From: an uncultured Aquimarina sp.
GTDB lineage: Bacteria; Bacteroidota; Bacteroidia; Flavobacteriales; Flavobacteriaceae
Assembly (NCBI GenBank): GCA_947498595.1
Contig: CANMKX010000002.1
Location: 269,343 to 333,342, forward strand
Length of the DNA stretch: 64,000 bases
Reading direction: 5' to 3'
In this document: piece by piece, positions 1 to 64,000 of the stretch
Layout: each line of letters begins with the position of its first letter
Position numbering within the stretch: position 1 is the stretch's first letter
Program-made: the position numbers and the translations under genes
The notes under the pieces: generated by a model
What the model saw: only the letters and a program-made list of their open reading frames with translations
Database searches by the model: none
Told to the model about the DNA's origin: nothing

Positions 1-1
1 A

Positions 2-1492
2 ACCTCAGATGCTTTTAAATCCTTCACTGATTCTAAAGGAATTAAAAGTGAATTATTCATTTCTACTTTTTCTAAAAACATTGCTGATAAAGAATATACA
101 AGTGCTGTTGCTTTATCATCTGATATCATCGAAATACTAGAAGAGTCTAATGCTATTCACAAAAAAAACCAAGAATGGGATAAAGTTATATGGGGGAAAG
201 TTCACAATATCTCTTATGATTTAATCAAACCAGCAGGAAAAGGATCTATTGTAGATAATAAAGGAATGTATTGGTGGCTTACTTTTGGGTTAGGTATTAT
301 AGGTTCCTTATTATTTATATTGCCTAATATCGTATTACTTGGAGCTCCTGGTATCAAAAACAATGGAATTTTCTTAAATGCTGCTACTAATAGAGGTTGG
401 ATTGGAATTATTGCATTTATTTATTTGGTAGGTTTCTATCTATTATTATACTTCCGTCCAGAATATATTGTTAATTGGACATATATTTTAGATCCGATTA
501 GCGCTAGCCTTAGTGGAGGTTTAGCTAGCCAATGGTTCTTATATGGTTTTTTATATTGTACTGTAATGCTCGTTATGGGAGTACGTATGTATATAAAATA
601 TCGTCACAATATGTATCAAATTGTAAGAACTACAGCGGTATTATTTTTCCAAATTGGTTTTGCTTTTCTAATTCCAGAAATATTAGTTCGTTTTAACAAA
701 CCATATTTTGATTTTAAAAATGCATTCCCATTAGACTATGATTTCTTCTTTGATTGGAATATCAATAATTTAATAAATAGTGGTGGTCTAGGTGTATTTA
801 TGCTTGTATGGGGAATTGTATTAACGCTTGTTATTGTTCCTGTAATGGTTTATTTCTTCGGAAAAAGATGGTATTGTTCATGGGTTTGTGGATGTGGTGG
901 TCTTGCTGAAACATTAGGAGATCCTTATCGTCAATTATCTAGTAAAAGACTTGTTGCATGGAAAATAGAACGTTGGTTAATCCATAGTGTTCTTGTATTT
1001 TCTCTTGTAATGACAGCTTTTACATTATATAGCTTCTTTACAGATCAACCCACTTTACTTGGTATCAAGACACAAGATATTCAATTTTACTACGGATTCT
1101 TAATAGGTTCATGGTTCTCAGGTGTAATTGGTACTGGTTTCTATCCTATTTTAGGAAATCGTACATGGTGTCGATTTGGTTGTCCACTTGCTGCTTATTT
1201 AGGTTTAGTACAACGTTTCAAATCTAGATTTAGAATCACAACTAACGGAGGACAGTGTATTTCTTGTGGTAATTGCTCTACATATTGCGAACAAGGTATT
1301 GATGTAAGAGCTTATGCTCAAAAAGGAGAAAATATAGTACGTTCAAGCTGTGTAGGTTGTGGAGTATGTTCTGCTGTATGTCCTCGTGGAGTATTAAAAT
1401 TAGAAAATGGCCCTGAAGATGGACGTATCAACCCTACAGATGTACTTTTAGGAAATGACGTTAATTTAATGGACTTAGTTAATAAAAAATAA
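2..1492 (+). CDS. Membrane 4Fe-4S binding protein (NapH/NosR-like polyferredoxin), 5'-truncated by window edge
   Basis: The frame stays open upstream of the listed ATG (266) to the window start (...KVIWGKVHNISYDLIKPAGKGSIVDNKGMYWW). Multiple TM segments, WYCSWVCGCGG, and CISCGNCSTYCEQG / CVGCGVCSAVCPRG ferredoxin motifs. Confidence 0.75.
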   Translation, partial: TSDAFKSFTDSKGIKSELFISTFSKNIADKEYTSAVALSSDIIEILEESNAIHKKNQEWDKVIWGKVHNISYDLIKPAGKGSIVDNKGMYWWLTFGLGIIGSLLFILPNIVLLGAPGIKNNGIFLNAATNRGWIGIIAFIYLVGFYLLLYFRPEYIVNWTYILDPISASLSGGLASQWFLYGFLYCTVMLVMGVRMYIKYRHNMYQIVRTTAVLFFQIGFAFLIPEILVRFNKPYFDFKNAFPLDYDFFFDWNINNLINSGGLGVFMLVWGIVLTLVIVPVMVYFFGKRWYCSWVCGCGGLAETLGDPYRQLSSKRLVAWKIERWLIHSVLVFSLVMTAFTLYSFFTDQPTLLGIKTQDIQFYYGFLIGSWFSGVIGTGFYPILGNRTWCRFGCPLAAYLGLVQRFKSRFRITTNGGQCISCGNCSTYCEQGIDVRAYAQKGENIVRSSCVGCGVCSAVCPRGVLKLENGPEDGRINPTDVLLGNDVNLMDLVNKK

Positions 1493-1525
1493 AAAAAACT
1501 CATAAATATCTAATAAACAATAAAT

Positions 1526-1556
1526 TCCAAAGGCTTAAAAAACCTTTGGATTTTTT
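1526..1556 (+). terminator. Rho-independent terminator
   Basis: tccaaagg...cctttgga stem followed by T-run. Confidence 0.7.
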
Positions 1557-1608
1557 GTTAGGTATATAGAATCCAATCGTCTAAGAATTGACATTCTAAT
1601 AATTCACT

Positions 1609-2097
1609 ATGTTATACAGACTTATCATACCATATCTTTTTGCAATGATTATAGGTTCTGGACAACACTCTAGCTACACAAAAGAATATCATAGAGAATA
1701 TTATCCAACAGGAGAGATTAAAGCTGAAGGATGGATAATGGGTGAAAAAAAAATAAACTTTTGGATTTATTATCATCAAAATGGAAATATAGCTCAAAAA
1801 GGCCATTTTTTAAATAATCAAAAAAATGGATATTGGTTCTTTTACTCCACTAATAATATTCTTAAAAAAGAAGGACATTATATTAATGATAAAGCCGAAA
1901 AATGGTGGGTTATCTATGATTCAACATTAGATTTAACCAAAAAATGTCAATACAAAAATAATAAAAGAGACGGTTTTTGTTTACTTTACAAAAAAAACAA
2001 ACTCTTTAAAGCTGAGCGTTATATGAGTGATTTAAAAACTGGTGAATGGACAGATCTCTTAAGTTTCAAAAAAGACAATCCTAATATCTCTTTATAA
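1609..2097 (+). CDS. MORN-like repeat (YwqK-family antitoxin-like) protein
   Basis: Repeated YYPTGEIKAEG / YYHQNGNIAQKGHFLNNQKNGYW / YINDKAEKWW motifs. Confidence 0.65.
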   Translation: MLYRLIIPYLFAMIIGSGQHSSYTKEYHREYYPTGEIKAEGWIMGEKKINFWIYYHQNGNIAQKGHFLNNQKNGYWFFYSTNNILKKEGHYINDKAEKWWVIYDSTLDLTKKCQYKNNKRDGFCLLYKKNKLFKAERYMSDLKTGEWTDLLSFKKDNPNISL

Positions 2098-2789
2098 TGC
2101 AATCAAATATAAAAGTTATTATTCCTGCATATAATGAAGAGGATTCTATAAAACACGTCATTGCAGAAATTCCAAAGTTAGTTTCAGAAATTATAGTAGT
2201 TAATAATAATTCTACTGATAATACAGCTACTGTAGCTCAAGAAGCTGGAGCTACTGTATTACTAGAAACAAATAAAGGATATGGTAATGCTTGTTTAAAA
2301 GGATTAAATTATATAACCAATCAAATAGAAAAACCTGATATTATTGTTTTTCTTGATGGTGATTATAGTGACTACCCTGAAGAATTGACAAAAATCATTG
2401 CTCCAATTATAGATGATGATATTGATTTTGTAATTGGATCTAGAGATAAAGAATTAAGAGAGGATGGTTCTATGACATTTCCTCAAATTTTTGGAAATTG
2501 GTTAGCAACAAACCTAATGCGTCTTTTTTTTCGTGCAAAATTTACAGATTTAGGCCCATTTAGAGCTATCAAATATGAAAAATTGATCGCACTCGAAATG
2601 AAAGATAAAACGTATGGATGGACCGTAGAAATGCAATTAAAAGCATTAAAAAAGAAATATACGTATACAGAAATACCTGTTTCATACAAAAAAAGAATAG
2701 GCGTCTCAAAAGTTTCAGGAACCATAAAAGGTGCTATCTTTGCAGGCGTTAAGATATTAAGTTGGATTTTTAAATATAGTTTTAAATAA
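2097..2789 (+). CDS. Family 2 glycosyltransferase (dolichyl-phosphate mannosyltransferase-like)
   Basis: VIIPAYNEEDSIKHVI..., FLDGDYSDYPEE. Confidence 0.85.
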   Translation: MQSNIKVIIPAYNEEDSIKHVIAEIPKLVSEIIVVNNNSTDNTATVAQEAGATVLLETNKGYGNACLKGLNYITNQIEKPDIIVFLDGDYSDYPEELTKIIAPIIDDDIDFVIGSRDKELREDGSMTFPQIFGNWLATNLMRLFFRAKFTDLGPFRAIKYEKLIALEMKDKTYGWTVEMQLKALKKKYTYTEIPVSYKKRIGVSKVSGTIKGAIFAGVKILSWIFKYSFK

Positions 2790-4261
2790 TGGACATTGCC
2801 ATTATCAGTGTATACACCGCAGCTCTACTTGTAATCTTTTTTTACAGTTTAGCACAATTGAATTTACTTTTCAATTACCTAAAGTCAAGAAAACAACCCG
2901 ATGACAGTCCAACTTTTGACTTCTCTAAAAAAGAAGAAATCCCAGTTGTGACTATACAACTTCCTGTATACAATGAGATGTATGTTATGGAACGTCTTCT
3001 TAACAATATTGCTCTCATTGAATATCCTAAAGATAAATTAGAGATTCAAGTTTTAGATGATTCTACAGATGAATCTGTAGCTACTACTGCTGCACATATT
3101 AAACGTTTGCATGAAACAGGTCTAGATATCAAACATATTTGTCGCGTTGATCGTTCTGGTTTCAAAGCAGGAGCTCTTAAAGAAGGTTTAAAAATCGCTA
3201 AAGGTGAATATATTGCCATCTTTGATGCTGATTTTCTACCTGGAGAAAAATGGCTTTTACAAACTATTCCTTACTTTAAGGATGACAACATTGGTGTAGT
3301 TCAAACGCGTTGGGGACATATTAACAGAGATTATTCTATGTTAACTAAAATTCAAGCTTTTGCTTTGGATTTTCATTTCACAATGGAACAAGTTGGCCGT
3401 AACTTTAAAGATCATTTCATTAACTTTAACGGAACTGCTGGAGTATGGAGAAAAACTTGTATCGAAAGTGCAGGAAATTGGCAAGGAGATACGCTTACTG
3501 AGGATTTAGATTTAAGTTATAGAGCACAATTAAAAAAATGGAAATTCAAATATCTTGAAGATGTTGAAACTCCTGCTGAATTACCTGTTGTTATCAGTGC
3601 TGCTCGTTCACAACAATTTAGGTGGAATAAAGGTGCTGCTGAAAATTTTCAAAAGTTATTTTGGAAACTATTAAAAGATAAAACAGTCCCGTTAAAAACT
3701 AAATTTCATAGCTTCTTTCACCTCTTGAATAGTAGTATGTTTTTATTGGTATTGCTAGTAGCTGTATTAAGCGTTCCTGTTATGTATATTAAAAACAGTA
3801 ATCCATTATTTAGCTGGTATTTTAATGTAATTGCATTTTTTGCATCTAGTACTTTAATTTTCTTTATCTGCTATTGGTTTACATTTAAACGTATACACGG
3901 CGCTGGTTTTTGGAATTTCTTAGAATATGTGAAATTATTTTTTACTTTTTTCTCTGTTGCAATGGGATTCTCTGTTCATAATTCAATGGCTGTCTTAGAA
4001 GGACATTTTGGAAAGAAAAGTGAATTTGTACGTACGCCTAAATTCAATATCAATACCCTAAAGGATTCTTGGAAAGAAAATAAATATATCAATAAAAATA
4101 TATCTGGTAACACTATCATTGAAGCATTGTTAATGGGCTATTTTGGTTTTGCCTTATACAGCGCTTTTATATTACAAGATTTTGGTTTATTCGTATTTCA
4201 TATTATGTTATTCTTAGGGTTTTCATTTGTATTCTTTAAATCTATAACATCTAAAATGTGA
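2789..4261 (+). CDS. Cellulose synthase/ceramide glucosyltransferase-like family 2 glycosyltransferase, membrane
   Basis: TIQLPVYNE, DADF, TLTEDLDLSYRAQLKKW, QQFRWNKGA; C-terminal TM segments. Confidence 0.85.
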   Translation: MDIAIISVYTAALLVIFFYSLAQLNLLFNYLKSRKQPDDSPTFDFSKKEEIPVVTIQLPVYNEMYVMERLLNNIALIEYPKDKLEIQVLDDSTDESVATTAAHIKRLHETGLDIKHICRVDRSGFKAGALKEGLKIAKGEYIAIFDADFLPGEKWLLQTIPYFKDDNIGVVQTRWGHINRDYSMLTKIQAFALDFHFTMEQVGRNFKDHFINFNGTAGVWRKTCIESAGNWQGDTLTEDLDLSYRAQLKKWKFKYLEDVETPAELPVVISAARSQQFRWNKGAAENFQKLFWKLLKDKTVPLKTKFHSFFHLLNSSMFLLVLLVAVLSVPVMYIKNSNPLFSWYFNVIAFFASSTLIFFICYWFTFKRIHGAGFWNFLEYVKLFFTFFSVAMGFSVHNSMAVLEGHFGKKSEFVRTPKFNINTLKDSWKENKYINKNISGNTIIEALLMGYFGFALYSAFILQDFGLFVFHIMLFLGFSFVFFKSITSKM

Positions 4262-5661
4262 TTCTTAATCTATGGAAATATAATCGTCTCTCTCTTGTAT
4301 TTATTTTTACATTAATAGTATTTTATCTTAGTTTTTCTTTTACAGAAAGAACTGATGTATTTAAAATAATAACACTTTGGGGCGCCTTATTTTTCATTAC
4401 TCATAAACTCATAAAAATCAATGCTAATCAAGTATCGTTTTTAGCTGCTCTAGCATTGATTTTTCGATTGTTATTTTTAATTTCAATTCCAAATTTATCA
4501 CAAGATTTTTATCGATTTATCTGGGATGGAAGAATGTTGTTAAATGGATATAATCCATACCTCTATCTCCCAGAAGATTTTATAACTAATGGTAATTTTG
4601 TTATTAATCAAGCAAAGGAATTACATCAAGGAATGGGAGAATTGAATGCTAGTCATTTCACCAATTATCCTCCTGTAAGTCAATTTTGCTATTGGGTAGC
4701 AGCCGTTATCTCTGGAAACAATATAATAGGTGCCGCAATTGTGCTACGCTCATTAATTATTCTAGCTGACATCGGTACTTTCTTCTTCGGAAAAAAGCTT
4801 TTAAAATCTTTAAATTTACCTGAGCATAGAATATTTTGGTACATCCTTAATCCATTTGTAATTATTGAGTTAACAGGCAATTTACATTTTGAAGCAGTAA
4901 TGGTTTTCTTTTTAATTTGGACCATTTATTTATTACACAAAGGATATTGGTATTGGGCTGCAATGGCTCTTGCGTTATCGATATCTGTTAAACTGATTCC
5001 TTTATTATTTCTTCCTTTATTTTTTCAAAAATTCATTTTTAAAGAAAATAATGTATCCTTGTTTAAAGGTGGTTTAAAACTTAGTTATTTTTATATCATA
5101 ACAATCACCACGACGATTCTTTTATTCGCTCCTTTTTTATCCTCAACTTTCATCGCTAATTTTAGTAAAACAATAAGTCTTTGGTTTCAAAATTTCGAAT
5201 TCAATGCTAGTATATACTATATTATTCGCGAAATCGGTTATCAAATAGTTGGTTGGAATATTATAGGTTCTGTTGGTAAGATACTGCCGTTAATAGTTAT
5301 TTTTATACTTTTATGTTTAACTTTTTTCAGGAAGAATCGATCTACTATTCAATTAATTACTGTTATGGTATTGGGGATTTCTAGCTACTATTTTTTATCA
5401 ACAACTGTTCACCCTTGGTATATTGCTGTTCCTTTATCTCTTTGTATCTTTACCAGATATAGATATCCCGTTGTATGGTCTTTGGTTATTATTTTAAGTT
5501 ATACAGCTTATATCGACCCTCATTTTAAAGAAAATTTATGGATGGTTGGATTAGAATATTTAATTGTCTTTTCTATTTTTACTTTAGAAATTTTTAATCA
5601 AACTTCAAAACTAACATTTATTGAATCTAAATTTCAAAAAAATAATCAGACGGATTCTTAG
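4258..5661 (+). CDS. Polytopic membrane glycosyltransferase (GT87/mannosyltransferase-like)
   Basis: Many TM helices, DFYRFIWDGRMLLNGYNPYLY, VHPWYIAVPLSL; 4-bp overlap with preceding gene. Confidence 0.7.
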   Translation: MILNLWKYNRLSLVFIFTLIVFYLSFSFTERTDVFKIITLWGALFFITHKLIKINANQVSFLAALALIFRLLFLISIPNLSQDFYRFIWDGRMLLNGYNPYLYLPEDFITNGNFVINQAKELHQGMGELNASHFTNYPPVSQFCYWVAAVISGNNIIGAAIVLRSLIILADIGTFFFGKKLLKSLNLPEHRIFWYILNPFVIIELTGNLHFEAVMVFFLIWTIYLLHKGYWYWAAMALALSISVKLIPLLFLPLFFQKFIFKENNVSLFKGGLKLSYFYIITITTTILLFAPFLSSTFIANFSKTISLWFQNFEFNASIYYIIREIGYQIVGWNIIGSVGKILPLIVIFILLCLTFFRKNRSTIQLITVMVLGISSYYFLSTTVHPWYIAVPLSLCIFTRYRYPVVWSLVIILSYTAYIDPHFKENLWMVGLEYLIVFSIFTLEIFNQTSKLTFIESKFQKNNQTDS

Positions 5662-6442
5662 AGTCATTCTAGGCTTGGTTGTTCTTAATCTTTTATTTTT
5701 AATTTTTCTATATTTTAGTCAGGATCGTTTTTATTTCAATCCAAAAATTCTAGACAAAGATTATAAGTACTCATTTAAAGAGTCTTTTGAAGAAATCAAT
5801 ATACCTGTTACAAAAGATATAAATTTAAACGCTCTATTATTTAAAACAGATAGTATACAAAAAGGAGTCATACTTTATTTTCATGGAAATGCTGGAGCAA
5901 TACATGATTGGGGAAAACGTGCCCCCCTTTATACCGAGAATGGATATGATGTCTTATTTGTAGATTATAGAGGGTACGGAAAAAGTGATGGTTTTTATTC
6001 TGAAGAACCTCAATTATATAATGACGCACAAAAGGTATATGATTTTTTAAAAACCCGTTATCAAGAAAATCAAATTATTGTTTTAGGTTTTTCACTTGGT
6101 TCTGGATTTGCTTCATATACAGCTGCACATAACAACCCTAAGTTATTAATCTTAGAAGCTCCATATTATTCCTGGGAAAGCCTTATTCACAACATATCTT
6201 CTGTACCTAAATTCTTAATTAATTATGAAATACCTTCATATCAATTTTTAGCAAAGGTTACTTGTAATATTGAAATATTACATGGAACAAAAGATTACCT
6301 TATTAAACCTGAAGAGAGTTCTTTACTACTTAAAGAATTATATCCTAAAAAAATCAACTATACTTCTATTGAAGGTGCTGGGCATAATGGCATATACATC
6401 ACCAAACAATATTATGATGAACTAAAAAACATTTTACAATAA
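5621..6442 (+). CDS. Alpha/beta hydrolase
   Basis: YFHGNAGAIHDW, DYRGYGKSDG, VLGFSLGSGFA (GxSxG), GAGHNGI. Confidence 0.85.
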   Translation: MNLNFKKIIRRILRVILGLVVLNLLFLIFLYFSQDRFYFNPKILDKDYKYSFKESFEEINIPVTKDINLNALLFKTDSIQKGVILYFHGNAGAIHDWGKRAPLYTENGYDVLFVDYRGYGKSDGFYSEEPQLYNDAQKVYDFLKTRYQENQIIVLGFSLGSGFASYTAAHNNPKLLILEAPYYSWESLIHNISSVPKFLINYEIPSYQFLAKVTCNIEILHGTKDYLIKPEESSLLLKELYPKKINYTSIEGAGHNGIYITKQYYDELKNILQ

Positions 6443-6479
6443 AAAACCTGGAAACATCTTGTATTTCCAGGTTTTTTTT
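6441..6479. terminator. Bidirectional terminator between convergent genes
   Basis: aaaaaacctggaaa...tttccaggtttttt perfect stem. Confidence 0.85.
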
Positions 6480-6501
6480 AATGTAATTATTTTAAATTGT
6501 C

Positions 6502-7866
6502 TTATTTATTAAGATTTAAAGCATTGACATTTTTACCTATTTTATATCCTTGTTCTAATCCTAAATTGATAGCTTCCATATAGTGAATTCCTCCATATAA
6601 TCTAGAAATAGCAGCTTCCTCAGCCATTTCATAGAAATTTTTATATGTACGTGGTATTCCGTTTATATCCTTTCTATTCTCATGTGTTCTATCTACAAAT
6701 CCTTTGTCTCCACCAAACAGATCTGTCATAATTTCTGCTAAAGCTCCAGATTGTACCGAGTGTCCCGAAGTATATTCTGGAAATGGAGGAGTAGATAATA
6801 CTGATTTCCATTTTACATCTATATATGCATTGATATAGGTAATTGGTCTAGGGTAAACTGTTTTATATTTCGTTTTCCAACAAGAAATAAATGCATCTGA
6901 AACTCCTATACCTAATTTAGCAAAGGCTTCTGCTGCCAAATCTAATTTAGCATTATTTCTTTTTATCAATTGATTTAAAATTGAAATAGAGTGTCCTGGA
7001 GGTGTTGCTGTTGTAGTTGGGTCATCTGCCCAATATTCTGCTATTACTTGCTGTTCTGGTGTTAAGTTTTCTACTGTGTTATACACGACCTCTGCTGCCT
7101 TATAAAACTCTGATTTACTATCGCTTGAAAATGGTATTGGTTCTCTAGGTTGTGTTCCTTCAACATTTGCTGTTAAAAAAGGTCTATTTGTTCCCCAATA
7201 TGGTTGCAAAGCTGCTTGGTATTTTGGAGGTGTTGGCTCCCAATATTGATCACCTACAGGAGATGTATATTCTGGTGGAAAATTATGTAATGATCCATCT
7301 CTTCCCCCATCATTACCTGACCATTGAATAATCTTCTCTGCAGTCTCTTTTGCCAATAAATAAGAGTCTTCATAAATTTCTTCTGAAGTATCTAATATCA
7401 ACTGCTCTTCAAATTTCAATTCTAAGGCCGAAATAGCTCTTAATCTTCTTCCATTCGTGTTTTTATAAAAATATCTTGTCATTTCAGCCAAAACCCCGTT
7501 AGCTACTGCTGGCCAATGATATATTTTATTCTTATCTAGTTCGATATTTATATCTAAACCGTTTAACATTCCTGACATTGACTTTTTATTTGGCATTCCC
7601 CCAACTAATGCCTCATAAAGAGCTACTCCAGTATATCCAAAAGCTCTTGCTGCAACTGGTGGTGTATATCCCTTTGTTTTTGTCGTTAGTGTTTTTATTA
7701 AATCATACCATTCAACCACTACCTGAGATGTATGTGCATTCACAAAGGTTTGCCTAGTAATATCCTTTTCTTTTCGTTCTTTTTCAGAAAAAGATGAAAA
7801 AACAACTATAAGACATAACGCCTTTATCAAATAATTGATTTTTAAGTTAGTAATTCTTTTGTTCAT
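6502..7866 (-). CDS. Vanadium-dependent haloperoxidase / PAP2-superfamily protein
   Basis: KX6RP (KYKTVYPRP), TSGHS, SRX5H (SRLYGGIH) signature triad. Confidence 0.8.
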   Translation of the reverse strand: MNKRITNLKINYLIKALCLIVVFSSFSEKERKEKDITRQTFVNAHTSQVVVEWYDLIKTLTTKTKGYTPPVAARAFGYTGVALYEALVGGMPNKKSMSGMLNGLDINIELDKNKIYHWPAVANGVLAEMTRYFYKNTNGRRLRAISALELKFEEQLILDTSEEIYEDSYLLAKETAEKIIQWSGNDGGRDGSLHNFPPEYTSPVGDQYWEPTPPKYQAALQPYWGTNRPFLTANVEGTQPREPIPFSSDSKSEFYKAAEVVYNTVENLTPEQQVIAEYWADDPTTTATPPGHSISILNQLIKRNNAKLDLAAEAFAKLGIGVSDAFISCWKTKYKTVYPRPITYINAYIDVKWKSVLSTPPFPEYTSGHSVQSGALAEIMTDLFGGDKGFVDRTHENRKDINGIPRTYKNFYEMAEEAAISRLYGGIHYMEAINLGLEQGYKIGKNVNALNLNK

Positions 7867-8170
7867 GTTTCGCTTTTTTTAACTCGTTAAATATATTATT
7901 CGCCAATTAAATTTTAAGTGACTTTAGTCACACTTCTAAGGCTTACTTACACAAAAAAAAATATTATCTTATGTTTTTTCAATAGAGTTTAATCCTTTTA
8001 TTAACTATTAAACAGGGCTATCTCTATCTAATCAGTAGAGTATCAAGTTTTTTGATTGAAATTCTTCAAAAATATTTTCGCAAAATATTTAACAAAAAAT
8101 TATCACAAAAAACATTGTTTTCTATTTTCGATTCATACAATAGTGTCTTTTAATCATTAAAAAGCACAAA

Positions 8171-8197
8171 AAAAGACAAGTATAATACTTGTCTTCT
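8171..8197 (-). terminator. Terminator for rluB-like gene
   Basis: aagacaagta-taa-tacttgtctt, A-run on the left (T-run on minus strand). Confidence 0.7.
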
Positions 8198-8222
8198 TTA
8201 TTTTAAAAATCGTATTTCTTTC

Positions 8223-9059
8223 CTAAGAGTTCTTAAGATTAATTAATTCTTGATTAGTTAATGTTCTCCATCTTCCTCTAGGTAAATCTTTTTTTGTTAA
8301 ACCTGCATACACCACTCTATCTAATCGAATTACATCATACCCTAAATGCTCTAATAATTTTCGTATAATTTCGTTCTTTGAAGATTGAAGTTGAATTCCT
8401 ATTTCTCTTTTACTCGCTCCTTCTACATACGAAATCTCATCTGGCTTGATAAAACCTTCTTTTAATTGCACTCCATTTTCAAGTTTTTGAAGATCTTCAT
8501 ATTTAAAGTTCTTATCCAACTCAACATGAAATATTTTTCGAACTCCACTTTTGTGATGTGTTAATTTTTTCAATAAATCGCTATCATTAGTAAATAATAA
8601 CAATCCTGTTGTATTACGCTCTAATCTTCCTACTGGACTTAATTGAGATTTTGATGCATTTGCTACCAACTGCATTACGGTATTATTCTTTTCAATACTT
8701 GTTGTTGTTAAAAACCCTTTAGGTTTATTCAACAATATGTATTCTTTTTTCTCAGGAGTTATTAATCTCCCATCAAAACGTATTTCATCAGTAAGCTTTA
8801 CTTTATATCCCATTTCGGTAACAGGTTTCCCATTTACCCATACACTACCTGTTTGAATATAGATATCTGCATCTCTTCGAGAACAAACTCCCGAATTTGC
8901 TACATACTTATTTAACCTAATTTCTGTAGGGTTTGTGCTTTTCTTTGGAGTATTCTTCTTTCTAACATCCTCTTTCCCTTTAGGATAAAATTTCTTCTTT
9001 TTTCCATCACCTGTTTTCGATCCAGTATTTTTCCCTCGTGTATTTCCTCCTCGGTTCAT
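8223..9059 (-). CDS. rluB: 23S rRNA pseudouridine synthase, RluB/RsuA family
   Basis: S4 domain (RLNKYVANSGVCSRRDADIYI) and GRLERNTTGLLLFTNDSDL; basic Gly/Lys N-terminus. Confidence 0.85.
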   Translation of the reverse strand: MNRGGNTRGKNTGSKTGDGKKKKFYPKGKEDVRKKNTPKKSTNPTEIRLNKYVANSGVCSRRDADIYIQTGSVWVNGKPVTEMGYKVKLTDEIRFDGRLITPEKKEYILLNKPKGFLTTTSIEKNNTVMQLVANASKSQLSPVGRLERNTTGLLLFTNDSDLLKKLTHHKSGVRKIFHVELDKNFKYEDLQKLENGVQLKEGFIKPDEISYVEGASKREIGIQLQSSKNEIIRKLLEHLGYDVIRLDRVVYAGLTKKDLPRGRWRTLTNQELINLKNS

Positions 9060-9129
9060 GTATTATATTTTTTGCAAAGATAGTTTTTTCCTCTTGATAA
9101 TAATACAAACCTTCTTCTAGTTTATTTAC

Positions 9130-10053
9130 TTAAAATGGTAACTTATTTAAATCTACATTTCCTCCAGAAAATATAACCCCAATTTTTGTGTTTTGAAATT
9201 CCTCTTTATGTTTTAATAAAGCTGCGAAAGCAACAGCACTAGATGGTTCTATTATAATTTTTAATCGTTCCCATACAAGCTTCATTGCTGCAATTATTTC
9301 TATTTCTTCTACTCTTAAAATTCGTTTTACATTTTGTTGTATTATCGGAAAATTAATTACTCCTAATTGAGTTTTTAATCCATCTGCAATCGTATTTGTT
9401 GTTTCATTTTTTTCTATTCTCCCACTTAATAATGACCGATATGCATCATCTACCTCAAAAGGTTCTCCTCCGATTACTTCGCAATTTGTCCCATATTTTT
9501 TTGCGGCTAAAGCAGTTCCTGCAATTAATCCTCCTCCTCCAACTGGAGTGATGATATAATTTAGATCTGGATAATCTTCTAGTAGTTCTACTGCTGCTGA
9601 GCCTTGCCCTATAATCACATCCATATTATCTGAAGGATGTAAAAATACAGCTCCAGTTTCTTTTTGTACCTTAAGAGCTGTAGCCTCTCTATCTTTCAAG
9701 GTTGGAAGGCTCTCTATGATTTTTCCTCCATATCCTTTTACAGCATCTTTTTTTACTTGAGGAGCACTTGATGGCATTACTATATAAGCCTTAACTCCAA
9801 GGCTCTTTGCTGCCAATGATACTGCTTGAGCAAAATTACCAGACGAGTGTGTTACTACTCCCTTTTCTCTTTCTGCTTTTGTTAAGTTTAAAATTGCATA
9901 TGTAGCTCCTCTCATTTTAAATGCTCCCATTCGTTGAAAATTTTCACATTTAAAATAAACATCTGCACCCGAAATCTCATTTAACAATCTTGATTTCAAT
10001 ACAGGAGTACGATGGATATAAGGGTTTATTTTTTTTATAGTATCAAAATACAT
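9130..10053 (-). CDS. PLP-dependent threonine/serine dehydratase or serine racemase-like enzyme
   Basis: KCENFQRMGAFKMRGA PLP-lysine motif, SSGNFAQ, GGGGLIAG. Confidence 0.85.
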   Translation of the reverse strand: MYFDTIKKINPYIHRTPVLKSRLLNEISGADVYFKCENFQRMGAFKMRGATYAILNLTKAEREKGVVTHSSGNFAQAVSLAAKSLGVKAYIVMPSSAPQVKKDAVKGYGGKIIESLPTLKDREATALKVQKETGAVFLHPSDNMDVIIGQGSAAVELLEDYPDLNYIITPVGGGGLIAGTALAAKKYGTNCEVIGGEPFEVDDAYRSLLSGRIEKNETTNTIADGLKTQLGVINFPIIQQNVKRILRVEEIEIIAAMKLVWERLKIIIEPSSAVAFAALLKHKEEFQNTKIGVIFSGGNVDLNKLPF

Positions 10054-10063
10054 TGTTTCTTTT

Positions 10064-11053
10064 TTACTTAAACTTAATAGTACTTTGTCGTTCTCTATTA
10101 ATTGTTAATTGTGTAATATCTGGTCTTGAATAATGCCCTACAGGGTCAAAATTTTGACGTTCTTCTAAAACTTTATTATAATCTAACGTATGTATAATCA
10201 GTCCTTCTTTATGGAGTACAGGTGCTATTTCCCACTCACCATCAGGTCCAGCTATACAAGATCCTCCATTTCCTAGTACTTCTGGGGCTTTTTCTTTTAT
10301 CTTATCCAAGTGTGGTGTGTTTTCTGGAAAATCTTCAATTCTCATCAAACTAGACACCGATATTACGTATGATCTGGATTCTCGAGCTATAAATCTTGTT
10401 ATATCTTTTGTATTATAATCGCTTCCAGGCCAAACAGCTATGTGTAAATTCTCTCCTTGACCATATAGAGCCGCCCGTGGTAATGGCATCCAATTTTCCC
10501 AACAATTTAATCCTCCTACTGTAAAATCTTTTAGTTTATGTGTTCTCAATCCATTTCCATCTCCTGGTGCCCATGTCAATCGTTCTTCATATGTTGGTTG
10601 TAACTTACGATGTACAGATTGTATTATACCATCTTCATCTATATAAACTAATGACGCATATAAGCTATGTCCTCCTCTATCCCCTGGTCGCTCAATAATT
10701 CCTAAATATATCGCTATCTTATTTTCTTTTGCTAAAACACATATTTCGTCCAAATCTCCTCGTTCTATCACTACAGCATTTTGCGCATAATGCGCATGAA
10801 TTTCTTTTTGAACAGTACTATTAAATTGTGCTCCATTCGTCAACTCTACCCAAAATGGATATCCTGGTAGTAACGATTCTCCAAATACAATCAAATTCAC
10901 TTCTTCTGTAGCGGCCTCTTTTATTTTATTCTTTATCTTTTCTAAAGTTTGTTCGTGATTTAACCAGACAGGTGCTATTTGGGCTAATGCTACTTTTAAT
11001 TTATTATCCATAAAATTTTTAGTCATTTTTTCTACCATAAAAATTAATAGCAT
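10064..11053 (-). CDS. Carbon-nitrogen hydrolase, nitrilase-like
   Basis: Catalytic triad contexts VFGESLLPGYP, HRKLQPTYEE, GGLNCWENWMPL; true start may be the internal ATG (MDNKLKVALAQ). Confidence 0.85.
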   Translation of the reverse strand: MLLIFMVEKMTKNFMDNKLKVALAQIAPVWLNHEQTLEKIKNKIKEAATEEVNLIVFGESLLPGYPFWVELTNGAQFNSTVQKEIHAHYAQNAVVIERGDLDEICVLAKENKIAIYLGIIERPGDRGGHSLYASLVYIDEDGIIQSVHRKLQPTYEERLTWAPGDGNGLRTHKLKDFTVGGLNCWENWMPLPRAALYGQGENLHIAVWPGSDYNTKDITRFIARESRSYVISVSSLMRIEDFPENTPHLDKIKEKAPEVLGNGGSCIAGPDGEWEIAPVLHKEGLIIHTLDYNKVLEERQNFDPVGHYSRPDITQLTINRERQSTIKFK

Positions 11054-11349
11054 AACTTTCTATTAACTTTCATTATTGCTTCTTAATTCCTTTATCGCAT
11101 CATTTCTGTTTATTATTTATCAATTTATAAACTACTTAAAATCATACGTTCAATTATTCGTAAATATAATCTTCAAAAAAAGAATATATCTTAAAGTTTA
11201 CTCAAAGTTATATCTCATAAAAGTTAATGCAATCGTAACACTAACAATTCTTTAGCATAATTCACAAATCTATTTTCTATTATGTCATCAATGTATCTTT
11301 ACATCGTAGAACATTAACAAATAATCATTTAAAATCAAACTCTAAAAAA

Positions 11350-11688
11350 ATGAAAACGTTAAAAGTATTTATTCTAGCATTTGTAATTGGTACATCGGTG
11401 TACGCTAACAACACTCCAATCGAAACTTCATCTGAAAAGCTAAGAAATGAAATTTCTCATCTCCTTGAAAATCCAAGAATAAAAATCAATAACAATGAAA
11501 TCAAGGCTGTCATCGAGTTTACATTAAACAAAAAAGGTGAAATTATTGTTCTTTTTGTAGACACTACTAATAGTACTGTAGAATCATTTGTGAAATCAAA
11601 GTTGAATTATCAAAAAGTCACTGATAAAACTTCTGACAATGGTAAGGTTTATAAGATGAAATTAAAGATTTTAAACCCTACTCATTAA
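11350..11688 (+). CDS. Small secreted protein with TonB C-terminal-like fold
   Basis: Signal peptide MKTLKVFILAFVIGTSVYA; IEFTLNKKGEIIV pattern. Confidence 0.5.
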   Translation: MKTLKVFILAFVIGTSVYANNTPIETSSEKLRNEISHLLENPRIKINNNEIKAVIEFTLNKKGEIIVLFVDTTNSTVESFVKSKLNYQKVTDKTSDNGKVYKMKLKILNPTH

Positions 11689-11740
11689 TAAATTACATTA
11701 GATTTATATAAATTACTTATAACTATATTATCATATACCA

Positions 11741-11771
11741 AGCAACTATAATGCATTTATAGTTGCTTTTT
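11741..11771 (+). terminator. Rho-independent terminator
   Basis: agcaactata...tatagttgct followed by tttt. Confidence 0.65.
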
Positions 11772-11773
11772 GA

Positions 11774-12688
11774 TTATAGAAACATTTTTATTCTAATCAA
11801 AATCCCTTCTAAATCTATTAACATAATACTAAATACTCCAGATACTATTATAAGTTTTAATATATTATGTAGCCAATTATAATGAATTTGTCTTCGTGTT
11901 TGTGATATAATGATTACTAGCGTAATCAACAAAAAGGGAATGCTATAAAAAAAGTACTTCATAGCTCCGATATCATAACGAGTCAATAACATGTATATAG
12001 GACCTATTGAGACAACTGCTATTCCTATTAGTAATTGCTTTGAAGTTTTTTCTCCATATACTGCCGGAATCGTTCTATAATTGTTAGCAATATCTCCTTT
12101 TAGATTTTCTAAATCCTTAATCATTTCTCTCATTGTTAAAATTAGGAATAAGAAAATTGCGTGTACAAAAATTCCTTCTTCAAAGTTTTTATAATAAACA
12201 AAAATGACAAAAAAGGGTGTTATCGCTAATAACGAAGCTGTTATGTTAGCTACAAATGGTATCTTTTTTAATTTATGAGAATAAAACCATATTGCAAAAA
12301 TATAAAAAGAAAAAAACAGAACTGCTTTAAATGACACATAGCTCGCCAATACAACCGAGAAAAAATTAAGCACAAAATATGCTGTTAATTTAGTTTGTTG
12401 ACTTACTAATCGATCTAACATTGTTTTTTGTGGTCGATTAATTAGATCTTTTTCTCTATCATAGAAGCTATTAATAATATACCCTGCAGCAATAACTATT
12501 GCTGCTGCAATTATTATCACAAAAAGATCAACGTCAAATAAGACATTTTTTATACCTCTATCAGGTGCTAATATAAATATGGAAGTTATATACTGTGCTA
12601 TAACAATTACTAACACATTATACCCTCTTACTACAGAAAACAAACTTAACATCTTAAGCAATAGAAGCTTGTTTTTTCTTGTAAGCAT
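11774..12688 (-). CDS. UbiA-family prenyltransferase (geranylgeranylglycerol-phosphate geranylgeranyltransferase-like)
   Basis: NSFYDREKDLINRPQKTM and DLENLKGD metal-binding motifs; TM-rich. Confidence 0.8.
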   Translation of the reverse strand: MLTRKNKLLLLKMLSLFSVVRGYNVLVIVIAQYITSIFILAPDRGIKNVLFDVDLFVIIIAAAIVIAAGYIINSFYDREKDLINRPQKTMLDRLVSQQTKLTAYFVLNFFSVVLASYVSFKAVLFFSFYIFAIWFYSHKLKKIPFVANITASLLAITPFFVIFVYYKNFEEGIFVHAIFLFLILTMREMIKDLENLKGDIANNYRTIPAVYGEKTSKQLLIGIAVVSIGPIYMLLTRYDIGAMKYFFYSIPFLLITLVIIISQTRRQIHYNWLHNILKLIIVSGVFSIMLIDLEGILIRIKMFL

Positions 12689-12697
12689 ATATTGATA

Positions 12698-13633
12698 TTA
12701 GAAATTATAAACGACTTCTAATGGGTACCCTTTCAATGCTTTTTTTGCTTTTTCTAAATCTTGTGTAAATCCAAGAATGTAGCCTCCACCACCTGATCCA
12801 CAAAGTTTTAAATAATAATCATTAGTTTCTATTCCATGTTTCCAAAGTGTATGAAACTGTTTAGGAATCATTGGTTTAAAATTATCCAAAACTACATGCG
12901 AAAGTTGCTTTATATTTGAAAACAAAGACTTGATATCTCCTTGTAAAAAGTCTTCTACGCAGGCATCAGTATGTTTCACAAATTTATTTTTAAGCATATT
13001 ACGGAATCCTTCTTGCTTCATTTTTTCCATAAAAATGCTTACCATAGGAGCTGTTTCCCCTACAATTCCACTATCTAACAAAAATACAGCACCTTTATGT
13101 TCTGTTGTACTTTGAGACGGAATTCCAGTTGGCTCAATATTATCTTTTGAATTTATTAAAATAGGAAGGCTTAAATAACTATTTAATGGATCTAATCCAG
13201 AACTGTTACCATGGAAAAAAGATTCCATCAAACCAAAAATCTCTTTTAACTTTAAGAGTTTTTCTCTTGTTAAGTTCTCTAAAACTGTAATTTTATCATG
13301 AGCGTATTTATCATAAATAGCAGCTACTAAAGCTCCACTACTCCCAACGCCATAACCTTGTGGTATACTACTATCAAAATACATTCCTGCAGCTACATCT
13401 ATTTGTAATTTTTTGAGATCAAATTGTACTATTTCATCTTTCTCAATTTTCTCTAGATATACTGCAAAGTCTTGCAAACTTTTATTAGATGCAATAGCTT
13501 CTTGAGTAGGCTCTTTAGAAACTTTTAATGCTCCCTTAAAAAAATTATAAGGTATTGATAATCCCTTAGAATCTTTAATAATACCATACTCTCCAAATAA
13601 TAATATTTTAGAATAGAAAAGAGGTCCTTTCAT
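12698..13633 (-). CDS. GHMP kinase, mevalonate kinase-like
   Basis: PQGYGVGSSGALVAAIYDKY, LCGSGGGGYILGF; adjacent to diphosphomevalonate decarboxylase. Confidence 0.8.
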   Translation of the reverse strand: MKGPLFYSKILLFGEYGIIKDSKGLSIPYNFFKGALKVSKEPTQEAIASNKSLQDFAVYLEKIEKDEIVQFDLKKLQIDVAAGMYFDSSIPQGYGVGSSGALVAAIYDKYAHDKITVLENLTREKLLKLKEIFGLMESFFHGNSSGLDPLNSYLSLPILINSKDNIEPTGIPSQSTTEHKGAVFLLDSGIVGETAPMVSIFMEKMKQEGFRNMLKNKFVKHTDACVEDFLQGDIKSLFSNIKQLSHVVLDNFKPMIPKQFHTLWKHGIETNDYYLKLCGSGGGGYILGFTQDLEKAKKALKGYPLEVVYNF

Positions 13634-13666
13634 AATAGCTACAATTTTTTATTTCCCAAAACACAA

Positions 13667-14782
13667 TTACAATAATTGCGCTCCTAATCCAACTTTATCA
13701 CAAATATACTGTCCTTTCTGACAATATACAACTAACTCTCTCTTAATGAAGTCTAATACAGTTTCTTTTTCGTTTTCTGGATATAATAAATGAACATTAG
13801 CACCCGCATCTAATGTAAAACAAAGTTTAGATTTTGACGCTTTTCGATATTCCCAAATTTTATTTATAATTGACAATGTATTAGGTTTCATCAATATAAA
13901 ATAAGGTAATGATGTCATCATCATTGCGTGCAATGTCAGAGCTTCACTTTCAACAACCTCTATAAAAGCATCAATATCTCCAGATTTGAATATAGAAGTT
14001 AGTTTTGTTATATTTTCTGATGCTTGTTCAAAACGTTTTGCTGCAAATGGATGTCCGTGCATTAAATCATGCCCTACAGTACTACTAACTTGTTTTTCTC
14101 CTTTATCAACTAATAAAATAGTGTCTCTATAATTCTGAAAATTCTCATGTACTTCAAACGGATATGGTATTGCATATTCATCTGTACTATTTGGAATTTC
14201 TTTATGATATCCCCACAAAGTAATAGGTCCTTCTAGACTTCTACACGCGCTACCTGATCCTAATCTAGCTAAAAAAGACGTTTTTTGCATCATTTCACGC
14301 TGTGTCATTTCTGCATTAAGTTCTTTTTCTATAGCTACAATACAATAAGCCAGAGCACTCATTCCACTTGCTGACGAGGCTATTCCACTACTATGAGGAA
14401 ATGTGTTTTCTGTTTCTATAACAAAATCATACTGCTTAATAAAAGGAACATATCCTTCTATCCTTTGAAAAAACTTTTGGATTTTCGGTTTAAAGTCTTC
14501 TTTTGGCTTACCTTCAAAAAAGAATTCAAAATTAAAATCATCTGAAAAAACAGTTCTTTTCTTATATGTAAGTGTAGTAATAGTACGACACGTATCTAAC
14601 GTAAAACTAATTGATGGATTCTCTGGTAACTGAACCGGTCTCTTACCCCAATACTTGATTAATGCTATATTACTTGGCGATTTACAGGTAATTTTTCCTG
14701 TACTTGGTAAGTTATCTTCCAATTTAGAGACAAATTGAGCAGAAAGCTTCATATTATTATTATAATTTGAGTAAAGATACAT
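13667..14782 (-). CDS. mvaD: Diphosphomevalonate decarboxylase
   Basis: SNIALIKYWGKR, PSISFTLD, SSGIASSASGMSALA, LGSGSACRS. Confidence 0.9.
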   Translation of the reverse strand: MYLYSNYNNNMKLSAQFVSKLEDNLPSTGKITCKSPSNIALIKYWGKRPVQLPENPSISFTLDTCRTITTLTYKKRTVFSDDFNFEFFFEGKPKEDFKPKIQKFFQRIEGYVPFIKQYDFVIETENTFPHSSGIASSASGMSALAYCIVAIEKELNAEMTQREMMQKTSFLARLGSGSACRSLEGPITLWGYHKEIPNSTDEYAIPYPFEVHENFQNYRDTILLVDKGEKQVSSTVGHDLMHGHPFAAKRFEQASENITKLTSIFKSGDIDAFIEVVESEALTLHAMMMTSLPYFILMKPNTLSIINKIWEYRKASKSKLCFTLDAGANVHLLYPENEKETVLDFIKRELVVYCQKGQYICDKVGLGAQLL

Positions 14783-15214
14783 CTAATTAGATTGTTTAAC
14801 TAATTAAAAAAATGCTACTTTAGTAAGTAACTAAAAATCAACAATGACGAAAAAAATTATTAGATTATATTTTTTTATATTCATCGGAATATCAACAACT
14901 ATAAATTCTAATTTAAATTGACTTTATAATATTATTTTTCCATACAATTCCCCAAATTGTATTTTATAAAGACAATAATTTTTATTCTCTTTGGATTGCA
15001 TGTTCCCCTCATCGCTTTCCTTATCATTTTATTTTGTTGCCTCACTATTTTTGACTCTCTATGAGTTTAAAATTGTTAATACTATTATGCTTTTTTACTT
15101 TAATAAATAATATACGAACTGCTTTCTTAACTGTTTATATCTTAAAAACATATGACAGGAAAACAAAAACTAACAGGAAAACAAACATTTTAAGAAATTA
15201 CAACATATTAGTTT

Positions 15215-15769
15215 ATGAGTAAGAAATCTATTGTATTACAAACAACTCTTGAGTTAATTACACAACAGGGGATATGTGGAACATCGCTATCGCAAATTAT
15301 TAAAGAATCTGGAGTTGCTAATGGAACAGTCTATCATCATTTTAAGAATAAAGATGAAATAATATCTGAATTATATTTCATGCTAACCCAAGATTTTGGG
15401 ACTGTTATTATGAGAAATATTCCTCCTGCGGATGAAAAGAAACAATTCCCTATAATGTGGAAGAACTTATTTTATTACTTCATTAATAATCCACTTGCTT
15501 TTACTTTTTCAGAACAAATTGCTCGCTCTTCTGAGATTCCATTAAAAATGAAAGAAGAAGCTAGAAAGTATTATAAAGAAATAGATGATTTTTTTAGAAA
15601 AGGAATTCGAAATAAAACATTTAAACCTTATACTCCTCTTATTATGGAAGAGCTTTTTTTTGGTAATGTAGCTTCTATGGTTAAGGTTTATAAAAACGAA
15701 AAAGTAAAACTTCTAGACAAACATATTGACCAAGCTATTGAAATTTCATGGAAAGGTTTTTTGAGATAA
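15215..15769 (+). CDS. TetR/AcrR-family transcriptional regulator
   Basis: N-terminal HTH: ITQQGICGTSLSQIIKESGVANGTVYHHFKNKDEI. Confidence 0.9.
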   Translation: MSKKSIVLQTTLELITQQGICGTSLSQIIKESGVANGTVYHHFKNKDEIISELYFMLTQDFGTVIMRNIPPADEKKQFPIMWKNLFYYFINNPLAFTFSEQIARSSEIPLKMKEEARKYYKEIDDFFRKGIRNKTFKPYTPLIMEELFFGNVASMVKVYKNEKVKLLDKHIDQAIEISWKGFLR

Positions 15770-15770
15770 T

Positions 15771-15804
15771 AAAAAAGGGAAGTTTCTACAAAACTTCCCT
15801 TTTT
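15771..15804. terminator. Bidirectional terminator
   Basis: aaaaagggaagttt-ctaca-aaacttcccttttt. Confidence 0.85.
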
Positions 15805-15836
15805 CTATTAAGAATTATATAGTATCCTTTTTAACC

Positions 15837-16619
15837 TTAGTTAAACAAAATATCTAAACAAGATTCTTTATATAAATCTTTTAATGCCATTTCTACAGCT
15901 TCTCTAGAGTCTTGTGTTGTTCCTATTACAATACCTTTATATTGTAACTCTCCAGTTTCTTTATTCCAAGCAAACTCATTACTATCAGACTTAATGATTC
16001 TATTTCCATCTCTAGAAGTTACTCTAAAAGCTTCAAATTCTTGTCCATATTCTACTCCTGCTGGGAAATATACTTCTGTTACATATTTTGTTGCTCCTTT
16101 GGCATATACATAACATACACATCTTCCAACATCTTTTGCTTCAGAAACTCTTACTGTATTATTTTGTATAATTCTCCATCTTCCATCAACCATCGTTCCT
16201 ACAATATTCATTAAAATAGTTCCTTTCTCGGCTACTTTTCCATCAATAGAAGATTCAAAATTAACCAATGCTGATACTGTTCCTGCTCTCTCTTTTAGAC
16301 TACTGTATAAAACTTTTTTTAATGTCAATCTAAATTTATAATTGCTATCTCCTAAAATTTCATCTAATCGATTCGCCAAGGCGTCTTTATCAGAAGTCGT
16401 TCTATTGATATGCCCTGATAATTTCACATAAGCCGTATGTTCTTTATATCGCTCATTAAATAAGTCTAGAAGTTCTTCTTTTTGAGAAAGATCTCCCATA
16501 GTGTTCATTGCACTAATATAGTCTGCTAACAATTTTTTTACTGGATCAGTTTGGGCAAAACTATTTCCGTAGCAGACAATTAAAAATAATAAGGTTAAGG
16601 TTAGTTTAGTTTTTTTCAT
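15837..16619 (-). CDS. Secreted hypothetical protein
   Basis: Signal peptide MKKTKLTLTLLFLIVCYGNSFAQ; long ORF with a clean terminator context. Confidence 0.6.
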   Translation of the reverse strand: MKKTKLTLTLLFLIVCYGNSFAQTDPVKKLLADYISAMNTMGDLSQKEELLDLFNERYKEHTAYVKLSGHINRTTSDKDALANRLDEILGDSNYKFRLTLKKVLYSSLKERAGTVSALVNFESSIDGKVAEKGTILMNIVGTMVDGRWRIIQNNTVRVSEAKDVGRCVCYVYAKGATKYVTEVYFPAGVEYGQEFEAFRVTSRDGNRIIKSDSNEFAWNKETGELQYKGIVIGTTQDSREAVEMALKDLYKESCLDILFN

Positions 16620-16712
16620 AGTAAATTGGGAATAATATTCGTTTTTAACATTTGCTAAGATAGGAAACTTTGTAGAATTCTTTTTATGATTCCTTTATCA
16701 GAATATTGTTTT

Positions 16713-17249
16713 TTATTCTAATATCAAGAGCTTTTTAATTGTTTTATATCCTCTTGTAGTAGTTATTACTTCTAATTTCTTTTCCAAATGATTTGTCCCC
16801 ATCTTACTTGTATGATATCCTTTAGGGCAATACATATAAATAACATTTTCATTAACCTCATAACGTTCTCCTTCTTTCACCAATGATTTCAACGCTTCAA
16901 ATTTACCTTCTGGTACTCTATTGTATAACAATGTAAAATATACGCGACTAATATTTATATCTTTCTCTATTTCGCTATATGGACACGTTTCGAAAATTTT
17001 TATTAGCGCTTCTTTTTCAATTCCTATAACAGGTACTTTAAATCCAAAATCGCGATAAATCATATCTTCTACTTTACTCGTAACAACATCTAAATTTTCT
17101 TTAGTTTTTATGATAATATTTCCACTTTGTATGTAGGTAAGTACATTATCGTATCCTATTTTTTTCAAATGAACTCTTAAGGTTTCCATCTTCATTTTTT
17201 TATGTCCTCCTACATTAATTCCTCTTAAAAATACGATATATGTTTTCAT
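16713..17249 (-). CDS. DUF1697 family protein
   Basis: YIVFLRGINVGGHKKMKMETLR... family signature. Confidence 0.85.
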   Translation of the reverse strand: MKTYIVFLRGINVGGHKKMKMETLRVHLKKIGYDNVLTYIQSGNIIIKTKENLDVVTSKVEDMIYRDFGFKVPVIGIEKEALIKIFETCPYSEIEKDINISRVYFTLLYNRVPEGKFEALKSLVKEGERYEVNENVIYMYCPKGYHTSKMGTNHLEKKLEVITTTRGYKTIKKLLILE

Positions 17250-17253
17250 GATT

Positions 17254-18468
17254 TTATTTTTTGTTCGTCATTGCTTGCGCTGCAATATATCCTCCTGTCC
17301 AAGCATTCTGGAAATTAAATCCCCCAGTAATTGCGTCAATATTCAAAACTTCTCCAGCCATATACAAATTTTGACATTTCTTACTTTCGTATGTTTTAAA
17401 ATTAACATCCTTTAAATCAACTCCTCCAGCGGTGACAAATTCTTCTTTAAAAGTGCTTTTCCCATTTACATTATAAACGCCTTGTGTTAACTGATTTGCT
17501 AATGCTTGTATTTTTAATTTAGGTATACTAGCCCATTTTTCATCAAGTGAAATTGCTGTTGCAACAATTAAACTTTTCCATAATCTTTTAGGTAAATCAA
17601 ACTGTGTATGAGTTCCTATATGTTGCTTTGGGTATTTTTCTTTGATTTCGTTTAATTCTTCTATAACCTCTTCTGTAGAATAATGCCCTAACCAGTTAAC
17701 ACTAATATCAAATGTATATGATTTATCAGCTAATTCAATCGCTCCCCAAGCTGATAATTTAAGTATTGCTGGACCACTCATTCCCCAATGCGTAATCAAT
17801 AAAGGGCCTTCACTTTTCAGTTTTGACTCCTTAATTTTCACAACTGCATTGGTTGATACTCCAGGTAAATCTTTAATTCTTTTATCTTTTATATTAAAAG
17901 TAAAAAGAGAAGGTACTGGTGGGATAATTTTATGTTCGAGGTTTTTTAAAATTTTCCAAATTTTAGGATTACTTCCCGTAGCTATCATTAATTTTTCGGC
18001 CAAAAAGACATTCGTGTTTGTTGCTATTTGCCACAGTTCTTTTTGTAAATAAAATTCTTTAACACTACAATTTTTTATTATTTCAATTCCCAAACGTTCT
18101 GTTTCTCCCAAAAAACAATTAATAATACTTTGAGATGAATCTGTATCAGGGAAAATCCTCCCGTCTTCTTCTATTTTTAACGAAACACCTCTTTTTTCAA
18201 ACCATTCCATAGTATCACCTGTCATAAAAGTATGAAATGGTCCTTTTAGTTCTTTTTCTCCTCTAGGATAATTTTTTGTCAACTCATTAGGTATAAATTC
18301 TGCATGTGTTACATTACACCTTCCTCCTCCAGAAATTTTTACTTTTGACAATACTTCTTTCCCTCTTTCTAGAATTGCTATTTTTAATCTTGGATTCTCT
18401 ATAGCTGCATTAATTGCTGTAAAAAAGCCTGCCGCTCCACCTCCTATTATTATGATATCATATTGCAT
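17254..18468 (-). CDS. HI0933/BaiN-like NAD(P)/FAD-dependent oxidoreductase
   Basis: IIIGGGAAGFFTAINAA, SGGGRCNVTHAE, AGEVLNIDAITGGFNFQNAWTGGYIA. Confidence 0.9.
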   Translation of the reverse strand: MQYDIIIIGGGAAGFFTAINAAIENPRLKIAILERGKEVLSKVKISGGGRCNVTHAEFIPNELTKNYPRGEKELKGPFHTFMTGDTMEWFEKRGVSLKIEEDGRIFPDTDSSQSIINCFLGETERLGIEIIKNCSVKEFYLQKELWQIATNTNVFLAEKLMIATGSNPKIWKILKNLEHKIIPPVPSLFTFNIKDKRIKDLPGVSTNAVVKIKESKLKSEGPLLITHWGMSGPAILKLSAWGAIELADKSYTFDISVNWLGHYSTEEVIEELNEIKEKYPKQHIGTHTQFDLPKRLWKSLIVATAISLDEKWASIPKLKIQALANQLTQGVYNVNGKSTFKEEFVTAGGVDLKDVNFKTYESKKCQNLYMAGEVLNIDAITGGFNFQNAWTGGYIAAQAMTNKK

Positions 18469-18494
18469 ATTGCAAAACTAATCCATAAATCATA

Positions 18495-18537
18495 AAAAAA
18501 CAGCTTTCATCAAGAAGTCTTGACAAAAGCTGTTTTT
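18495..18537 (-). terminator. Terminator downstream of acyl-CoA dehydrogenase
   Basis: aaaacagcttt...aaagctgttttt stem with internal caagaagtcttg hairpin. Confidence 0.6.
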
Positions 18538-18558
18538 AATTTTATTATATACTTAGCT

Positions 18559-19737
18559 TTATTTGAAAGCTGAAATACCTGTAATATCGTATCCTGTTAT
18601 TAATAAATGTATATCATGCGTACCTTCATAAGTGATTACACTTTCTAGATTCATCATATGACGCATAATACTATATTCTCCAGAGATTCCCATTCCACCT
18701 AAAATCTGTCTTGCTTCTCTAGCTATTTTGATCGCCATATCTACATTGTTTCGTTTTGCCATTGATATTTGAGCTGAAGTTGCTCTATCTTCATTACGTA
18801 AAACTCCCAATCTCCATGTTAACAATTGTGCTTTTGTAATTTCTGTTATCATTTCTGATAATTTCTTTTGTTGCAATTGCGTTCCTGCAATTGGCTTATC
18901 AAATTGCACACGTTCTTTTGCGTATCTCAATGCTGTATCATAGCAATCCATTGCAGCACCTATAGCTCCCCAAGCAATTCCATATCTTGCAGAATCTAAA
19001 CATCCTAGTGGTGCTCCTAATCCACTTTTTCCTGGCAATAAATTTTCTTTAGGAACTTTTACATTATCAAAAATTAATTCTCCAGTTGCAGAAGCTCTTA
19101 AGGACCATTTATTATGAGTTTCTGGAGTAGTAAACCCTTCCATTCCTCTTTCTACAACTAATCCATGGATACGTCCTTCTTCATTTTTTGCCCAAACTAC
19201 AGCTATATCTGCAAAAGGGGCATTCGATATCCACATTTTTGCTCCATTCAATAAGTAATGATCTCCTTTATCTTTAAAATTAGTTACCATTCCTCCTGGG
19301 TTTGATCCATGATCTGGTTCGGTAAGTCCAAAACATCCTAAATATTCACCAGAAGCCAATTTTGGTAAGTACTTATTACGTTGTTCTTCATTTCCATATT
19401 TCCAGATAGGATACATCACTAAAGAGGATTGAACTGATGCTGTAGAGCGTACTCCAGAATCACCACGTTCAATTTCTTGCATAATTAACCCATAACTTAT
19501 TTGATCAAGTCCAGCACCACCATATTGCTCGGGTATATATGGACCAAAAGCTCCAATATTCGCTAACCCGCTTATAATTTGTTTAGGAAATTCTGCACGT
19601 TGTGCATACTCTTCTATAATAGGCGAAACATCTCTTTTTACCCATTCGCGAGCAGCATCTCGTACCATTTTATGTTCTTCACCTAATAAATCGTCTAATT
19701 GGTAATAATCTGGTGCTTGAAATAAATCTGGTTTCAT
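18559..19737 (-). CDS. Acyl-CoA dehydrogenase (glutaryl-CoA dehydrogenase-like)
   Basis: CFGLTEPDHGSNPGGM, RQILGGMGISGEYSIMRHMMNLESVITYEGTHDIH. Confidence 0.9.
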   Translation of the reverse strand: MKPDLFQAPDYYQLDDLLGEEHKMVRDAAREWVKRDVSPIIEEYAQRAEFPKQIISGLANIGAFGPYIPEQYGGAGLDQISYGLIMQEIERGDSGVRSTASVQSSLVMYPIWKYGNEEQRNKYLPKLASGEYLGCFGLTEPDHGSNPGGMVTNFKDKGDHYLLNGAKMWISNAPFADIAVVWAKNEEGRIHGLVVERGMEGFTTPETHNKWSLRASATGELIFDNVKVPKENLLPGKSGLGAPLGCLDSARYGIAWGAIGAAMDCYDTALRYAKERVQFDKPIAGTQLQQKKLSEMITEITKAQLLTWRLGVLRNEDRATSAQISMAKRNNVDMAIKIAREARQILGGMGISGEYSIMRHMMNLESVITYEGTHDIHLLITGYDITGISAFK

Positions 19738-19930
19738 ATGTATTGTGTTTGTTTTAATTCTACTTTAAGCTCATTTCTTATCAAGAATTCTGACCTCTCA
19801 CAAATGTAATTAATGCTGAATGAGTAACCAATTTTTTTAAGTTCTTAATTATTGCCTTAAAAACTTATGGATTTCACTCTGAAAAGCACTGTTAATTATC
19901 AATGTACAATTAGACAATCAATACAATTAC

Positions 19931-20650
19931 TTACATTTTTAAGTAAAAATCTTTAGTCAATGCAGTATATTCTGCAGTATATTGATGCCTGTTTGTTTCG
20001 ATAATTAAAACATCACTAATTATAGAAGTAGCTGTAAAACTAAATTCAATCATACTACGTTTTTCATCAGATTCTGGAGTTCCTTTTATACGCGTAATTT
20101 TATTTGGATGTAAATTCATCTGAATTGCTAACGCTATAACATTCTCTTCTTCGTATCTAGGAATAATCATCGCAAATTTACCTTTATCTGATAATAATTG
20201 AGAAACTCCATATAAAAGGTGTTCAAAAGGCAGTGCATCTGTAAACCTTGCCACCTTTCTAGCAGCTACCATTTCTTCCATTTCTGATGGATTATAAAAT
20301 GGTGGATTACTTATTATTAAATCATACTTATCATCTATTTCCTGAAAAAACTCTTGAAAAGACGCATGGTAACAAAACAATCTATCACCCCATGGTGAAT
20401 TTTCAAAATTTCCTACAGCTTGCTCATATGCATCTGTATCTATTTCTAAAGCATCTACAACTTCTGCTAATGAACGTTGAGCCATCATTAAAGCAATGAC
20501 TCCTGTTCCTGTTCCTACATCTAATATCGAAAATGTTTCTTCTGAAATAGATACCCAACTACCTAAGAGCACACCATCTGTACCTATCTTCATAGCACAC
20601 TTATCTTGATGTACTTCAAATTCCTTAAATCTAAATGGTTTTGTAGACAT
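19931..20650 (-). CDS. trmN6: tRNA1(Val) adenine-N6-methyltransferase-like
   Basis: LDVGTGTGVIALMMAQR SAM motif and IISNPPFY catalytic motif. Confidence 0.85.
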   Translation of the reverse strand: MSTKPFRFKEFEVHQDKCAMKIGTDGVLLGSWVSISEETFSILDVGTGTGVIALMMAQRSLAEVVDALEIDTDAYEQAVGNFENSPWGDRLFCYHASFQEFFQEIDDKYDLIISNPPFYNPSEMEEMVAARKVARFTDALPFEHLLYGVSQLLSDKGKFAMIIPRYEEENVIALAIQMNLHPNKITRIKGTPESDEKRSMIEFSFTATSIISDVLIIETNRHQYTAEYTALTKDFYLKM

Positions 20651-20677
20651 TATACAGTACTCTTTATTTGTTTTTTA

Positions 20678-21205
20678 TTACTCCAAATACAAATCAATAA
20701 GTCCATCTGGAGCCTCAATAGTAAACGTTTGTGTTTCTCTATCTAATTTTTTAATAATACTATCGATCATAGGAATAAGAATCTCAGTTCCATCTCTATC
20801 AATTTCAAATAGTGGTTGAGTAGTAGTATCATTAACTCCTTTAATAATTCCTACTTCTCCAAAATTTATATCAACTATTTTAAATCCTATTATCTCATGA
20901 TAATAAAATTTATCTCCTTCTAATTTAGGTAATAACGTAAGTGGTAAATATAGCTCACTTTTCATAATGTCATCTGCATCTTCTTCTGTATCTATATCTT
21001 CAAATTTGATTCGAAGAAGATCACTCTTATGCAATGAACATCGTTCAATAAAAAATGGAACCAAATGTTTGTTTATATTCACAAACACTGATTCCAAATT
21101 TTGATAACTTTGAGGATCATCGGTATCTAATTTAATTAGTACCTCTCCTTTGAAACTAAATTTACTTACGATTTTGCCTAGATAGAAACAATCTTTCTTC
21201 TGCAT
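20678..21205 (-). CDS. rimM: Ribosome maturation factor RimM
   Basis: LGKIVSKFSFKGEVLIKLDTDDP; directly downstream of rpsP. Confidence 0.9.
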   Translation of the reverse strand: MQKKDCFYLGKIVSKFSFKGEVLIKLDTDDPQSYQNLESVFVNINKHLVPFFIERCSLHKSDLLRIKFEDIDTEEDADDIMKSELYLPLTLLPKLEGDKFYYHEIIGFKIVDINFGEVGIIKGVNDTTTQPLFEIDRDGTEILIPMIDSIIKKLDRETQTFTIEAPDGLIDLYLE

Positions 21206-21224
21206 ATCGTAATTAAAGTTTTAA

Positions 21225-21734
21225 TTAAGCTTCAGCTTCATCTGTAGATTCTTCTCCAGCTGCTTCAGTTTCAGCTGCTGCTTGAGCCTCAGATGCATCA
21301 GCAATACGCTTATCACTAATTGCTTTTTCTGCTGCTAATGTTGCCGCTTTTGCATCTGCTTCAGCTTTTGCTAAACCATCTTTTTTAGCATTTACTGTTC
21401 CTTCTTTTTGCTCTAACCAAGCTGCAAATTTAGCCTCTGCTTGCTCTTCTGTTAAAGCTCCTTTTCTTACTCCACCAGCTAAATGGTTTTTAAGTAAAAC
21501 TCCTTTATAAGAAAGAATATTTCTTGCCGTATCAGTTGGTTGTGCACCATTCTGTAACCATTTTACAGCTCCATCAACATTCAAATCGATTGTTGCAGGA
21601 TTTGTATTAGGATTGTAAGTACCTAATTTCTCTAAGTATTTACCATCTCTTTTCGCTCTAGCATCTGCTGCTACAACCCAGTAAAAAGGTTTACCTTTTT
21701 TACCGTGTCTCTGTAATCTAATTTTAACTGACAT
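21225..21734 (-). CDS. rpsP: 30S ribosomal protein S16 with Ala/Glu-rich C-terminal extension
   Basis: [42 protein letters not shown]. Confidence 0.97.
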
Positions 21735-22114
21735 AAAAATTAATTTTGAGGGTTCTCGACCCTATTTTATAATTAAGGCTGCAAAGATACGTCGTTTTTA
21801 TTATCTAACATCATAATTCACAAACTTTTCGAACTTAATAAGCATTCAGAAACACTTATTATATATAATCTATCATTACCCTACACAAAAACATAAAATT
21901 CTTACACAAAAATAGCTCTTAAAAATTCTCACCGCATCCTCTGTAAAAAGCGACTTAAAAGACAAAAACAAGTCTTTTAACGATCCAAAATAGCACTTCA
22001 TCGATATTTTTTTTGTTTTTTTCCCGTAAAAAATTTGTGCGTTGTATATATTTTCATACTTTTATTGTCATTATTAAGAACCCCAAAAAATGATTAACAT
22101 TAAATCCCCAAATA

Positions 22115-22933
22115 ATGTTTAAACATAATATACTACTTCCCCTATTAGCAATCGTTGTTTTGTTTGCTTCATGTGTTACTGATACAGAAGTAAACAATCC
22201 AGCCTTGCAAGCTGCTAAAAATGATAAATTATTCAAAACGGATATTCGTAAAGCAATTTTAGGTAATGATGGCTCTATAACTATTTCTGGTTCTTCTTTA
22301 TCAGAATCTATTAATATTATTGTTAGTGATGCACAAGAAGGAACTTATACTTTTGGTAATTCATTTAATGACGTAGCTACTTTTCTAACTTTTGATCAAA
22401 TTTTTTACACAACCGGAACTGGTGGTAATGGAACAATAGAAATTACTGACATAAGTAACAACGAAATTTCTGGAAGCTTCAGGTTTAACGCTTTAAAAAA
22501 CGGAAGTGGAGAAATTTTAAACTTCCAAAAAGGTTGGTTCTACAAAATCCCTATAGAAAACGCATCAGGTGACACTGATTCAAGAACATGCGAATTAAGT
22601 TCTATGACTGCAACAATTGATGATCATACTTTAACTACAGATTCTCATTTAGTTCAAAATTTAGGTGATTTTTTATTAGCAAAAGGAACAACTCCTCAAG
22701 AAGAAATAACACTTTTTTTCCCTATTAATATAACAGTTGGTGACTATCCTCTTTCCTCTAGTGGAAATTATAGCGCAACTTATGAAATAAATAACGATAG
22801 AGCTTCTGCTGTTTCAGGAACATTAACTATCGTTTCTCATGATATCGAAACACAATGTATTACTGGTGATTTTAATTATGTCACTACAACTGGAGTACAA
22901 GTCACTAACGGTCATTTTGAATTCGGATACTAA
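22115..22933 (+). CDS. Lipoprotein (DUF6252-like)
   Basis: Lipobox LLAIVVLFASC; Ser/Gly-rich beta-type sequence. Confidence 0.6.
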   Translation: MFKHNILLPLLAIVVLFASCVTDTEVNNPALQAAKNDKLFKTDIRKAILGNDGSITISGSSLSESINIIVSDAQEGTYTFGNSFNDVATFLTFDQIFYTTGTGGNGTIEITDISNNEISGSFRFNALKNGSGEILNFQKGWFYKIPIENASGDTDSRTCELSSMTATIDDHTLTTDSHLVQNLGDFLLAKGTTPQEEITLFFPINITVGDYPLSSSGNYSATYEINNDRASAVSGTLTIVSHDIETQCITGDFNYVTTTGVQVTNGHFEFGY

Positions 22934-22964
22934 TTACCCTTCCCCAATATTTTCTATACCCCTT

Positions 22965-23000
22965 AAAGCGCTCATTTTAATAAAGATGAGCGCTTTGTTT
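22965..23000 (+). terminator. Rho-independent terminator
   Basis: aaagcgctcat...atgagcgcttt followed by T-rich. Confidence 0.8.
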
Positions 23001-23128
23001 ATTTTCGGTTAATAAATGCTATCTTCTTTCTTTATATAACGCGATAATTCTTCTTACATTTAGAGGCTATTTAACAGTGTTTACATACAGGGAAATATAA
23101 CACTGCTATCCTATTAATATCTAGAACT

Positions 23129-26100
23129 ATGTATTTAATCTTTGATACTGAAACTACTGGTTTACCCAGAAATTTTAACGCTCCTATTTCTGATACCGAC
23201 AACTGGCCTAGGTGTATACAAATAGCTTGGCAGCTTCATGATGAAATGGGGAATTGTATAGAACATCAAGATTATCTAGTTAAACCTGATGGGTTCAATA
23301 TTCCATATGATGCTGAAAAAATACACGGAATATCTACAGAATTGGCTAGTCAAGACGGTATTACATTAGAAGAAACTTTAGAAAAGTTTAAAGTCGTTTT
23401 ATCTAAAGCTAAATTCATTGTAGGACAAAATGTAGGTTTTGATGTAAATATAATGGGATCTGAATTCTATCGGTTAGGTGTTGAAAATAACTTACAAGAA
23501 TTACCTGTACTAGATACTTGTACTGAGGCTACTGCCCAATTATGTCAAATTCCTGGTGGACGTGGTGGACGTTTCAAACTACCCACATTAACCGAATTAC
23601 ATCAACACTTATTCGGAACTGGTTTTGGAGAAGCTCATAATGCAACTGCCGATGTAGAAGCTACAACTCGTTGTTTTTTAGAATTAATTAGAAAACAACA
23701 ATATACCACAGAGCAACTAGATGTAGGTACCGATTATTTTGATCGCTTTTCTGAAAACAATCCAATGCCTATTCAAGTCATTGGTTTAAAACACATCAAT
23801 CTTAAAAAAGCATCCGACGAAATTCGCAAACGTCTTGAAAAACAAGATAGTTCTGCTTCTGTTATTTCTGAAGAGGTCTTACAAAAGTTTAATGAAGCTC
23901 GATTCACTCATTTACATAATCATACTCAATTTTCGGTTTTACAATCTACAATAAGTATTAAGGATTTGGTTAAATCTGCAGTAAAACATAATATGGATGC
24001 TGTAGCAATTACCGATCACGCAAACATGATGGGAGCTTTTCATTTTGTTAATGAGTTAAGTGGTCATAATAAAGGAGTAAAAAACAGAAACGAAGAAGCT
24101 CTTGAAAAATACAGAGCTTCACAAGCTGGAGAATTACCTGAAGGAGAAACTCCTATCGAAACTCCTCCTGTTTTAGAAAAAGAAATTAAACCTATTATTG
24201 GTTGCGAATTCTTTGTTTGTGAAAATCATACCGATAAATCTCGAAAAGATAATGGATATCAAGTCGTTTTAATTGCTAAAAATAAAAATGGATATCACAA
24301 TTTAGCAAAAATGTCTTCGACAGGATTTGTGAATGGTTTTTACTACGTTCCAAGAATCGATAAAGAAGTTATAAAAAAATACAAAGAAGATATCATCGTC
24401 TTAACAGGGAATTTATATGGAGAAGTCCCTAACAAAGTATTAAATATTGGTGAAAAGCAAGCGGAAGAAGCTTTATTATGGTGGCATCAAGAGTTTGGAG
24501 ATGATTTATATATAGAACTAATGCGTCATGGTCAAGAAGACGAAGATCGTGTAAATCAAGTTTTAATTAGTTTTGCTAAAAAACATGCTATCAAATTAAT
24601 TGCATCAAACAACACATATTATTGTGATCAAGAAGATGCAAATGCACACGATATTTTATTGTGTGTCAAAGATGGTGAAAAACAAGCAACTCCAATTGGC
24701 CGAGGAAGAGGCTACCGTTTTGGACTTCCTAATCAAGAATATTACTTCAAGTCTGAGGATGAGATGAAGAAACTCTTCAAAAATCAACCCGATGCTATTA
24801 TAAATATTCAAGAGATTGTTGACAAAATTGATCCTTTCGTATTAGCTCGTGACGTTCTACTTCCTGCTTTTGATATTCCTGAACAATTTCAAGATGCAAA
24901 AGATAATGAGGACGGTGGAAAAAGAGGAGAAAATAATTTCTTAAGACATCTAACATATGAAGGAGCAAAAATTAGGTATGAAGAAATTACTCCTGAAATT
25001 GATGAACGACTAGATTTTGAACTTAAAGTAATTGAAAAGACTGGATATCCAGGATATTTTCTTATTGTAGAGGATTTTATTAGAGCTGCAAGAGAAATGG
25101 GAGTTTCTGTAGGTCCTGGACGTGGTTCTGCTGCAGGTTCTGCAGTAGCATATTGTCTATGGATTACCAATCTAGATCCTATTAAGTATGATTTACTTTT
25201 TGAGCGTTTCCTAAATCCTGATCGTGTAAGTATGCCCGATATTGATATTGATTTTGATGATGAAGGTCGTGGTCGTGTAATGGATTATGTAATTGATAAA
25301 TATGGTTCTAATCAGGTGGCTCAAATTATCACCTATGGTACCATGGCTGCAAAATCTTCTATTAGAGATACTGCTCGTGTACTCGATTTACCATTAGGAG
25401 ATGCTGATAGAATTTCCAAATTGATTCCTAATATGTCCAAATTAGGAAAAATATTTGGTGTAGATGAAGCTACACTTCGCAAAAAGTTTAGAAGTGAAGA
25501 AATTGAAAAAATAAACGAATTACTGGCTATCGCTGAAGGTGCAGATCTTGAAGCCGAAACCTTAAATCAAGCTCGAATTCTTGAAGGATCTGTACGTAAC
25601 ACAGGAATTCATGCCTGTGGAGTAATTATTACTCCCGATGATATTACCAAATTCGTTCCTGTTGCCCTAGCTAAGGATTCTGATATGTACTGTACACAAT
25701 TTGACAACTCTGTTGTAGAAAGCGCAGGCCTACTAAAAATGGATTTCTTAGGGTTAAAAACACTTACACTAATTAAGGATACGGTTAAAATTGTTAAAGC
25801 TGTTCATGGTGTTGAATTAGATCCAGAAAACTTTCCATTGGATGATGTAAAAACGTATGAATTATTCCAACGTGGAGAAACTGTAGGGGTTTTTCAATAT
25901 GAATCTCCTGGAATGCAAAAATACATGAAGGAGTTAAAACCTACTGTTTTTGCCGATCTTATCGCAATGAACGCCTTATATCGTCCTGGTCCATTAGAAT
26001 ATATTCCTAGTTTTATTGATCGTAAACACGGAAAAGAAGAAATTATCTATGATCTTGATGCTTGTGAAGAATACTTACAAGAAACCTATGGTATTACGGT

Positions 26101-27556
26101 ATACCAAGAGCAAGTAATGTTATTGTCGCAAAAACTAGCTGATTTCACAAAAGGTGAAGCCGATGTTCTACGTAAGGCAATGGGTAAAAAACAAAAAGCG
26201 GTACTTGATAAAATGAAACCTAAATTTATCAAACAAGCATCTGCCAAAGGACATGCTGAAGATCGTTTAGAAAAAATATGGAAAGATTGGGAAGCATTTG
26301 CTGCATATGCTTTTAACAAATCTCACTCTACTTGTTACGCTTGGGTTGCTTATCAAACAGCGTATCTTAAAGCTCATTACCCAGCAGAATACATGGCTTC
26401 TGTATTATCAAATAACATGAATGACATCAAGCAAATTACATTTTTTATGGAGGAATGTAAGCGTATGAAAATGGATGTTCTAGGTCCTGATGTAAATGAA
26501 TCCTTTCGAAAGTTTTCTGTAAACAAAGATGGAGCTATTCGTTTTGGTATGGGAGCAATTAAAGGTGTAGGAACTGGTGCTGTAGCAACGATTGTTGAAC
26601 ATAGAAAAGATGGTTCGTATAAATCAATTTTTGACCTTGCTAAACGTATTGATTTAAGAGCCGCTAACAAAAAAGCTTTTGAAAGTTTAGCATTAGCAGG
26701 AGGATTTGATTCTTTTAGTGATACGCATCGTGGTCAATATTTTCATAGTGATTTAGATAATATTACTTTTTTAGAAAAAGCCGTTAAATATGGTGCTAAA
26801 TTTCAAGAAAATGAAAATTCTTCTCAAGTAAGTCTTTTTGGAGAGAGTAGCGATGTTCAGATTCCTGAACCAATCATCCCACCTTGTGAAGAATGGGGTA
26901 CTATGGAGAAGCTTGCTAGAGAGAGAGAGGTTGTTGGAATCTATTTATCTGGACATCCCTTGGATGATTTTAAATATGAAATAAAATATTTTTGTAATGC
27001 CATTGTATCTAATTTTAGTGAAATGGAGAAATTCGTTAACCGTGAACTTTCATTTGGAGGTGTTATTTCGAGTGTAGAACACCGAACTTCAAAAAACGGA
27101 AAAGGATGGGCTACATTTGTAATTGAAGATTATAACTCGGCACAAGAGTTTAGAATTTTTGGAGAAGAATATCTTAAACATAGACCTTTTTTGGTTAACA
27201 ATACTTTTGTGTACGCTAAAGCATTTATAAAAGAAGGATGGACAAATAAAGATACTGGCAAAAAGGGAGATCCTAGAATACAGTTCAACAGTTTTCAATT
27301 ATTACATGATGTATTAGAGAATTATTCAAAAAAATTAACAATACAACTAGATATAAATGAACTAGAAGATCCTAGAATAGATTTTTTAAAAGAAACATTA
27401 ATGGATCACAGCGGAAGTCATACTCTTAATTTTGTAGTGTATGAAATGAGTGAAAAATTAAAACTACATATGCCTAGTAGATCCCATAAGATCAATATCT
27501 CATCTGATTTATTAAAGGTTTTAGAAAGTGAGTCTATTTATTATAAATTAAATTAA
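23129..27556 (+). CDS. dnaE: DNA polymerase III alpha subunit with N-terminal DEDD exonuclease domain
   Basis: FDTETTGLPR exonuclease motif, PHP domain FTHLHNHTQFSVLQ, polymerase SVGPGRGSAAGSAVAYCL and MPDIDIDFDD. Confidence 0.97.
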   Translation: MYLIFDTETTGLPRNFNAPISDTDNWPRCIQIAWQLHDEMGNCIEHQDYLVKPDGFNIPYDAEKIHGISTELASQDGITLEETLEKFKVVLSKAKFIVGQNVGFDVNIMGSEFYRLGVENNLQELPVLDTCTEATAQLCQIPGGRGGRFKLPTLTELHQHLFGTGFGEAHNATADVEATTRCFLELIRKQQYTTEQLDVGTDYFDRFSENNPMPIQVIGLKHINLKKASDEIRKRLEKQDSSASVISEEVLQKFNEARFTHLHNHTQFSVLQSTISIKDLVKSAVKHNMDAVAITDHANMMGAFHFVNELSGHNKGVKNRNEEALEKYRASQAGELPEGETPIETPPVLEKEIKPIIGCEFFVCENHTDKSRKDNGYQVVLIAKNKNGYHNLAKMSSTGFVNGFYYVPRIDKEVIKKYKEDIIVLTGNLYGEVPNKVLNIGEKQAEEALLWWHQEFGDDLYIELMRHGQEDEDRVNQVLISFAKKHAIKLIASNNTYYCDQEDANAHDILLCVKDGEKQATPIGRGRGYRFGLPNQEYYFKSEDEMKKLFKNQPDAIINIQEIVDKIDPFVLARDVLLPAFDIPEQFQDAKDNEDGGKRGENNFLRHLTYEGAKIRYEEITPEIDERLDFELKVIEKTGYPGYFLIVEDFIRAAREMGVSVGPGRGSAAGSAVAYCLWITNLDPIKYDLLFERFLNPDRVSMPDIDIDFDDEGRGRVMDYVIDKYGSNQVAQIITYGTMAAKSSIRDTARVLDLPLGDADRISKLIPNMSKLGKIFGVDEATLRKKFRSEEIEKINELLAIAEGADLEAETLNQARILEGSVRNTGIHACGVIITPDDITKFVPVALAKDSDMYCTQFDNSVVESAGLLKMDFLGLKTLTLIKDTVKIVKAVHGVELDPENFPLDDVKTYELFQRGETVGVFQYESPGMQKYMKELKPTVFADLIAMNALYRPGPLEYIPSFIDRKHGKEEIIYDLDACEEYLQETYGITVYQEQVMLLSQKLADFTKGEADVLRKAMGKKQKAVLDKMKPKFIKQASAKGHAEDRLEKIWKDWEAFAAYAFNKSHSTCYAWVAYQTAYLKAHYPAEYMASVLSNNMNDIKQITFFMEECKRMKMDVLGPDVNESFRKFSVNKDGAIRFGMGAIKGVGTGAVATIVEHRKDGSYKSIFDLAKRIDLRAANKKAFESLALAGGFDSFSDTHRGQYFHSDLDNITFLEKAVKYGAKFQENENSSQVSLFGESSDVQIPEPIIPPCEEWGTMEKLAREREVVGIYLSGHPLDDFKYEIKYFCNAIVSNFSEMEKFVNRELSFGGVISSVEHRTSKNGKGWATFVIEDYNSAQEFRIFGEEYLKHRPFLVNNTFVYAKAFIKEGWTNKDTGKKGDPRIQFNSFQLLHDVLENYSKKLTIQLDINELEDPRIDFLKETLMDHSGSHTLNFVVYEMSEKLKLHMPSRSHKINISSDLLKVLESESIYYKLN

Positions 27557-27575
27557 ATATAAAATATGCTGAAGA

Positions 27576-27935
27576 TTAGTTGAAAAAAGTTTTCACCCAA
27601 TCTTCAGCTTCAATAATATTATCAAAAAAAGCAAAAGATTGATTCCATAATGCTTGTTCTCTCATAGCTCTTTCAACTTCTTTAGGGTTTTTAGAAACTA
27701 CAGCTATTCCTTTCATGTTTTTCATCGTCTTGTTTTTATATATATCCAAGTCGATTGTATGAGTGTTTCTTCTATCAGTAATTAATAAAAATTCTGCTCC
27801 TTTATAATAATCTTCTAAATGAGTTCGAATAATCATAACTATTTCCATAGTAATAGAAGTCCCTTCATGCATTACTAAAATAGCATGTGTATTCTTTAAA
27901 GTTAAGTCACAAAACTTTAAATTATGAATCATCAT
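27576..27935 (-). CDS. Hypothetical protein, STAS/SpoIIAA-like
   Basis: Single compact ORF between terminated neighbours; fold guess only. Confidence 0.55.
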   Translation of the reverse strand: MMIHNLKFCDLTLKNTHAILVMHEGTSITMEIVMIIRTHLEDYYKGAEFLLITDRRNTHTIDLDIYKNKTMKNMKGIAVVSKNPKEVERAMREQALWNQSFAFFDNIIEAEDWVKTFFN

Positions 27936-28110
27936 TGGGGTTGATTAATTTAGTTATGAATCCCAAATATAGACATTTCAAATTGTATATATAAAACAAA
28001 ACAATTTGTTTATAATCAAAACTAATAGTTCTTTTGTAAGCTTTAGAAGAAATATTGACTAATTTTGTGCATAATAGATTAATAACATTCATTAAAAACT
28101 AGAATATAAT

Positions 28111-28428
28111 ATGGCACTAGAAATAACAGACGCAACATTTGAAGAAACAGTACTAAAGAGTGATAAACCTGTATTAGTAGATTTTTGGGCAGCATGGTGT
28201 GGTCCTTGTAGAATGGTAGGTCCTATCATTGAGCAAATCAGCGACGAGTATAACGGAAAAGCTGTAGTAGGTAAAGTTGATGTAGATGCAAATCAAGAAT
28301 TTGCTGCTAAATACGGTGTTCGTAATATCCCAACAGTTTTAGTTTTCCAAAACGGAGAAGTTGTTGGTCGTCAAGTAGGTGTAGCTCCTAAAAATGTATA
28401 TACAGAGGCAATTGATACATTATTGTAA
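28111..28428 (+). CDS. trxA: Thioredoxin
   Basis: VDFWAAWCGPCRMVGPII, VRNIPTVLVFQNGE. Confidence 0.97.
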   Translation: MALEITDATFEETVLKSDKPVLVDFWAAWCGPCRMVGPIIEQISDEYNGKAVVGKVDVDANQEFAAKYGVRNIPTVLVFQNGEVVGRQVGVAPKNVYTEAIDTLL

Positions 28429-28453
28429 TCAATCTCTTTTATAATTTATATTG

Positions 28454-28487
28454 AAAGGTTTGGCTTTATGTCAAACCTTTTTTATTT
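28454..28487 (+). terminator. Terminator downstream of trxA
   Basis: aaaggtttg...caaaccttttttatttt. Confidence 0.8.
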
Positions 28488-28535
28488 TCACCTTATCAAG
28501 AATTTATTTTTAATCCGTTAAAAAACACCTTATAA

Positions 28536-29471
28536 ATGAAGCTTCAGAAAGAAATTCAAAAAACTAATGGATTTACAAATCTTGAGTTACTTGCTAGCCA
28601 AGTTGTAGAAGGGTTTATTTCTGGTTTACACAAAAGTCCTTTTCATGGGTTCTCTGCAGAGTTTGCTGAACATAAAGTTTACAACAATGGAGAAAGCACA
28701 AAGCATATTGATTGGAAATTATTTGCAAAAACAGATAAGCTTTATACTAAACGCTATGAGGAAGAAACGAATTTAAGATGTCATATCATTTTAGATAATT
28801 CATCTTCTATGCATTATCCTATAGTAAATCAACCTGATATCAATAATCTCAACAAAGTAAGCTTTTCTGTTCTTGCAACTGCCTGCATCATGAATATTCT
28901 TAAAAAACAACGTGATGCTGTAGGTTTAAGTATTTATAGCGATCATTATGAGTATTATACTTCAGAAAAAGGAAGTGAACGTCATCATCAAATGTTACTT
29001 CATAAATTAAATGAAACGATTACAAAAGATTCTACATCTCAAAAGCAAACCGATACCTATACTTTTTTACATCAAATTGCAGAAAACATTCACCGTAGAT
29101 CTCTTATTTTTTTATTTACAGACATGTTTCAAGCAACTACAGATCAAGAAAAATTATTTGAAGCATTACAACATTTAAAATATAATAAACATCAGGTAGT
29201 TCTTTTTCATACATATCAAAAAGAAAAAGAAATCAATTTTAATTTCGAAAATCGTCCTACAAAATTTGTAGATATTGAAAGCGGCGACTTTATTAATATA
29301 TATGCGGATAATGTAAAAGAAAATTATACTCAAGCAGTTTCTCAATATTTTTATGATTTAAAAATGAAATGTTCTCAGTATAAAATAAAATATGTAACAG
29401 CTGATATCATGCAAGATTTCAATAAAATACTAACTACATATTTGGTTGAAAGTAAAAAATTTAAACAATAA
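28536..29471 (+). CDS. DUF58 domain-containing protein
   Basis: HKSPFHGFSAEFAEHKVYNNGESTKHIDWKLFAKTDKLYTKRYEEET. Confidence 0.85.
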   Translation: MKLQKEIQKTNGFTNLELLASQVVEGFISGLHKSPFHGFSAEFAEHKVYNNGESTKHIDWKLFAKTDKLYTKRYEEETNLRCHIILDNSSSMHYPIVNQPDINNLNKVSFSVLATACIMNILKKQRDAVGLSIYSDHYEYYTSEKGSERHHQMLLHKLNETITKDSTSQKQTDTYTFLHQIAENIHRRSLIFLFTDMFQATTDQEKLFEALQHLKYNKHQVVLFHTYQKEKEINFNFENRPTKFVDIESGDFINIYADNVKENYTQAVSQYFYDLKMKCSQYKIKYVTADIMQDFNKILTTYLVESKKFKQ

Positions 29472-29493
29472 TTAAAAAAAAATAAAAAAAGTC

Positions 29494-29523
29494 TTGTAAA
29501 ATCGAAAAAGGGTTGTATATTTG
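29494..29523 (+). promoter_or_regulatory. Bacteroidota-type promoter for tRNA-Asp (TTG-N19-TATATTTG)
   Basis: TTG at 29494-29496 and TAnnTTTG at 29516-29523 with 19-bp spacer. Confidence 0.65.
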
Positions 29524-29541
29524 CACTCGCAATAAAGCAAT

Positions 29542-29615
29542 GGTCTGGTAGTTCAGTTGGTTAGAATACATGCCTGTCACGCATGGGGTCGCGGGTTCGA
29601 GTCCCGTCCAGACCG
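29542..29615 (+). tRNA. tRNA-Asp (GTC)
   Basis: Cloverleaf: acceptor GGTCTGG/CCAGACC, anticodon arm CATGC-CTGTCAC-GCATG (GTC), T arm GCGGGTTCGAGTCCCGT; 3' CCA not encoded. Confidence 0.97.
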
Positions 29616-29626
29616 CAAAATCCTAG

Positions 29627-29657
29627 AAAACTTCAATATATGTTGAGGTTTTTTTTT
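29627..29657 (+). terminator. Terminator after tRNA-Asp
   Basis: aacttcaa-tatatg-ttgaggtt followed by 8 or more T. Confidence 0.65.
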
Positions 29658-29767
29658 GCGAATTAAAGAAGTTGTGTTGTCTCATAACAGAAGTGTTATG
29701 AGTGGTTTAGTAGTAAACCAATGAGAAGCTTTTCCATAATTGGAGAGGCTTTTTGCTTTTTATTATA

Positions 29768-30268
29768 TCAAAACAACACCTCCCTATACTCCCACACTTT
29801 ATTTATATACAATATTAAAAAAATTATTGACACTACAAATTTAAGAAGTGTCCCAGCTAAAAAGCCTATAAAAGATCCCACTGCTGCTTTCAAAGCTTTT
29901 GTAACATCTTTACTGTCTTTCATTAATTCTCCTAGTAATGCCCCAACAAATGGACCAATTATAATACCAAAGGGGCCTAAAAAAATAACTCCTATCAACA
30001 ATCCTAAAGAACTACCTATTACCCCATACTTCGTTCCTCCAAACTTTTTTGTTCCCATAGCAGGAACAATATAATCTAATATCCAAACCAAAATAGAAAC
30101 AGCTAATGTTATCCCTAAAAATGTCCAATCTTGGGGTATAACTTTACAAAAATGTAACAACAATAGCCCTATCCAAGATGTTAATGGTCCTGGCAAAACT
30201 GGCAAAAAACTTCCTATTATTCCCAACAAACAAAACAACAATCCTAATATCATTAAAGCAATGTCCAT
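29768..30268 (-). CDS. DUF456 family membrane protein
   Basis: Gly-rich TM segments, LPGPLTSWIGLLLLH, GTKKFGGTKYGVIGSSLG. Confidence 0.8.
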   Translation of the reverse strand: MDIALMILGLLFCLLGIIGSFLPVLPGPLTSWIGLLLLHFCKVIPQDWTFLGITLAVSILVWILDYIVPAMGTKKFGGTKYGVIGSSLGLLIGVIFLGPFGIIIGPFVGALLGELMKDSKDVTKALKAAVGSFIGFLAGTLLKFVVSIIFLILYINKVWEYREVLF

Positions 30269-30321
30269 AAGTATATTTTATCTCATATGACGATAACAGA
30301 AGTGATTTGTTACATTTTTCT

Positions 30322-30386
30322 AACTAAAAACATAGTTTAAACTAAAAAAATAGTTATATTTGTTTTATAGAACTAAAGAAATAGTT
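30322..30386 (+). promoter_or_regulatory. Candidate BlaI operator array overlapping promoter
   Basis: Dyads AACTA-N6-TAGTT at 30322-30337, 30340-30355, 30371-30386; -7 element TATATTTG at 30355-30362. Confidence 0.65.
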
Positions 30387-30395
30387 AAATAAAAT

Positions 30396-30758
30396 ATGAA
30401 GCAATTAACAAAAGCCGAAGAAGAAATCATGCAACATCTTTGGAATCTCAAAGAAGCCAACGTCGCTAGTCTAATTGAGGAAATTCCAGAACCTAAACCT
30501 GCATACAATACAGTATCTACAATTATTAGAATATTAGAAAGCAAAAAATTTGTAACCCATCGCAAAAAAGGTAAAGGATACATTTACATGCCTTTAGTAA
30601 AAAAAGAAGAATATAGCGGACAGTCTTTAACCAAACTAATGAATGGTTATTTTAATGGATCATTTGGTAACCTAGTTTCCTTTTTTGTTAAAAAAAATGA
30701 AATGAGTGTTCAAGATCTAGAGGAAATACTAAAAAATATTAATCAAGAAGAAAAATAA
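30396..30758 (+). CDS. BlaI/MecI/CopY family repressor
   Basis: LTKAEEEIMQHLWNLKEANVASLIEEIPEPKPAYNTVSTIIRILESKKFVTHRKKGKGYIY. Confidence 0.93.
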   Translation: MKQLTKAEEEIMQHLWNLKEANVASLIEEIPEPKPAYNTVSTIIRILESKKFVTHRKKGKGYIYMPLVKKEEYSGQSLTKLMNGYFNGSFGNLVSFFVKKNEMSVQDLEEILKNINQEEK

Positions 30759-30764
30759 TTACGT

Positions 30765-32096
30765 ATGCTACACTATGCCTTCCAAATCGTATTATTCCAA
30801 GTTATTTTTCTTTGTTTTTATGACCTACTTTTAAAACGAGAAACTTTTTTTAATTGGAATAGAGCATATTTATTAATAACTCCATTAATTTCATGTATAC
30901 TCCCCTTTATTAAAATAGATTTTTTGAGTACTGATATTTCCTCTAAATATGTAAGTACATTAACGCAAATTATAACACCCGATTCAGATATATCGAATTC
31001 TAAAGTCTCTATTGATCTAATTCAAAATTTTGATTATGATCAAATAAATTGGTTCATTATTGTTTATTGCATAGGGATGTTCATTAGTTTATTTCTACTT
31101 ATACTAAAAATTCATCGTCTATATATAATTAATGATATTTCTATTAAATCAATCATTTCCAAAACTAAAGTAATCACATTATATAATAGTAATCAAGCAT
31201 TTTCATTTTGGAATAGTATTTTTTTAGGAGATTCTTTAACCGATAAGGAACAAGAACAAATTATAGCTCACGAAATTGTACATATAAAACATAAACATTC
31301 ATTAGATAATTTATTGTATGAATGCTTAAAAATAGTACTATGGTGGAATCCATTTATTTATATATATCAAACAAGAGTAGTAGAGTTACACGAATATATT
31401 GCAGACTCTATAGCAATACATTCTATTGAAAAAAAGAGTTATTTACAACAGTTATTAAACACTTCTTTTCAGACAGAAAGCATCTCATTTGTTAATCATT
31501 TTTTCAATGAATCCTTGATTAAAAAAAGAGTTCTTATGCTGCAAAAAGCACGCTCTGTATCTAATACAAAGTATAAGTTTTTAGTTTTAATGCCTTTGTT
31601 TTTAGGAATTCTAACGTACACTTCGTGTAACACAGATATTGATACTAAAACATTACATGTTAAAAACACGATGAATAAGAATATAGACTATTCTGTTTTA
31701 AACGAACCTTATTGCTTAAATCAAGACTCTCAATATGATAAAAAACTACATAATTATCTAAAGTTAACAATAGGAGAAAAAGCTAGTATAATTGTAAAAC
31801 TATTCAATCTAGCCACATCAGATACTATTAGAACAGCATATGTCCCTAGTAACAATACTTATAAAGTAAAAAACATCCCACCTGGTGAGTATCAATTAAA
31901 AATAATTTATGGGACAGATTATATTGAAACATCAGAATCTGGTGATTGTATTGCACAGTTTAATACAGTGCATTTTACCGAAATAGACACAGCTATACTA
32001 GATTTCACCCCTACCCAAACAGCAACAGGAATGAATGTCCCATCATATACTTTATCATTAGATGTGCTCCCTGAAGCCTTAAAGCAAGTAAAATAA
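30765..32096 (+). CDS. M56 (BlaR1-like) membrane metallopeptidase
   Basis: HEIVHIKHKHSLDNLLYE zinc motif, TM N-terminus, EYIADSIAI. Confidence 0.9.
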   Translation: MLHYAFQIVLFQVIFLCFYDLLLKRETFFNWNRAYLLITPLISCILPFIKIDFLSTDISSKYVSTLTQIITPDSDISNSKVSIDLIQNFDYDQINWFIIVYCIGMFISLFLLILKIHRLYIINDISIKSIISKTKVITLYNSNQAFSFWNSIFLGDSLTDKEQEQIIAHEIVHIKHKHSLDNLLYECLKIVLWWNPFIYIYQTRVVELHEYIADSIAIHSIEKKSYLQQLLNTSFQTESISFVNHFFNESLIKKRVLMLQKARSVSNTKYKFLVLMPLFLGILTYTSCNTDIDTKTLHVKNTMNKNIDYSVLNEPYCLNQDSQYDKKLHNYLKLTIGEKASIIVKLFNLATSDTIRTAYVPSNNTYKVKNIPPGEYQLKIIYGTDYIETSESGDCIAQFNTVHFTEIDTAILDFTPTQTATGMNVPSYTLSLDVLPEALKQVK

Positions 32097-32114
32097 CTTA
32101 TAAACCCCTAGATT

Positions 32115-32651
32115 ATGAAAAAATTAATACTAATTACATTTCTACTCCTTCAATCGATTCTTAATGCTCAGGCTCCAATTCGTGGTATAGATAATTATAA
32201 AGTTGGCGATGTATTTCCTGATTTTGAATTAAAGACACTAGATAATAAAATCGTAAAATCCTCAGACCTTAAAGGTAAGGTTGCATTTATTTCTATATGG
32301 AACACTCATTGTAAACCATGTATTGAAGAAATGCCTGGATTTAACCAATTAAAAGAAGAGTATAACGATCGAGTTATTTTTCTCTCAATATCTAGTGATA
32401 GTAAAGAGAAATTAGAAATTTTCTTTAAAAAACACACTTTTGATTTTGAAAACCTTCATGATGATCATTCTTTTTTAAGTAAAACGCTTGGTGTTAGAAG
32501 TGTTCCTCAAAATATAATACTCGATAAAAACGGGGTTATTGACCAAGTGTTCACTGGAGGTTTATATATCATAGATGAAGTTACAAACAAGCAAAAAATC
32601 ATAGATCACTCGTTTTATTACGAACCACTCTCAACAGTTTTATCCAAATAA
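32115..32651 (+). CDS. TlpA-family thiol:disulfide oxidoreductase (CKPC)
   Basis: Signal peptide, VGDVFPDFELKTLDNKIVKSSDLKGK, WNTHCKPC. Confidence 0.9.
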   Translation: MKKLILITFLLLQSILNAQAPIRGIDNYKVGDVFPDFELKTLDNKIVKSSDLKGKVAFISIWNTHCKPCIEEMPGFNQLKEEYNDRVIFLSISSDSKEKLEIFFKKHTFDFENLHDDHSFLSKTLGVRSVPQNIILDKNGVIDQVFTGGLYIIDEVTNKQKIIDHSFYYEPLSTVLSK

Positions 32652-32657
32652 ATTACC

Positions 32658-33197
32658 ATGAATAAAATATTATTATATCTCTTTCTTTTTGTACAATTTT
32701 CTATTTGTGCTCAAGAATCAATAGACAACACCTTAAATTACAAACTTGGAGATGTGTTTCCTGAATTTGAATTAAAAACATTAGATAATAAGGTCATAAA
32801 ATCATCTGATCTTAAAGGGAAAACAATTTTTATTAATACTTGGTTTACTGCTTGTCAACCTTGTGTAAGAGAAATTCCCGAACTAAACCAATTACAATAT
32901 TTTTTTGGAGATCAAGTTGCTTTTTTGGCTATCTCGCCTGACAATCCTGAAAAAACAAAAGCATTTATTAAAAAACATCCTTTTAGTTTTCATCATTTAC
33001 CTGGAAATCGCCCTTTTCTCACTAAAGAAATTGGAGTTAAATATTATCCAAAAATCATTATCATCAATAAAAAAGGAATCATTCGATTTATTAGTGATGG
33101 TATCCAATTTGAAGAGGTAATAATAGACGGTGAAAAAAAGGTCGTATCTGAATATGCATCTGTAAAAAAAGCTTTATCAAAAATTATATCTGAATAA
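32658..33197 (+). CDS. TlpA-family thiol:disulfide oxidoreductase (CQPC)
   Basis: Paralog of preceding gene: LGDVFPEFELKTLDNKVIKSSDLKGK, WFTACQPC. Confidence 0.9.
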   Translation: MNKILLYLFLFVQFSICAQESIDNTLNYKLGDVFPEFELKTLDNKVIKSSDLKGKTIFINTWFTACQPCVREIPELNQLQYFFGDQVAFLAISPDNPEKTKAFIKKHPFSFHHLPGNRPFLTKEIGVKYYPKIIIINKKGIIRFISDGIQFEEVIIDGEKKVVSEYASVKKALSKIISE

Positions 33198-33212
33198 ATA
33201 AAACTCATCATC

Positions 33213-34673
33213 ATGACATATCATATATTACAAATCATACTGTTTCAATCAATATTTCTTATAATATATGATATGTTGTTGAAAAAAAACACTTTTTTCA
33301 ACTGGAATCGAGCATATTTATTATTAACGTCTGCTTTCTCTATTATAATTCCATTCATAAAAATCAATAGCATTTCTAAAGAAATACCTCATGAATATAT
33401 AACTACATTACCTACGGTACTTATCAATTTTGATACGTTATCTACTGTTGAAACTATAAAACAATCTTCCTTTTATACTATTTCAATTATTAACTGGGGA
33501 ATTATATTATATCTTATAGGTTTTATCATTTCGTTATTCATTTTGTTCAAAAAAATTGCTCTTTTACGAAAAACTAACCTCAATGCAACATCAATTAAAC
33601 AACAACAGCATACCATTACTATTTTAAAAGATAGTAAAAATGCTTTTTCATTCTGGAATACAATATTTATTGGAGATCAACTTTCTTTAAAAGAAAAAGA
33701 ATCTATCCTTACTCATGAAATTGTGCACATAAAACATAAGCATTCGATAGATCTTATTTGGTTTGAAATTTTAAAATTATTCTTTTGGTTTAATCCTATT
33801 ATTCACATTTATAAAACTCGTATAACATCTTTACATGAGTTCATTGCTGATGCAATATCAATCCATCATGTAAATAAAAAAGAATACGTTGAACAATTAT
33901 TAAATACCACATTTCAAACAAAAGAAATTTCGTTCTCCAACCATTTTTTTATTCATTCACTTCTAAAAAAAAGAATCATTATGCTACAAAAATCAAAATC
34001 TAAAAAAGCAGTAAAATTTAGATATCTTATTGCAATTCCGTTATTAGTTTTAATGCTAATTGTCTCTTCTTTTACAATTCAAAAATTAGAGCCATCTATT
34101 AAAGTAGCCTCAACTATCATAGAAACAAGCCCAACGGTCATTATAAACACACCAGAAATTACGGGCTCTTTATTAGCTAAAGAACAACTAAGAAACATTC
34201 CGATAAAGAATAACCCATCGCTAACTAAAACAAAAAAAACGATAGATATAAAAACTGAACAACAGAATCTTTCTGTTGCAAAGGATAGTATCTTAAAAAA
34301 CGTTCGTTTTTCAGAAATCGATTTACCTCCACGTACCTTAGCTTGTAAAGATGCATCAAATCAACAGCTAATAAAAAAATGTTTTTCTAATGAAATCTCG
34401 AAATTTGTAAGTCGAAATTTTAACATAGAAGGAATCAAGGAACATGCAAAACCTGGTCTTAATCGCATTTACGTTCGTTTTAAAATTGACACTATAGGAC
34501 AAATTACAGATATAGAATCTCGTGCTGCTGTAAAAGAATTAGAAATCGAAGCTAATCGAGTTATTAAAAGCATTCCTAAGGTAATTCCGGGTGAACATAA
34601 TAACAAAAAAGTGAACGTATTATATTCTCTTCCTATTGTTTTTAAAATTTCTGATGACAAAAATGATAAATAA
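33213..34673 (+). CDS. M56 (BlaR1-like) metallopeptidase with TonB C-terminal-like domain
   Basis: HEIVHIKHKHSIDLIWFE, EFIADAISI; C-terminal domain VRFKIDTIGQITDIESRA...LPIVFKI. Confidence 0.9.
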   Translation: MTYHILQIILFQSIFLIIYDMLLKKNTFFNWNRAYLLLTSAFSIIIPFIKINSISKEIPHEYITTLPTVLINFDTLSTVETIKQSSFYTISIINWGIILYLIGFIISLFILFKKIALLRKTNLNATSIKQQQHTITILKDSKNAFSFWNTIFIGDQLSLKEKESILTHEIVHIKHKHSIDLIWFEILKLFFWFNPIIHIYKTRITSLHEFIADAISIHHVNKKEYVEQLLNTTFQTKEISFSNHFFIHSLLKKRIIMLQKSKSKKAVKFRYLIAIPLLVLMLIVSSFTIQKLEPSIKVASTIIETSPTVIINTPEITGSLLAKEQLRNIPIKNNPSLTKTKKTIDIKTEQQNLSVAKDSILKNVRFSEIDLPPRTLACKDASNQQLIKKCFSNEISKFVSRNFNIEGIKEHAKPGLNRIYVRFKIDTIGQITDIESRAAVKELEIEANRVIKSIPKVIPGEHNNKKVNVLYSLPIVFKISDDKNDK

Positions 34674-34707
34674 AAACATTCATCATCATTAACATCTTTC
34701 AACCTAT

Positions 34708-34734
34708 AAAACCGAAGCTTAGCCTTCGGTTTTA
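34708..34734 (+). terminator. Terminator ending M56/TlpA cluster
   Basis: aaaaccgaag-cttag-ccttcggtttt (near-perfect stem). Confidence 0.8.
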
Positions 34735-35004
34735 AACTTTATCGACGATCTTCATCAGTTAGATAAGTACTCTCCAACTATCAAAGAACACCTATAACAA
34801 AGTTTTATCTTAACATAAAAACCATAAAATATTAATATAATTCAAAGATTAACAACTCTTGAATATGAAAAACTATCATCGGTACCTTGATAAGTTTGAT
34901 TACAAAAAGAATACTTCAACTAGAAAAAGAGATCGAACTACAACAATAACAAAGCACTCTAAAAAAAAATATGTAGTTTAGCAATCTAAAATTCTTTATT
35001 TACA

Positions 35005-35475
35005 ATGCTTAGGAAACATTGGTATATCGGTATATTCATTCTTATTTTATCGTCTTGTGATTATTTTTCTACACCAAAAAATGATCCTCCTCAAGAACCT
35101 ATCGATACTTTTCCTGAATCATCTGAAGTAAAAGCACCTCTATTTGACACTTGTAAAACAGTTTCTCTAGAAAATTTGCAAACCTGTTTTGCTACTACTT
35201 TTTCTAGTCACATAAGCAATTATCTAAAAGATAAAACAGTAGTTGTACAGGAACATTTACATGATACTGTATGGATGCAGATATTAATTAACAATACAGG
35301 AAAAATATCTTTAGAAAATTTAATCTTATCAGATAGTATTCAACATCGTATACCTGAAATCAACAGCTGGTTACAAGAAAGTATTATTGCTTTACCTGAA
35401 GTTAAACCTGCATATGTACGCAATCAACCTACCTCAACACGTTACAAACTTCCTGTAATTCTAAAGATAAATTAA
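35005..35475 (+). CDS. Lipoprotein related to C-terminal domain of upstream M56 protein
   Basis: Lipobox ILILSSC; CF...ILINNTGKISLENL...LPVILKIN parallels the M56 C-terminus. Confidence 0.6.
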   Translation: MLRKHWYIGIFILILSSCDYFSTPKNDPPQEPIDTFPESSEVKAPLFDTCKTVSLENLQTCFATTFSSHISNYLKDKTVVVQEHLHDTVWMQILINNTGKISLENLILSDSIQHRIPEINSWLQESIIALPEVKPAYVRNQPTSTRYKLPVILKIN

Positions 35476-35531
35476 AGTATCTAACCAATACAACAAGCTT
35501 TTATGTAATTTTGTATAAATAAAAATTCTCC

Positions 35532-36089
35532 TTGAGCAACGAAAAAATCATATTAGGAATAGATCCAGGTACTATCATTATGGGATTTGGTCTCATAAAA
35601 GTGGTTCAGAAAAAGATGTCTTTTTTACAATTAAATGAGTTACAATTAGGAAAATATAATGATCCTTATATCAAACTAAAGCTTATTTTTGAACGTACTG
35701 TCGAATTAATTGACACATATAATCCTGATGAAATAGCAATTGAAGCTCCATTTTTTGGTAAAAATGTGCAATCAATGCTTAAATTAGGAAGAGCACAAGG
35801 AGTCGCTATGGCTGCGGGTTTAAGTCGAGAAGTACCTATTACAGAATATTCTCCAAAAAAAATAAAAATGGCTATTACTGGTAATGGTAATGCTACAAAA
35901 GAACAGGTTGCTAAAATGCTTCAAAATCTTCTTGGTCTAAAAGCATTACCAAAGAATCTTGATTCAACAGATGGACTTGCTGCAGCTGTTTGTCATTTTT
36001 ACAATATGGGACGTTCTGAAATTGTTGGTAAAAGTTATTCTGGATGGGGAGCCTTTGTAAAGCAAAACGAGGGTCGTATTAAAAAATAG
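35532..36089 (+). CDS. ruvC: Crossover junction endodeoxyribonuclease RuvC (TTG start)
   Basis: ILGIDPGTIIMGFGLI, AIEAPFFGKNVQSMLKLGRAQGVAM. Confidence 0.92.
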   Translation: MSNEKIILGIDPGTIIMGFGLIKVVQKKMSFLQLNELQLGKYNDPYIKLKLIFERTVELIDTYNPDEIAIEAPFFGKNVQSMLKLGRAQGVAMAAGLSREVPITEYSPKKIKMAITGNGNATKEQVAKMLQNLLGLKALPKNLDSTDGLAAAVCHFYNMGRSEIVGKSYSGWGAFVKQNEGRIKK

Positions 36090-36100
36090 ATCACCACCAT

Positions 36101-37234
36101 ATGGCAGGTATATATATTCACATTCCTTTTTGCAAACAAGCATGTCATTACTGTGACTTTCACTTTTCGACATCAATGAAGCGAAAAGATGAAATGATTG
36201 TTGCTATTTGTAAGGAAATAATTCTTCGTAAAGACGAATTCTCTAATGCAACAGTAGAAACTATTTATTTTGGTGGAGGTACCCCCAGCGTGCTCTCAAC
36301 TATCGAAATCAATACTATTCTTAACACTATAACAAACAATTATGTCGTAGTAGATACTCCCGAAATAACTTTAGAAGCAAATCCAGACGATCTAACAATT
36401 GATAAAATTATTGCCTTATCAAAGTCGTCTGTCAATAGACTCAGTATTGGAATTCAATCATTTTTTGAAGAAGATTTAATATTGATGAACAGGGCTCACA
36501 ATGCTCATGAAGCTAGAGAATGTTTAGCTATAGCAAAGCAATATTTTGAAAACATTACTATTGATCTTATCTACGGAATTCCTAACATGCAGCTTGATCG
36601 ATGGAAACAAAATATTCAATTTGCATTAGACCTGGATATACCACACATCTCTTGTTATGCTCTAACCGTAGAGCCTAAAACAGCATTAGAAAAACTAATT
36701 CAGAAAGGGAGAATAGCTCCTGTAAATGATTCCTTAGCCTTATCTCATTTTGAATATTTAATTCATATTTTAAGTACAAATGGGTTTGATCATTATGAAT
36801 TATCTAACTTTGGAAAACCTGATTTTTACAGTAAAAACAACACGGCTTATTGGTTAGGTAAAAAATACTTAGGTATTGGTCCCTCTGCACATTCATATAA
36901 CGGTACAAATCGCAGTTGGAATATCAATAATAATATAAAGTATATCAACGCTATCATGGCTAATAAACTCCCTAATGAAGTAGAAACTCTGACAATAACA
37001 GATCGGTATAACGAATATGTTATGACGGGACTTAGAACGATGTGGGGGATTTCTATCCAAAAAATCAAGCACGATTATGGAGATTCTTATGCAACTTATG
37101 CTTTACAGCAGGCCACTAATCATTTAGAAGATAAATTACTTGTATTAGAAAATGATGTTTTACGAATTAGTACTAAAGGGAAATTTTTAAGTGACGGAAT
37201 TGCTTCAGATTTATTTTTTGTTTCTTTAGAGTAA
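36101..37234 (+). CDS. hemW: Radical SAM heme chaperone HemW / coproporphyrinogen III oxidase-like
   Basis: IHIPFCKQACHYCDF (CxxxCxxC), YFGGGTPSVL, SIGIQSFFEEDL. Confidence 0.9.
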   Translation: MAGIYIHIPFCKQACHYCDFHFSTSMKRKDEMIVAICKEIILRKDEFSNATVETIYFGGGTPSVLSTIEINTILNTITNNYVVVDTPEITLEANPDDLTIDKIIALSKSSVNRLSIGIQSFFEEDLILMNRAHNAHEARECLAIAKQYFENITIDLIYGIPNMQLDRWKQNIQFALDLDIPHISCYALTVEPKTALEKLIQKGRIAPVNDSLALSHFEYLIHILSTNGFDHYELSNFGKPDFYSKNNTAYWLGKKYLGIGPSAHSYNGTNRSWNINNNIKYINAIMANKLPNEVETLTITDRYNEYVMTGLRTMWGISIQKIKHDYGDSYATYALQQATNHLEDKLLVLENDVLRISTKGKFLSDGIASDLFFVSLE

Positions 37235-37248
37235 GTTAGCTTTCAATT

Positions 37249-37995
37249 ATGAAAACAAATATACAATTACATAATATCACACATACCGTTGATTTTTCTC
37301 AACCTTTTGATATCTCTATTCCTCTTAGAGCTTCTGCAGATAATGTCAACGCATGGTATATAAAAGAACCTACAATTACTCCTGTACAAGATGGAGATTG
37401 GATTGGTAAAGTTTCCGAAGGAGCTTCTACCAATTTTAATACGATCCAATTTAACCCTCACGCACATGGTACGCATACGGAATGTGTCGGTCATATTTCT
37501 TCAGAATTTTATAGTATCAACCAACTACTAACACGTTTTATTTTTAATGCTATAGTTATTACTGTAACCCCAATACAACAACAAAATGATAAACTAATCA
37601 CTAAAGCTTTAATTAAAGAACAATTAACAAGTAATACTCCTGAAGCTTTAATTATCAGAACGCTTCCTAATACTGATAAGAAATTGAGTAAACAATACTC
37701 TCATTCTAATTGGGCATACCTAACCGAAGAAGCTGCACATTATATCAAAGAAATTGGTGTTTTGCATTTATTAATTGATTTACCTTCTGTAGATAAAGAA
37801 AAAGACGAAGGCAAACTATTGGCTCATAAAGCTTTTTGGAATTACCCCGAAAAACCTAGGTTAAATGCGACTATTACTGAAATGGTATACCTCCCACAAA
37901 CTATTCAAGATGGTCGATATTTGCTAAATTTACAAATCGCTTCATTTGAAAATGATGCCTCTCCTAGTAAACCTATTTTGTATAAACTAGATTAA
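37249..37995 (+). CDS. Cyclase family protein (kynurenine formamidase-like)
   Basis: FNPHAHGTHTECVGHI metal-binding motif. Confidence 0.8.
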   Translation: MKTNIQLHNITHTVDFSQPFDISIPLRASADNVNAWYIKEPTITPVQDGDWIGKVSEGASTNFNTIQFNPHAHGTHTECVGHISSEFYSINQLLTRFIFNAIVITVTPIQQQNDKLITKALIKEQLTSNTPEALIIRTLPNTDKKLSKQYSHSNWAYLTEEAAHYIKEIGVLHLLIDLPSVDKEKDEGKLLAHKAFWNYPEKPRLNATITEMVYLPQTIQDGRYLLNLQIASFENDASPSKPILYKLD

Positions 37996-38008
37996 TTATA
38001 TTTACCAT

Positions 38009-38632
38009 ATGGAATTACTCTTTATAGGTTTGATCATAGGAGCAATCGTTTCGTATTTTATTTTCTTAAAATTCAACGATGTCAAAAAAAAAGCAACTAC
38101 TCAACTACAATCTAGTATATTAATTGAAAAAATACGTAGTGTTTGTAAACTTGTAACTGTTGAAGGTGATTTTGCTGAAATATATCATTATGAAAGCGTT
38201 AAAGAAAAGTTTTTTAATCTCATTTCAGGCCGAAAAAAAGCATTGATACTTATCGATGCGAAAGCTCATGTAGGATATGATTTATCTAAAATTTCATTAG
38301 AAAGTGACACTAAAAACAAATGCATTATTTTATCCCATTTCCCTCAACCTGAGCTACTAACTATAGAAACTGATTACAAATACTATGATAAAAAAGAAGG
38401 CTGGTTAAATCCATTTACCTCTCAAGATTTAACAGAAATCAATAGAGAAGCTAAACAATTTATTATTGATAAAGTCCCTGAAAGTGGTCTAATTCAAGAA
38501 GCTCGCAAAGAAGCATTAGAAGCGATCTCTTTAATGGAAGCTCTTGCACAATCTATCGGTTGGAAACTTGACTATACAGCTCTAAAAACATCAGATACAC
38601 CTATCCCTAAAAAAATAACCTCTCAATCATGA
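38009..38632 (+). CDS. DUF4230 family membrane-anchored protein
   Basis: N-terminal TM; KALILIDAKAHVGYDLSK. Confidence 0.7.
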   Translation: MELLFIGLIIGAIVSYFIFLKFNDVKKKATTQLQSSILIEKIRSVCKLVTVEGDFAEIYHYESVKEKFFNLISGRKKALILIDAKAHVGYDLSKISLESDTKNKCIILSHFPQPELLTIETDYKYYDKKEGWLNPFTSQDLTEINREAKQFIIDKVPESGLIQEARKEALEAISLMEALAQSIGWKLDYTALKTSDTPIPKKITSQS

Positions 38633-38985
38633 ACGTTGAAGATTTCAGATATTACTGTTTGGCAAAAAAAGGAGTTACTGAAGAGTTTCCTTTTGACAAA
38701 AGTACACTTGTATTTAAAGTCATGGGAAAGCTTTTTGCGTTAACAGGATTAGACAAAGTACCATTTAGTGTTAATTTGAAATGTGATCCAGAATATTCGC
38801 TCGAATTAAGAGAGCAGCATCCCGAAATTATTCCAGGATTTCATATGAATAAAAAACATTGGAATACTGTTAACTTTTCTTCGTCATTATCGACAAACAT
38901 GTTGCAGCAATTAATTGATCACTCCTACGACCTTGTCGTAAAAGGATTAACCAAAAAACTTAAATCAGAACTAGAATCTTTATAA
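38629..38985 (+). CDS. MmcQ/YjbR family DNA-binding protein
   Basis: CLAKKGVTEEFPFDKSTLVFKVMGKLFALT; NKKHWNTV. Confidence 0.85.
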   Translation: MNVEDFRYYCLAKKGVTEEFPFDKSTLVFKVMGKLFALTGLDKVPFSVNLKCDPEYSLELREQHPEIIPGFHMNKKHWNTVNFSSSLSTNMLQQLIDHSYDLVVKGLTKKLKSELESL

Positions 38986-39013
38986 ATCCGATTCTTATAT
39001 AAAATACTTTATT

Positions 39014-40783
39014 ATGACCCAACCTAGGGACTTTTATACACAACAAATATCTTCTTTACAATCTCAACTAAAAATCAGTAAACAAAAACTAGCTACTTCT
39101 AGTATTTTAAGACTTCTTACATTTTCACTGATAATTGCTGGGCTTTATTTTGGTTACCCAAATTCACAAATTATAATCGGAAGCATTATTGGTGGTGGAA
39201 TTTTATTTTTACTTCTCATTTCAAGACATAGTAATCTTAGTTATACTAAAAGAAAAACACAAAAATTGATTGATCTCAATCAATTAGAAATTGATGTTAT
39301 GGATGGAAAAAAAGATCACTTAGATAGTGGTAAAGAATTTATCGATCCATTACACCCCTACGGTCAAGATATTGACTTATTTGGAGATCGCTCTTTTTTT
39401 CAATATATCAACCGTACAGCAACACAAGCTGGAAAACAAAAACTAGCTGATTTTTTAGGAAGTAATAACACTAAAAATATTATTGGTAAACAGGAAGCTA
39501 TAAAAAACCTAGCTACACTAACTACATGGCGACAAGAGTTTAGTGCTATTGCATCATTAGCAACCACTACAACTTCTATTACTCAAATTCAAAAATGGTT
39601 ACATAACTATAATCCTTTCACACCTAAATTTGCTCGCTATTTACCTAAAGTAGTTGCTACTATATCTATTAGTTTACTTGTGCTTTTATTTTTAGATATG
39701 ATTCCGTTTAGCCTTATTGTGATGTGGTTATTTATTGGATTAGGTATTACTGGAATATATCTTAAAAAGATCAACGAATTATACAATCATGCGGGGAAAG
39801 CCAAAGATACCTTTGAACAATATTACAAATTAATTGAACGTATTGAAGACACTAAATTCACCGCTCCTTTATTACTTAAAAAACAAAAAGAAATTCTTAA
39901 TGACACAAAAAAGACTTCTGCTATCTTAAAAGAATTGGCTAGTATCCTCAATGCTTTTGACCAGCGTAACAACATGATATTTGGTATACTAGGCAATGGA
40001 TACCTTCTTTGGGATTTTCATCAATGCTATCGCATAGAGCAATGGATAAATGAGAATCAATCCAAAATAGATACTTGGTTCGAAGTAATTGCATTTTTTG
40101 ACGCTATTAATTCTTTAGCAAATTTTGCTTTCAATAACTCTGATTATATTTATCCAACAATTACAGAAAAAGACGTTTTACTTAAAGCAACACAATTAGG
40201 TCACCCAATGCTTGATCCCAAAAAACGTGTTGATAATGATATCTTAATTGATTCTGAGCAATTTTTTATTATTACAGGAGCTAATATGGCTGGAAAAAGT
40301 ACTTTTTTACGTACTGTATCTCTACAAATAATCATGTCTAATGCTGGATTACCCATTTGTGCACAAACATGTGAATACAAGCCAACAAAACTATATACAA
40401 GTATGCGTACAGCAGATTCTCTTAGTGATGATGCTTCCTATTTCTTTTCAGAACTCACACAATTAAAACGTATTGTGGATGCACTTAAAAAAGATGAGTA
40501 TTTTATCATCTTAGACGAAATATTAAAAGGGACAAATAGTAAAGACAAAGCCGAAGGATCCCGCAAGTTTGTAGAAAAACTTGTCAAAGCAAACGCCACT
40601 GGAATTATTGCTACACACGATTTAAGCCTATGCGAAATTTCTAACGAAATTCCAGTAGTAAAAAATCGATACTTTGATGCACAAATAATGAACGATGAAC
40701 TCTATTTTGATTACACTTTCAAAGAAGGAATTTGTCAAAATATGAATGCATCGTTCTTACTTAAAAAAATGGAAATTATCTAA
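39014..40783 (+). CDS. Membrane-anchored MutS-related ATPase
   Basis: Walker A ITGANMAGKSTFLRTVSLQ; Walker B YFIILDEILKGTNSKDKAEG; two paired TM regions N-terminal to the ATPase. Confidence 0.88.
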   Translation: MTQPRDFYTQQISSLQSQLKISKQKLATSSILRLLTFSLIIAGLYFGYPNSQIIIGSIIGGGILFLLLISRHSNLSYTKRKTQKLIDLNQLEIDVMDGKKDHLDSGKEFIDPLHPYGQDIDLFGDRSFFQYINRTATQAGKQKLADFLGSNNTKNIIGKQEAIKNLATLTTWRQEFSAIASLATTTTSITQIQKWLHNYNPFTPKFARYLPKVVATISISLLVLLFLDMIPFSLIVMWLFIGLGITGIYLKKINELYNHAGKAKDTFEQYYKLIERIEDTKFTAPLLLKKQKEILNDTKKTSAILKELASILNAFDQRNNMIFGILGNGYLLWDFHQCYRIEQWINENQSKIDTWFEVIAFFDAINSLANFAFNNSDYIYPTITEKDVLLKATQLGHPMLDPKKRVDNDILIDSEQFFIITGANMAGKSTFLRTVSLQIIMSNAGLPICAQTCEYKPTKLYTSMRTADSLSDDASYFFSELTQLKRIVDALKKDEYFIILDEILKGTNSKDKAEGSRKFVEKLVKANATGIIATHDLSLCEISNEIPVVKNRYFDAQIMNDELYFDYTFKEGICQNMNASFLLKKMEII

Positions 40784-41627
40784 AAAAGTTACGATACTCT
40801 TTAGGTGTTCGTTCTTTAATCTTTTTAAACTTACGATTAAAGTTAGATATATTATTAAACCCAGACTTTTCTGCTATTTCTGTAACAGAAAGGTCTTTGT
40901 TTTCTTCCAATAATTTACATGCATGTTCTATACGTACTTCACTCAAAAATTGGAAATATGTTTTATTAGTACGTTTTTTAAAATATTTACAAAAAGCATT
41001 CTGACTCATTGTTGCTACAATCGCTATTGTATCGAGAGTAATATGTTTATTAAAATTCTCTATAGTATATTCAAATACATTACTCATTCGCTTTCCTTCC
41101 ACATCTGTATATTTCTTTTCGTATATAAAAGACGAAAGCGAAGTATATTCAATCTTAGATAGTTTTTTTAATAACTTAAAGAATAACAAAAAACGATCTA
41201 TTTTAGAAGAAGTTTGTATTTTCAAAAACAATTCCTTGATTTTATTTTTTGACGAAGTAATTTTAAAACCTGCTTCAGAGCGTTTAAAAAAACTCCCTAA
41301 TGTTGACAATTCATCTAATTCAAAAAAATCTTCTCCAAAAGATGACTTTGTAAAAAATAAAGATAACATATGTGATTTTGGAGTATCTTCTTCTACAGGA
41401 TCGCTCTTAAAAACATGCGGAATATTACTTCCGATCACGAACACCTCACCTGCTTTATAGTGATTTATTGTATCTCCAACAATTAATGTACCTTCTCCAT
41501 ATAGGATAATACTAATTTGAATTTCTTCATGTTGGTGTAGTTTATCATAAAAAACTCTTTCATAATCTTCTTGAAAAACCAGGGCATCCCCCTTTGGTTT
41601 AGGAATCTTAAAAGGAAGTACTTTCAT
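40776..41627 (-). CDS. AraC-family transcriptional regulator
   Basis: Cupin N-terminus plus C-terminal HTH SVTEIAEKSGFNNISNFNRKFKKIKERTPKEYR. Confidence 0.92.
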   Translation of the reverse strand: MKVLPFKIPKPKGDALVFQEDYERVFYDKLHQHEEIQISIILYGEGTLIVGDTINHYKAGEVFVIGSNIPHVFKSDPVEEDTPKSHMLSLFFTKSSFGEDFFELDELSTLGSFFKRSEAGFKITSSKNKIKELFLKIQTSSKIDRFLLFFKLLKKLSKIEYTSLSSFIYEKKYTDVEGKRMSNVFEYTIENFNKHITLDTIAIVATMSQNAFCKYFKKRTNKTYFQFLSEVRIEHACKLLEENKDLSVTEIAEKSGFNNISNFNRKFKKIKERTPKEYRNFFR

Positions 41628-41855
41628 CTTAATCCGCGCTAAATTTTTATTAAAACTCTTTTCTATTCTTTTCTTTAAAATTGATTTCTGATACTATTAT
41701 ATCCATTTTATTTTTACTCTAAATATCTGTTTTAAAACCAATTTTGAATTAAATATACGCAAATACTACTCATAAAACCTTGTTAATATGATATGCTGGA
41801 TAATATAATACAGTTAATTGATAATTACTTACCATTAGGTAGATTTCATTTGACT

Positions 41856-41863
41856 TAATTTTG
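41856..41863 (+). promoter_or_regulatory. Possible -7 element (TAATTTTG) of hydroxyproline operon
   Basis: TAnnTTTG motif about 30 bp upstream of the 41893 start; no clear -33 match. Confidence 0.35.
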
Positions 41864-41892
41864 GAACAGTTAAAACGAGCAAAGCTATTTTT

Positions 41893-42822
41893 ATGAAAAT
41901 ACAATGGAAAGGCGTAATGCCAGCAGTAACCACAAAATTTACAGACGACGATCAATTAGATCTAGAAATGTTTGCTGTAAACATTAAAGCACAATTAGAA
42001 GCTGGTGTTCATGGAATTATTTTAGGGGGAACTCTAGGAGAAGCTAGTACACTTTCTGATGAAGAGAAAAGAACACTAGTACGAGAATCAGTAAAATTAG
42101 TTGAAGGAAAGATCCCTGTCATCATTAATATTGCAGAACAAACTACCAAAGGAGCTATAGAAGCTGCTCAAAAAGCTAAAGAAGATGGTGCCTCTGGATT
42201 AATGATGTTACCTCCTATGAGGTACAATGCAAGCGATAGAGAAACTATTGCTTATTTTAAATCAGTAGCAGCTAGTACAGATTTACCAATTATGGTATAC
42301 AACAACCCTGTGGATTATGGAATCGAAGTAACCTTAGAAATGTTTGAAGAACTATTAAAGGACTGTCCTAATATACAAGCTGTTAAAGAATCAACTCGTG
42401 ATATTTCAAATGTAACTCGTATCAAAAATCGCTTTGGTAACCGTTTAGCAATTCTTTCTGGAGTAGACACGCTAGCCCTTGAGAGTCTTTTGATGGGAGC
42501 CGATGGATGGGTTGCAGGATTAGTAGACGCCTTTCCGGCAGAAACTGTAGCAATTTATACATTAGCAAAAACGGGTAAAATTGAAGAAGCAAGAGAAATA
42601 TACCGTTGGTTCTTACCTTTACTAGAATTAGATATTAATGCGCGTTTGGTACAAAACATCAAATTAGCAGAAGTAGCTACAGGTATCGGTACCGAAAACG
42701 TACGTGCACCTCGTTTACCTCTCATAGGAGAAGAACGTCAACATGTATTAAACATTATAGAAACTGGATTAAAGACAAGACCTACTTTACCTGAATATAA
42801 AGGAATAGAAGTACTTGCTTAA
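41893..42822 (+). CDS. DapA-superfamily protein; likely 1-pyrroline-4-hydroxy-2-carboxylate deaminase
   Basis: GTLGEASTLSDEEK, MVYNNPVDYG, QAVKESTRD (Schiff-base Lys); operon context with Hyp epimerase. Confidence 0.8.
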   Translation: MKIQWKGVMPAVTTKFTDDDQLDLEMFAVNIKAQLEAGVHGIILGGTLGEASTLSDEEKRTLVRESVKLVEGKIPVIINIAEQTTKGAIEAAQKAKEDGASGLMMLPPMRYNASDRETIAYFKSVAASTDLPIMVYNNPVDYGIEVTLEMFEELLKDCPNIQAVKESTRDISNVTRIKNRFGNRLAILSGVDTLALESLLMGADGWVAGLVDAFPAETVAIYTLAKTGKIEEAREIYRWFLPLLELDINARLVQNIKLAEVATGIGTENVRAPRLPLIGEERQHVLNIIETGLKTRPTLPEYKGIEVLA

Positions 42823-42835
42823 GAATATTCGTAAT

Positions 42836-42889
42836 AGCACTTCATGCCACGTCAAATTTTAATTAAATTTGAGGTGGTTGTGCTTTTTG
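42836..42889 (+). terminator. Intergenic hairpin with T-run (possible attenuator/terminator)
   Basis: agcac..ccac.tcaaattt-taatt-aaatttga.gtgg..gtgct followed by ttttt. Confidence 0.6.
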
Positions 42890-43008
42890 AGAGCATACTA
42901 AAAACAAAAGATCATTTGACATCACTGGAAATAAAGAAATATTATTTCAAATAAATTCAATTGGTCTAAGAAAAATAGCATCAGAAAAGATTCAAAAAAA
43001 TAAAAAAG

Positions 43009-44607
43009 ATGATCACAGAAATAACTATTACAGGAAAAAATCAAATAGGTAACACGCTATCTGCTAACGGATCTAAAACATTTACTACTTTTAATCCACA
43101 ACAAAACACAACAAACACTCAACAATTCACAGAAGCTTCTCCTCAAGAGATCCAACAAGCAACGCAATTAGCTACCATAGCCTACCAATCTTATAAAAAT
43201 ATTTCTGGATCAAAAAAAGCTGAATTCTTAAATGCTATTGCCGACGAAATTCTCGCTTTAGATCAAGAGTTATTAGATGTCTATATGGCTGAATCTGGTT
43301 TACCACAAGGTAGAGCTCAAGGAGAAAGAGGTCGTACTATTGGTCAATTACGCGCTTTTGCTGCACATGTTGCTAATGGTACTTGGGTAGATGCAACAAT
43401 TGATAAAGCGCAACCAGAACGTGCTCCAATGCCAAAAGTAGATTTACGTAAAATGCTTGTTCCTTTAGGACCAGTGGTTGTTTTTGGAGCTAGTAATTTT
43501 CCTTTAGCATTTTCTACAGCAGGAGGAGATACAGCATCTGCATTAGCTGCTGGGTGTCCAGTGATTGTTAAATCACATCCAATGCATGCGGGAACTGGAG
43601 AATTAGTGGCTGCTGCTGTTAATAGAGCTGCCCAAAAAACAGGAATGCCTAATGGTGTATTTTCTAATTTAAATAGTAGCGGAATTGAGGTAGGTACTGC
43701 ATTAGTAAAAGATCCTAATGTAAAAGCCATAGGGTTTACAGGAAGCATCAAAGGAGGAAGAGCATTATACGATCTAGCTGCACAACGCGAAGAACCTATA
43801 CCAGTATTTGCCGAAATGGGAAGTATTAATCCAGTAGTTTTACTACCTAATATTACTGAGGAAAAAAGCGATGATTTAGCTAAAACATATGCTGGATCAA
43901 TTACACTTGGAGCTGGTCAATTTTGTACAAACCCGGGGCTATTATTAGGGATAAAAGGAAATGCATTAGATCAATTTACAAACACTCTTGCTTCAGAAAT
44001 TGTAAAAATAGATCCAATTTGTATGTTACATCCTAACATCGCCAACACTTTTCAGGAAAGCAAAGAAAAAATGATAGCGCAAAATGGTGTTGAGGTTAAA
44101 GCTAATTATAATCAAGAAGCATCTACAAATTATGGAAAGCAAGCAATCACAACTGTTTCGGGAGATACTTTTTTAAATAATCCAACATTACATCACGAAG
44201 TATTTGGCCCTTATTCAATGGTTGTACAATGTAATGATACTGAGCAATTAGAAGCTGTCATCTCTAAATTAGAAGGACAATTGACTGGAACTATTATGTC
44301 ACAAGATCAAGAAATAGAACAATACCCACAGGTTGTTAATGCGCTACAAAATCGAGTAGGTAGAATCATTTTTAATGGAGTTCCTACAGGAGTAGAAGTA
44401 TGCCCGTCGATGCAACATGGTGGTCCATACCCTGCCTCTACCGATAGTCGTTTTACATCTGTTGGAGTTAATGCAATCAAACGTTTTGCTAGACCTTTTA
44501 GTTTTCAAAATTGGCCTCAAAACTTATTACCACAAGAGTTACAAAACGAAAATCCTTTAGGAATTTTGCGTCTTGTTGATAATACTTATACAGACAAAGC
44601 TATTTAA
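43009..44607 (+). CDS. NADP-type aldehyde dehydrogenase, likely 2,5-dioxovalerate (alpha-ketoglutarate semialdehyde) dehydrogenase
   Basis: PVVVFGASNFPLAFSTAGGDTASALAAGCPVIVKSHP, FTGSIKGGRAL, GAGQFCTNPGL. Confidence 0.88.
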   Translation: MITEITITGKNQIGNTLSANGSKTFTTFNPQQNTTNTQQFTEASPQEIQQATQLATIAYQSYKNISGSKKAEFLNAIADEILALDQELLDVYMAESGLPQGRAQGERGRTIGQLRAFAAHVANGTWVDATIDKAQPERAPMPKVDLRKMLVPLGPVVVFGASNFPLAFSTAGGDTASALAAGCPVIVKSHPMHAGTGELVAAAVNRAAQKTGMPNGVFSNLNSSGIEVGTALVKDPNVKAIGFTGSIKGGRALYDLAAQREEPIPVFAEMGSINPVVLLPNITEEKSDDLAKTYAGSITLGAGQFCTNPGLLLGIKGNALDQFTNTLASEIVKIDPICMLHPNIANTFQESKEKMIAQNGVEVKANYNQEASTNYGKQAITTVSGDTFLNNPTLHHEVFGPYSMVVQCNDTEQLEAVISKLEGQLTGTIMSQDQEIEQYPQVVNALQNRVGRIIFNGVPTGVEVCPSMQHGGPYPASTDSRFTSVGVNAIKRFARPFSFQNWPQNLLPQELQNENPLGILRLVDNTYTDKAI

Positions 44608-44617
44608 TAAAAAAATA

Positions 44618-44689
44618 ATAGGGTTATATTTAGATACAAAATATTTCTTAAGTAATATACAAGAATATCATTCTATAATATAACCCTAT
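44618..44689. repeat. Inverted repeat (13-bp perfect arms, 46-nt loop)
   Basis: atagggttatatt (44618-44630) / aatataaccctat (44677-44689). Confidence 0.7.
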
Positions 44690-44701
44690 AATTAGCATAT
44701 C

Positions 44702-46438
44702 ATGAATTATTTAAAACACTTATTTTTTAGTATCCTTCCCTTGTTTTTTATGGGCTGTTCTACAACACCCGATATTCAAAAAGAAAATTCTGACGTTTTA
44801 AATAAAATCATCACTACTTATCAAGATCATAAAAGCTATGATGAAGACAAATATCCTTTAGGTATCTATACAGAGGAACATTTAATTTCTGAAGTTGATT
44901 TTGCTAAAGAAATTCTTGCACAACTTAAAACTCTAGATACTTCTACATTATCCGAAACAGAAAATATATCAGCTGCATTACTTACATTTAATTTAGAAGA
45001 AATCGTTACTCGTTATAAATTTGAAACACATCTTAACCCATTATTATCAGATGCGGGTTTTCATAATAATCTAACATATCGTGTCCGTCCTCTTACTAAT
45101 TATGATCAAGTAAAAAAATATTTAAATACTCTAAATGCAATCCCTAATTATGTAGCTCAGCATTTAGTTTTTTTAAGAAGAGGCTTAGAAAAAGGAATTT
45201 CTCAACCGCGCATCATTTTTAATGGTTATGAATCTACGTATAATACCCATATTACAAATACTGTAGAAGAAAACTTCTATTATTCACCATTCAAAAATCT
45301 ACCAAAAAACATCACTGCAACGCAAAAAGATTCTATACTCGTTGCTGCACAAAAAGCTATTAACGAAAGTGTTATTCCTGAATTCAAAAAGATTAAACAT
45401 TTTTTCGAAAACGAATATTTTCCAAAAACTAGAACTGCATTAGGAGTCTCAACGACACCTAATGGAAAAGAATATTATCAAAGTCGTATCAAGTTTTACA
45501 CAACTTTAGATTTAACGGCAGAAGAAATTCATCAAAAAGGAACTAAAGAAGTAGCTCGTATTCGCTTCGAAATGCAAAAAATCATTTCAGAAGTTGATTT
45601 CTCAGGAAGCTTTACCGATTTTATCACATTTCTACGCACAGATGAGCAATTTTACGCAAAAACAGCAGAAGAACTTTTAAAAGAAGCTCGTAATATCGCT
45701 AAGAAAGTGGATGCACAACTTCCACGGTATTTTATTACTCTTCCTAGAAAACCATATGGAGTAGCACCTGTTCCTGATGCTATTGCTCCTAAATATACAA
45801 CAGGGCGTTATATCGGAACATCAAAAAACAGTACAGATCCTGGTTATTATTGGGTAAATACTTACAACCTCAACAGCAGGCCTCTCTATTCATTGCCTGC
45901 ATTAACTGTACATGAAGCTGTACCTGGACATCATTTGCAAGGAAGTCTTAATAATGAGTTAGGAGATAGTATTCCAACTTTCAGAAAAAACACTTATTTG
46001 TCAGCTTATGGAGAAGGGTGGGGATTATATTCAGAATTTCTTGCTGAAGAAATGGGAATTTATAAAACTCCATATGAACGCTTTGGAAAACTCACATACG
46101 AAATGTGGCGAGCATGTAGATTGGTTGTTGATACTGGAATTCACATCAAAGGATGGACACGTGAACAAGCTGTAAATTATATGAGCTCAAATTCTGCTTT
46201 GTCTCTACATAATATCAATACAGAAGTAGATCGATACATTTCTTGGCCAGGACAAGCATTATCATATAAAATAGGAGAACTCACCATACGAAGACTTAGA
46301 AAAGAAGCGGAAACAGCTCTACAAGCTAAGTTTAATATTAGAGACTTCCACGAAGTAATTTTAGAACAAGGTACAGTAACACTTCCTATTCTAGAACAAC
46401 GTATTAAAAAATATATAGAAAGAAAGAAAAATGAGTAG
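44702..46438 (+). CDS. DUF885 family lipoprotein (putative metallopeptidase)
   Basis: Lipobox FFMGC; VHEAVPGHHLQG; YGEGWGLYSEFLAEEMG. Confidence 0.88.
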   Translation: MNYLKHLFFSILPLFFMGCSTTPDIQKENSDVLNKIITTYQDHKSYDEDKYPLGIYTEEHLISEVDFAKEILAQLKTLDTSTLSETENISAALLTFNLEEIVTRYKFETHLNPLLSDAGFHNNLTYRVRPLTNYDQVKKYLNTLNAIPNYVAQHLVFLRRGLEKGISQPRIIFNGYESTYNTHITNTVEENFYYSPFKNLPKNITATQKDSILVAAQKAINESVIPEFKKIKHFFENEYFPKTRTALGVSTTPNGKEYYQSRIKFYTTLDLTAEEIHQKGTKEVARIRFEMQKIISEVDFSGSFTDFITFLRTDEQFYAKTAEELLKEARNIAKKVDAQLPRYFITLPRKPYGVAPVPDAIAPKYTTGRYIGTSKNSTDPGYYWVNTYNLNSRPLYSLPALTVHEAVPGHHLQGSLNNELGDSIPTFRKNTYLSAYGEGWGLYSEFLAEEMGIYKTPYERFGKLTYEMWRACRLVVDTGIHIKGWTREQAVNYMSSNSALSLHNINTEVDRYISWPGQALSYKIGELTIRRLRKEAETALQAKFNIRDFHEVILEQGTVTLPILEQRIKKYIERKKNE

Positions 46439-47441
46439 AAAAACCTTTTTTTGTGTAGATGCACATACGTGCGGAAATCCTGTACGTGTAGTAGCAGGTG
46501 GTGGCCCCAATCTTGAAGGTGCGAATATGAGTGAAAAACGCCAGCATTTTCTAAACGAATATGATTGGATTCGCAAAGGATTAATGTTTGAACCTAGAGG
46601 TCATGATATGATGAGTGGTAGTATTCTCTTTCCTCCTCATAATGACCAAAATGATTTTGGTATTCTATTCATTGAAACTTCAGGATGTTTACCTATGTGC
46701 GGACACGGAACTATAGGGACTATCACTATCGCTATTGAAGAAGGTTTAATAACTCCTAAAGTACCTGGGAAAATCAAAATGGAAGCTCCTGCTGGCTTGG
46801 TCAACATTGAATACCAACAGAATGGAAAAAAAGTTGATTGGGTTAAACTTACGAATGTAAAATCGTATTTAGCTGCAGAAGGACTCACTGTTACTTGTCC
46901 AGGATTAGGAGAAATTACTTTTGACGTTGCTTATGGTGGAAATTATTATGCAATTGTTGATCCACAGAAAAATTTTAGTGGAATGCATAATTATACTGCT
47001 AGTCAATTAATTCAGTACTCGCAAATAACAAGAGAATTGATTAACGAAAAATATCCCAATTTATTTATACATCCAGAAAACGATACTATTAGAGATGTAA
47101 CTCATATGTTATGGACAGGAGATCCTTTAGATCCAACCTCTTCAGGACGTAATGCTGTATTCTATGGAGACAAAGCTATAGATCGTTCTCCTTGTGGGAC
47201 TGGAACTTCTGCTAGAATGGCTCAATTATATGCTAAAGGAATTTTAAAACCTGGAGATGAATATATTCATGAAAGCTTCATAGGTTCCAAATTTACTGGC
47301 CGAATTGAAGAAGAAACTGAATTGGATGGAAAAAAAGCCATTCTACCAAGTATACAAGGGTGGGCAAAAGTATATGGCTATAACAATATAATTATTGATG
47401 AAGAAGATGATCCATATGCACATGGATTTCAGGTAATTTAA
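46431..47441 (+). CDS. 4-hydroxyproline 2-epimerase (proline racemase superfamily)
   Basis: CVDAHTCGNPVRVV; both catalytic Cys in MCGHGTIG and DRSPCGTGTSARMA. Confidence 0.9.
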   Translation: MSRKTFFCVDAHTCGNPVRVVAGGGPNLEGANMSEKRQHFLNEYDWIRKGLMFEPRGHDMMSGSILFPPHNDQNDFGILFIETSGCLPMCGHGTIGTITIAIEEGLITPKVPGKIKMEAPAGLVNIEYQQNGKKVDWVKLTNVKSYLAAEGLTVTCPGLGEITFDVAYGGNYYAIVDPQKNFSGMHNYTASQLIQYSQITRELINEKYPNLFIHPENDTIRDVTHMLWTGDPLDPTSSGRNAVFYGDKAIDRSPCGTGTSARMAQLYAKGILKPGDEYIHESFIGSKFTGRIEEETELDGKKAILPSIQGWAKVYGYNNIIIDEEDDPYAHGFQVI

Positions 47442-47474
47442 ATATTATAAATTGTAACTTAAAAATAAAATCAT

Positions 47475-48719
47475 TTGAAAAATTGTGTGATTATAGGTGG
47501 TGGTATTATTGGTTTATCTACAGCATACTATTTACGTAAAGAAGGACATCAAGTCACAATTATTGATCAATCTAATATGACTTCAGGAGCCTCTTTTGTC
47601 AATGCTGGATACATTACTCCTAGTCATATCATACCGTTAGCTGCTCCAGGGATGATATCCAAAGGAATTAAATGGATGTTTGACTCGTCTAGTCCTTTTT
47701 ATGTAAAACCAAGATTGGATAGCGACTTTCTCAAATGGTCTTGGGCTTTTAAAAAGAGTGCTACGCATAAAAAAATGGAACGTTCCATACCATTAATCAA
47801 AGAAATTAATGTCTTAAGTCGCGAACTATATCAAGATATTAAAAAATCAGGAGATTTTGATTTCCATTTTGATCGCAAAGGATTATTAATGTGTTACAAA
47901 ACTGATGAAGCTGGAGAAGAAGAATGGGAAGTAGGTCAACGCGGTAAAACACTAGGTTTAGGTGTTGTAAACTTATCAAAAAGTGAAGTACATCAATTAG
48001 AACCTAATGTAAATTTAGATATTAAAGGCGCTGTTTATTATGATACTGATGCTCATATGACACCTGGTGAATATATGAAGCAACTATACCAATATTTACA
48101 AAATGATGGAGTTATATTTCATACTGAAGAAAAAGTAGAAGATCTACACGTTCAAAACAATCGAATAACTACTATTCAAACTAACAAGCAGTCTCTTATT
48201 GCTGACGAAGTTATCATTGCAGCAGGTTCATGGAGTCCTTTAGTCACAAAAAAACTTGGTATTAAAATACCTACACAAGCTGGTAAAGGATATCGTATAA
48301 ATGTTGAACGTTCGACAGGTATACAAATTCCCGCTATCTTACTAGAAGCTAAAGTTGCTGTAACTCCTATGAATGGCTTTACGCGGTTTGCTGGTACTAT
48401 GGAAATTGGAGGTATTAATCATGATATAAATCCTACGCGAGTTGGTGCAATAGCTAAAGCTGCAACTGCTTATTACAAAGGTTTAGAAATTCACCAATCC
48501 GAAATTGATAATGCAGCTTGCGGTCTACGTCCTGTATCACCTGACGGATTACCATATATTGGTCGAACCAATAAATATAAAAATGTTTGCATTGCTTCTG
48601 GACATGCTATGATGGGGTGGAGTTTAGGACCTGCAACAGGAAAACTTATAGCTGAGGTTATTTCAGATAAAAAAACTTCTCTTGAATTATCTGCTTATCA
48701 TCCTGACAGAAAGTTTTAA
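47475..48719 (+). CDS. FAD-dependent oxidoreductase, likely D-hydroxyproline dehydrogenase
   Basis: VIIGGGIIGLSTAYYLRKEGHQVTIID; GLRPVSPDGLPYIGR; last gene of the Hyp operon. Confidence 0.85.
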   Translation: MKNCVIIGGGIIGLSTAYYLRKEGHQVTIIDQSNMTSGASFVNAGYITPSHIIPLAAPGMISKGIKWMFDSSSPFYVKPRLDSDFLKWSWAFKKSATHKKMERSIPLIKEINVLSRELYQDIKKSGDFDFHFDRKGLLMCYKTDEAGEEEWEVGQRGKTLGLGVVNLSKSEVHQLEPNVNLDIKGAVYYDTDAHMTPGEYMKQLYQYLQNDGVIFHTEEKVEDLHVQNNRITTIQTNKQSLIADEVIIAAGSWSPLVTKKLGIKIPTQAGKGYRINVERSTGIQIPAILLEAKVAVTPMNGFTRFAGTMEIGGINHDINPTRVGAIAKAATAYYKGLEIHQSEIDNAACGLRPVSPDGLPYIGRTNKYKNVCIASGHAMMGWSLGPATGKLIAEVISDKKTSLELSAYHPDRKF

Positions 48720-48737
48720 ATAAATACTATATAAAAA

Positions 48738-48776
48738 AGAGCCAAAATATTGATGCATTTTGGCTCTTCATTTTTT
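48738..48776. terminator. Bidirectional terminator
   Basis: agagccaaaat...attttggctct plus T-run. Confidence 0.85.
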
Positions 48777-48794
48777 AATATTTCTTTTACTGAA

Positions 48795-49484
48795 TTAACG
48801 AGGTAACGTAAAGCTATATCCAGCTATTGGGCGATTTGTGTTCCATAACCAAATCCATACATTATAACTTTGTCCAGATTGTAATCTTAAATTATAGAAT
48901 CCTTCAACTCCTGAGTTAGGTCCATGAATATCAATATTTGTTTGTTGAATCACGTTTCCTTCTCCAAAAGTACTTCCTTCTGCTAATACAATTCCTGCAT
49001 TATAATTATTATGCCCTAAACAAGTTCTCGCAAATTGATAAAACAATTCTACACGATTAACTGAGTTTGATATTGGTGATGCTACTGAAGATTGAAAATC
49101 AAACGCATTACCATTGATTAACGTTACAGTAGTTGCTGGAACATCTACATCAACAGTATAAGTAGGTCCATATGCTACAACATAACGTCCACGACGTATC
49201 TCAACACCCGTTTCAATTTTTGCTGACCATCCAGATTCTTTACCTTCCCAATATTGTTTTACAACTTGTTTTCCATCTAAAGAATCTTCATATAAATATA
49301 TATATCCTCCTAAAGCTCTTCCTGTAGAAGGTCTATTTAAGTTGATTCTAAAGCTCGTATTTCCTACTATTTCAATATCTTCAATTCCTGTTTCAGACAA
49401 TGAATCCTTAGAGGCATACTCAACTTTAAAATTAGTTAAATTCTCTATCTCTATATTATTCTGTGTTAATGTATCTGTACTCAT
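48795..49484 (-). CDS. Hypothetical protein without recognised family
   Basis: 229-aa ORF, no signal peptide; Trp/Tyr/Asn-rich beta-type C-terminus (SYNVWIWLWNTNRPIAGYSFTLPR). Confidence 0.65.
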   Translation of the reverse strand: MSTDTLTQNNIEIENLTNFKVEYASKDSLSETGIEDIEIVGNTSFRINLNRPSTGRALGGYIYLYEDSLDGKQVVKQYWEGKESGWSAKIETGVEIRRGRYVVAYGPTYTVDVDVPATTVTLINGNAFDFQSSVASPISNSVNRVELFYQFARTCLGHNNYNAGIVLAEGSTFGEGNVIQQTNIDIHGPNSGVEGFYNLRLQSGQSYNVWIWLWNTNRPIAGYSFTLPR

Positions 49485-49996
49485 TATAATCTTTTATTAA
49501 TATTGTTTATATTAAATTCTTATAAAATAGCATCAAATAAATTTCAATGAATTATATGAGATCTCACCACTAGTGTATAATTCATTTTTTTGACATTGCT
49601 AATGTACAGCAAGAGACAGAAACATTTTTACAAACTAACCTTCAACGCTTTACGTTATTAACTTTATCTTAAAACTAATTATCAATTTTGTCATCCAAAA
49701 GTTATGAAACCTAGAAAATATCCTTCATTTCACACAAACACAATTTACTGATAAACAACACTTAACAATCTTCAATATTTCAATCGCTTAAATCTATTAA
49801 TAAGTAAAAGTCATTCCAAAAAAAAACATAATACACTAAAAATCAACAACCAATGTAAGAATCACAATACAACAACGTCTAAACAATCGTATATCATCAC
49901 AAAGAATTAGCCACTCAATGATATTAAGTAATTATTAATACACGATTTCTCCATCGAACGTAAACGAGGAGTACACACTATTTTTGTCATAATAGT

Positions 49997-50031
49997 AAAC
50001 ACTTTATCTCAATAAGATAAGGTGTTTTTTT
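49997..50031 (+). terminator. Orphan terminator-like hairpin in gene-free region
   Basis: aaacactttatct...agataaggtgttttttt; no supported plus-strand CDS immediately upstream. Confidence 0.6.
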
Positions 50032-50160
50032 ATGCAATAAATTTACTAGCTACAATTAATTTAAAAAACATGGCCTCTTTACGGTTTGTCGTAATATTCT
50101 CAATCGATGTTACTATAGATTTGCTCACTTATAAACAAACCATATATAAATTTATAAAAA

Positions 50161-50886
50161 ATGAAATTGAATGTATTTATAATTACAGTAAGTCTAGTAC
50201 TATTTTCATCTTGTGCTCTACATAAAGGTCACCTTAGTTTTCAAACAAAATCTGATGAAATAATAGCAACACCAAAAATAAAAAAATTCATAAATGATCA
50301 TCCTAACCCATCTATTGTACTCAAAGCTACAAGAGTCGAAAATAAGTCAACACAATCTGATCCCAATAATTATATCTATAATGCTATAGAAAAAGAATTA
50401 TTACTTGCTGGTTTCGATGTTAAAGATCGTGGTTTATATAATGAGGTAGTAGAAAAGTCCAGTGAAATTAGTTATGCCGATCTAAAAAAACTCACTAATA
50501 CAGAATTATTATTAGAATTAGTAAATATATCTACCAATATAGAATATGGGACAAATAAATTTTATACAAAAGAAGGGGAAGAAAAAATATCTGCTAAAAA
50601 CTTCATTCAATACGGGGCTTCTATTGTTTTTAAACTAACAATTATAGAAACTAATCAGTTCGCAGGCAGTTATACATTTAATTTTACTCCATGTAGCGAT
50701 AAAACTACAGGCTGTGAATGTGAGATTGCTTATAAAAATTATTCTCCCGTTCTCGTATACCCTCATCTAAGTCAATGCAAAGATCCTAAAAATAACTCAA
50801 AAGGATATGAGTACGTTTCAAAAGACGTTATGGAAGAATTCGTCCGCAATGGTGTCAAACAAATGATTCAAGAAATGAAGAATTAG
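50161..50886 (+). CDS. Hypothetical lipoprotein (CsgG/DUF799-like?)
   Basis: Lipobox LVLFSSCALHKGH; IYNAIEKELLLAGFDVKDRGLYNEVVEK. Confidence 0.65.
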   Translation: MKLNVFIITVSLVLFSSCALHKGHLSFQTKSDEIIATPKIKKFINDHPNPSIVLKATRVENKSTQSDPNNYIYNAIEKELLLAGFDVKDRGLYNEVVEKSSEISYADLKKLTNTELLLELVNISTNIEYGTNKFYTKEGEEKISAKNFIQYGASIVFKLTIIETNQFAGSYTFNFTPCSDKTTGCECEIAYKNYSPVLVYPHLSQCKDPKNNSKGYEYVSKDVMEEFVRNGVKQMIQEMKN

Positions 50887-50967
50887 CGTTAAATATCATT
50901 TTTACATGTACAATAATTGTCCTTACTATTCGTTTAAACATATATATTAATCATAAAATTATAACAA

Positions 50968-51147
50968 ATGTTACAAAGTGTTTTACGTGTAAAAGGAGTT
51001 CATCAATTAAATAAAAATGATCAAAAAAGCATTCAAGGAGGTTTTAACAATACTAATTGTGAAATCGCTATTTCTATTAACGGTACATTATGTCTATGCC
51101 GTGGATGGGAACCTCAAAATGGGATTTGTGTAAATACAAACCAATAG
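50968..51147 (+). CDS. Double-glycine leader peptide, bacteriocin/secreted-peptide-like (59 aa)
   Basis: MLQSVLRVKGVHQLNKNDQKSIQGG|FNNTNCEIAISINGTLCLCRGWEPQNGICVNTNQ; leader pattern L..GV..L.K..QK.I.GG; hairpin ATTGCAA-AGG-TTGCAAT just downstream. Confidence 0.75.
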   Translation: MLQSVLRVKGVHQLNKNDQKSIQGGFNNTNCEIAISINGTLCLCRGWEPQNGICVNTNQ

Positions 51148-51253
51148 TGCATATTGCAAAGGTTGCAATTTATTACAGTCTTTGTATTTTTAGTACTTCT
51201 TAATTTATTGTATCGCTATTTTAAAATGATACAATGATGTAATCATACAAAAC

Positions 51254-51284
51254 AAAACGCCCAAAGTGTTCTTTGGGCGTTTTT
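51254..51284. terminator. Bidirectional terminator
   Basis: aaaacgcccaaag-tgtt-ctttgggcgtttt. Confidence 0.9.
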
Positions 51285-51303
51285 CTAGTATGAAATACAA
51301 GTT

Positions 51304-54300
51304 TTACTGCTTTATAAAACGAGTATTCAGTTTGGATCCTTCCTCGGCCAATTCAATTATATACATTCCACTCTCTAATTGAGATACATCTATTGTTTTG
51401 CTAAAAGCACCTTGTTGTACAACTTGTCCTAAAACGTTATAAACTTTGTATGTTTCCATTGTTTTTCCAGTCAAGATTATTTGTAATACATCTTGATCTT
51501 GTATTGGATTTGGATACACCTTAAAAATCGTTTCAGTTATTGTCGCTTCAGTTTCAATATTTGTTTCTATAGGTCCTGCTACACCTGCATTAACATTTAT
51601 TTTATAATCTTCTATTTCTCCCGTATGTGATATCTCACACGGATCTGGTGATAAATAATAAGACACTCTCACTCGCATTACTGTAGGTCCTGGTACTGCT
51701 GTAGCTGGTACTGTTACAGTCTGTGATCCTCCGTCAGTACCTCCATTAAAGACTTGCTCTCCTGCATCTGTAAAATCTCCATCCTTATTCCAGTCAATAT
51801 AAGCATATACCTTATTTAAATCCCAGTTAGTTGATACTCCTATTGATAATGTTTCCGTACTGCCAGCTGTTACCGTAGTAGATTGATCTGTATAATCACT
51901 ATATCCATTACTCGCTCCTAATACTGATGTATTATTTATTGTTCCAAAAGTTACGTTTTCTATATAATAATAATCTAATGATGCTGTTGTAGAAACGATA
52001 CAATAATCAGGCAAAGTAGTTCCTAATGTTGTAATTACAACTGTATTACTAGAACCTGATATATTTCCTGCTTCATCTCTCGCATGTACCGTAAAAGCAT
52101 AACTAGTTTCTTCATCTAACTCTATAATTAACTGCGAAGTCTCAGTAACTGTTCCTAATAATACAGGTCCTTGATAGATATCATAACCTGTTACTCCTAC
52201 GTTATCTGTAGCAGCATCCCAAGATAGTGTAGTAGTAGTAGTAGTCGTTCCTGTAGCAATTAGATTAGTTGGTACAGATGGTGCTTGCGTATCTACAGTA
52301 GTATCTTCAAAAGTGATTAAATAATCTTCTACTTCTCCTGAGTCAAATGATTCACAACTGTTATTTTCACCTGTTCTATAATTCATTATAACTCGTAATC
52401 GAGAGCTTCCCGTAAGATCCTCAGGTACTGTAATACTTCCATTTATAGGATCACTCCCTGTTCCTGTTAATACAAGTTCTCCTGAATCTCCAAAATCTCC
52501 ATCTGCATTAAAATCTACCCATACAGACCAATTTTCATCATATAATTCATCTGCTCTAAATCCTGGTGTTAAAGTAATAGGTGTAGATTCTCCGGGAGCT
52601 ATATTAATTTCATCATCCGAATAATAAGTATAACCTGATGCTCCTGATGCATTTTGATATTCTCCAATAGTTACTTCTGCAATCCATTCATATGTTTGAT
52701 CTCCTCCTTCAATTGTACAGTACTCTTGTACTCCTAAAGTTGTTACAGTTATTTCATTACTCGACACCGAGGTATTTCCTGCTTCATCTATAGCTTTCAC
52801 TACAAAAACATAAGCTGTATCCGGAGACAAGTCACTTATTCCATAACTAATCGTAGTTACAGTTGTTATCAATGTACCATCTTGATATACTTCATACCCT
52901 ACTACTCCAACATTATCTGTTGCGGCATCCCATGTTAAAGTTGTTTCTGTAGTTGTAGTACCGCTAGCTGATAAGTTTGCTGGCGCTGAAGGAGCTTCTG
53001 TATCTTCATTGGTTATAATTTCTGTTTGTCCAGCCAAAATAGTTCCTGATGGCTCCGTGCTATATGCATAATCTAATAATGAATATGAATCACCTGACGC
53101 ATTGACTTGAAAACGAAACCATCCATAAAATTCTTTGTTATCTTTTTTGAATCTAAAACCTGCAAAAGCAGTCTGTCCATTCCATGCTGTATAACTTGCA
53201 GATCTTATATCATGTAGATCAGGATATCCTCCTCCATCTGTCCAATTACTTGTGCTAGTTATTGGTGTTCCCTCTGTTAATACTGCTACATTAATAGTAT
53301 TACCTACTGTTACCATAGCTTCAGTATACGTTTCAAATTGCAATGCATATTGTCCACTAGGATGTCCAGATGCGTTATAGAATAGCCCCCCATAATTAGT
53401 ACCGCCTCCTAATGATGGTATATTATCATCTGTAAAAGGTTTCCATACATCTGATGCTGTAACTTTAAGGTCATCATTGTCAACATAAATAATTTCAAAT
53501 GGATCTAAAAACTCGTACATAACCGTTACAGAAGTTACATCGGCTTGAATTGCTGCTGCCGTAAAGTTAATAGTCCCTGGGCCACTATCGCTAGCTGTAT
53601 GCGAACTTGCACTTCCTGTATAAGTTACTGTAGCCTGTGTTTTTGATGCATTAACTTCAATACTAATATTCAATCCGCTAGGAATGTTTGCTGTATAATG
53701 TGTTCCTTCTGATAAGATTCCACTTACATTAAACATTGTATTATGTGCTTCTACAATAGTTACGCCATCCAATGTTCCATTATTTATAGAAGCCTCACTT
53801 ATATTTCCATCTTGTACATCAACATATGGGTTACTCGATTGTTGCTGCCCTGCTAAAATAGTACCTGATGGCTCTGTAGTATATGCATAATCTAATAATG
53901 TATACGAGTCACCTACTCCATTAACTTGAAAACGTAGCCATCCATAAAATTCTCTAGTTCCTTTTTTGAATCTAAATCCAGCATAAGCTGTCTGTCCATT
54001 CCAATCATTATAATTACTAGATCTAATATCATGTAAATCTGGATATCCTCCTCCATCAGTCCAATTACTTGCATTACTTATAGGCGTATTAAGAGCTAAT
54101 ACACTTACATTTCTACTATTCCCATTAGTTATCATTGCTTCAGTATACGTTTCAAACTGTAAGGTTGGTTGCCCTGTAGGGTGTCCTGATGCATTATAGA
54201 ATAACCCTCCATAATTAGTACCGCCTCCTAATGATGGTATGTTTGCATCTGTAAAAGGTTTCCATACATCTGTTGAATTTGCAGTTAAATTAGGATTATT

Positions 54301-55677
54301 AACATAAATGATTTGATATGGATCAGAAAATTCGAAGTTAATTCCTATCGTTGAAGAATTAGAGGTAACTGTTGCCGCTGCAAAAGTAATAGTTCCTTGC
54401 GTGCTATTACTTGCTCCATGCGCCGTTGCCGTACCTGTATAAGATACAATAGCTTCAGTTCCTGATGCATTTACGTTAATATCTACTCCTAATCCTGCTG
54501 GTAAATTTGTTGTATAATGAACCCCTTCAGCTAAAGTTCCTTGTACATTAAATGTAGTATTAAGCGTTACAATTTTTGAAGTTCCTTCTATACTTCCATC
54601 ATTCGCTATGGCTTCTATTACATCGGGTGTTTCTATAGCGATAGAAGCTGCTCCATCATCTGTACCTGTATCATTTAAGTTCCCTGGCTGCCATAATGGA
54701 AATCTTGTTGAATGTTGTAATGCTGCTATAGCTCTACTTATTTGTCCTTGCGTAAACATTTTATAACATCCAGTCGATCCATTATATCCCATATAATTTT
54801 CATGATTGATGTATTCGTTATTACAGTTTCTAGCTCTATTACATCCTGTTCCTCCTCCGGTGTCTTCTTGTGGTGTATCATTTACATAATCTGTTCCTCC
54901 ACATCCACCATCATGAGTATGTACTAAATTTAACCAGTGCCCAAATTCATGTGTTAATGTAGAAGAGAATTCATGACTTGTATTTCCTGTTAAATATCTA
55001 CCGTTATATACAATACGCGCTACATCATCATCTGAGTCAAATGCACTAGGATACCATGCTACTCCTGAATTATTAGTTCCTCCATCATTATACAAATCTG
55101 CTTGGATATATACATTCATGTATTTATAATTATCCCATGCATCTTGTGCTATTAATGCACGTGTTCCTCCATCATTATTACCATATCCCCCACGTGGTGC
55201 GTGAAATACAACTCCATTAGTTGCATTTCCGTCTGGGTCTATTGTTGCTAATTTAAATTCGATATTCAAACTAGATTTAATTCCATCAAACAACGGATCA
55301 ATAGTATTGAAATCAGGGTTCAATCCTTGAAATTCTTCATTCACTTGACCAATAGAATTTACTATTGTATTATAGGTTACTGATGATCCACTCTGTACTG
55401 TTCCATATACATGAAATACGACAGGAATAGTATACGTCGCTGCTGCTTTTTCTTGTAATCCTTCTGCGATAAGCCGTTCGCTGAAGTTATTAAATTCAAG
55501 AAATTTTTGATATGCACCTGGGTTTGTTTCCCAATATTCTTTCATGACCTTGTCGGTCTTACAACCTATTCCTTCTTGCCCCCAAGAAAAGGAAAAGATA
55601 AATAGGGTGAGTAATAAATAATAAGATTTCATAATAAATTGAGTTTTGTGTATTGCAAATTTAAATGTTAAAAACAA
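51304..55677 (-). CDS. Large secreted M43-family metalloprotease with duplicated accessory domains, Fn3 and GEVED-like domains, T9SS C-terminal domain
   Basis: HEFGHWLNLVHTH; two copies of DVWKPFTDxNIPSLGGGTNYGGLFYNASGHP...; Fn3 motifs (APSAPANLSASGTTTTETTLTWDAATDNVGVVGYEVYQDG); C-terminal VYPNPIQD...MYIIELAEEGSKLNTRFIKQ. Confidence 0.92.
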   Translation of the reverse strand: MFLTFKFAIHKTQFIMKSYYLLLTLFIFSFSWGQEGIGCKTDKVMKEYWETNPGAYQKFLEFNNFSERLIAEGLQEKAAATYTIPVVFHVYGTVQSGSSVTYNTIVNSIGQVNEEFQGLNPDFNTIDPLFDGIKSSLNIEFKLATIDPDGNATNGVVFHAPRGGYGNNDGGTRALIAQDAWDNYKYMNVYIQADLYNDGGTNNSGVAWYPSAFDSDDDVARIVYNGRYLTGNTSHEFSSTLTHEFGHWLNLVHTHDGGCGGTDYVNDTPQEDTGGGTGCNRARNCNNEYINHENYMGYNGSTGCYKMFTQGQISRAIAALQHSTRFPLWQPGNLNDTGTDDGAASIAIETPDVIEAIANDGSIEGTSKIVTLNTTFNVQGTLAEGVHYTTNLPAGLGVDINVNASGTEAIVSYTGTATAHGASNSTQGTITFAAATVTSNSSTIGINFEFSDPYQIIYVNNPNLTANSTDVWKPFTDANIPSLGGGTNYGGLFYNASGHPTGQPTLQFETYTEAMITNGNSRNVSVLALNTPISNASNWTDGGGYPDLHDIRSSNYNDWNGQTAYAGFRFKKGTREFYGWLRFQVNGVGDSYTLLDYAYTTEPSGTILAGQQQSSNPYVDVQDGNISEASINNGTLDGVTIVEAHNTMFNVSGILSEGTHYTANIPSGLNISIEVNASKTQATVTYTGSASSHTASDSGPGTINFTAAAIQADVTSVTVMYEFLDPFEIIYVDNDDLKVTASDVWKPFTDDNIPSLGGGTNYGGLFYNASGHPSGQYALQFETYTEAMVTVGNTINVAVLTEGTPITSTSNWTDGGGYPDLHDIRSASYTAWNGQTAFAGFRFKKDNKEFYGWFRFQVNASGDSYSLLDYAYSTEPSGTILAGQTEIITNEDTEAPSAPANLSASGTTTTETTLTWDAATDNVGVVGYEVYQDGTLITTVTTISYGISDLSPDTAYVFVVKAIDEAGNTSVSSNEITVTTLGVQEYCTIEGGDQTYEWIAEVTIGEYQNASGASGYTYYSDDEINIAPGESTPITLTPGFRADELYDENWSVWVDFNADGDFGDSGELVLTGTGSDPINGSITVPEDLTGSSRLRVIMNYRTGENNSCESFDSGEVEDYLITFEDTTVDTQAPSVPTNLIATGTTTTTTTLSWDAATDNVGVTGYDIYQGPVLLGTVTETSQLIIELDEETSYAFTVHARDEAGNISGSSNTVVITTLGTTLPDYCIVSTTASLDYYYIENVTFGTINNTSVLGASNGYSDYTDQSTTVTAGSTETLSIGVSTNWDLNKVYAYIDWNKDGDFTDAGEQVFNGGTDGGSQTVTVPATAVPGPTVMRVRVSYYLSPDPCEISHTGEIEDYKINVNAGVAGPIETNIETEATITETIFKVYPNPIQDQDVLQIILTGKTMETYKVYNVLGQVVQQGAFSKTIDVSQLESGMYIIELAEEGSKLNTRFIKQ

Positions 55678-55790
55678 TTAAATTATCTTACATTATATCC
55701 AAAACATATACTATATTATCAATAAATTAGTGTTTTTATTAAGAATTACACAAAAACCGTAATGCTTTGATTTAAAAAGATGTAACTCAT

Positions 55791-55820
55791 AAAAAAACCA
55801 AAGAATTTCTTCTTTGGTTT
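55791..55820 (-). terminator. Terminator
   Basis: aaaccaaagaa...ttctttggttt with A-run at left. Confidence 0.7.
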
Positions 55821-55866
55821 AAAAAATAATTTTTTTAATAAAAACAAATCAACTTAACCTTAATTT

Positions 55867-57951
55867 TTATTTCTTCACAATTCTCTTAACTCCTATATTT
55901 TTTCCGTTTTTAAATATCTTCATAAAATAAATCCCTGTAGTCGTTAATTCATTCTCTATACGTATTGTATTAGATCCATTCGTAACTACTTCTTTATAAA
56001 CTTTCATTCCTAAAGTATTATATATTTCTATGATAATTGAATCTGATGTAACATCTGAAAATTCTATTTGAATTGTATTCGTAAAAGGGTTAGGATATAC
56101 TTCAAAAGATTTTTTTTCTGCTACTTCAAAATCATTTGTAGCTAATACTTGTTGTCCTGTTAATATCTCTCCAAAAGGTTCTGTATTATATGCATAATCT
56201 AACAATGAGTACGCTGTTCCATCTCCATTTACACTAAATTGAAACCATCCGTAATATTCTCTATTATCAATAGTAAACCTGAAACCTGCATAAGCTGTTT
56301 GTCCATCCCAATCGGTATAACTATTTGTTCTAATATCATGTAAATTAGGAAAATTACCTCCTGACACCCAATTACTTGTTGTTGTAATTGCTGAATTCTC
56401 TGCTAGCATCGCTATATTTTTTGTAGCACCTACAGTAATCATTGCTGCTGTATATGTTTCAAATTGCAAGGCTGGTTCTCCGCTAGGATGTCCTGATAAA
56501 TTATAAAATAATCCTCCGTAATTTGTACCTCCACCTAGTGATGGTATATTAGCATCTGTAAATGGTTCCCATACATCTGATGTATTTACTGTAAGATCGT
56601 TTACATCTACATAGACAATTTCATAAGGGTCAACAAATTCGAATTCCAATGCCAACGTATTTGCTGTTAATACAATTCCTGCATCCAAAAAAGTAATAGT
56701 TCTTGAGGTCGTATTTGAACTTTCATGATTTATAGCATTCCCTGTAAAAAATATAGTTGCCTCGTTTCTAGTATCATTCACTTCTATCCTCGCTGTTAAT
56801 CCATCTGGGATGTTTCCTATATAATGAGTTCCTTCTACTAATACTCCGGATATATTAAAGTTCGTATTCGTTACAGTAATAGTCGCTTCTGTTTCAATTC
56901 CACCTGTATTAGAAATTTCTTCTTTAAAAACAGAAGTATCAAGCGTGGCTATAGCATCACCACTATCTGTTCCTGTATCAATTAAATTTTGTGGCTGCCA
57001 TAATGAAACTCTTGCTGAATGTTGCAATGCAGCTAACATCCTATCAATTTGCCCTTGTGTAAACATTTTGTAACATCCACTAGCTCCATTATATCCCATA
57101 TAATTCTCATAATTGATAAAATCATTGTTGCAGTTTCTAGCTGCTACGCACCCTGTACCTCCAGCTGTATCTTCTTGCGGAGTATCACTTACAAAGTCAT
57201 CTCCTCCACATCCATTAAAATGAGTGTGTCTTAAATTAAGCCAATGTCCAAATTCATGTGTTAATGTAGAAGCAAATTCATTACTCGTATTACCCGTTAA
57301 ATATTGTCCATTATAAACAACACGTGCTACGTTCGCATTAGAATCGACAGTACTAGGTAACCAAGCTACTCCTGAGTTATTACTTACCCCATTATTATAC
57401 AAGTCTCCTTGAATGTATACATTCATATATTTGTAGTTATCCCATGCATCTAATGCTATAGAAGAACGTGTTCCCCCATCATTATTACCATAACCATTTC
57501 GTATTCCATGAAATACAACACCATTCGTTACATTACCGTTTGGATCAATTGTCGCTAATTTAAATTCAATACTCATTGTAGATTTAAGCCCATTAAACAT
57601 AGGATCTACTGTATTAAAATCAGCATTCAAACCTTGAAATTCTTCATTTACTTGATTAACCGAATTAACTATTGTATTGTAATCTACTGTATCTCCATTT
57701 TGAACAGTTCCATATACATGAAAAACTACAGGAATTGTATAAGTTGCCAAAGAAGCATTTTTACGCAATCCTTCATTTGTGATAAAATCCTTGGTAAATT
57801 GATTAAAATTTTGATATTCTTGATAAGCCTCTGGAGACAACTCCCATAAGGACTCCATTCCTTCTTCAGTTTTACAATTTTCTTGAGCATACATCCCTGA
57901 ATACAAAGTAAATATATACATCATTAAAAATTGGGGTAATTTCTTTTTCAT
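55867..57951 (-). CDS. Secreted M43-family metalloprotease with one accessory domain and T9SS C-terminal domain
   Basis: HEFGHWLNLRHTH; DVWEPFTDANIPSLGGGTNYGGLFYNLSGHP; VYPNPFTNTI...GIYFMKIFKNGKNIGVKRIVKK. Confidence 0.92.
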   Translation of the reverse strand: MKKKLPQFLMMYIFTLYSGMYAQENCKTEEGMESLWELSPEAYQEYQNFNQFTKDFITNEGLRKNASLATYTIPVVFHVYGTVQNGDTVDYNTIVNSVNQVNEEFQGLNADFNTVDPMFNGLKSTMSIEFKLATIDPNGNVTNGVVFHGIRNGYGNNDGGTRSSIALDAWDNYKYMNVYIQGDLYNNGVSNNSGVAWLPSTVDSNANVARVVYNGQYLTGNTSNEFASTLTHEFGHWLNLRHTHFNGCGGDDFVSDTPQEDTAGGTGCVAARNCNNDFINYENYMGYNGASGCYKMFTQGQIDRMLAALQHSARVSLWQPQNLIDTGTDSGDAIATLDTSVFKEEISNTGGIETEATITVTNTNFNISGVLVEGTHYIGNIPDGLTARIEVNDTRNEATIFFTGNAINHESSNTTSRTITFLDAGIVLTANTLALEFEFVDPYEIVYVDVNDLTVNTSDVWEPFTDANIPSLGGGTNYGGLFYNLSGHPSGEPALQFETYTAAMITVGATKNIAMLAENSAITTTSNWVSGGNFPNLHDIRTNSYTDWDGQTAYAGFRFTIDNREYYGWFQFSVNGDGTAYSLLDYAYNTEPFGEILTGQQVLATNDFEVAEKKSFEVYPNPFTNTIQIEFSDVTSDSIIIEIYNTLGMKVYKEVVTNGSNTIRIENELTTTGIYFMKIFKNGKNIGVKRIVKK

Positions 57952-58133
57952 TTTTTTTATTTCAAATTTAGATAGCTACCCATTTTAATTATATGAACAT
58001 TTTATCCAATTCAAGTATTTTATTATCATTAACACAATTAATTAACATTATTTTTAATTTAATTTCACTTAAAATAAAAATAATCAAATCAATAAGCGTC
58101 AAAAAAATCTGTATTCAGTTAATTTTTAAGGCA

Positions 58134-58166
58134 TAAAAAAAGCCAAAGAATTTCTCCTTTGGCTCT
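58134..58166 (-). terminator. Terminator
   Basis: agccaaag...ctttggct with A-run at left. Confidence 0.75.
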
Positions 58167-58182
58167 TAAAAAATGAGTTTTA

Positions 58183-59445
58183 TTATTTCTTTATAATTCT
58201 TTTAATCTCCACAACGTTTCCGTCAATTACTATTTTCATAAAATAAACACCAGATGCTGTAGCACTTAAATCAATTCCTTCTGTAACATTTATCAGTTCT
58301 TCTTTATAAACAGTAATCCCTGCAGTATTATAAATTTCTACAGTATAGTTTCCTGAATAATCTCCTATAGTTAACTGTACATTATTGGTAAAAGGATTTG
58401 GATACACCTCGATACTGTTTCCTTCTTCAATTTCAAAATCATTTGTTGCTAACACATCACTTGTTCCAGTATCTACTAAATTTTGTGCTTGCCATAGAGG
58501 AAATCTCGCTGGATGTTGTAATGCTGCTAACATTCTATCAATCTGTCCTTGTGTAAACATTTTATAACATCCACTAGCCCCATTATATCCCATATAATTT
58601 TCATAATTAATAAATTCGTTATCACAATTTCTTGCAGCCGTACACCCTGTACCTCCTGCCGTATCTTCTTGAGGGGTATCTCCTACAAAATCATCTCCTC
58701 CACAACCATTAAAATGAGTATGTCTTAAATTAAGCCAATGTCCAAATTCGTGTGTTAAAACAGAAGCAAATTCATCACTTGTATTACCTGTTAGATATTG
58801 TCCATTATAAACAACTCTAGCTGCATCAGCATCAGAGTCAAAAGTACTTGGTAACCATGCTACACCAGAATTATTAGTACCTCCATCATTATATAAATCT
58901 GCTTGGATATATACATTCATGTACTTATAATTATCCCACGCATCTTGAGCGATAGCTGCTCGTGTCGCTCCGTCATTATTACCAAATCCATTTCGTGTTC
59001 CATGAAATACAACACCATTAGTTACATTACCTTCTGGATCAATTGTTGCTAATTTAAAGTCAATACTCAATGTAGATTTAATATCATTAAATAAAGGATC
59101 AATACTATTAAAATCAGCATTCAAGCCTTGAAATTCTTCACTCACTTGATTTACTGAATTAAGGATTGTATTATAATCCACCGTGTCTCCATTTTGAACA
59201 GTTCCATAAACGTGAAAAACTACAGGAATTGTGTAGGTTGTCAAACTTGCGTTTTTACGTAATACTTCATTTGTTACAAAATCTTTAGTATACTCATTAA
59301 AATCCTGGTATTCTTGATATGCTTCAGGAGACTGTTCCCATAGAGATTGCATTCCCTCTTCAGTTTTACAAACATTTTGCGAGTATATTGCTGTTTGAAA
59401 AGCTACTATACAGATAGTCAAAAATTGGGGCATTTTTTTCTTCAT
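58183..59445 (-). CDS. Secreted M43-family metalloprotease (minimal form) with T9SS C-terminal domain
   Basis: HEFGHWLNLRHTH, ENYMGYNGASGCYKMFTQGQ, VYPNPFTNNVQ...GVYFMKIVIDGNVVEIKRIIKK. Confidence 0.92.
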   Translation of the reverse strand: MKKKMPQFLTICIVAFQTAIYSQNVCKTEEGMQSLWEQSPEAYQEYQDFNEYTKDFVTNEVLRKNASLTTYTIPVVFHVYGTVQNGDTVDYNTILNSVNQVSEEFQGLNADFNSIDPLFNDIKSTLSIDFKLATIDPEGNVTNGVVFHGTRNGFGNNDGATRAAIAQDAWDNYKYMNVYIQADLYNDGGTNNSGVAWLPSTFDSDADAARVVYNGQYLTGNTSDEFASVLTHEFGHWLNLRHTHFNGCGGDDFVGDTPQEDTAGGTGCTAARNCDNEFINYENYMGYNGASGCYKMFTQGQIDRMLAALQHPARFPLWQAQNLVDTGTSDVLATNDFEIEEGNSIEVYPNPFTNNVQLTIGDYSGNYTVEIYNTAGITVYKEELINVTEGIDLSATASGVYFMKIVIDGNVVEIKRIIKK

Positions 59446-59579
59446 GTCTTTTAAAATTTAAATACTATTTTATCATAATAACATTACTATTCTAATCAAA
59501 AAATATATTTTGTTATCATTAACATTTTTATTTAACTATTTTCTTAACTTTTACAGTCTCAAACACTAAAATTTACCTA

Positions 59580-60872
59580 ATGAGATACCGCTCAATTTCT
59601 AATACTTTATTCATAAAAAACAGAGATAATTTTAAACATTTAATGCAATCAAATACTATTGCAATCTTATCCTCAAATGATATCAAACATACCAATGCGG
59701 ATGATGTCATGGGATTTGCCCAAAACAATGATTTATTTTATCTATCTGGAATCGATCAAGAGGAAACCATACTCGTTGTATTTCCAGACGCATATCGCAA
59801 GGAGAATAGAGAAATTTTATTTATCAAAGAAACAAATGAGCAAATCAAAATTTGGGAAGGTGAAAAATTAACTAAAGAACAAGCCGCGAATATCTCTGGA
59901 ATTCAACGTATAGAGTGGAGTCATGATTTTGAAAAAATAATACAACTCATGACTTTTGAAGCTGATGGCTTCTATTTAGGCCATAACGAACATATTAAAA
60001 GAGTAACATCTAATCAACAAACTCAACAAGATAGATTGATTCTTTGGTGCAAAGAAAAATATCCTTTACACCAATATTATAGAGCTGCAAAAATCACGAG
60101 ATCATTACGTCCTATAAAATCTCAAGAAGAAATCGCTTTAATACAAGAGGCCGCTGATATAGGAATAAAAGGTTTTCATCGTCTTTTAAAAGCTGTTAAA
60201 CCTAATTGTAAAGAATATGAATTAGAAGCTGAACTCACTTACGAATTAGTTAAAAATGGTGGGACTCGTCATGCTTTTAAACCAATTATAGCATCTGGCG
60301 CCAATGCTTGTGCATTACATTACAACACCAATGATAACTTATGTAAAGATGGAGAGATGATTTTAATAGATTTTGGTGTCTGTTATGCCAACTATAATAG
60401 TGATACCACTCGTTGTGTACCTGTTAATGGAAAGTTTTCTAAACGACAAAAAGAAGTTTATAGTTCTGTTTTATATTGTCTAAAAGAAGGAGCTAAATTA
60501 TTAAAACCTGGCATAGAACACACTGAATATGAAAGACAAATGGCAACTCTTGTTGAAACACAATTAATAGCTCTTGGTCTACTCAATTTAAATGATATAA
60601 AAAATCAAAATCCACAAAAACCATTATATAAAAAATACTTTATGCATGGTACAGCCCATCATCTAGGGTTAGATGTACATGATGTAGGTCTTTATTCTAA
60701 AACTATTGAGGAAGGAATGGTTTTTACTTGTGAACCTGGTATATATATACCTGAAGAAGGAATTGGTTGTCGTCTCGAAAATGATTATTTAATTACTCAA
60801 AATGGCAATATCAATCTCACTGAAGCAATGCCTATAGAAATTGAAGATATTGAAAAATTAATGCTCGCTTAA
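59580..60872 (+). CDS. M24 metallopeptidase, aminopeptidase P-like
   Basis: LIDFGVCYANYNSDTTR, HGTAHHLGLDVHD, CEPGIYIPEEGIGCRLEND metal ligands intact. Confidence 0.9.
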   Translation: MRYRSISNTLFIKNRDNFKHLMQSNTIAILSSNDIKHTNADDVMGFAQNNDLFYLSGIDQEETILVVFPDAYRKENREILFIKETNEQIKIWEGEKLTKEQAANISGIQRIEWSHDFEKIIQLMTFEADGFYLGHNEHIKRVTSNQQTQQDRLILWCKEKYPLHQYYRAAKITRSLRPIKSQEEIALIQEAADIGIKGFHRLLKAVKPNCKEYELEAELTYELVKNGGTRHAFKPIIASGANACALHYNTNDNLCKDGEMILIDFGVCYANYNSDTTRCVPVNGKFSKRQKEVYSSVLYCLKEGAKLLKPGIEHTEYERQMATLVETQLIALGLLNLNDIKNQNPQKPLYKKYFMHGTAHHLGLDVHDVGLYSKTIEEGMVFTCEPGIYIPEEGIGCRLENDYLITQNGNINLTEAMPIEIEDIEKLMLA

Positions 60873-60889
60873 TTAAAATCTTATTAATT

Positions 60890-62104
60890 ATGAATACACT
60901 AGGAATCGGGGGATCAACTATAGAAAAAGAATTAAATGCAATTAAACCAAAAGCTCATTTAGCAACTCCTATACAAGAAAATGAATTTCATACTAGAATT
61001 CATAAAGCTTGTAAGCTAATGAAACAACAAAATATCCAAGCAACATACCTACAAGCAGGTACAAACTTATTTTACTTTACTGGAATGAAATGGAATGCTA
61101 GTGAACGTATGGTTGGTGCATTATTATTCCCCAATGGAGAAATACATTTTATTGCTCCTCAATTTGAAAAAGGGACTATATTAGATTTCATGCTCGTACA
61201 AGGTGAAATACATTGCTGGGAAGAACACGAAAATCCTTATGAGCTTTTCATTTCCATTTTTAAATCCAAAAAAATTGAAACAGGTAAAATAGCAATTGAC
61301 GAATCTACTCCTTTTTTTATCACTAATGGCATAGATCAAATACAATCATCATATCAGTTAATTAATGCCAAGCCTATTACTGCAGGTTGCAGAATGTACA
61401 AATCTAGTAATGAAATAGCAATCATTCAAACTGCAATGGACATTACATTAGAAGTTCAAAAAGCTGCCGCAAGAATATTACATCCTGGAATCAGTGCAAA
61501 AGAAGTTATTGATTTCATTAATAGAGCACACATAAAATACGGTGTTCCTTCTGGTTCATATTTCTGTATTGTTCTTTTTGGTGTAGATTCATCTTTTCCT
61601 CATGGTGTTAAAACGCCAAAAAAATTAGAAGAAGGAGAAGTTGTACTGATTGATACTGGTTGTCGTCTACACGATTATATTTCAGATATTACACGTACCT
61701 ATGTTTACGGTAATGCTAATGATTTACAACGCAAAATTTGGAATTTAGAAAAAGAAACTCAATATGCTGCTTTTAATGCGGCACAATTAGGCGCACCGTG
61801 TGCTAATATAGATATAGCTTCCAGAAAAACATTAGAAAATAATGGATTAGGTCCAGACTATCAATTACCTGGACTTCCACATCGTACCGGTCACGGTATC
61901 GGATTAGACATTCACGAATGGCCTTACATTGTTAGAAACGATAAAACCACATTAGCATCTGGAATTTGTTTTAGTAACGAACCTATGATATGCGTACCAA
62001 ACAAATTTGGAATTCGGCTAGAAGATCATATATATATGACAGAAAACGGTCCACATTGGTTTACTAAACCTGCACATAGCATTGATAATCCTTTCGGTTT
62101 ATAA
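60890..62104 (+). CDS. M24 metallopeptidase, Xaa-Pro peptidase-like
   Basis: LIDTGCRLHDYISDITRTY, HRTGHGIGLDIHE, SNEPMICVPNKFGIRLEDH. Confidence 0.9.
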   Translation: MNTLGIGGSTIEKELNAIKPKAHLATPIQENEFHTRIHKACKLMKQQNIQATYLQAGTNLFYFTGMKWNASERMVGALLFPNGEIHFIAPQFEKGTILDFMLVQGEIHCWEEHENPYELFISIFKSKKIETGKIAIDESTPFFITNGIDQIQSSYQLINAKPITAGCRMYKSSNEIAIIQTAMDITLEVQKAAARILHPGISAKEVIDFINRAHIKYGVPSGSYFCIVLFGVDSSFPHGVKTPKKLEEGEVVLIDTGCRLHDYISDITRTYVYGNANDLQRKIWNLEKETQYAAFNAAQLGAPCANIDIASRKTLENNGLGPDYQLPGLPHRTGHGIGLDIHEWPYIVRNDKTTLASGICFSNEPMICVPNKFGIRLEDHIYMTENGPHWFTKPAHSIDNPFGL

Positions 62105-62269
62105 TCATCAAGACAGATAAAGTTTCTTATTTCAATAAGTGACTTTATCTGTATTATATAAATATTTCTTTCTCAAATAATGATTCATATCTAATTATTA
62201 AATATTCATCTATTGTTTATTCTCTCATGCTTTAAAATCTTTCTATTTTAGATATCTTATAAAGCATAT

Positions 62270-63271
62270 ATGGATTCATTAACACAAATCGTTTTAGGAG
62301 CTGCTGTTGGAGAAGCTGTTTTAGGAAAAAAAGCAGGGAATAAAGCCATGCTCTATGGAGCAATAGCTGGTACAATTCCTGATTTAGACACATTTTCTAG
62401 TTTTTTCACCGACACTATTACAGCTACAGAAATACATAGAGGGTTTACACATTCTATCCTTTTTAGTTTATTTTTTGCTCCTATTCTTGGTTGGTTAATT
62501 TTCAAAATTGAAAAAAATAATATTCCATCTATTAAAGATTGGTCATATTTAGTGTTTTGGAGCCTTTTTACACATCCTCTACTCGATGCCCATACTACAT
62601 GGGGAACTCAATTATTTTGGCCATTAGATCTACGTATAGCTTACAAAAACATCTTTGTAATAGATCCTTTATATACATTACCTTTTATTATTTTCTTACT
62701 TATAACCTTCTTTCAAAAAAAAGGGAGTCCCAAGCGCAAAAGATACAATCAACTTGGTATTATTATCAGCAGTATATATATGATGTTCACTATTGGAATA
62801 AAAATATATACTTATCAAATATTTCTAAAGAGTTTAAAAGAAAACCATATTGATTATATTAATATAGAAACCAAACCTGCTCCATTCACTTCATTTTTAT
62901 GGACTGCGAATATAGAAACTGAAAAAAACTATCTAATCGCAAACTATTCTATATTTGATACTCAAAAAATAAAATATAAATCATATCCTAAAAATCATCA
63001 TTATTTAAAAAATTTAAGTGATAATGAAACTATAAAAAGATTAATTAAAATCACGAAAGGATGGTATACAATAACCAACAAACATGATCAATTGTATTTT
63101 AATGATTTACGGTTTGGAGTTTTATCTTTAGAAGAAAAAGAGCCTACATTTGCTTTTAGTTACAAAATTTCAAATAAAAACAATATCATATCTATCACAG
63201 AAGTTCCTAAGAATAAAAAACAGGCAAAAAAATTACTCTCCGATTTATGGATAAGAATATGGGGAAACTAA
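62270..63271 (+). CDS. Membrane-bound metal-dependent hydrolase (YdjM-like)
   Basis: MDSLTQIVLGAAVGEAVLGKKAGNKAMLYGAIAGTIPDLDTF, HRGFTHSILFS, THPLLDAHTTWGTQLFWP. Confidence 0.88.
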   Translation: MDSLTQIVLGAAVGEAVLGKKAGNKAMLYGAIAGTIPDLDTFSSFFTDTITATEIHRGFTHSILFSLFFAPILGWLIFKIEKNNIPSIKDWSYLVFWSLFTHPLLDAHTTWGTQLFWPLDLRIAYKNIFVIDPLYTLPFIIFLLITFFQKKGSPKRKRYNQLGIIISSIYMMFTIGIKIYTYQIFLKSLKENHIDYINIETKPAPFTSFLWTANIETEKNYLIANYSIFDTQKIKYKSYPKNHHYLKNLSDNETIKRLIKITKGWYTITNKHDQLYFNDLRFGVLSLEEKEPTFAFSYKISNKNNIISITEVPKNKKQAKKLLSDLWIRIWGN

Positions 63272-63287
63272 ATCTCTTTATTTTCAA

Positions 63288-63322
63288 ATTATATTTTCTT
63301 TAGGTAAAAAAGAAAATATAAT
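63288..63322 (+). terminator. AT-rich hairpin downstream of membrane hydrolase
   Basis: attatattttcttt...aaagaaaatataat 14-bp arms. Confidence 0.5.
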
Positions 63323-63670
63323 CATAGCTATAACTTTATTATAAGAAACATAAAAAGAATAGAAATAAATTTAACCGATTATTCTAATCCATATTTTAGT
63401 ATTATCATTCCTAAGCGATTTTCTCTATATAGGTCATAAATACATATTAGTTTTATTTACTAATCAATCTAAGAGCATTAATAACCTTAACACATCATTA
63501 GTAAACATACTTAATCTTAGTTGTCTTGGGTAGTTTTTTATTTTTATTTTCAAATAGCAGTCAGTATGTAATGGCTTGTATCAACCTAGGTGTATGGACA
63601 ATTGATAACTAGTTTAGTTCTTCTGGGAAGTCTGTTGTTATTACTCTTTCTTTGAGAAAAAAAAGCATAA

Positions 63671-63706
63671 AAAAAACCCTTCACTAATATTATTAATGAA
63701 GGGTTC
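63671..63706 (-). terminator. rRNA operon terminator
   Basis: aacccttca...tgaagggtt with A-run at left, directly 3' of 5S. Confidence 0.8.
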
Positions 63707-63711
63707 TAAAA

Positions 63712-63820
63712 AGGCGACGACCTACTCTCCCACAAACGCAGTACCATCGGCGCTATCAGGCTTAACTTCTCTGTTCGGAATGGAAAGAGGTGAGCCCTGA
63801 TGCGATAATCACCTTAAATC
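63712..63820 (-). rRNA. 5S rRNA
   Basis: Reverse complement ...GGGCTCACCTCTTTCCATTCCGAACAGAGAAGTTAAGCCTGATAGCGCCGATGGTACTGCG...GGGAGAGTAGGTCGTCGCC. Confidence 0.95.
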
Positions 63821-63957
63821 TTTAGTATCCTGTTATTATTTTATAACAAAACACTATATGTCGTACATATCGATAGATAAATAATTCAATACTTTTATTT
63901 CTACTTCTTATATCCTATATATCTCTGAATATCCATAAATAACTTGTTAAAAGCAAA

Positions 63958-64000
63958 TCCAGCGCATAAGCCTATGGGTTATTAGTACTACTCGGCTATT
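63958..64000 (-). rRNA. 23S rRNA, 3' end only (truncated by window edge)
   Basis: Reverse complement AATAGCCGAGTAGTACTAATAACCCATAGGCTTATGCGCTGG matches the conserved 23S 3' terminus. Confidence 0.85.

Follow-up and report, generated by a model that had tools for sequence, protein, structure and literature searches.

Bacteroidetocins are proposed class IIf bacteriocins of Bacteroidota, and their precursors combine a double-glycine (GG) leader with a four-Cys core (PMC6671954). Their leaders measure 15-16 aa and their mature forms 42-48 aa; both of the tested peptides are cationic. The locus lacks an immunity gene and encodes a C39 ABC transporter together with a thiol oxidoreductase, without which toxin activity is attenuated (PMC6671954). 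By comparison of features, bacteroidetocins appear to be the closest known tested system to the peptide gene described here, which also comes from Bacteroidota and encodes a GG leader and four core Cys. However, its leader is 25 aa long and its core 34 aa, and no four-gene operon of the bacteroidetocin type (5-TM protein, peptide, thiol oxidoreductase and PCAT, the C39-peptidase ABC transporter) is found around the gene.

Binding of leaders by C39-type domains is described for the LahT protease (LahT150), in which leader residues -4, -7 and -12 lie in a docking groove, and for the C39-like domain (CLD) of HlyB, which has the C39 fold without the catalytic Cys and recruits the substrate (PMC6363468). 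The present peptides resemble PCAT substrates (LahT, class II bacteriocins, microcins) in the GG site, the hydrophobic residues at -4 and -12 and the intact C39 transporters. Unlike them, they always carry Gln at -7 and Lys at -10, form a large scattered family, and have an extra partner, a protein in which a CLD, a vitamin K epoxide reductase (VKOR) and a thioredoxin domain are fused (CLD-VKOR-Trx). The bacteroidetocin oxidoreductase and 5-TM protein, in contrast, are separate genes. As in HlyB, the C39-like domain of the fusion has no catalytic Cys, but here His and Asp are missing as well (alignment A3), and the domain is joined to a quinone-linked disulfide oxidase rather than to an ABC transporter. 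The remaining part is similar to Synechococcus VKOR-thioredoxin (PDB 4nv6) in its VKOR core, loop Cys pair and CXXC, and C-terminal thioredoxin domain, and differs from it in the N-terminal CLD and one extra transmembrane helix.

The peptide gene and its surroundings

The window, i.e. the whole stretch of 64,000 nucleotides analysed here, comes from an uncultured Aquimarina sp. The features at the peptide gene are as follows.

50968..51147, + strand: precursor peptide ORF, 59 aa (translation; leader HMM; ortholog in congener G017)
50968..51042, + strand: double-glycine leader, 25 aa, Cys-free, MLQSVLRVKGVHQLNKNDQKSIQGG (alignment A1)
51043..51144, + strand: core, 34 aa, with 4 Cys at C31, C42, C44 and C54 (translation; all kept in the G017 ortholog)
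51153..51169, + strand: small hairpin ATTGCAA-AGG-TTGCAAT just 3' of the stop codon (read from the sequence)
51254..51283, both strands: bidirectional intrinsic terminator with a 13-bp G+C-rich stem and T/A tails (1 found, 0.3 expected)

An earlier sequence-only reading had proposed this ORF, its GG leader and a 34-aa mature part with the four Cys; translation gives exactly the peptide that it wrote, with every Cys in place. The hairpin and terminator that it placed behind the ORF are likewise present. The terminator sits between the peptide gene and a convergent M43 protease gene and serves both. The single promoter-like match upstream of the ORF does not exceed chance, since shuffling predicts 4.1.

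A leader HMM was built from 28 related leaders, with the window sequence and its ortholog left out. It still recovered the ORF at E=3.3e-11 when the window was searched as 1,634 stop-to-stop segments (runner-up E=1.3), and a chance ORF was rejected on this basis. A full-length ortholog with 53% identity and all four Cys conserved occurs in G017 (G017:C6:409018), and for this pair the pooled dS of 0.77 exceeds the dN of 0.45, although the sample of 58 codons is small. Among 13 closely related leader-peptide pairs, which are not independent, dN/dS is about 0.2 in leader and core alike. As dN is well below dS in both parts, the leader-peptide ORFs are coding; a pseudogene was rejected on the existence of the ortholog and the coding type of substitution. 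Synteny between the ortholog and the window was rejected because the neighbouring genes differ.

Family models provide little information on the peptide. It has no Pfam match, its PDB matches are only noise, and a single-sequence AlphaFold prediction was unusable (mean pLDDT 50). The leader motif is of a kind similar to that of NCBIfam NF047798 leader_Chryseo ("bacteriocin-like protein"), but the peptide scores 11.5 bits, below the curated cut-off of 23.5 bits; 3 of 30 own-genome peptides touch this model, with a best E of 0.0007.

The gene is an orphan close to the end of contig C2, with neither a fusion nor a PCAT anywhere in the window. The sequence-only reading had noted the absence of a C39 transporter there, correctly, as the C39-peptidase ABC transporters of the genome all lie elsewhere. 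A 241-aa lipoprotein-like ORF on the same strand (50161-50886, +) ends 81 bases 5' of the peptide ORF; it has no Pfam family above cut-off and is absent beside the G017 ortholog. On the other side lie tandem related M43 (pappalysin-type) metalloprotease genes (51304-55677 and 55867-57951, -), the first encoding a type IX secretion tail in addition to fn3 and GEVED domains.

A leader family and a candidate fused oxidase

The leader is shared by about 34 peptides in the own genome (leader profile A1, E<=0.1), and the same profile finds 0-55 per genome in 38 genomes of the genus. In alignment A1 (30 leaders), three positions are invariant (K -10, Q -7, G -2); position -4 is I/V/L/F and position -12 is L/I. 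The hydrophobic residues at -4 and -12 fit the C39 docking positions of LahT150 (PMC6363468); the Gln at -7, against Leu in LahT, counts against the reading preferred below. Similarity between members is far higher in the leaders than in the cores. Among 29 tabulated own-genome peptides, selected by leader only, Cys makes up 0 of 709 leader residues and 141 of 1,132 core residues, and each core contains 4-6 Cys. Upstream regions of the own-genome paralogs had no obvious shared motif, by eye only and without statistics. In a wider search of genome contigs, the sole match to the leader was a distant one in a Dokdonia MAG.

Two full PCATs with intact domains (C39, ABC_membrane and ABC_tran) were found in the own genome, at C2:41450 and C1:51575, and the C1 operon has the order CLD-VKOR-Trx, PCAT, HlyD. 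Three further C39-like matches are membrane proteins of about 530 aa with C39-like, VKOR and thioredoxin domains (Pfam C39, PF03412, above cut-off; VKOR; Thioredoxin). No VKOR protein other than these three fusions was found in the genome. Two of the three have Cys-rich GG peptides as immediate neighbours (four at C5, two at C11). The six redox Cys of the fusions, i.e. two VKOR Cys pairs and the thioredoxin CXXC, are all kept in each of 21 homologues from across the phylum. Record annotations read only "vitamin K epoxide reductase family protein" or similar, and NCBIfam has no model for the fusion.

A partner of this composition points to disulfide formation as the modification. The preferred reading, to which a probability of roughly 0.72 is given, is that the product of the window ORF is processed to a small, secreted peptide rich in disulfides, with leader-guided disulfide formation followed by C39 cleavage and export. 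The peptide may instead be an ordinary PCAT-exported GG peptide whose disulfides form later, spontaneously or through general periplasmic enzymes, with the fusion hitch-hiking and doing another job. That GG leaders can be processed by PCATs alone (PMC6363468) agrees with this possibility, and so does the position of the window gene, since the fusion genes found beside peptides are linked to other family members and not to it. The distribution of the genes, however, speaks against it.

Across the 38 genomes of the genus, leader peptides occur in 32 of 32 fusion-positive and 0 of 6 fusion-negative congeners (Fisher p=3.6e-7; p=2.2e-5 for genomes at least 90% complete). Two of the six fusion-negative genomes are incomplete assemblies. 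C39/PCAT genes are present in four of the six, all without leader peptides; in one of these, G007, the PCATs share 70-74% identity with the C1 PCAT, yet the fusion and all of these leaders are missing, and PCAT presence alone was therefore rejected as a predictor of the peptides. Two fusion-positive congeners (G003 and G012) have just one recognisable leader peptide, in accordance with a fusion that has another job. In the phylum set, the fusion occurs in 40 of 395 genomes, and all 15 leader-positive genomes (leader at E<=1e-4) are among these, against none of the 355 fusion-negative ones (p=8e-17). A second genus, g17, has the leader in 12 of 13 fusion-positive and 0 of 8 fusion-negative genomes, among those listed. 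These p-values are inflated by shared ancestry, as the genomes are not independent; the pattern is nevertheless repeated within two genera.

Outside the genus, Cys-rich GG peptides were found at 23 of 29 fusion loci, counting ORFs within 1.5 kb whose GG leader is free of Cys and whose core has 4 or more. Dinucleotide shuffles gave a mean of 0.23 loci, and none of 25 control loci, the surroundings of an aldehyde dehydrogenase gene, met this definition (p=4e-10). The adjacency recurs across several orders of Bacteroidota. Plasmid pAT1 of Aureibacter tunicatorum carries, in a row, the fusion, two GG-Cys peptides, PCAT and HlyD; on pEMTOL01 of Emticicia and on a Parabacteroides distasonis plasmid, small Cys-rich ORFs annotated as hypothetical follow the fusion. 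No fusion copy was found on viral contigs among the contigs scanned. Given this recurrent adjacency, the situation in G007 and the lack of any other VKOR in the genome, an ordinary exported GG peptide is considered unlikely, though it cannot be dismissed.

The core Cys may also bind metal instead of forming disulfides, in a secreted metal-binding peptide. The window core contains a CLC motif and several paralogs a CC motif, and most cores carry a negative or no net charge (mean -1.2 in the 29 own-genome peptides), as might suit such a function. The strict partner, however, is a disulfide oxidase and no metal-handling protein, and the core Cys number is even in 24 of the 29 peptides; the five odd ones count against disulfide pairing. 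Metal binding is thus regarded as improbable. The same mean charge argues against a simple cationic pore-former, and a simple cationic antimicrobial model was rejected.

Finally, the ORF may give rise to a RiPP with enzymatic crosslinks (a lanthipeptide or a radical-SAM product) and not to a disulfide peptide. One of 30 family members has a weak match to NCBIfam TIGR04149 (rSAM-modified RiPP; E=0.084), a model that the window peptide itself does not match, and a LanC-like gene lies two genes upstream of the G017 ortholog. This LanC-like gene, however, has its own adjoining GG-Cys peptide (L028:5936-7491), and no maturase gene was recognised beside the window ORF or beside those own-genome paralogs that were inspected, with not all neighbours scanned. 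A crosslinked product is accordingly given very little weight.

Several other gene arrangements were seen in the same survey. At L031:3273-4073, four near-identical Cys-free GG-leader peptides stand in tandem near Cys-rich ones, with the motif LTKTQQK.V.GG followed by DPLTNQ..IDLDIS. In genus g17, tandem Cys-free GG peptides flank the fusion gene at loci L092, L093, L094, L095, L097 and L100, on the opposite flank from the Cys-rich ones; they represent a second peptide class, and several end in GNGKGSN or similar. A 337-aa protein at L043:13512-14525 has a similar N-terminal C39-like domain and is another C39-like architecture; a CLD-VKOR-Trx gene lies nearby, as does a protein of 440 aa. At L040:5540-10628 (G000:C2:38539-43627), two tandem proteins of about 425 aa, the first with a weak JmjC/cupin-like stretch, accompany a PCAT and a 52-aa GG peptide with repeats VTERVKVTERVRVT; this cassette resembles an unclassified RiPP cassette with putative iron-dependent oxygenases.

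Predicted fusion topology and the proposed route

Hydropathy of the 21 homologues indicates six helices in the fusion, and the Synechococcus VKOR-thioredoxin has five. With six helices, the C39-like and thioredoxin domains should share one side of the membrane. The side that carries thioredoxin, redox loops and the C39-like domain has a Lys+Arg density of 0.176 (241/1367), and the other side one of 0.025 (6/237). By the positive-inside rule, the active side would be cytosolic. Hydropathy and charge thus suggest an inverted, cytosolic oxidase, a topology that is only predicted. The charge pattern is opposite to a periplasmic active site, unlike that of Synechococcus VKOR-thioredoxin (PDB 4nv6). 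The prediction is limited by the shortness of the loops on the opposite side, and no canonical VKOR set served as a charge control. An inverted VKOR, with CLD, redox loops and thioredoxin all cytosolic and quinone-driven, leader-guided disulfides made before export, is therefore put forward tentatively, as a serious possibility that falls somewhat short of an expectation. The VKOR of Aeropyrum pernix is archaeal and is not known to have a CLD or a peptide partner. According to its title, as listed among the references of PMC12453122, a 2017 study by Hibender et al. reportedly has this enzyme promoting disulfide formation in two compartments.

If the active side is cytosolic, the leader would be available there prior to C39 cleavage. 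Under the preferred reading of a disulfide-rich secreted peptide, the leader of the reduced precursor would dock on the catalytically dead CLD of the membrane fusion, and the thioredoxin/VKOR part would oxidise the four core Cys to two disulfides and hand the electrons to quinone. The leader would then pass to the active C39 domain of the PCAT, which has HlyD in the same operon; this domain would cut after the GG, and the core would be exported. Leader binding by the CLD and oxidation of the core are inferred, with no expression, mass spectrometry or structure data, and GG cleavage and export of the window peptide are proposed in the absence of peptidomics. That the orphan gene is served in trans by distant machinery is inferred from its leader. 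The product probably acts outside the cell, in competition or signalling, which is an inference without activity data.

The sequence-only reading would have been refuted by a leader not conserved in relatives, by a genome without a C39 transporter, or by substitutions inconsistent with coding. The leader recurs in many paralogs and in relatives, two full transporters are present, and both the G017 pair and the 13 related pairs show substitutions of the coding type, so that this reading as a whole is supported. Its suggestion of a bacteriocin, signalling peptide or RiPP precursor stands as a set of possibilities; the choice among the three is not settled.

Significance of the peptide family

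No literature pairing VKOR with peptidase C39 was found, with most subscription journals not covered, and a prior description is not excluded; publications joining vitamin K epoxide reductase with RiPP appeared unrelated, going by their titles alone.

The unannotated 59-aa ORF is a handle on a large hidden secretome of tens of Cys-rich peptides per genome, which curated family models miss and which are now linked to one candidate enzyme in several orders of Bacteroidota. If the fusion reads the leader, it would provide genetically encoded disulfide installation in varied core sequences. With a cytosolic active site, the fusion would be a rare example in bacteria of an enzyme dedicated to forming disulfides in the cytosol. 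The inverted VKOR, if true, would mean that disulfide formation is a programmed, RiPP-style modification, applied in each genome to a scattered library that numbers dozens of peptides.
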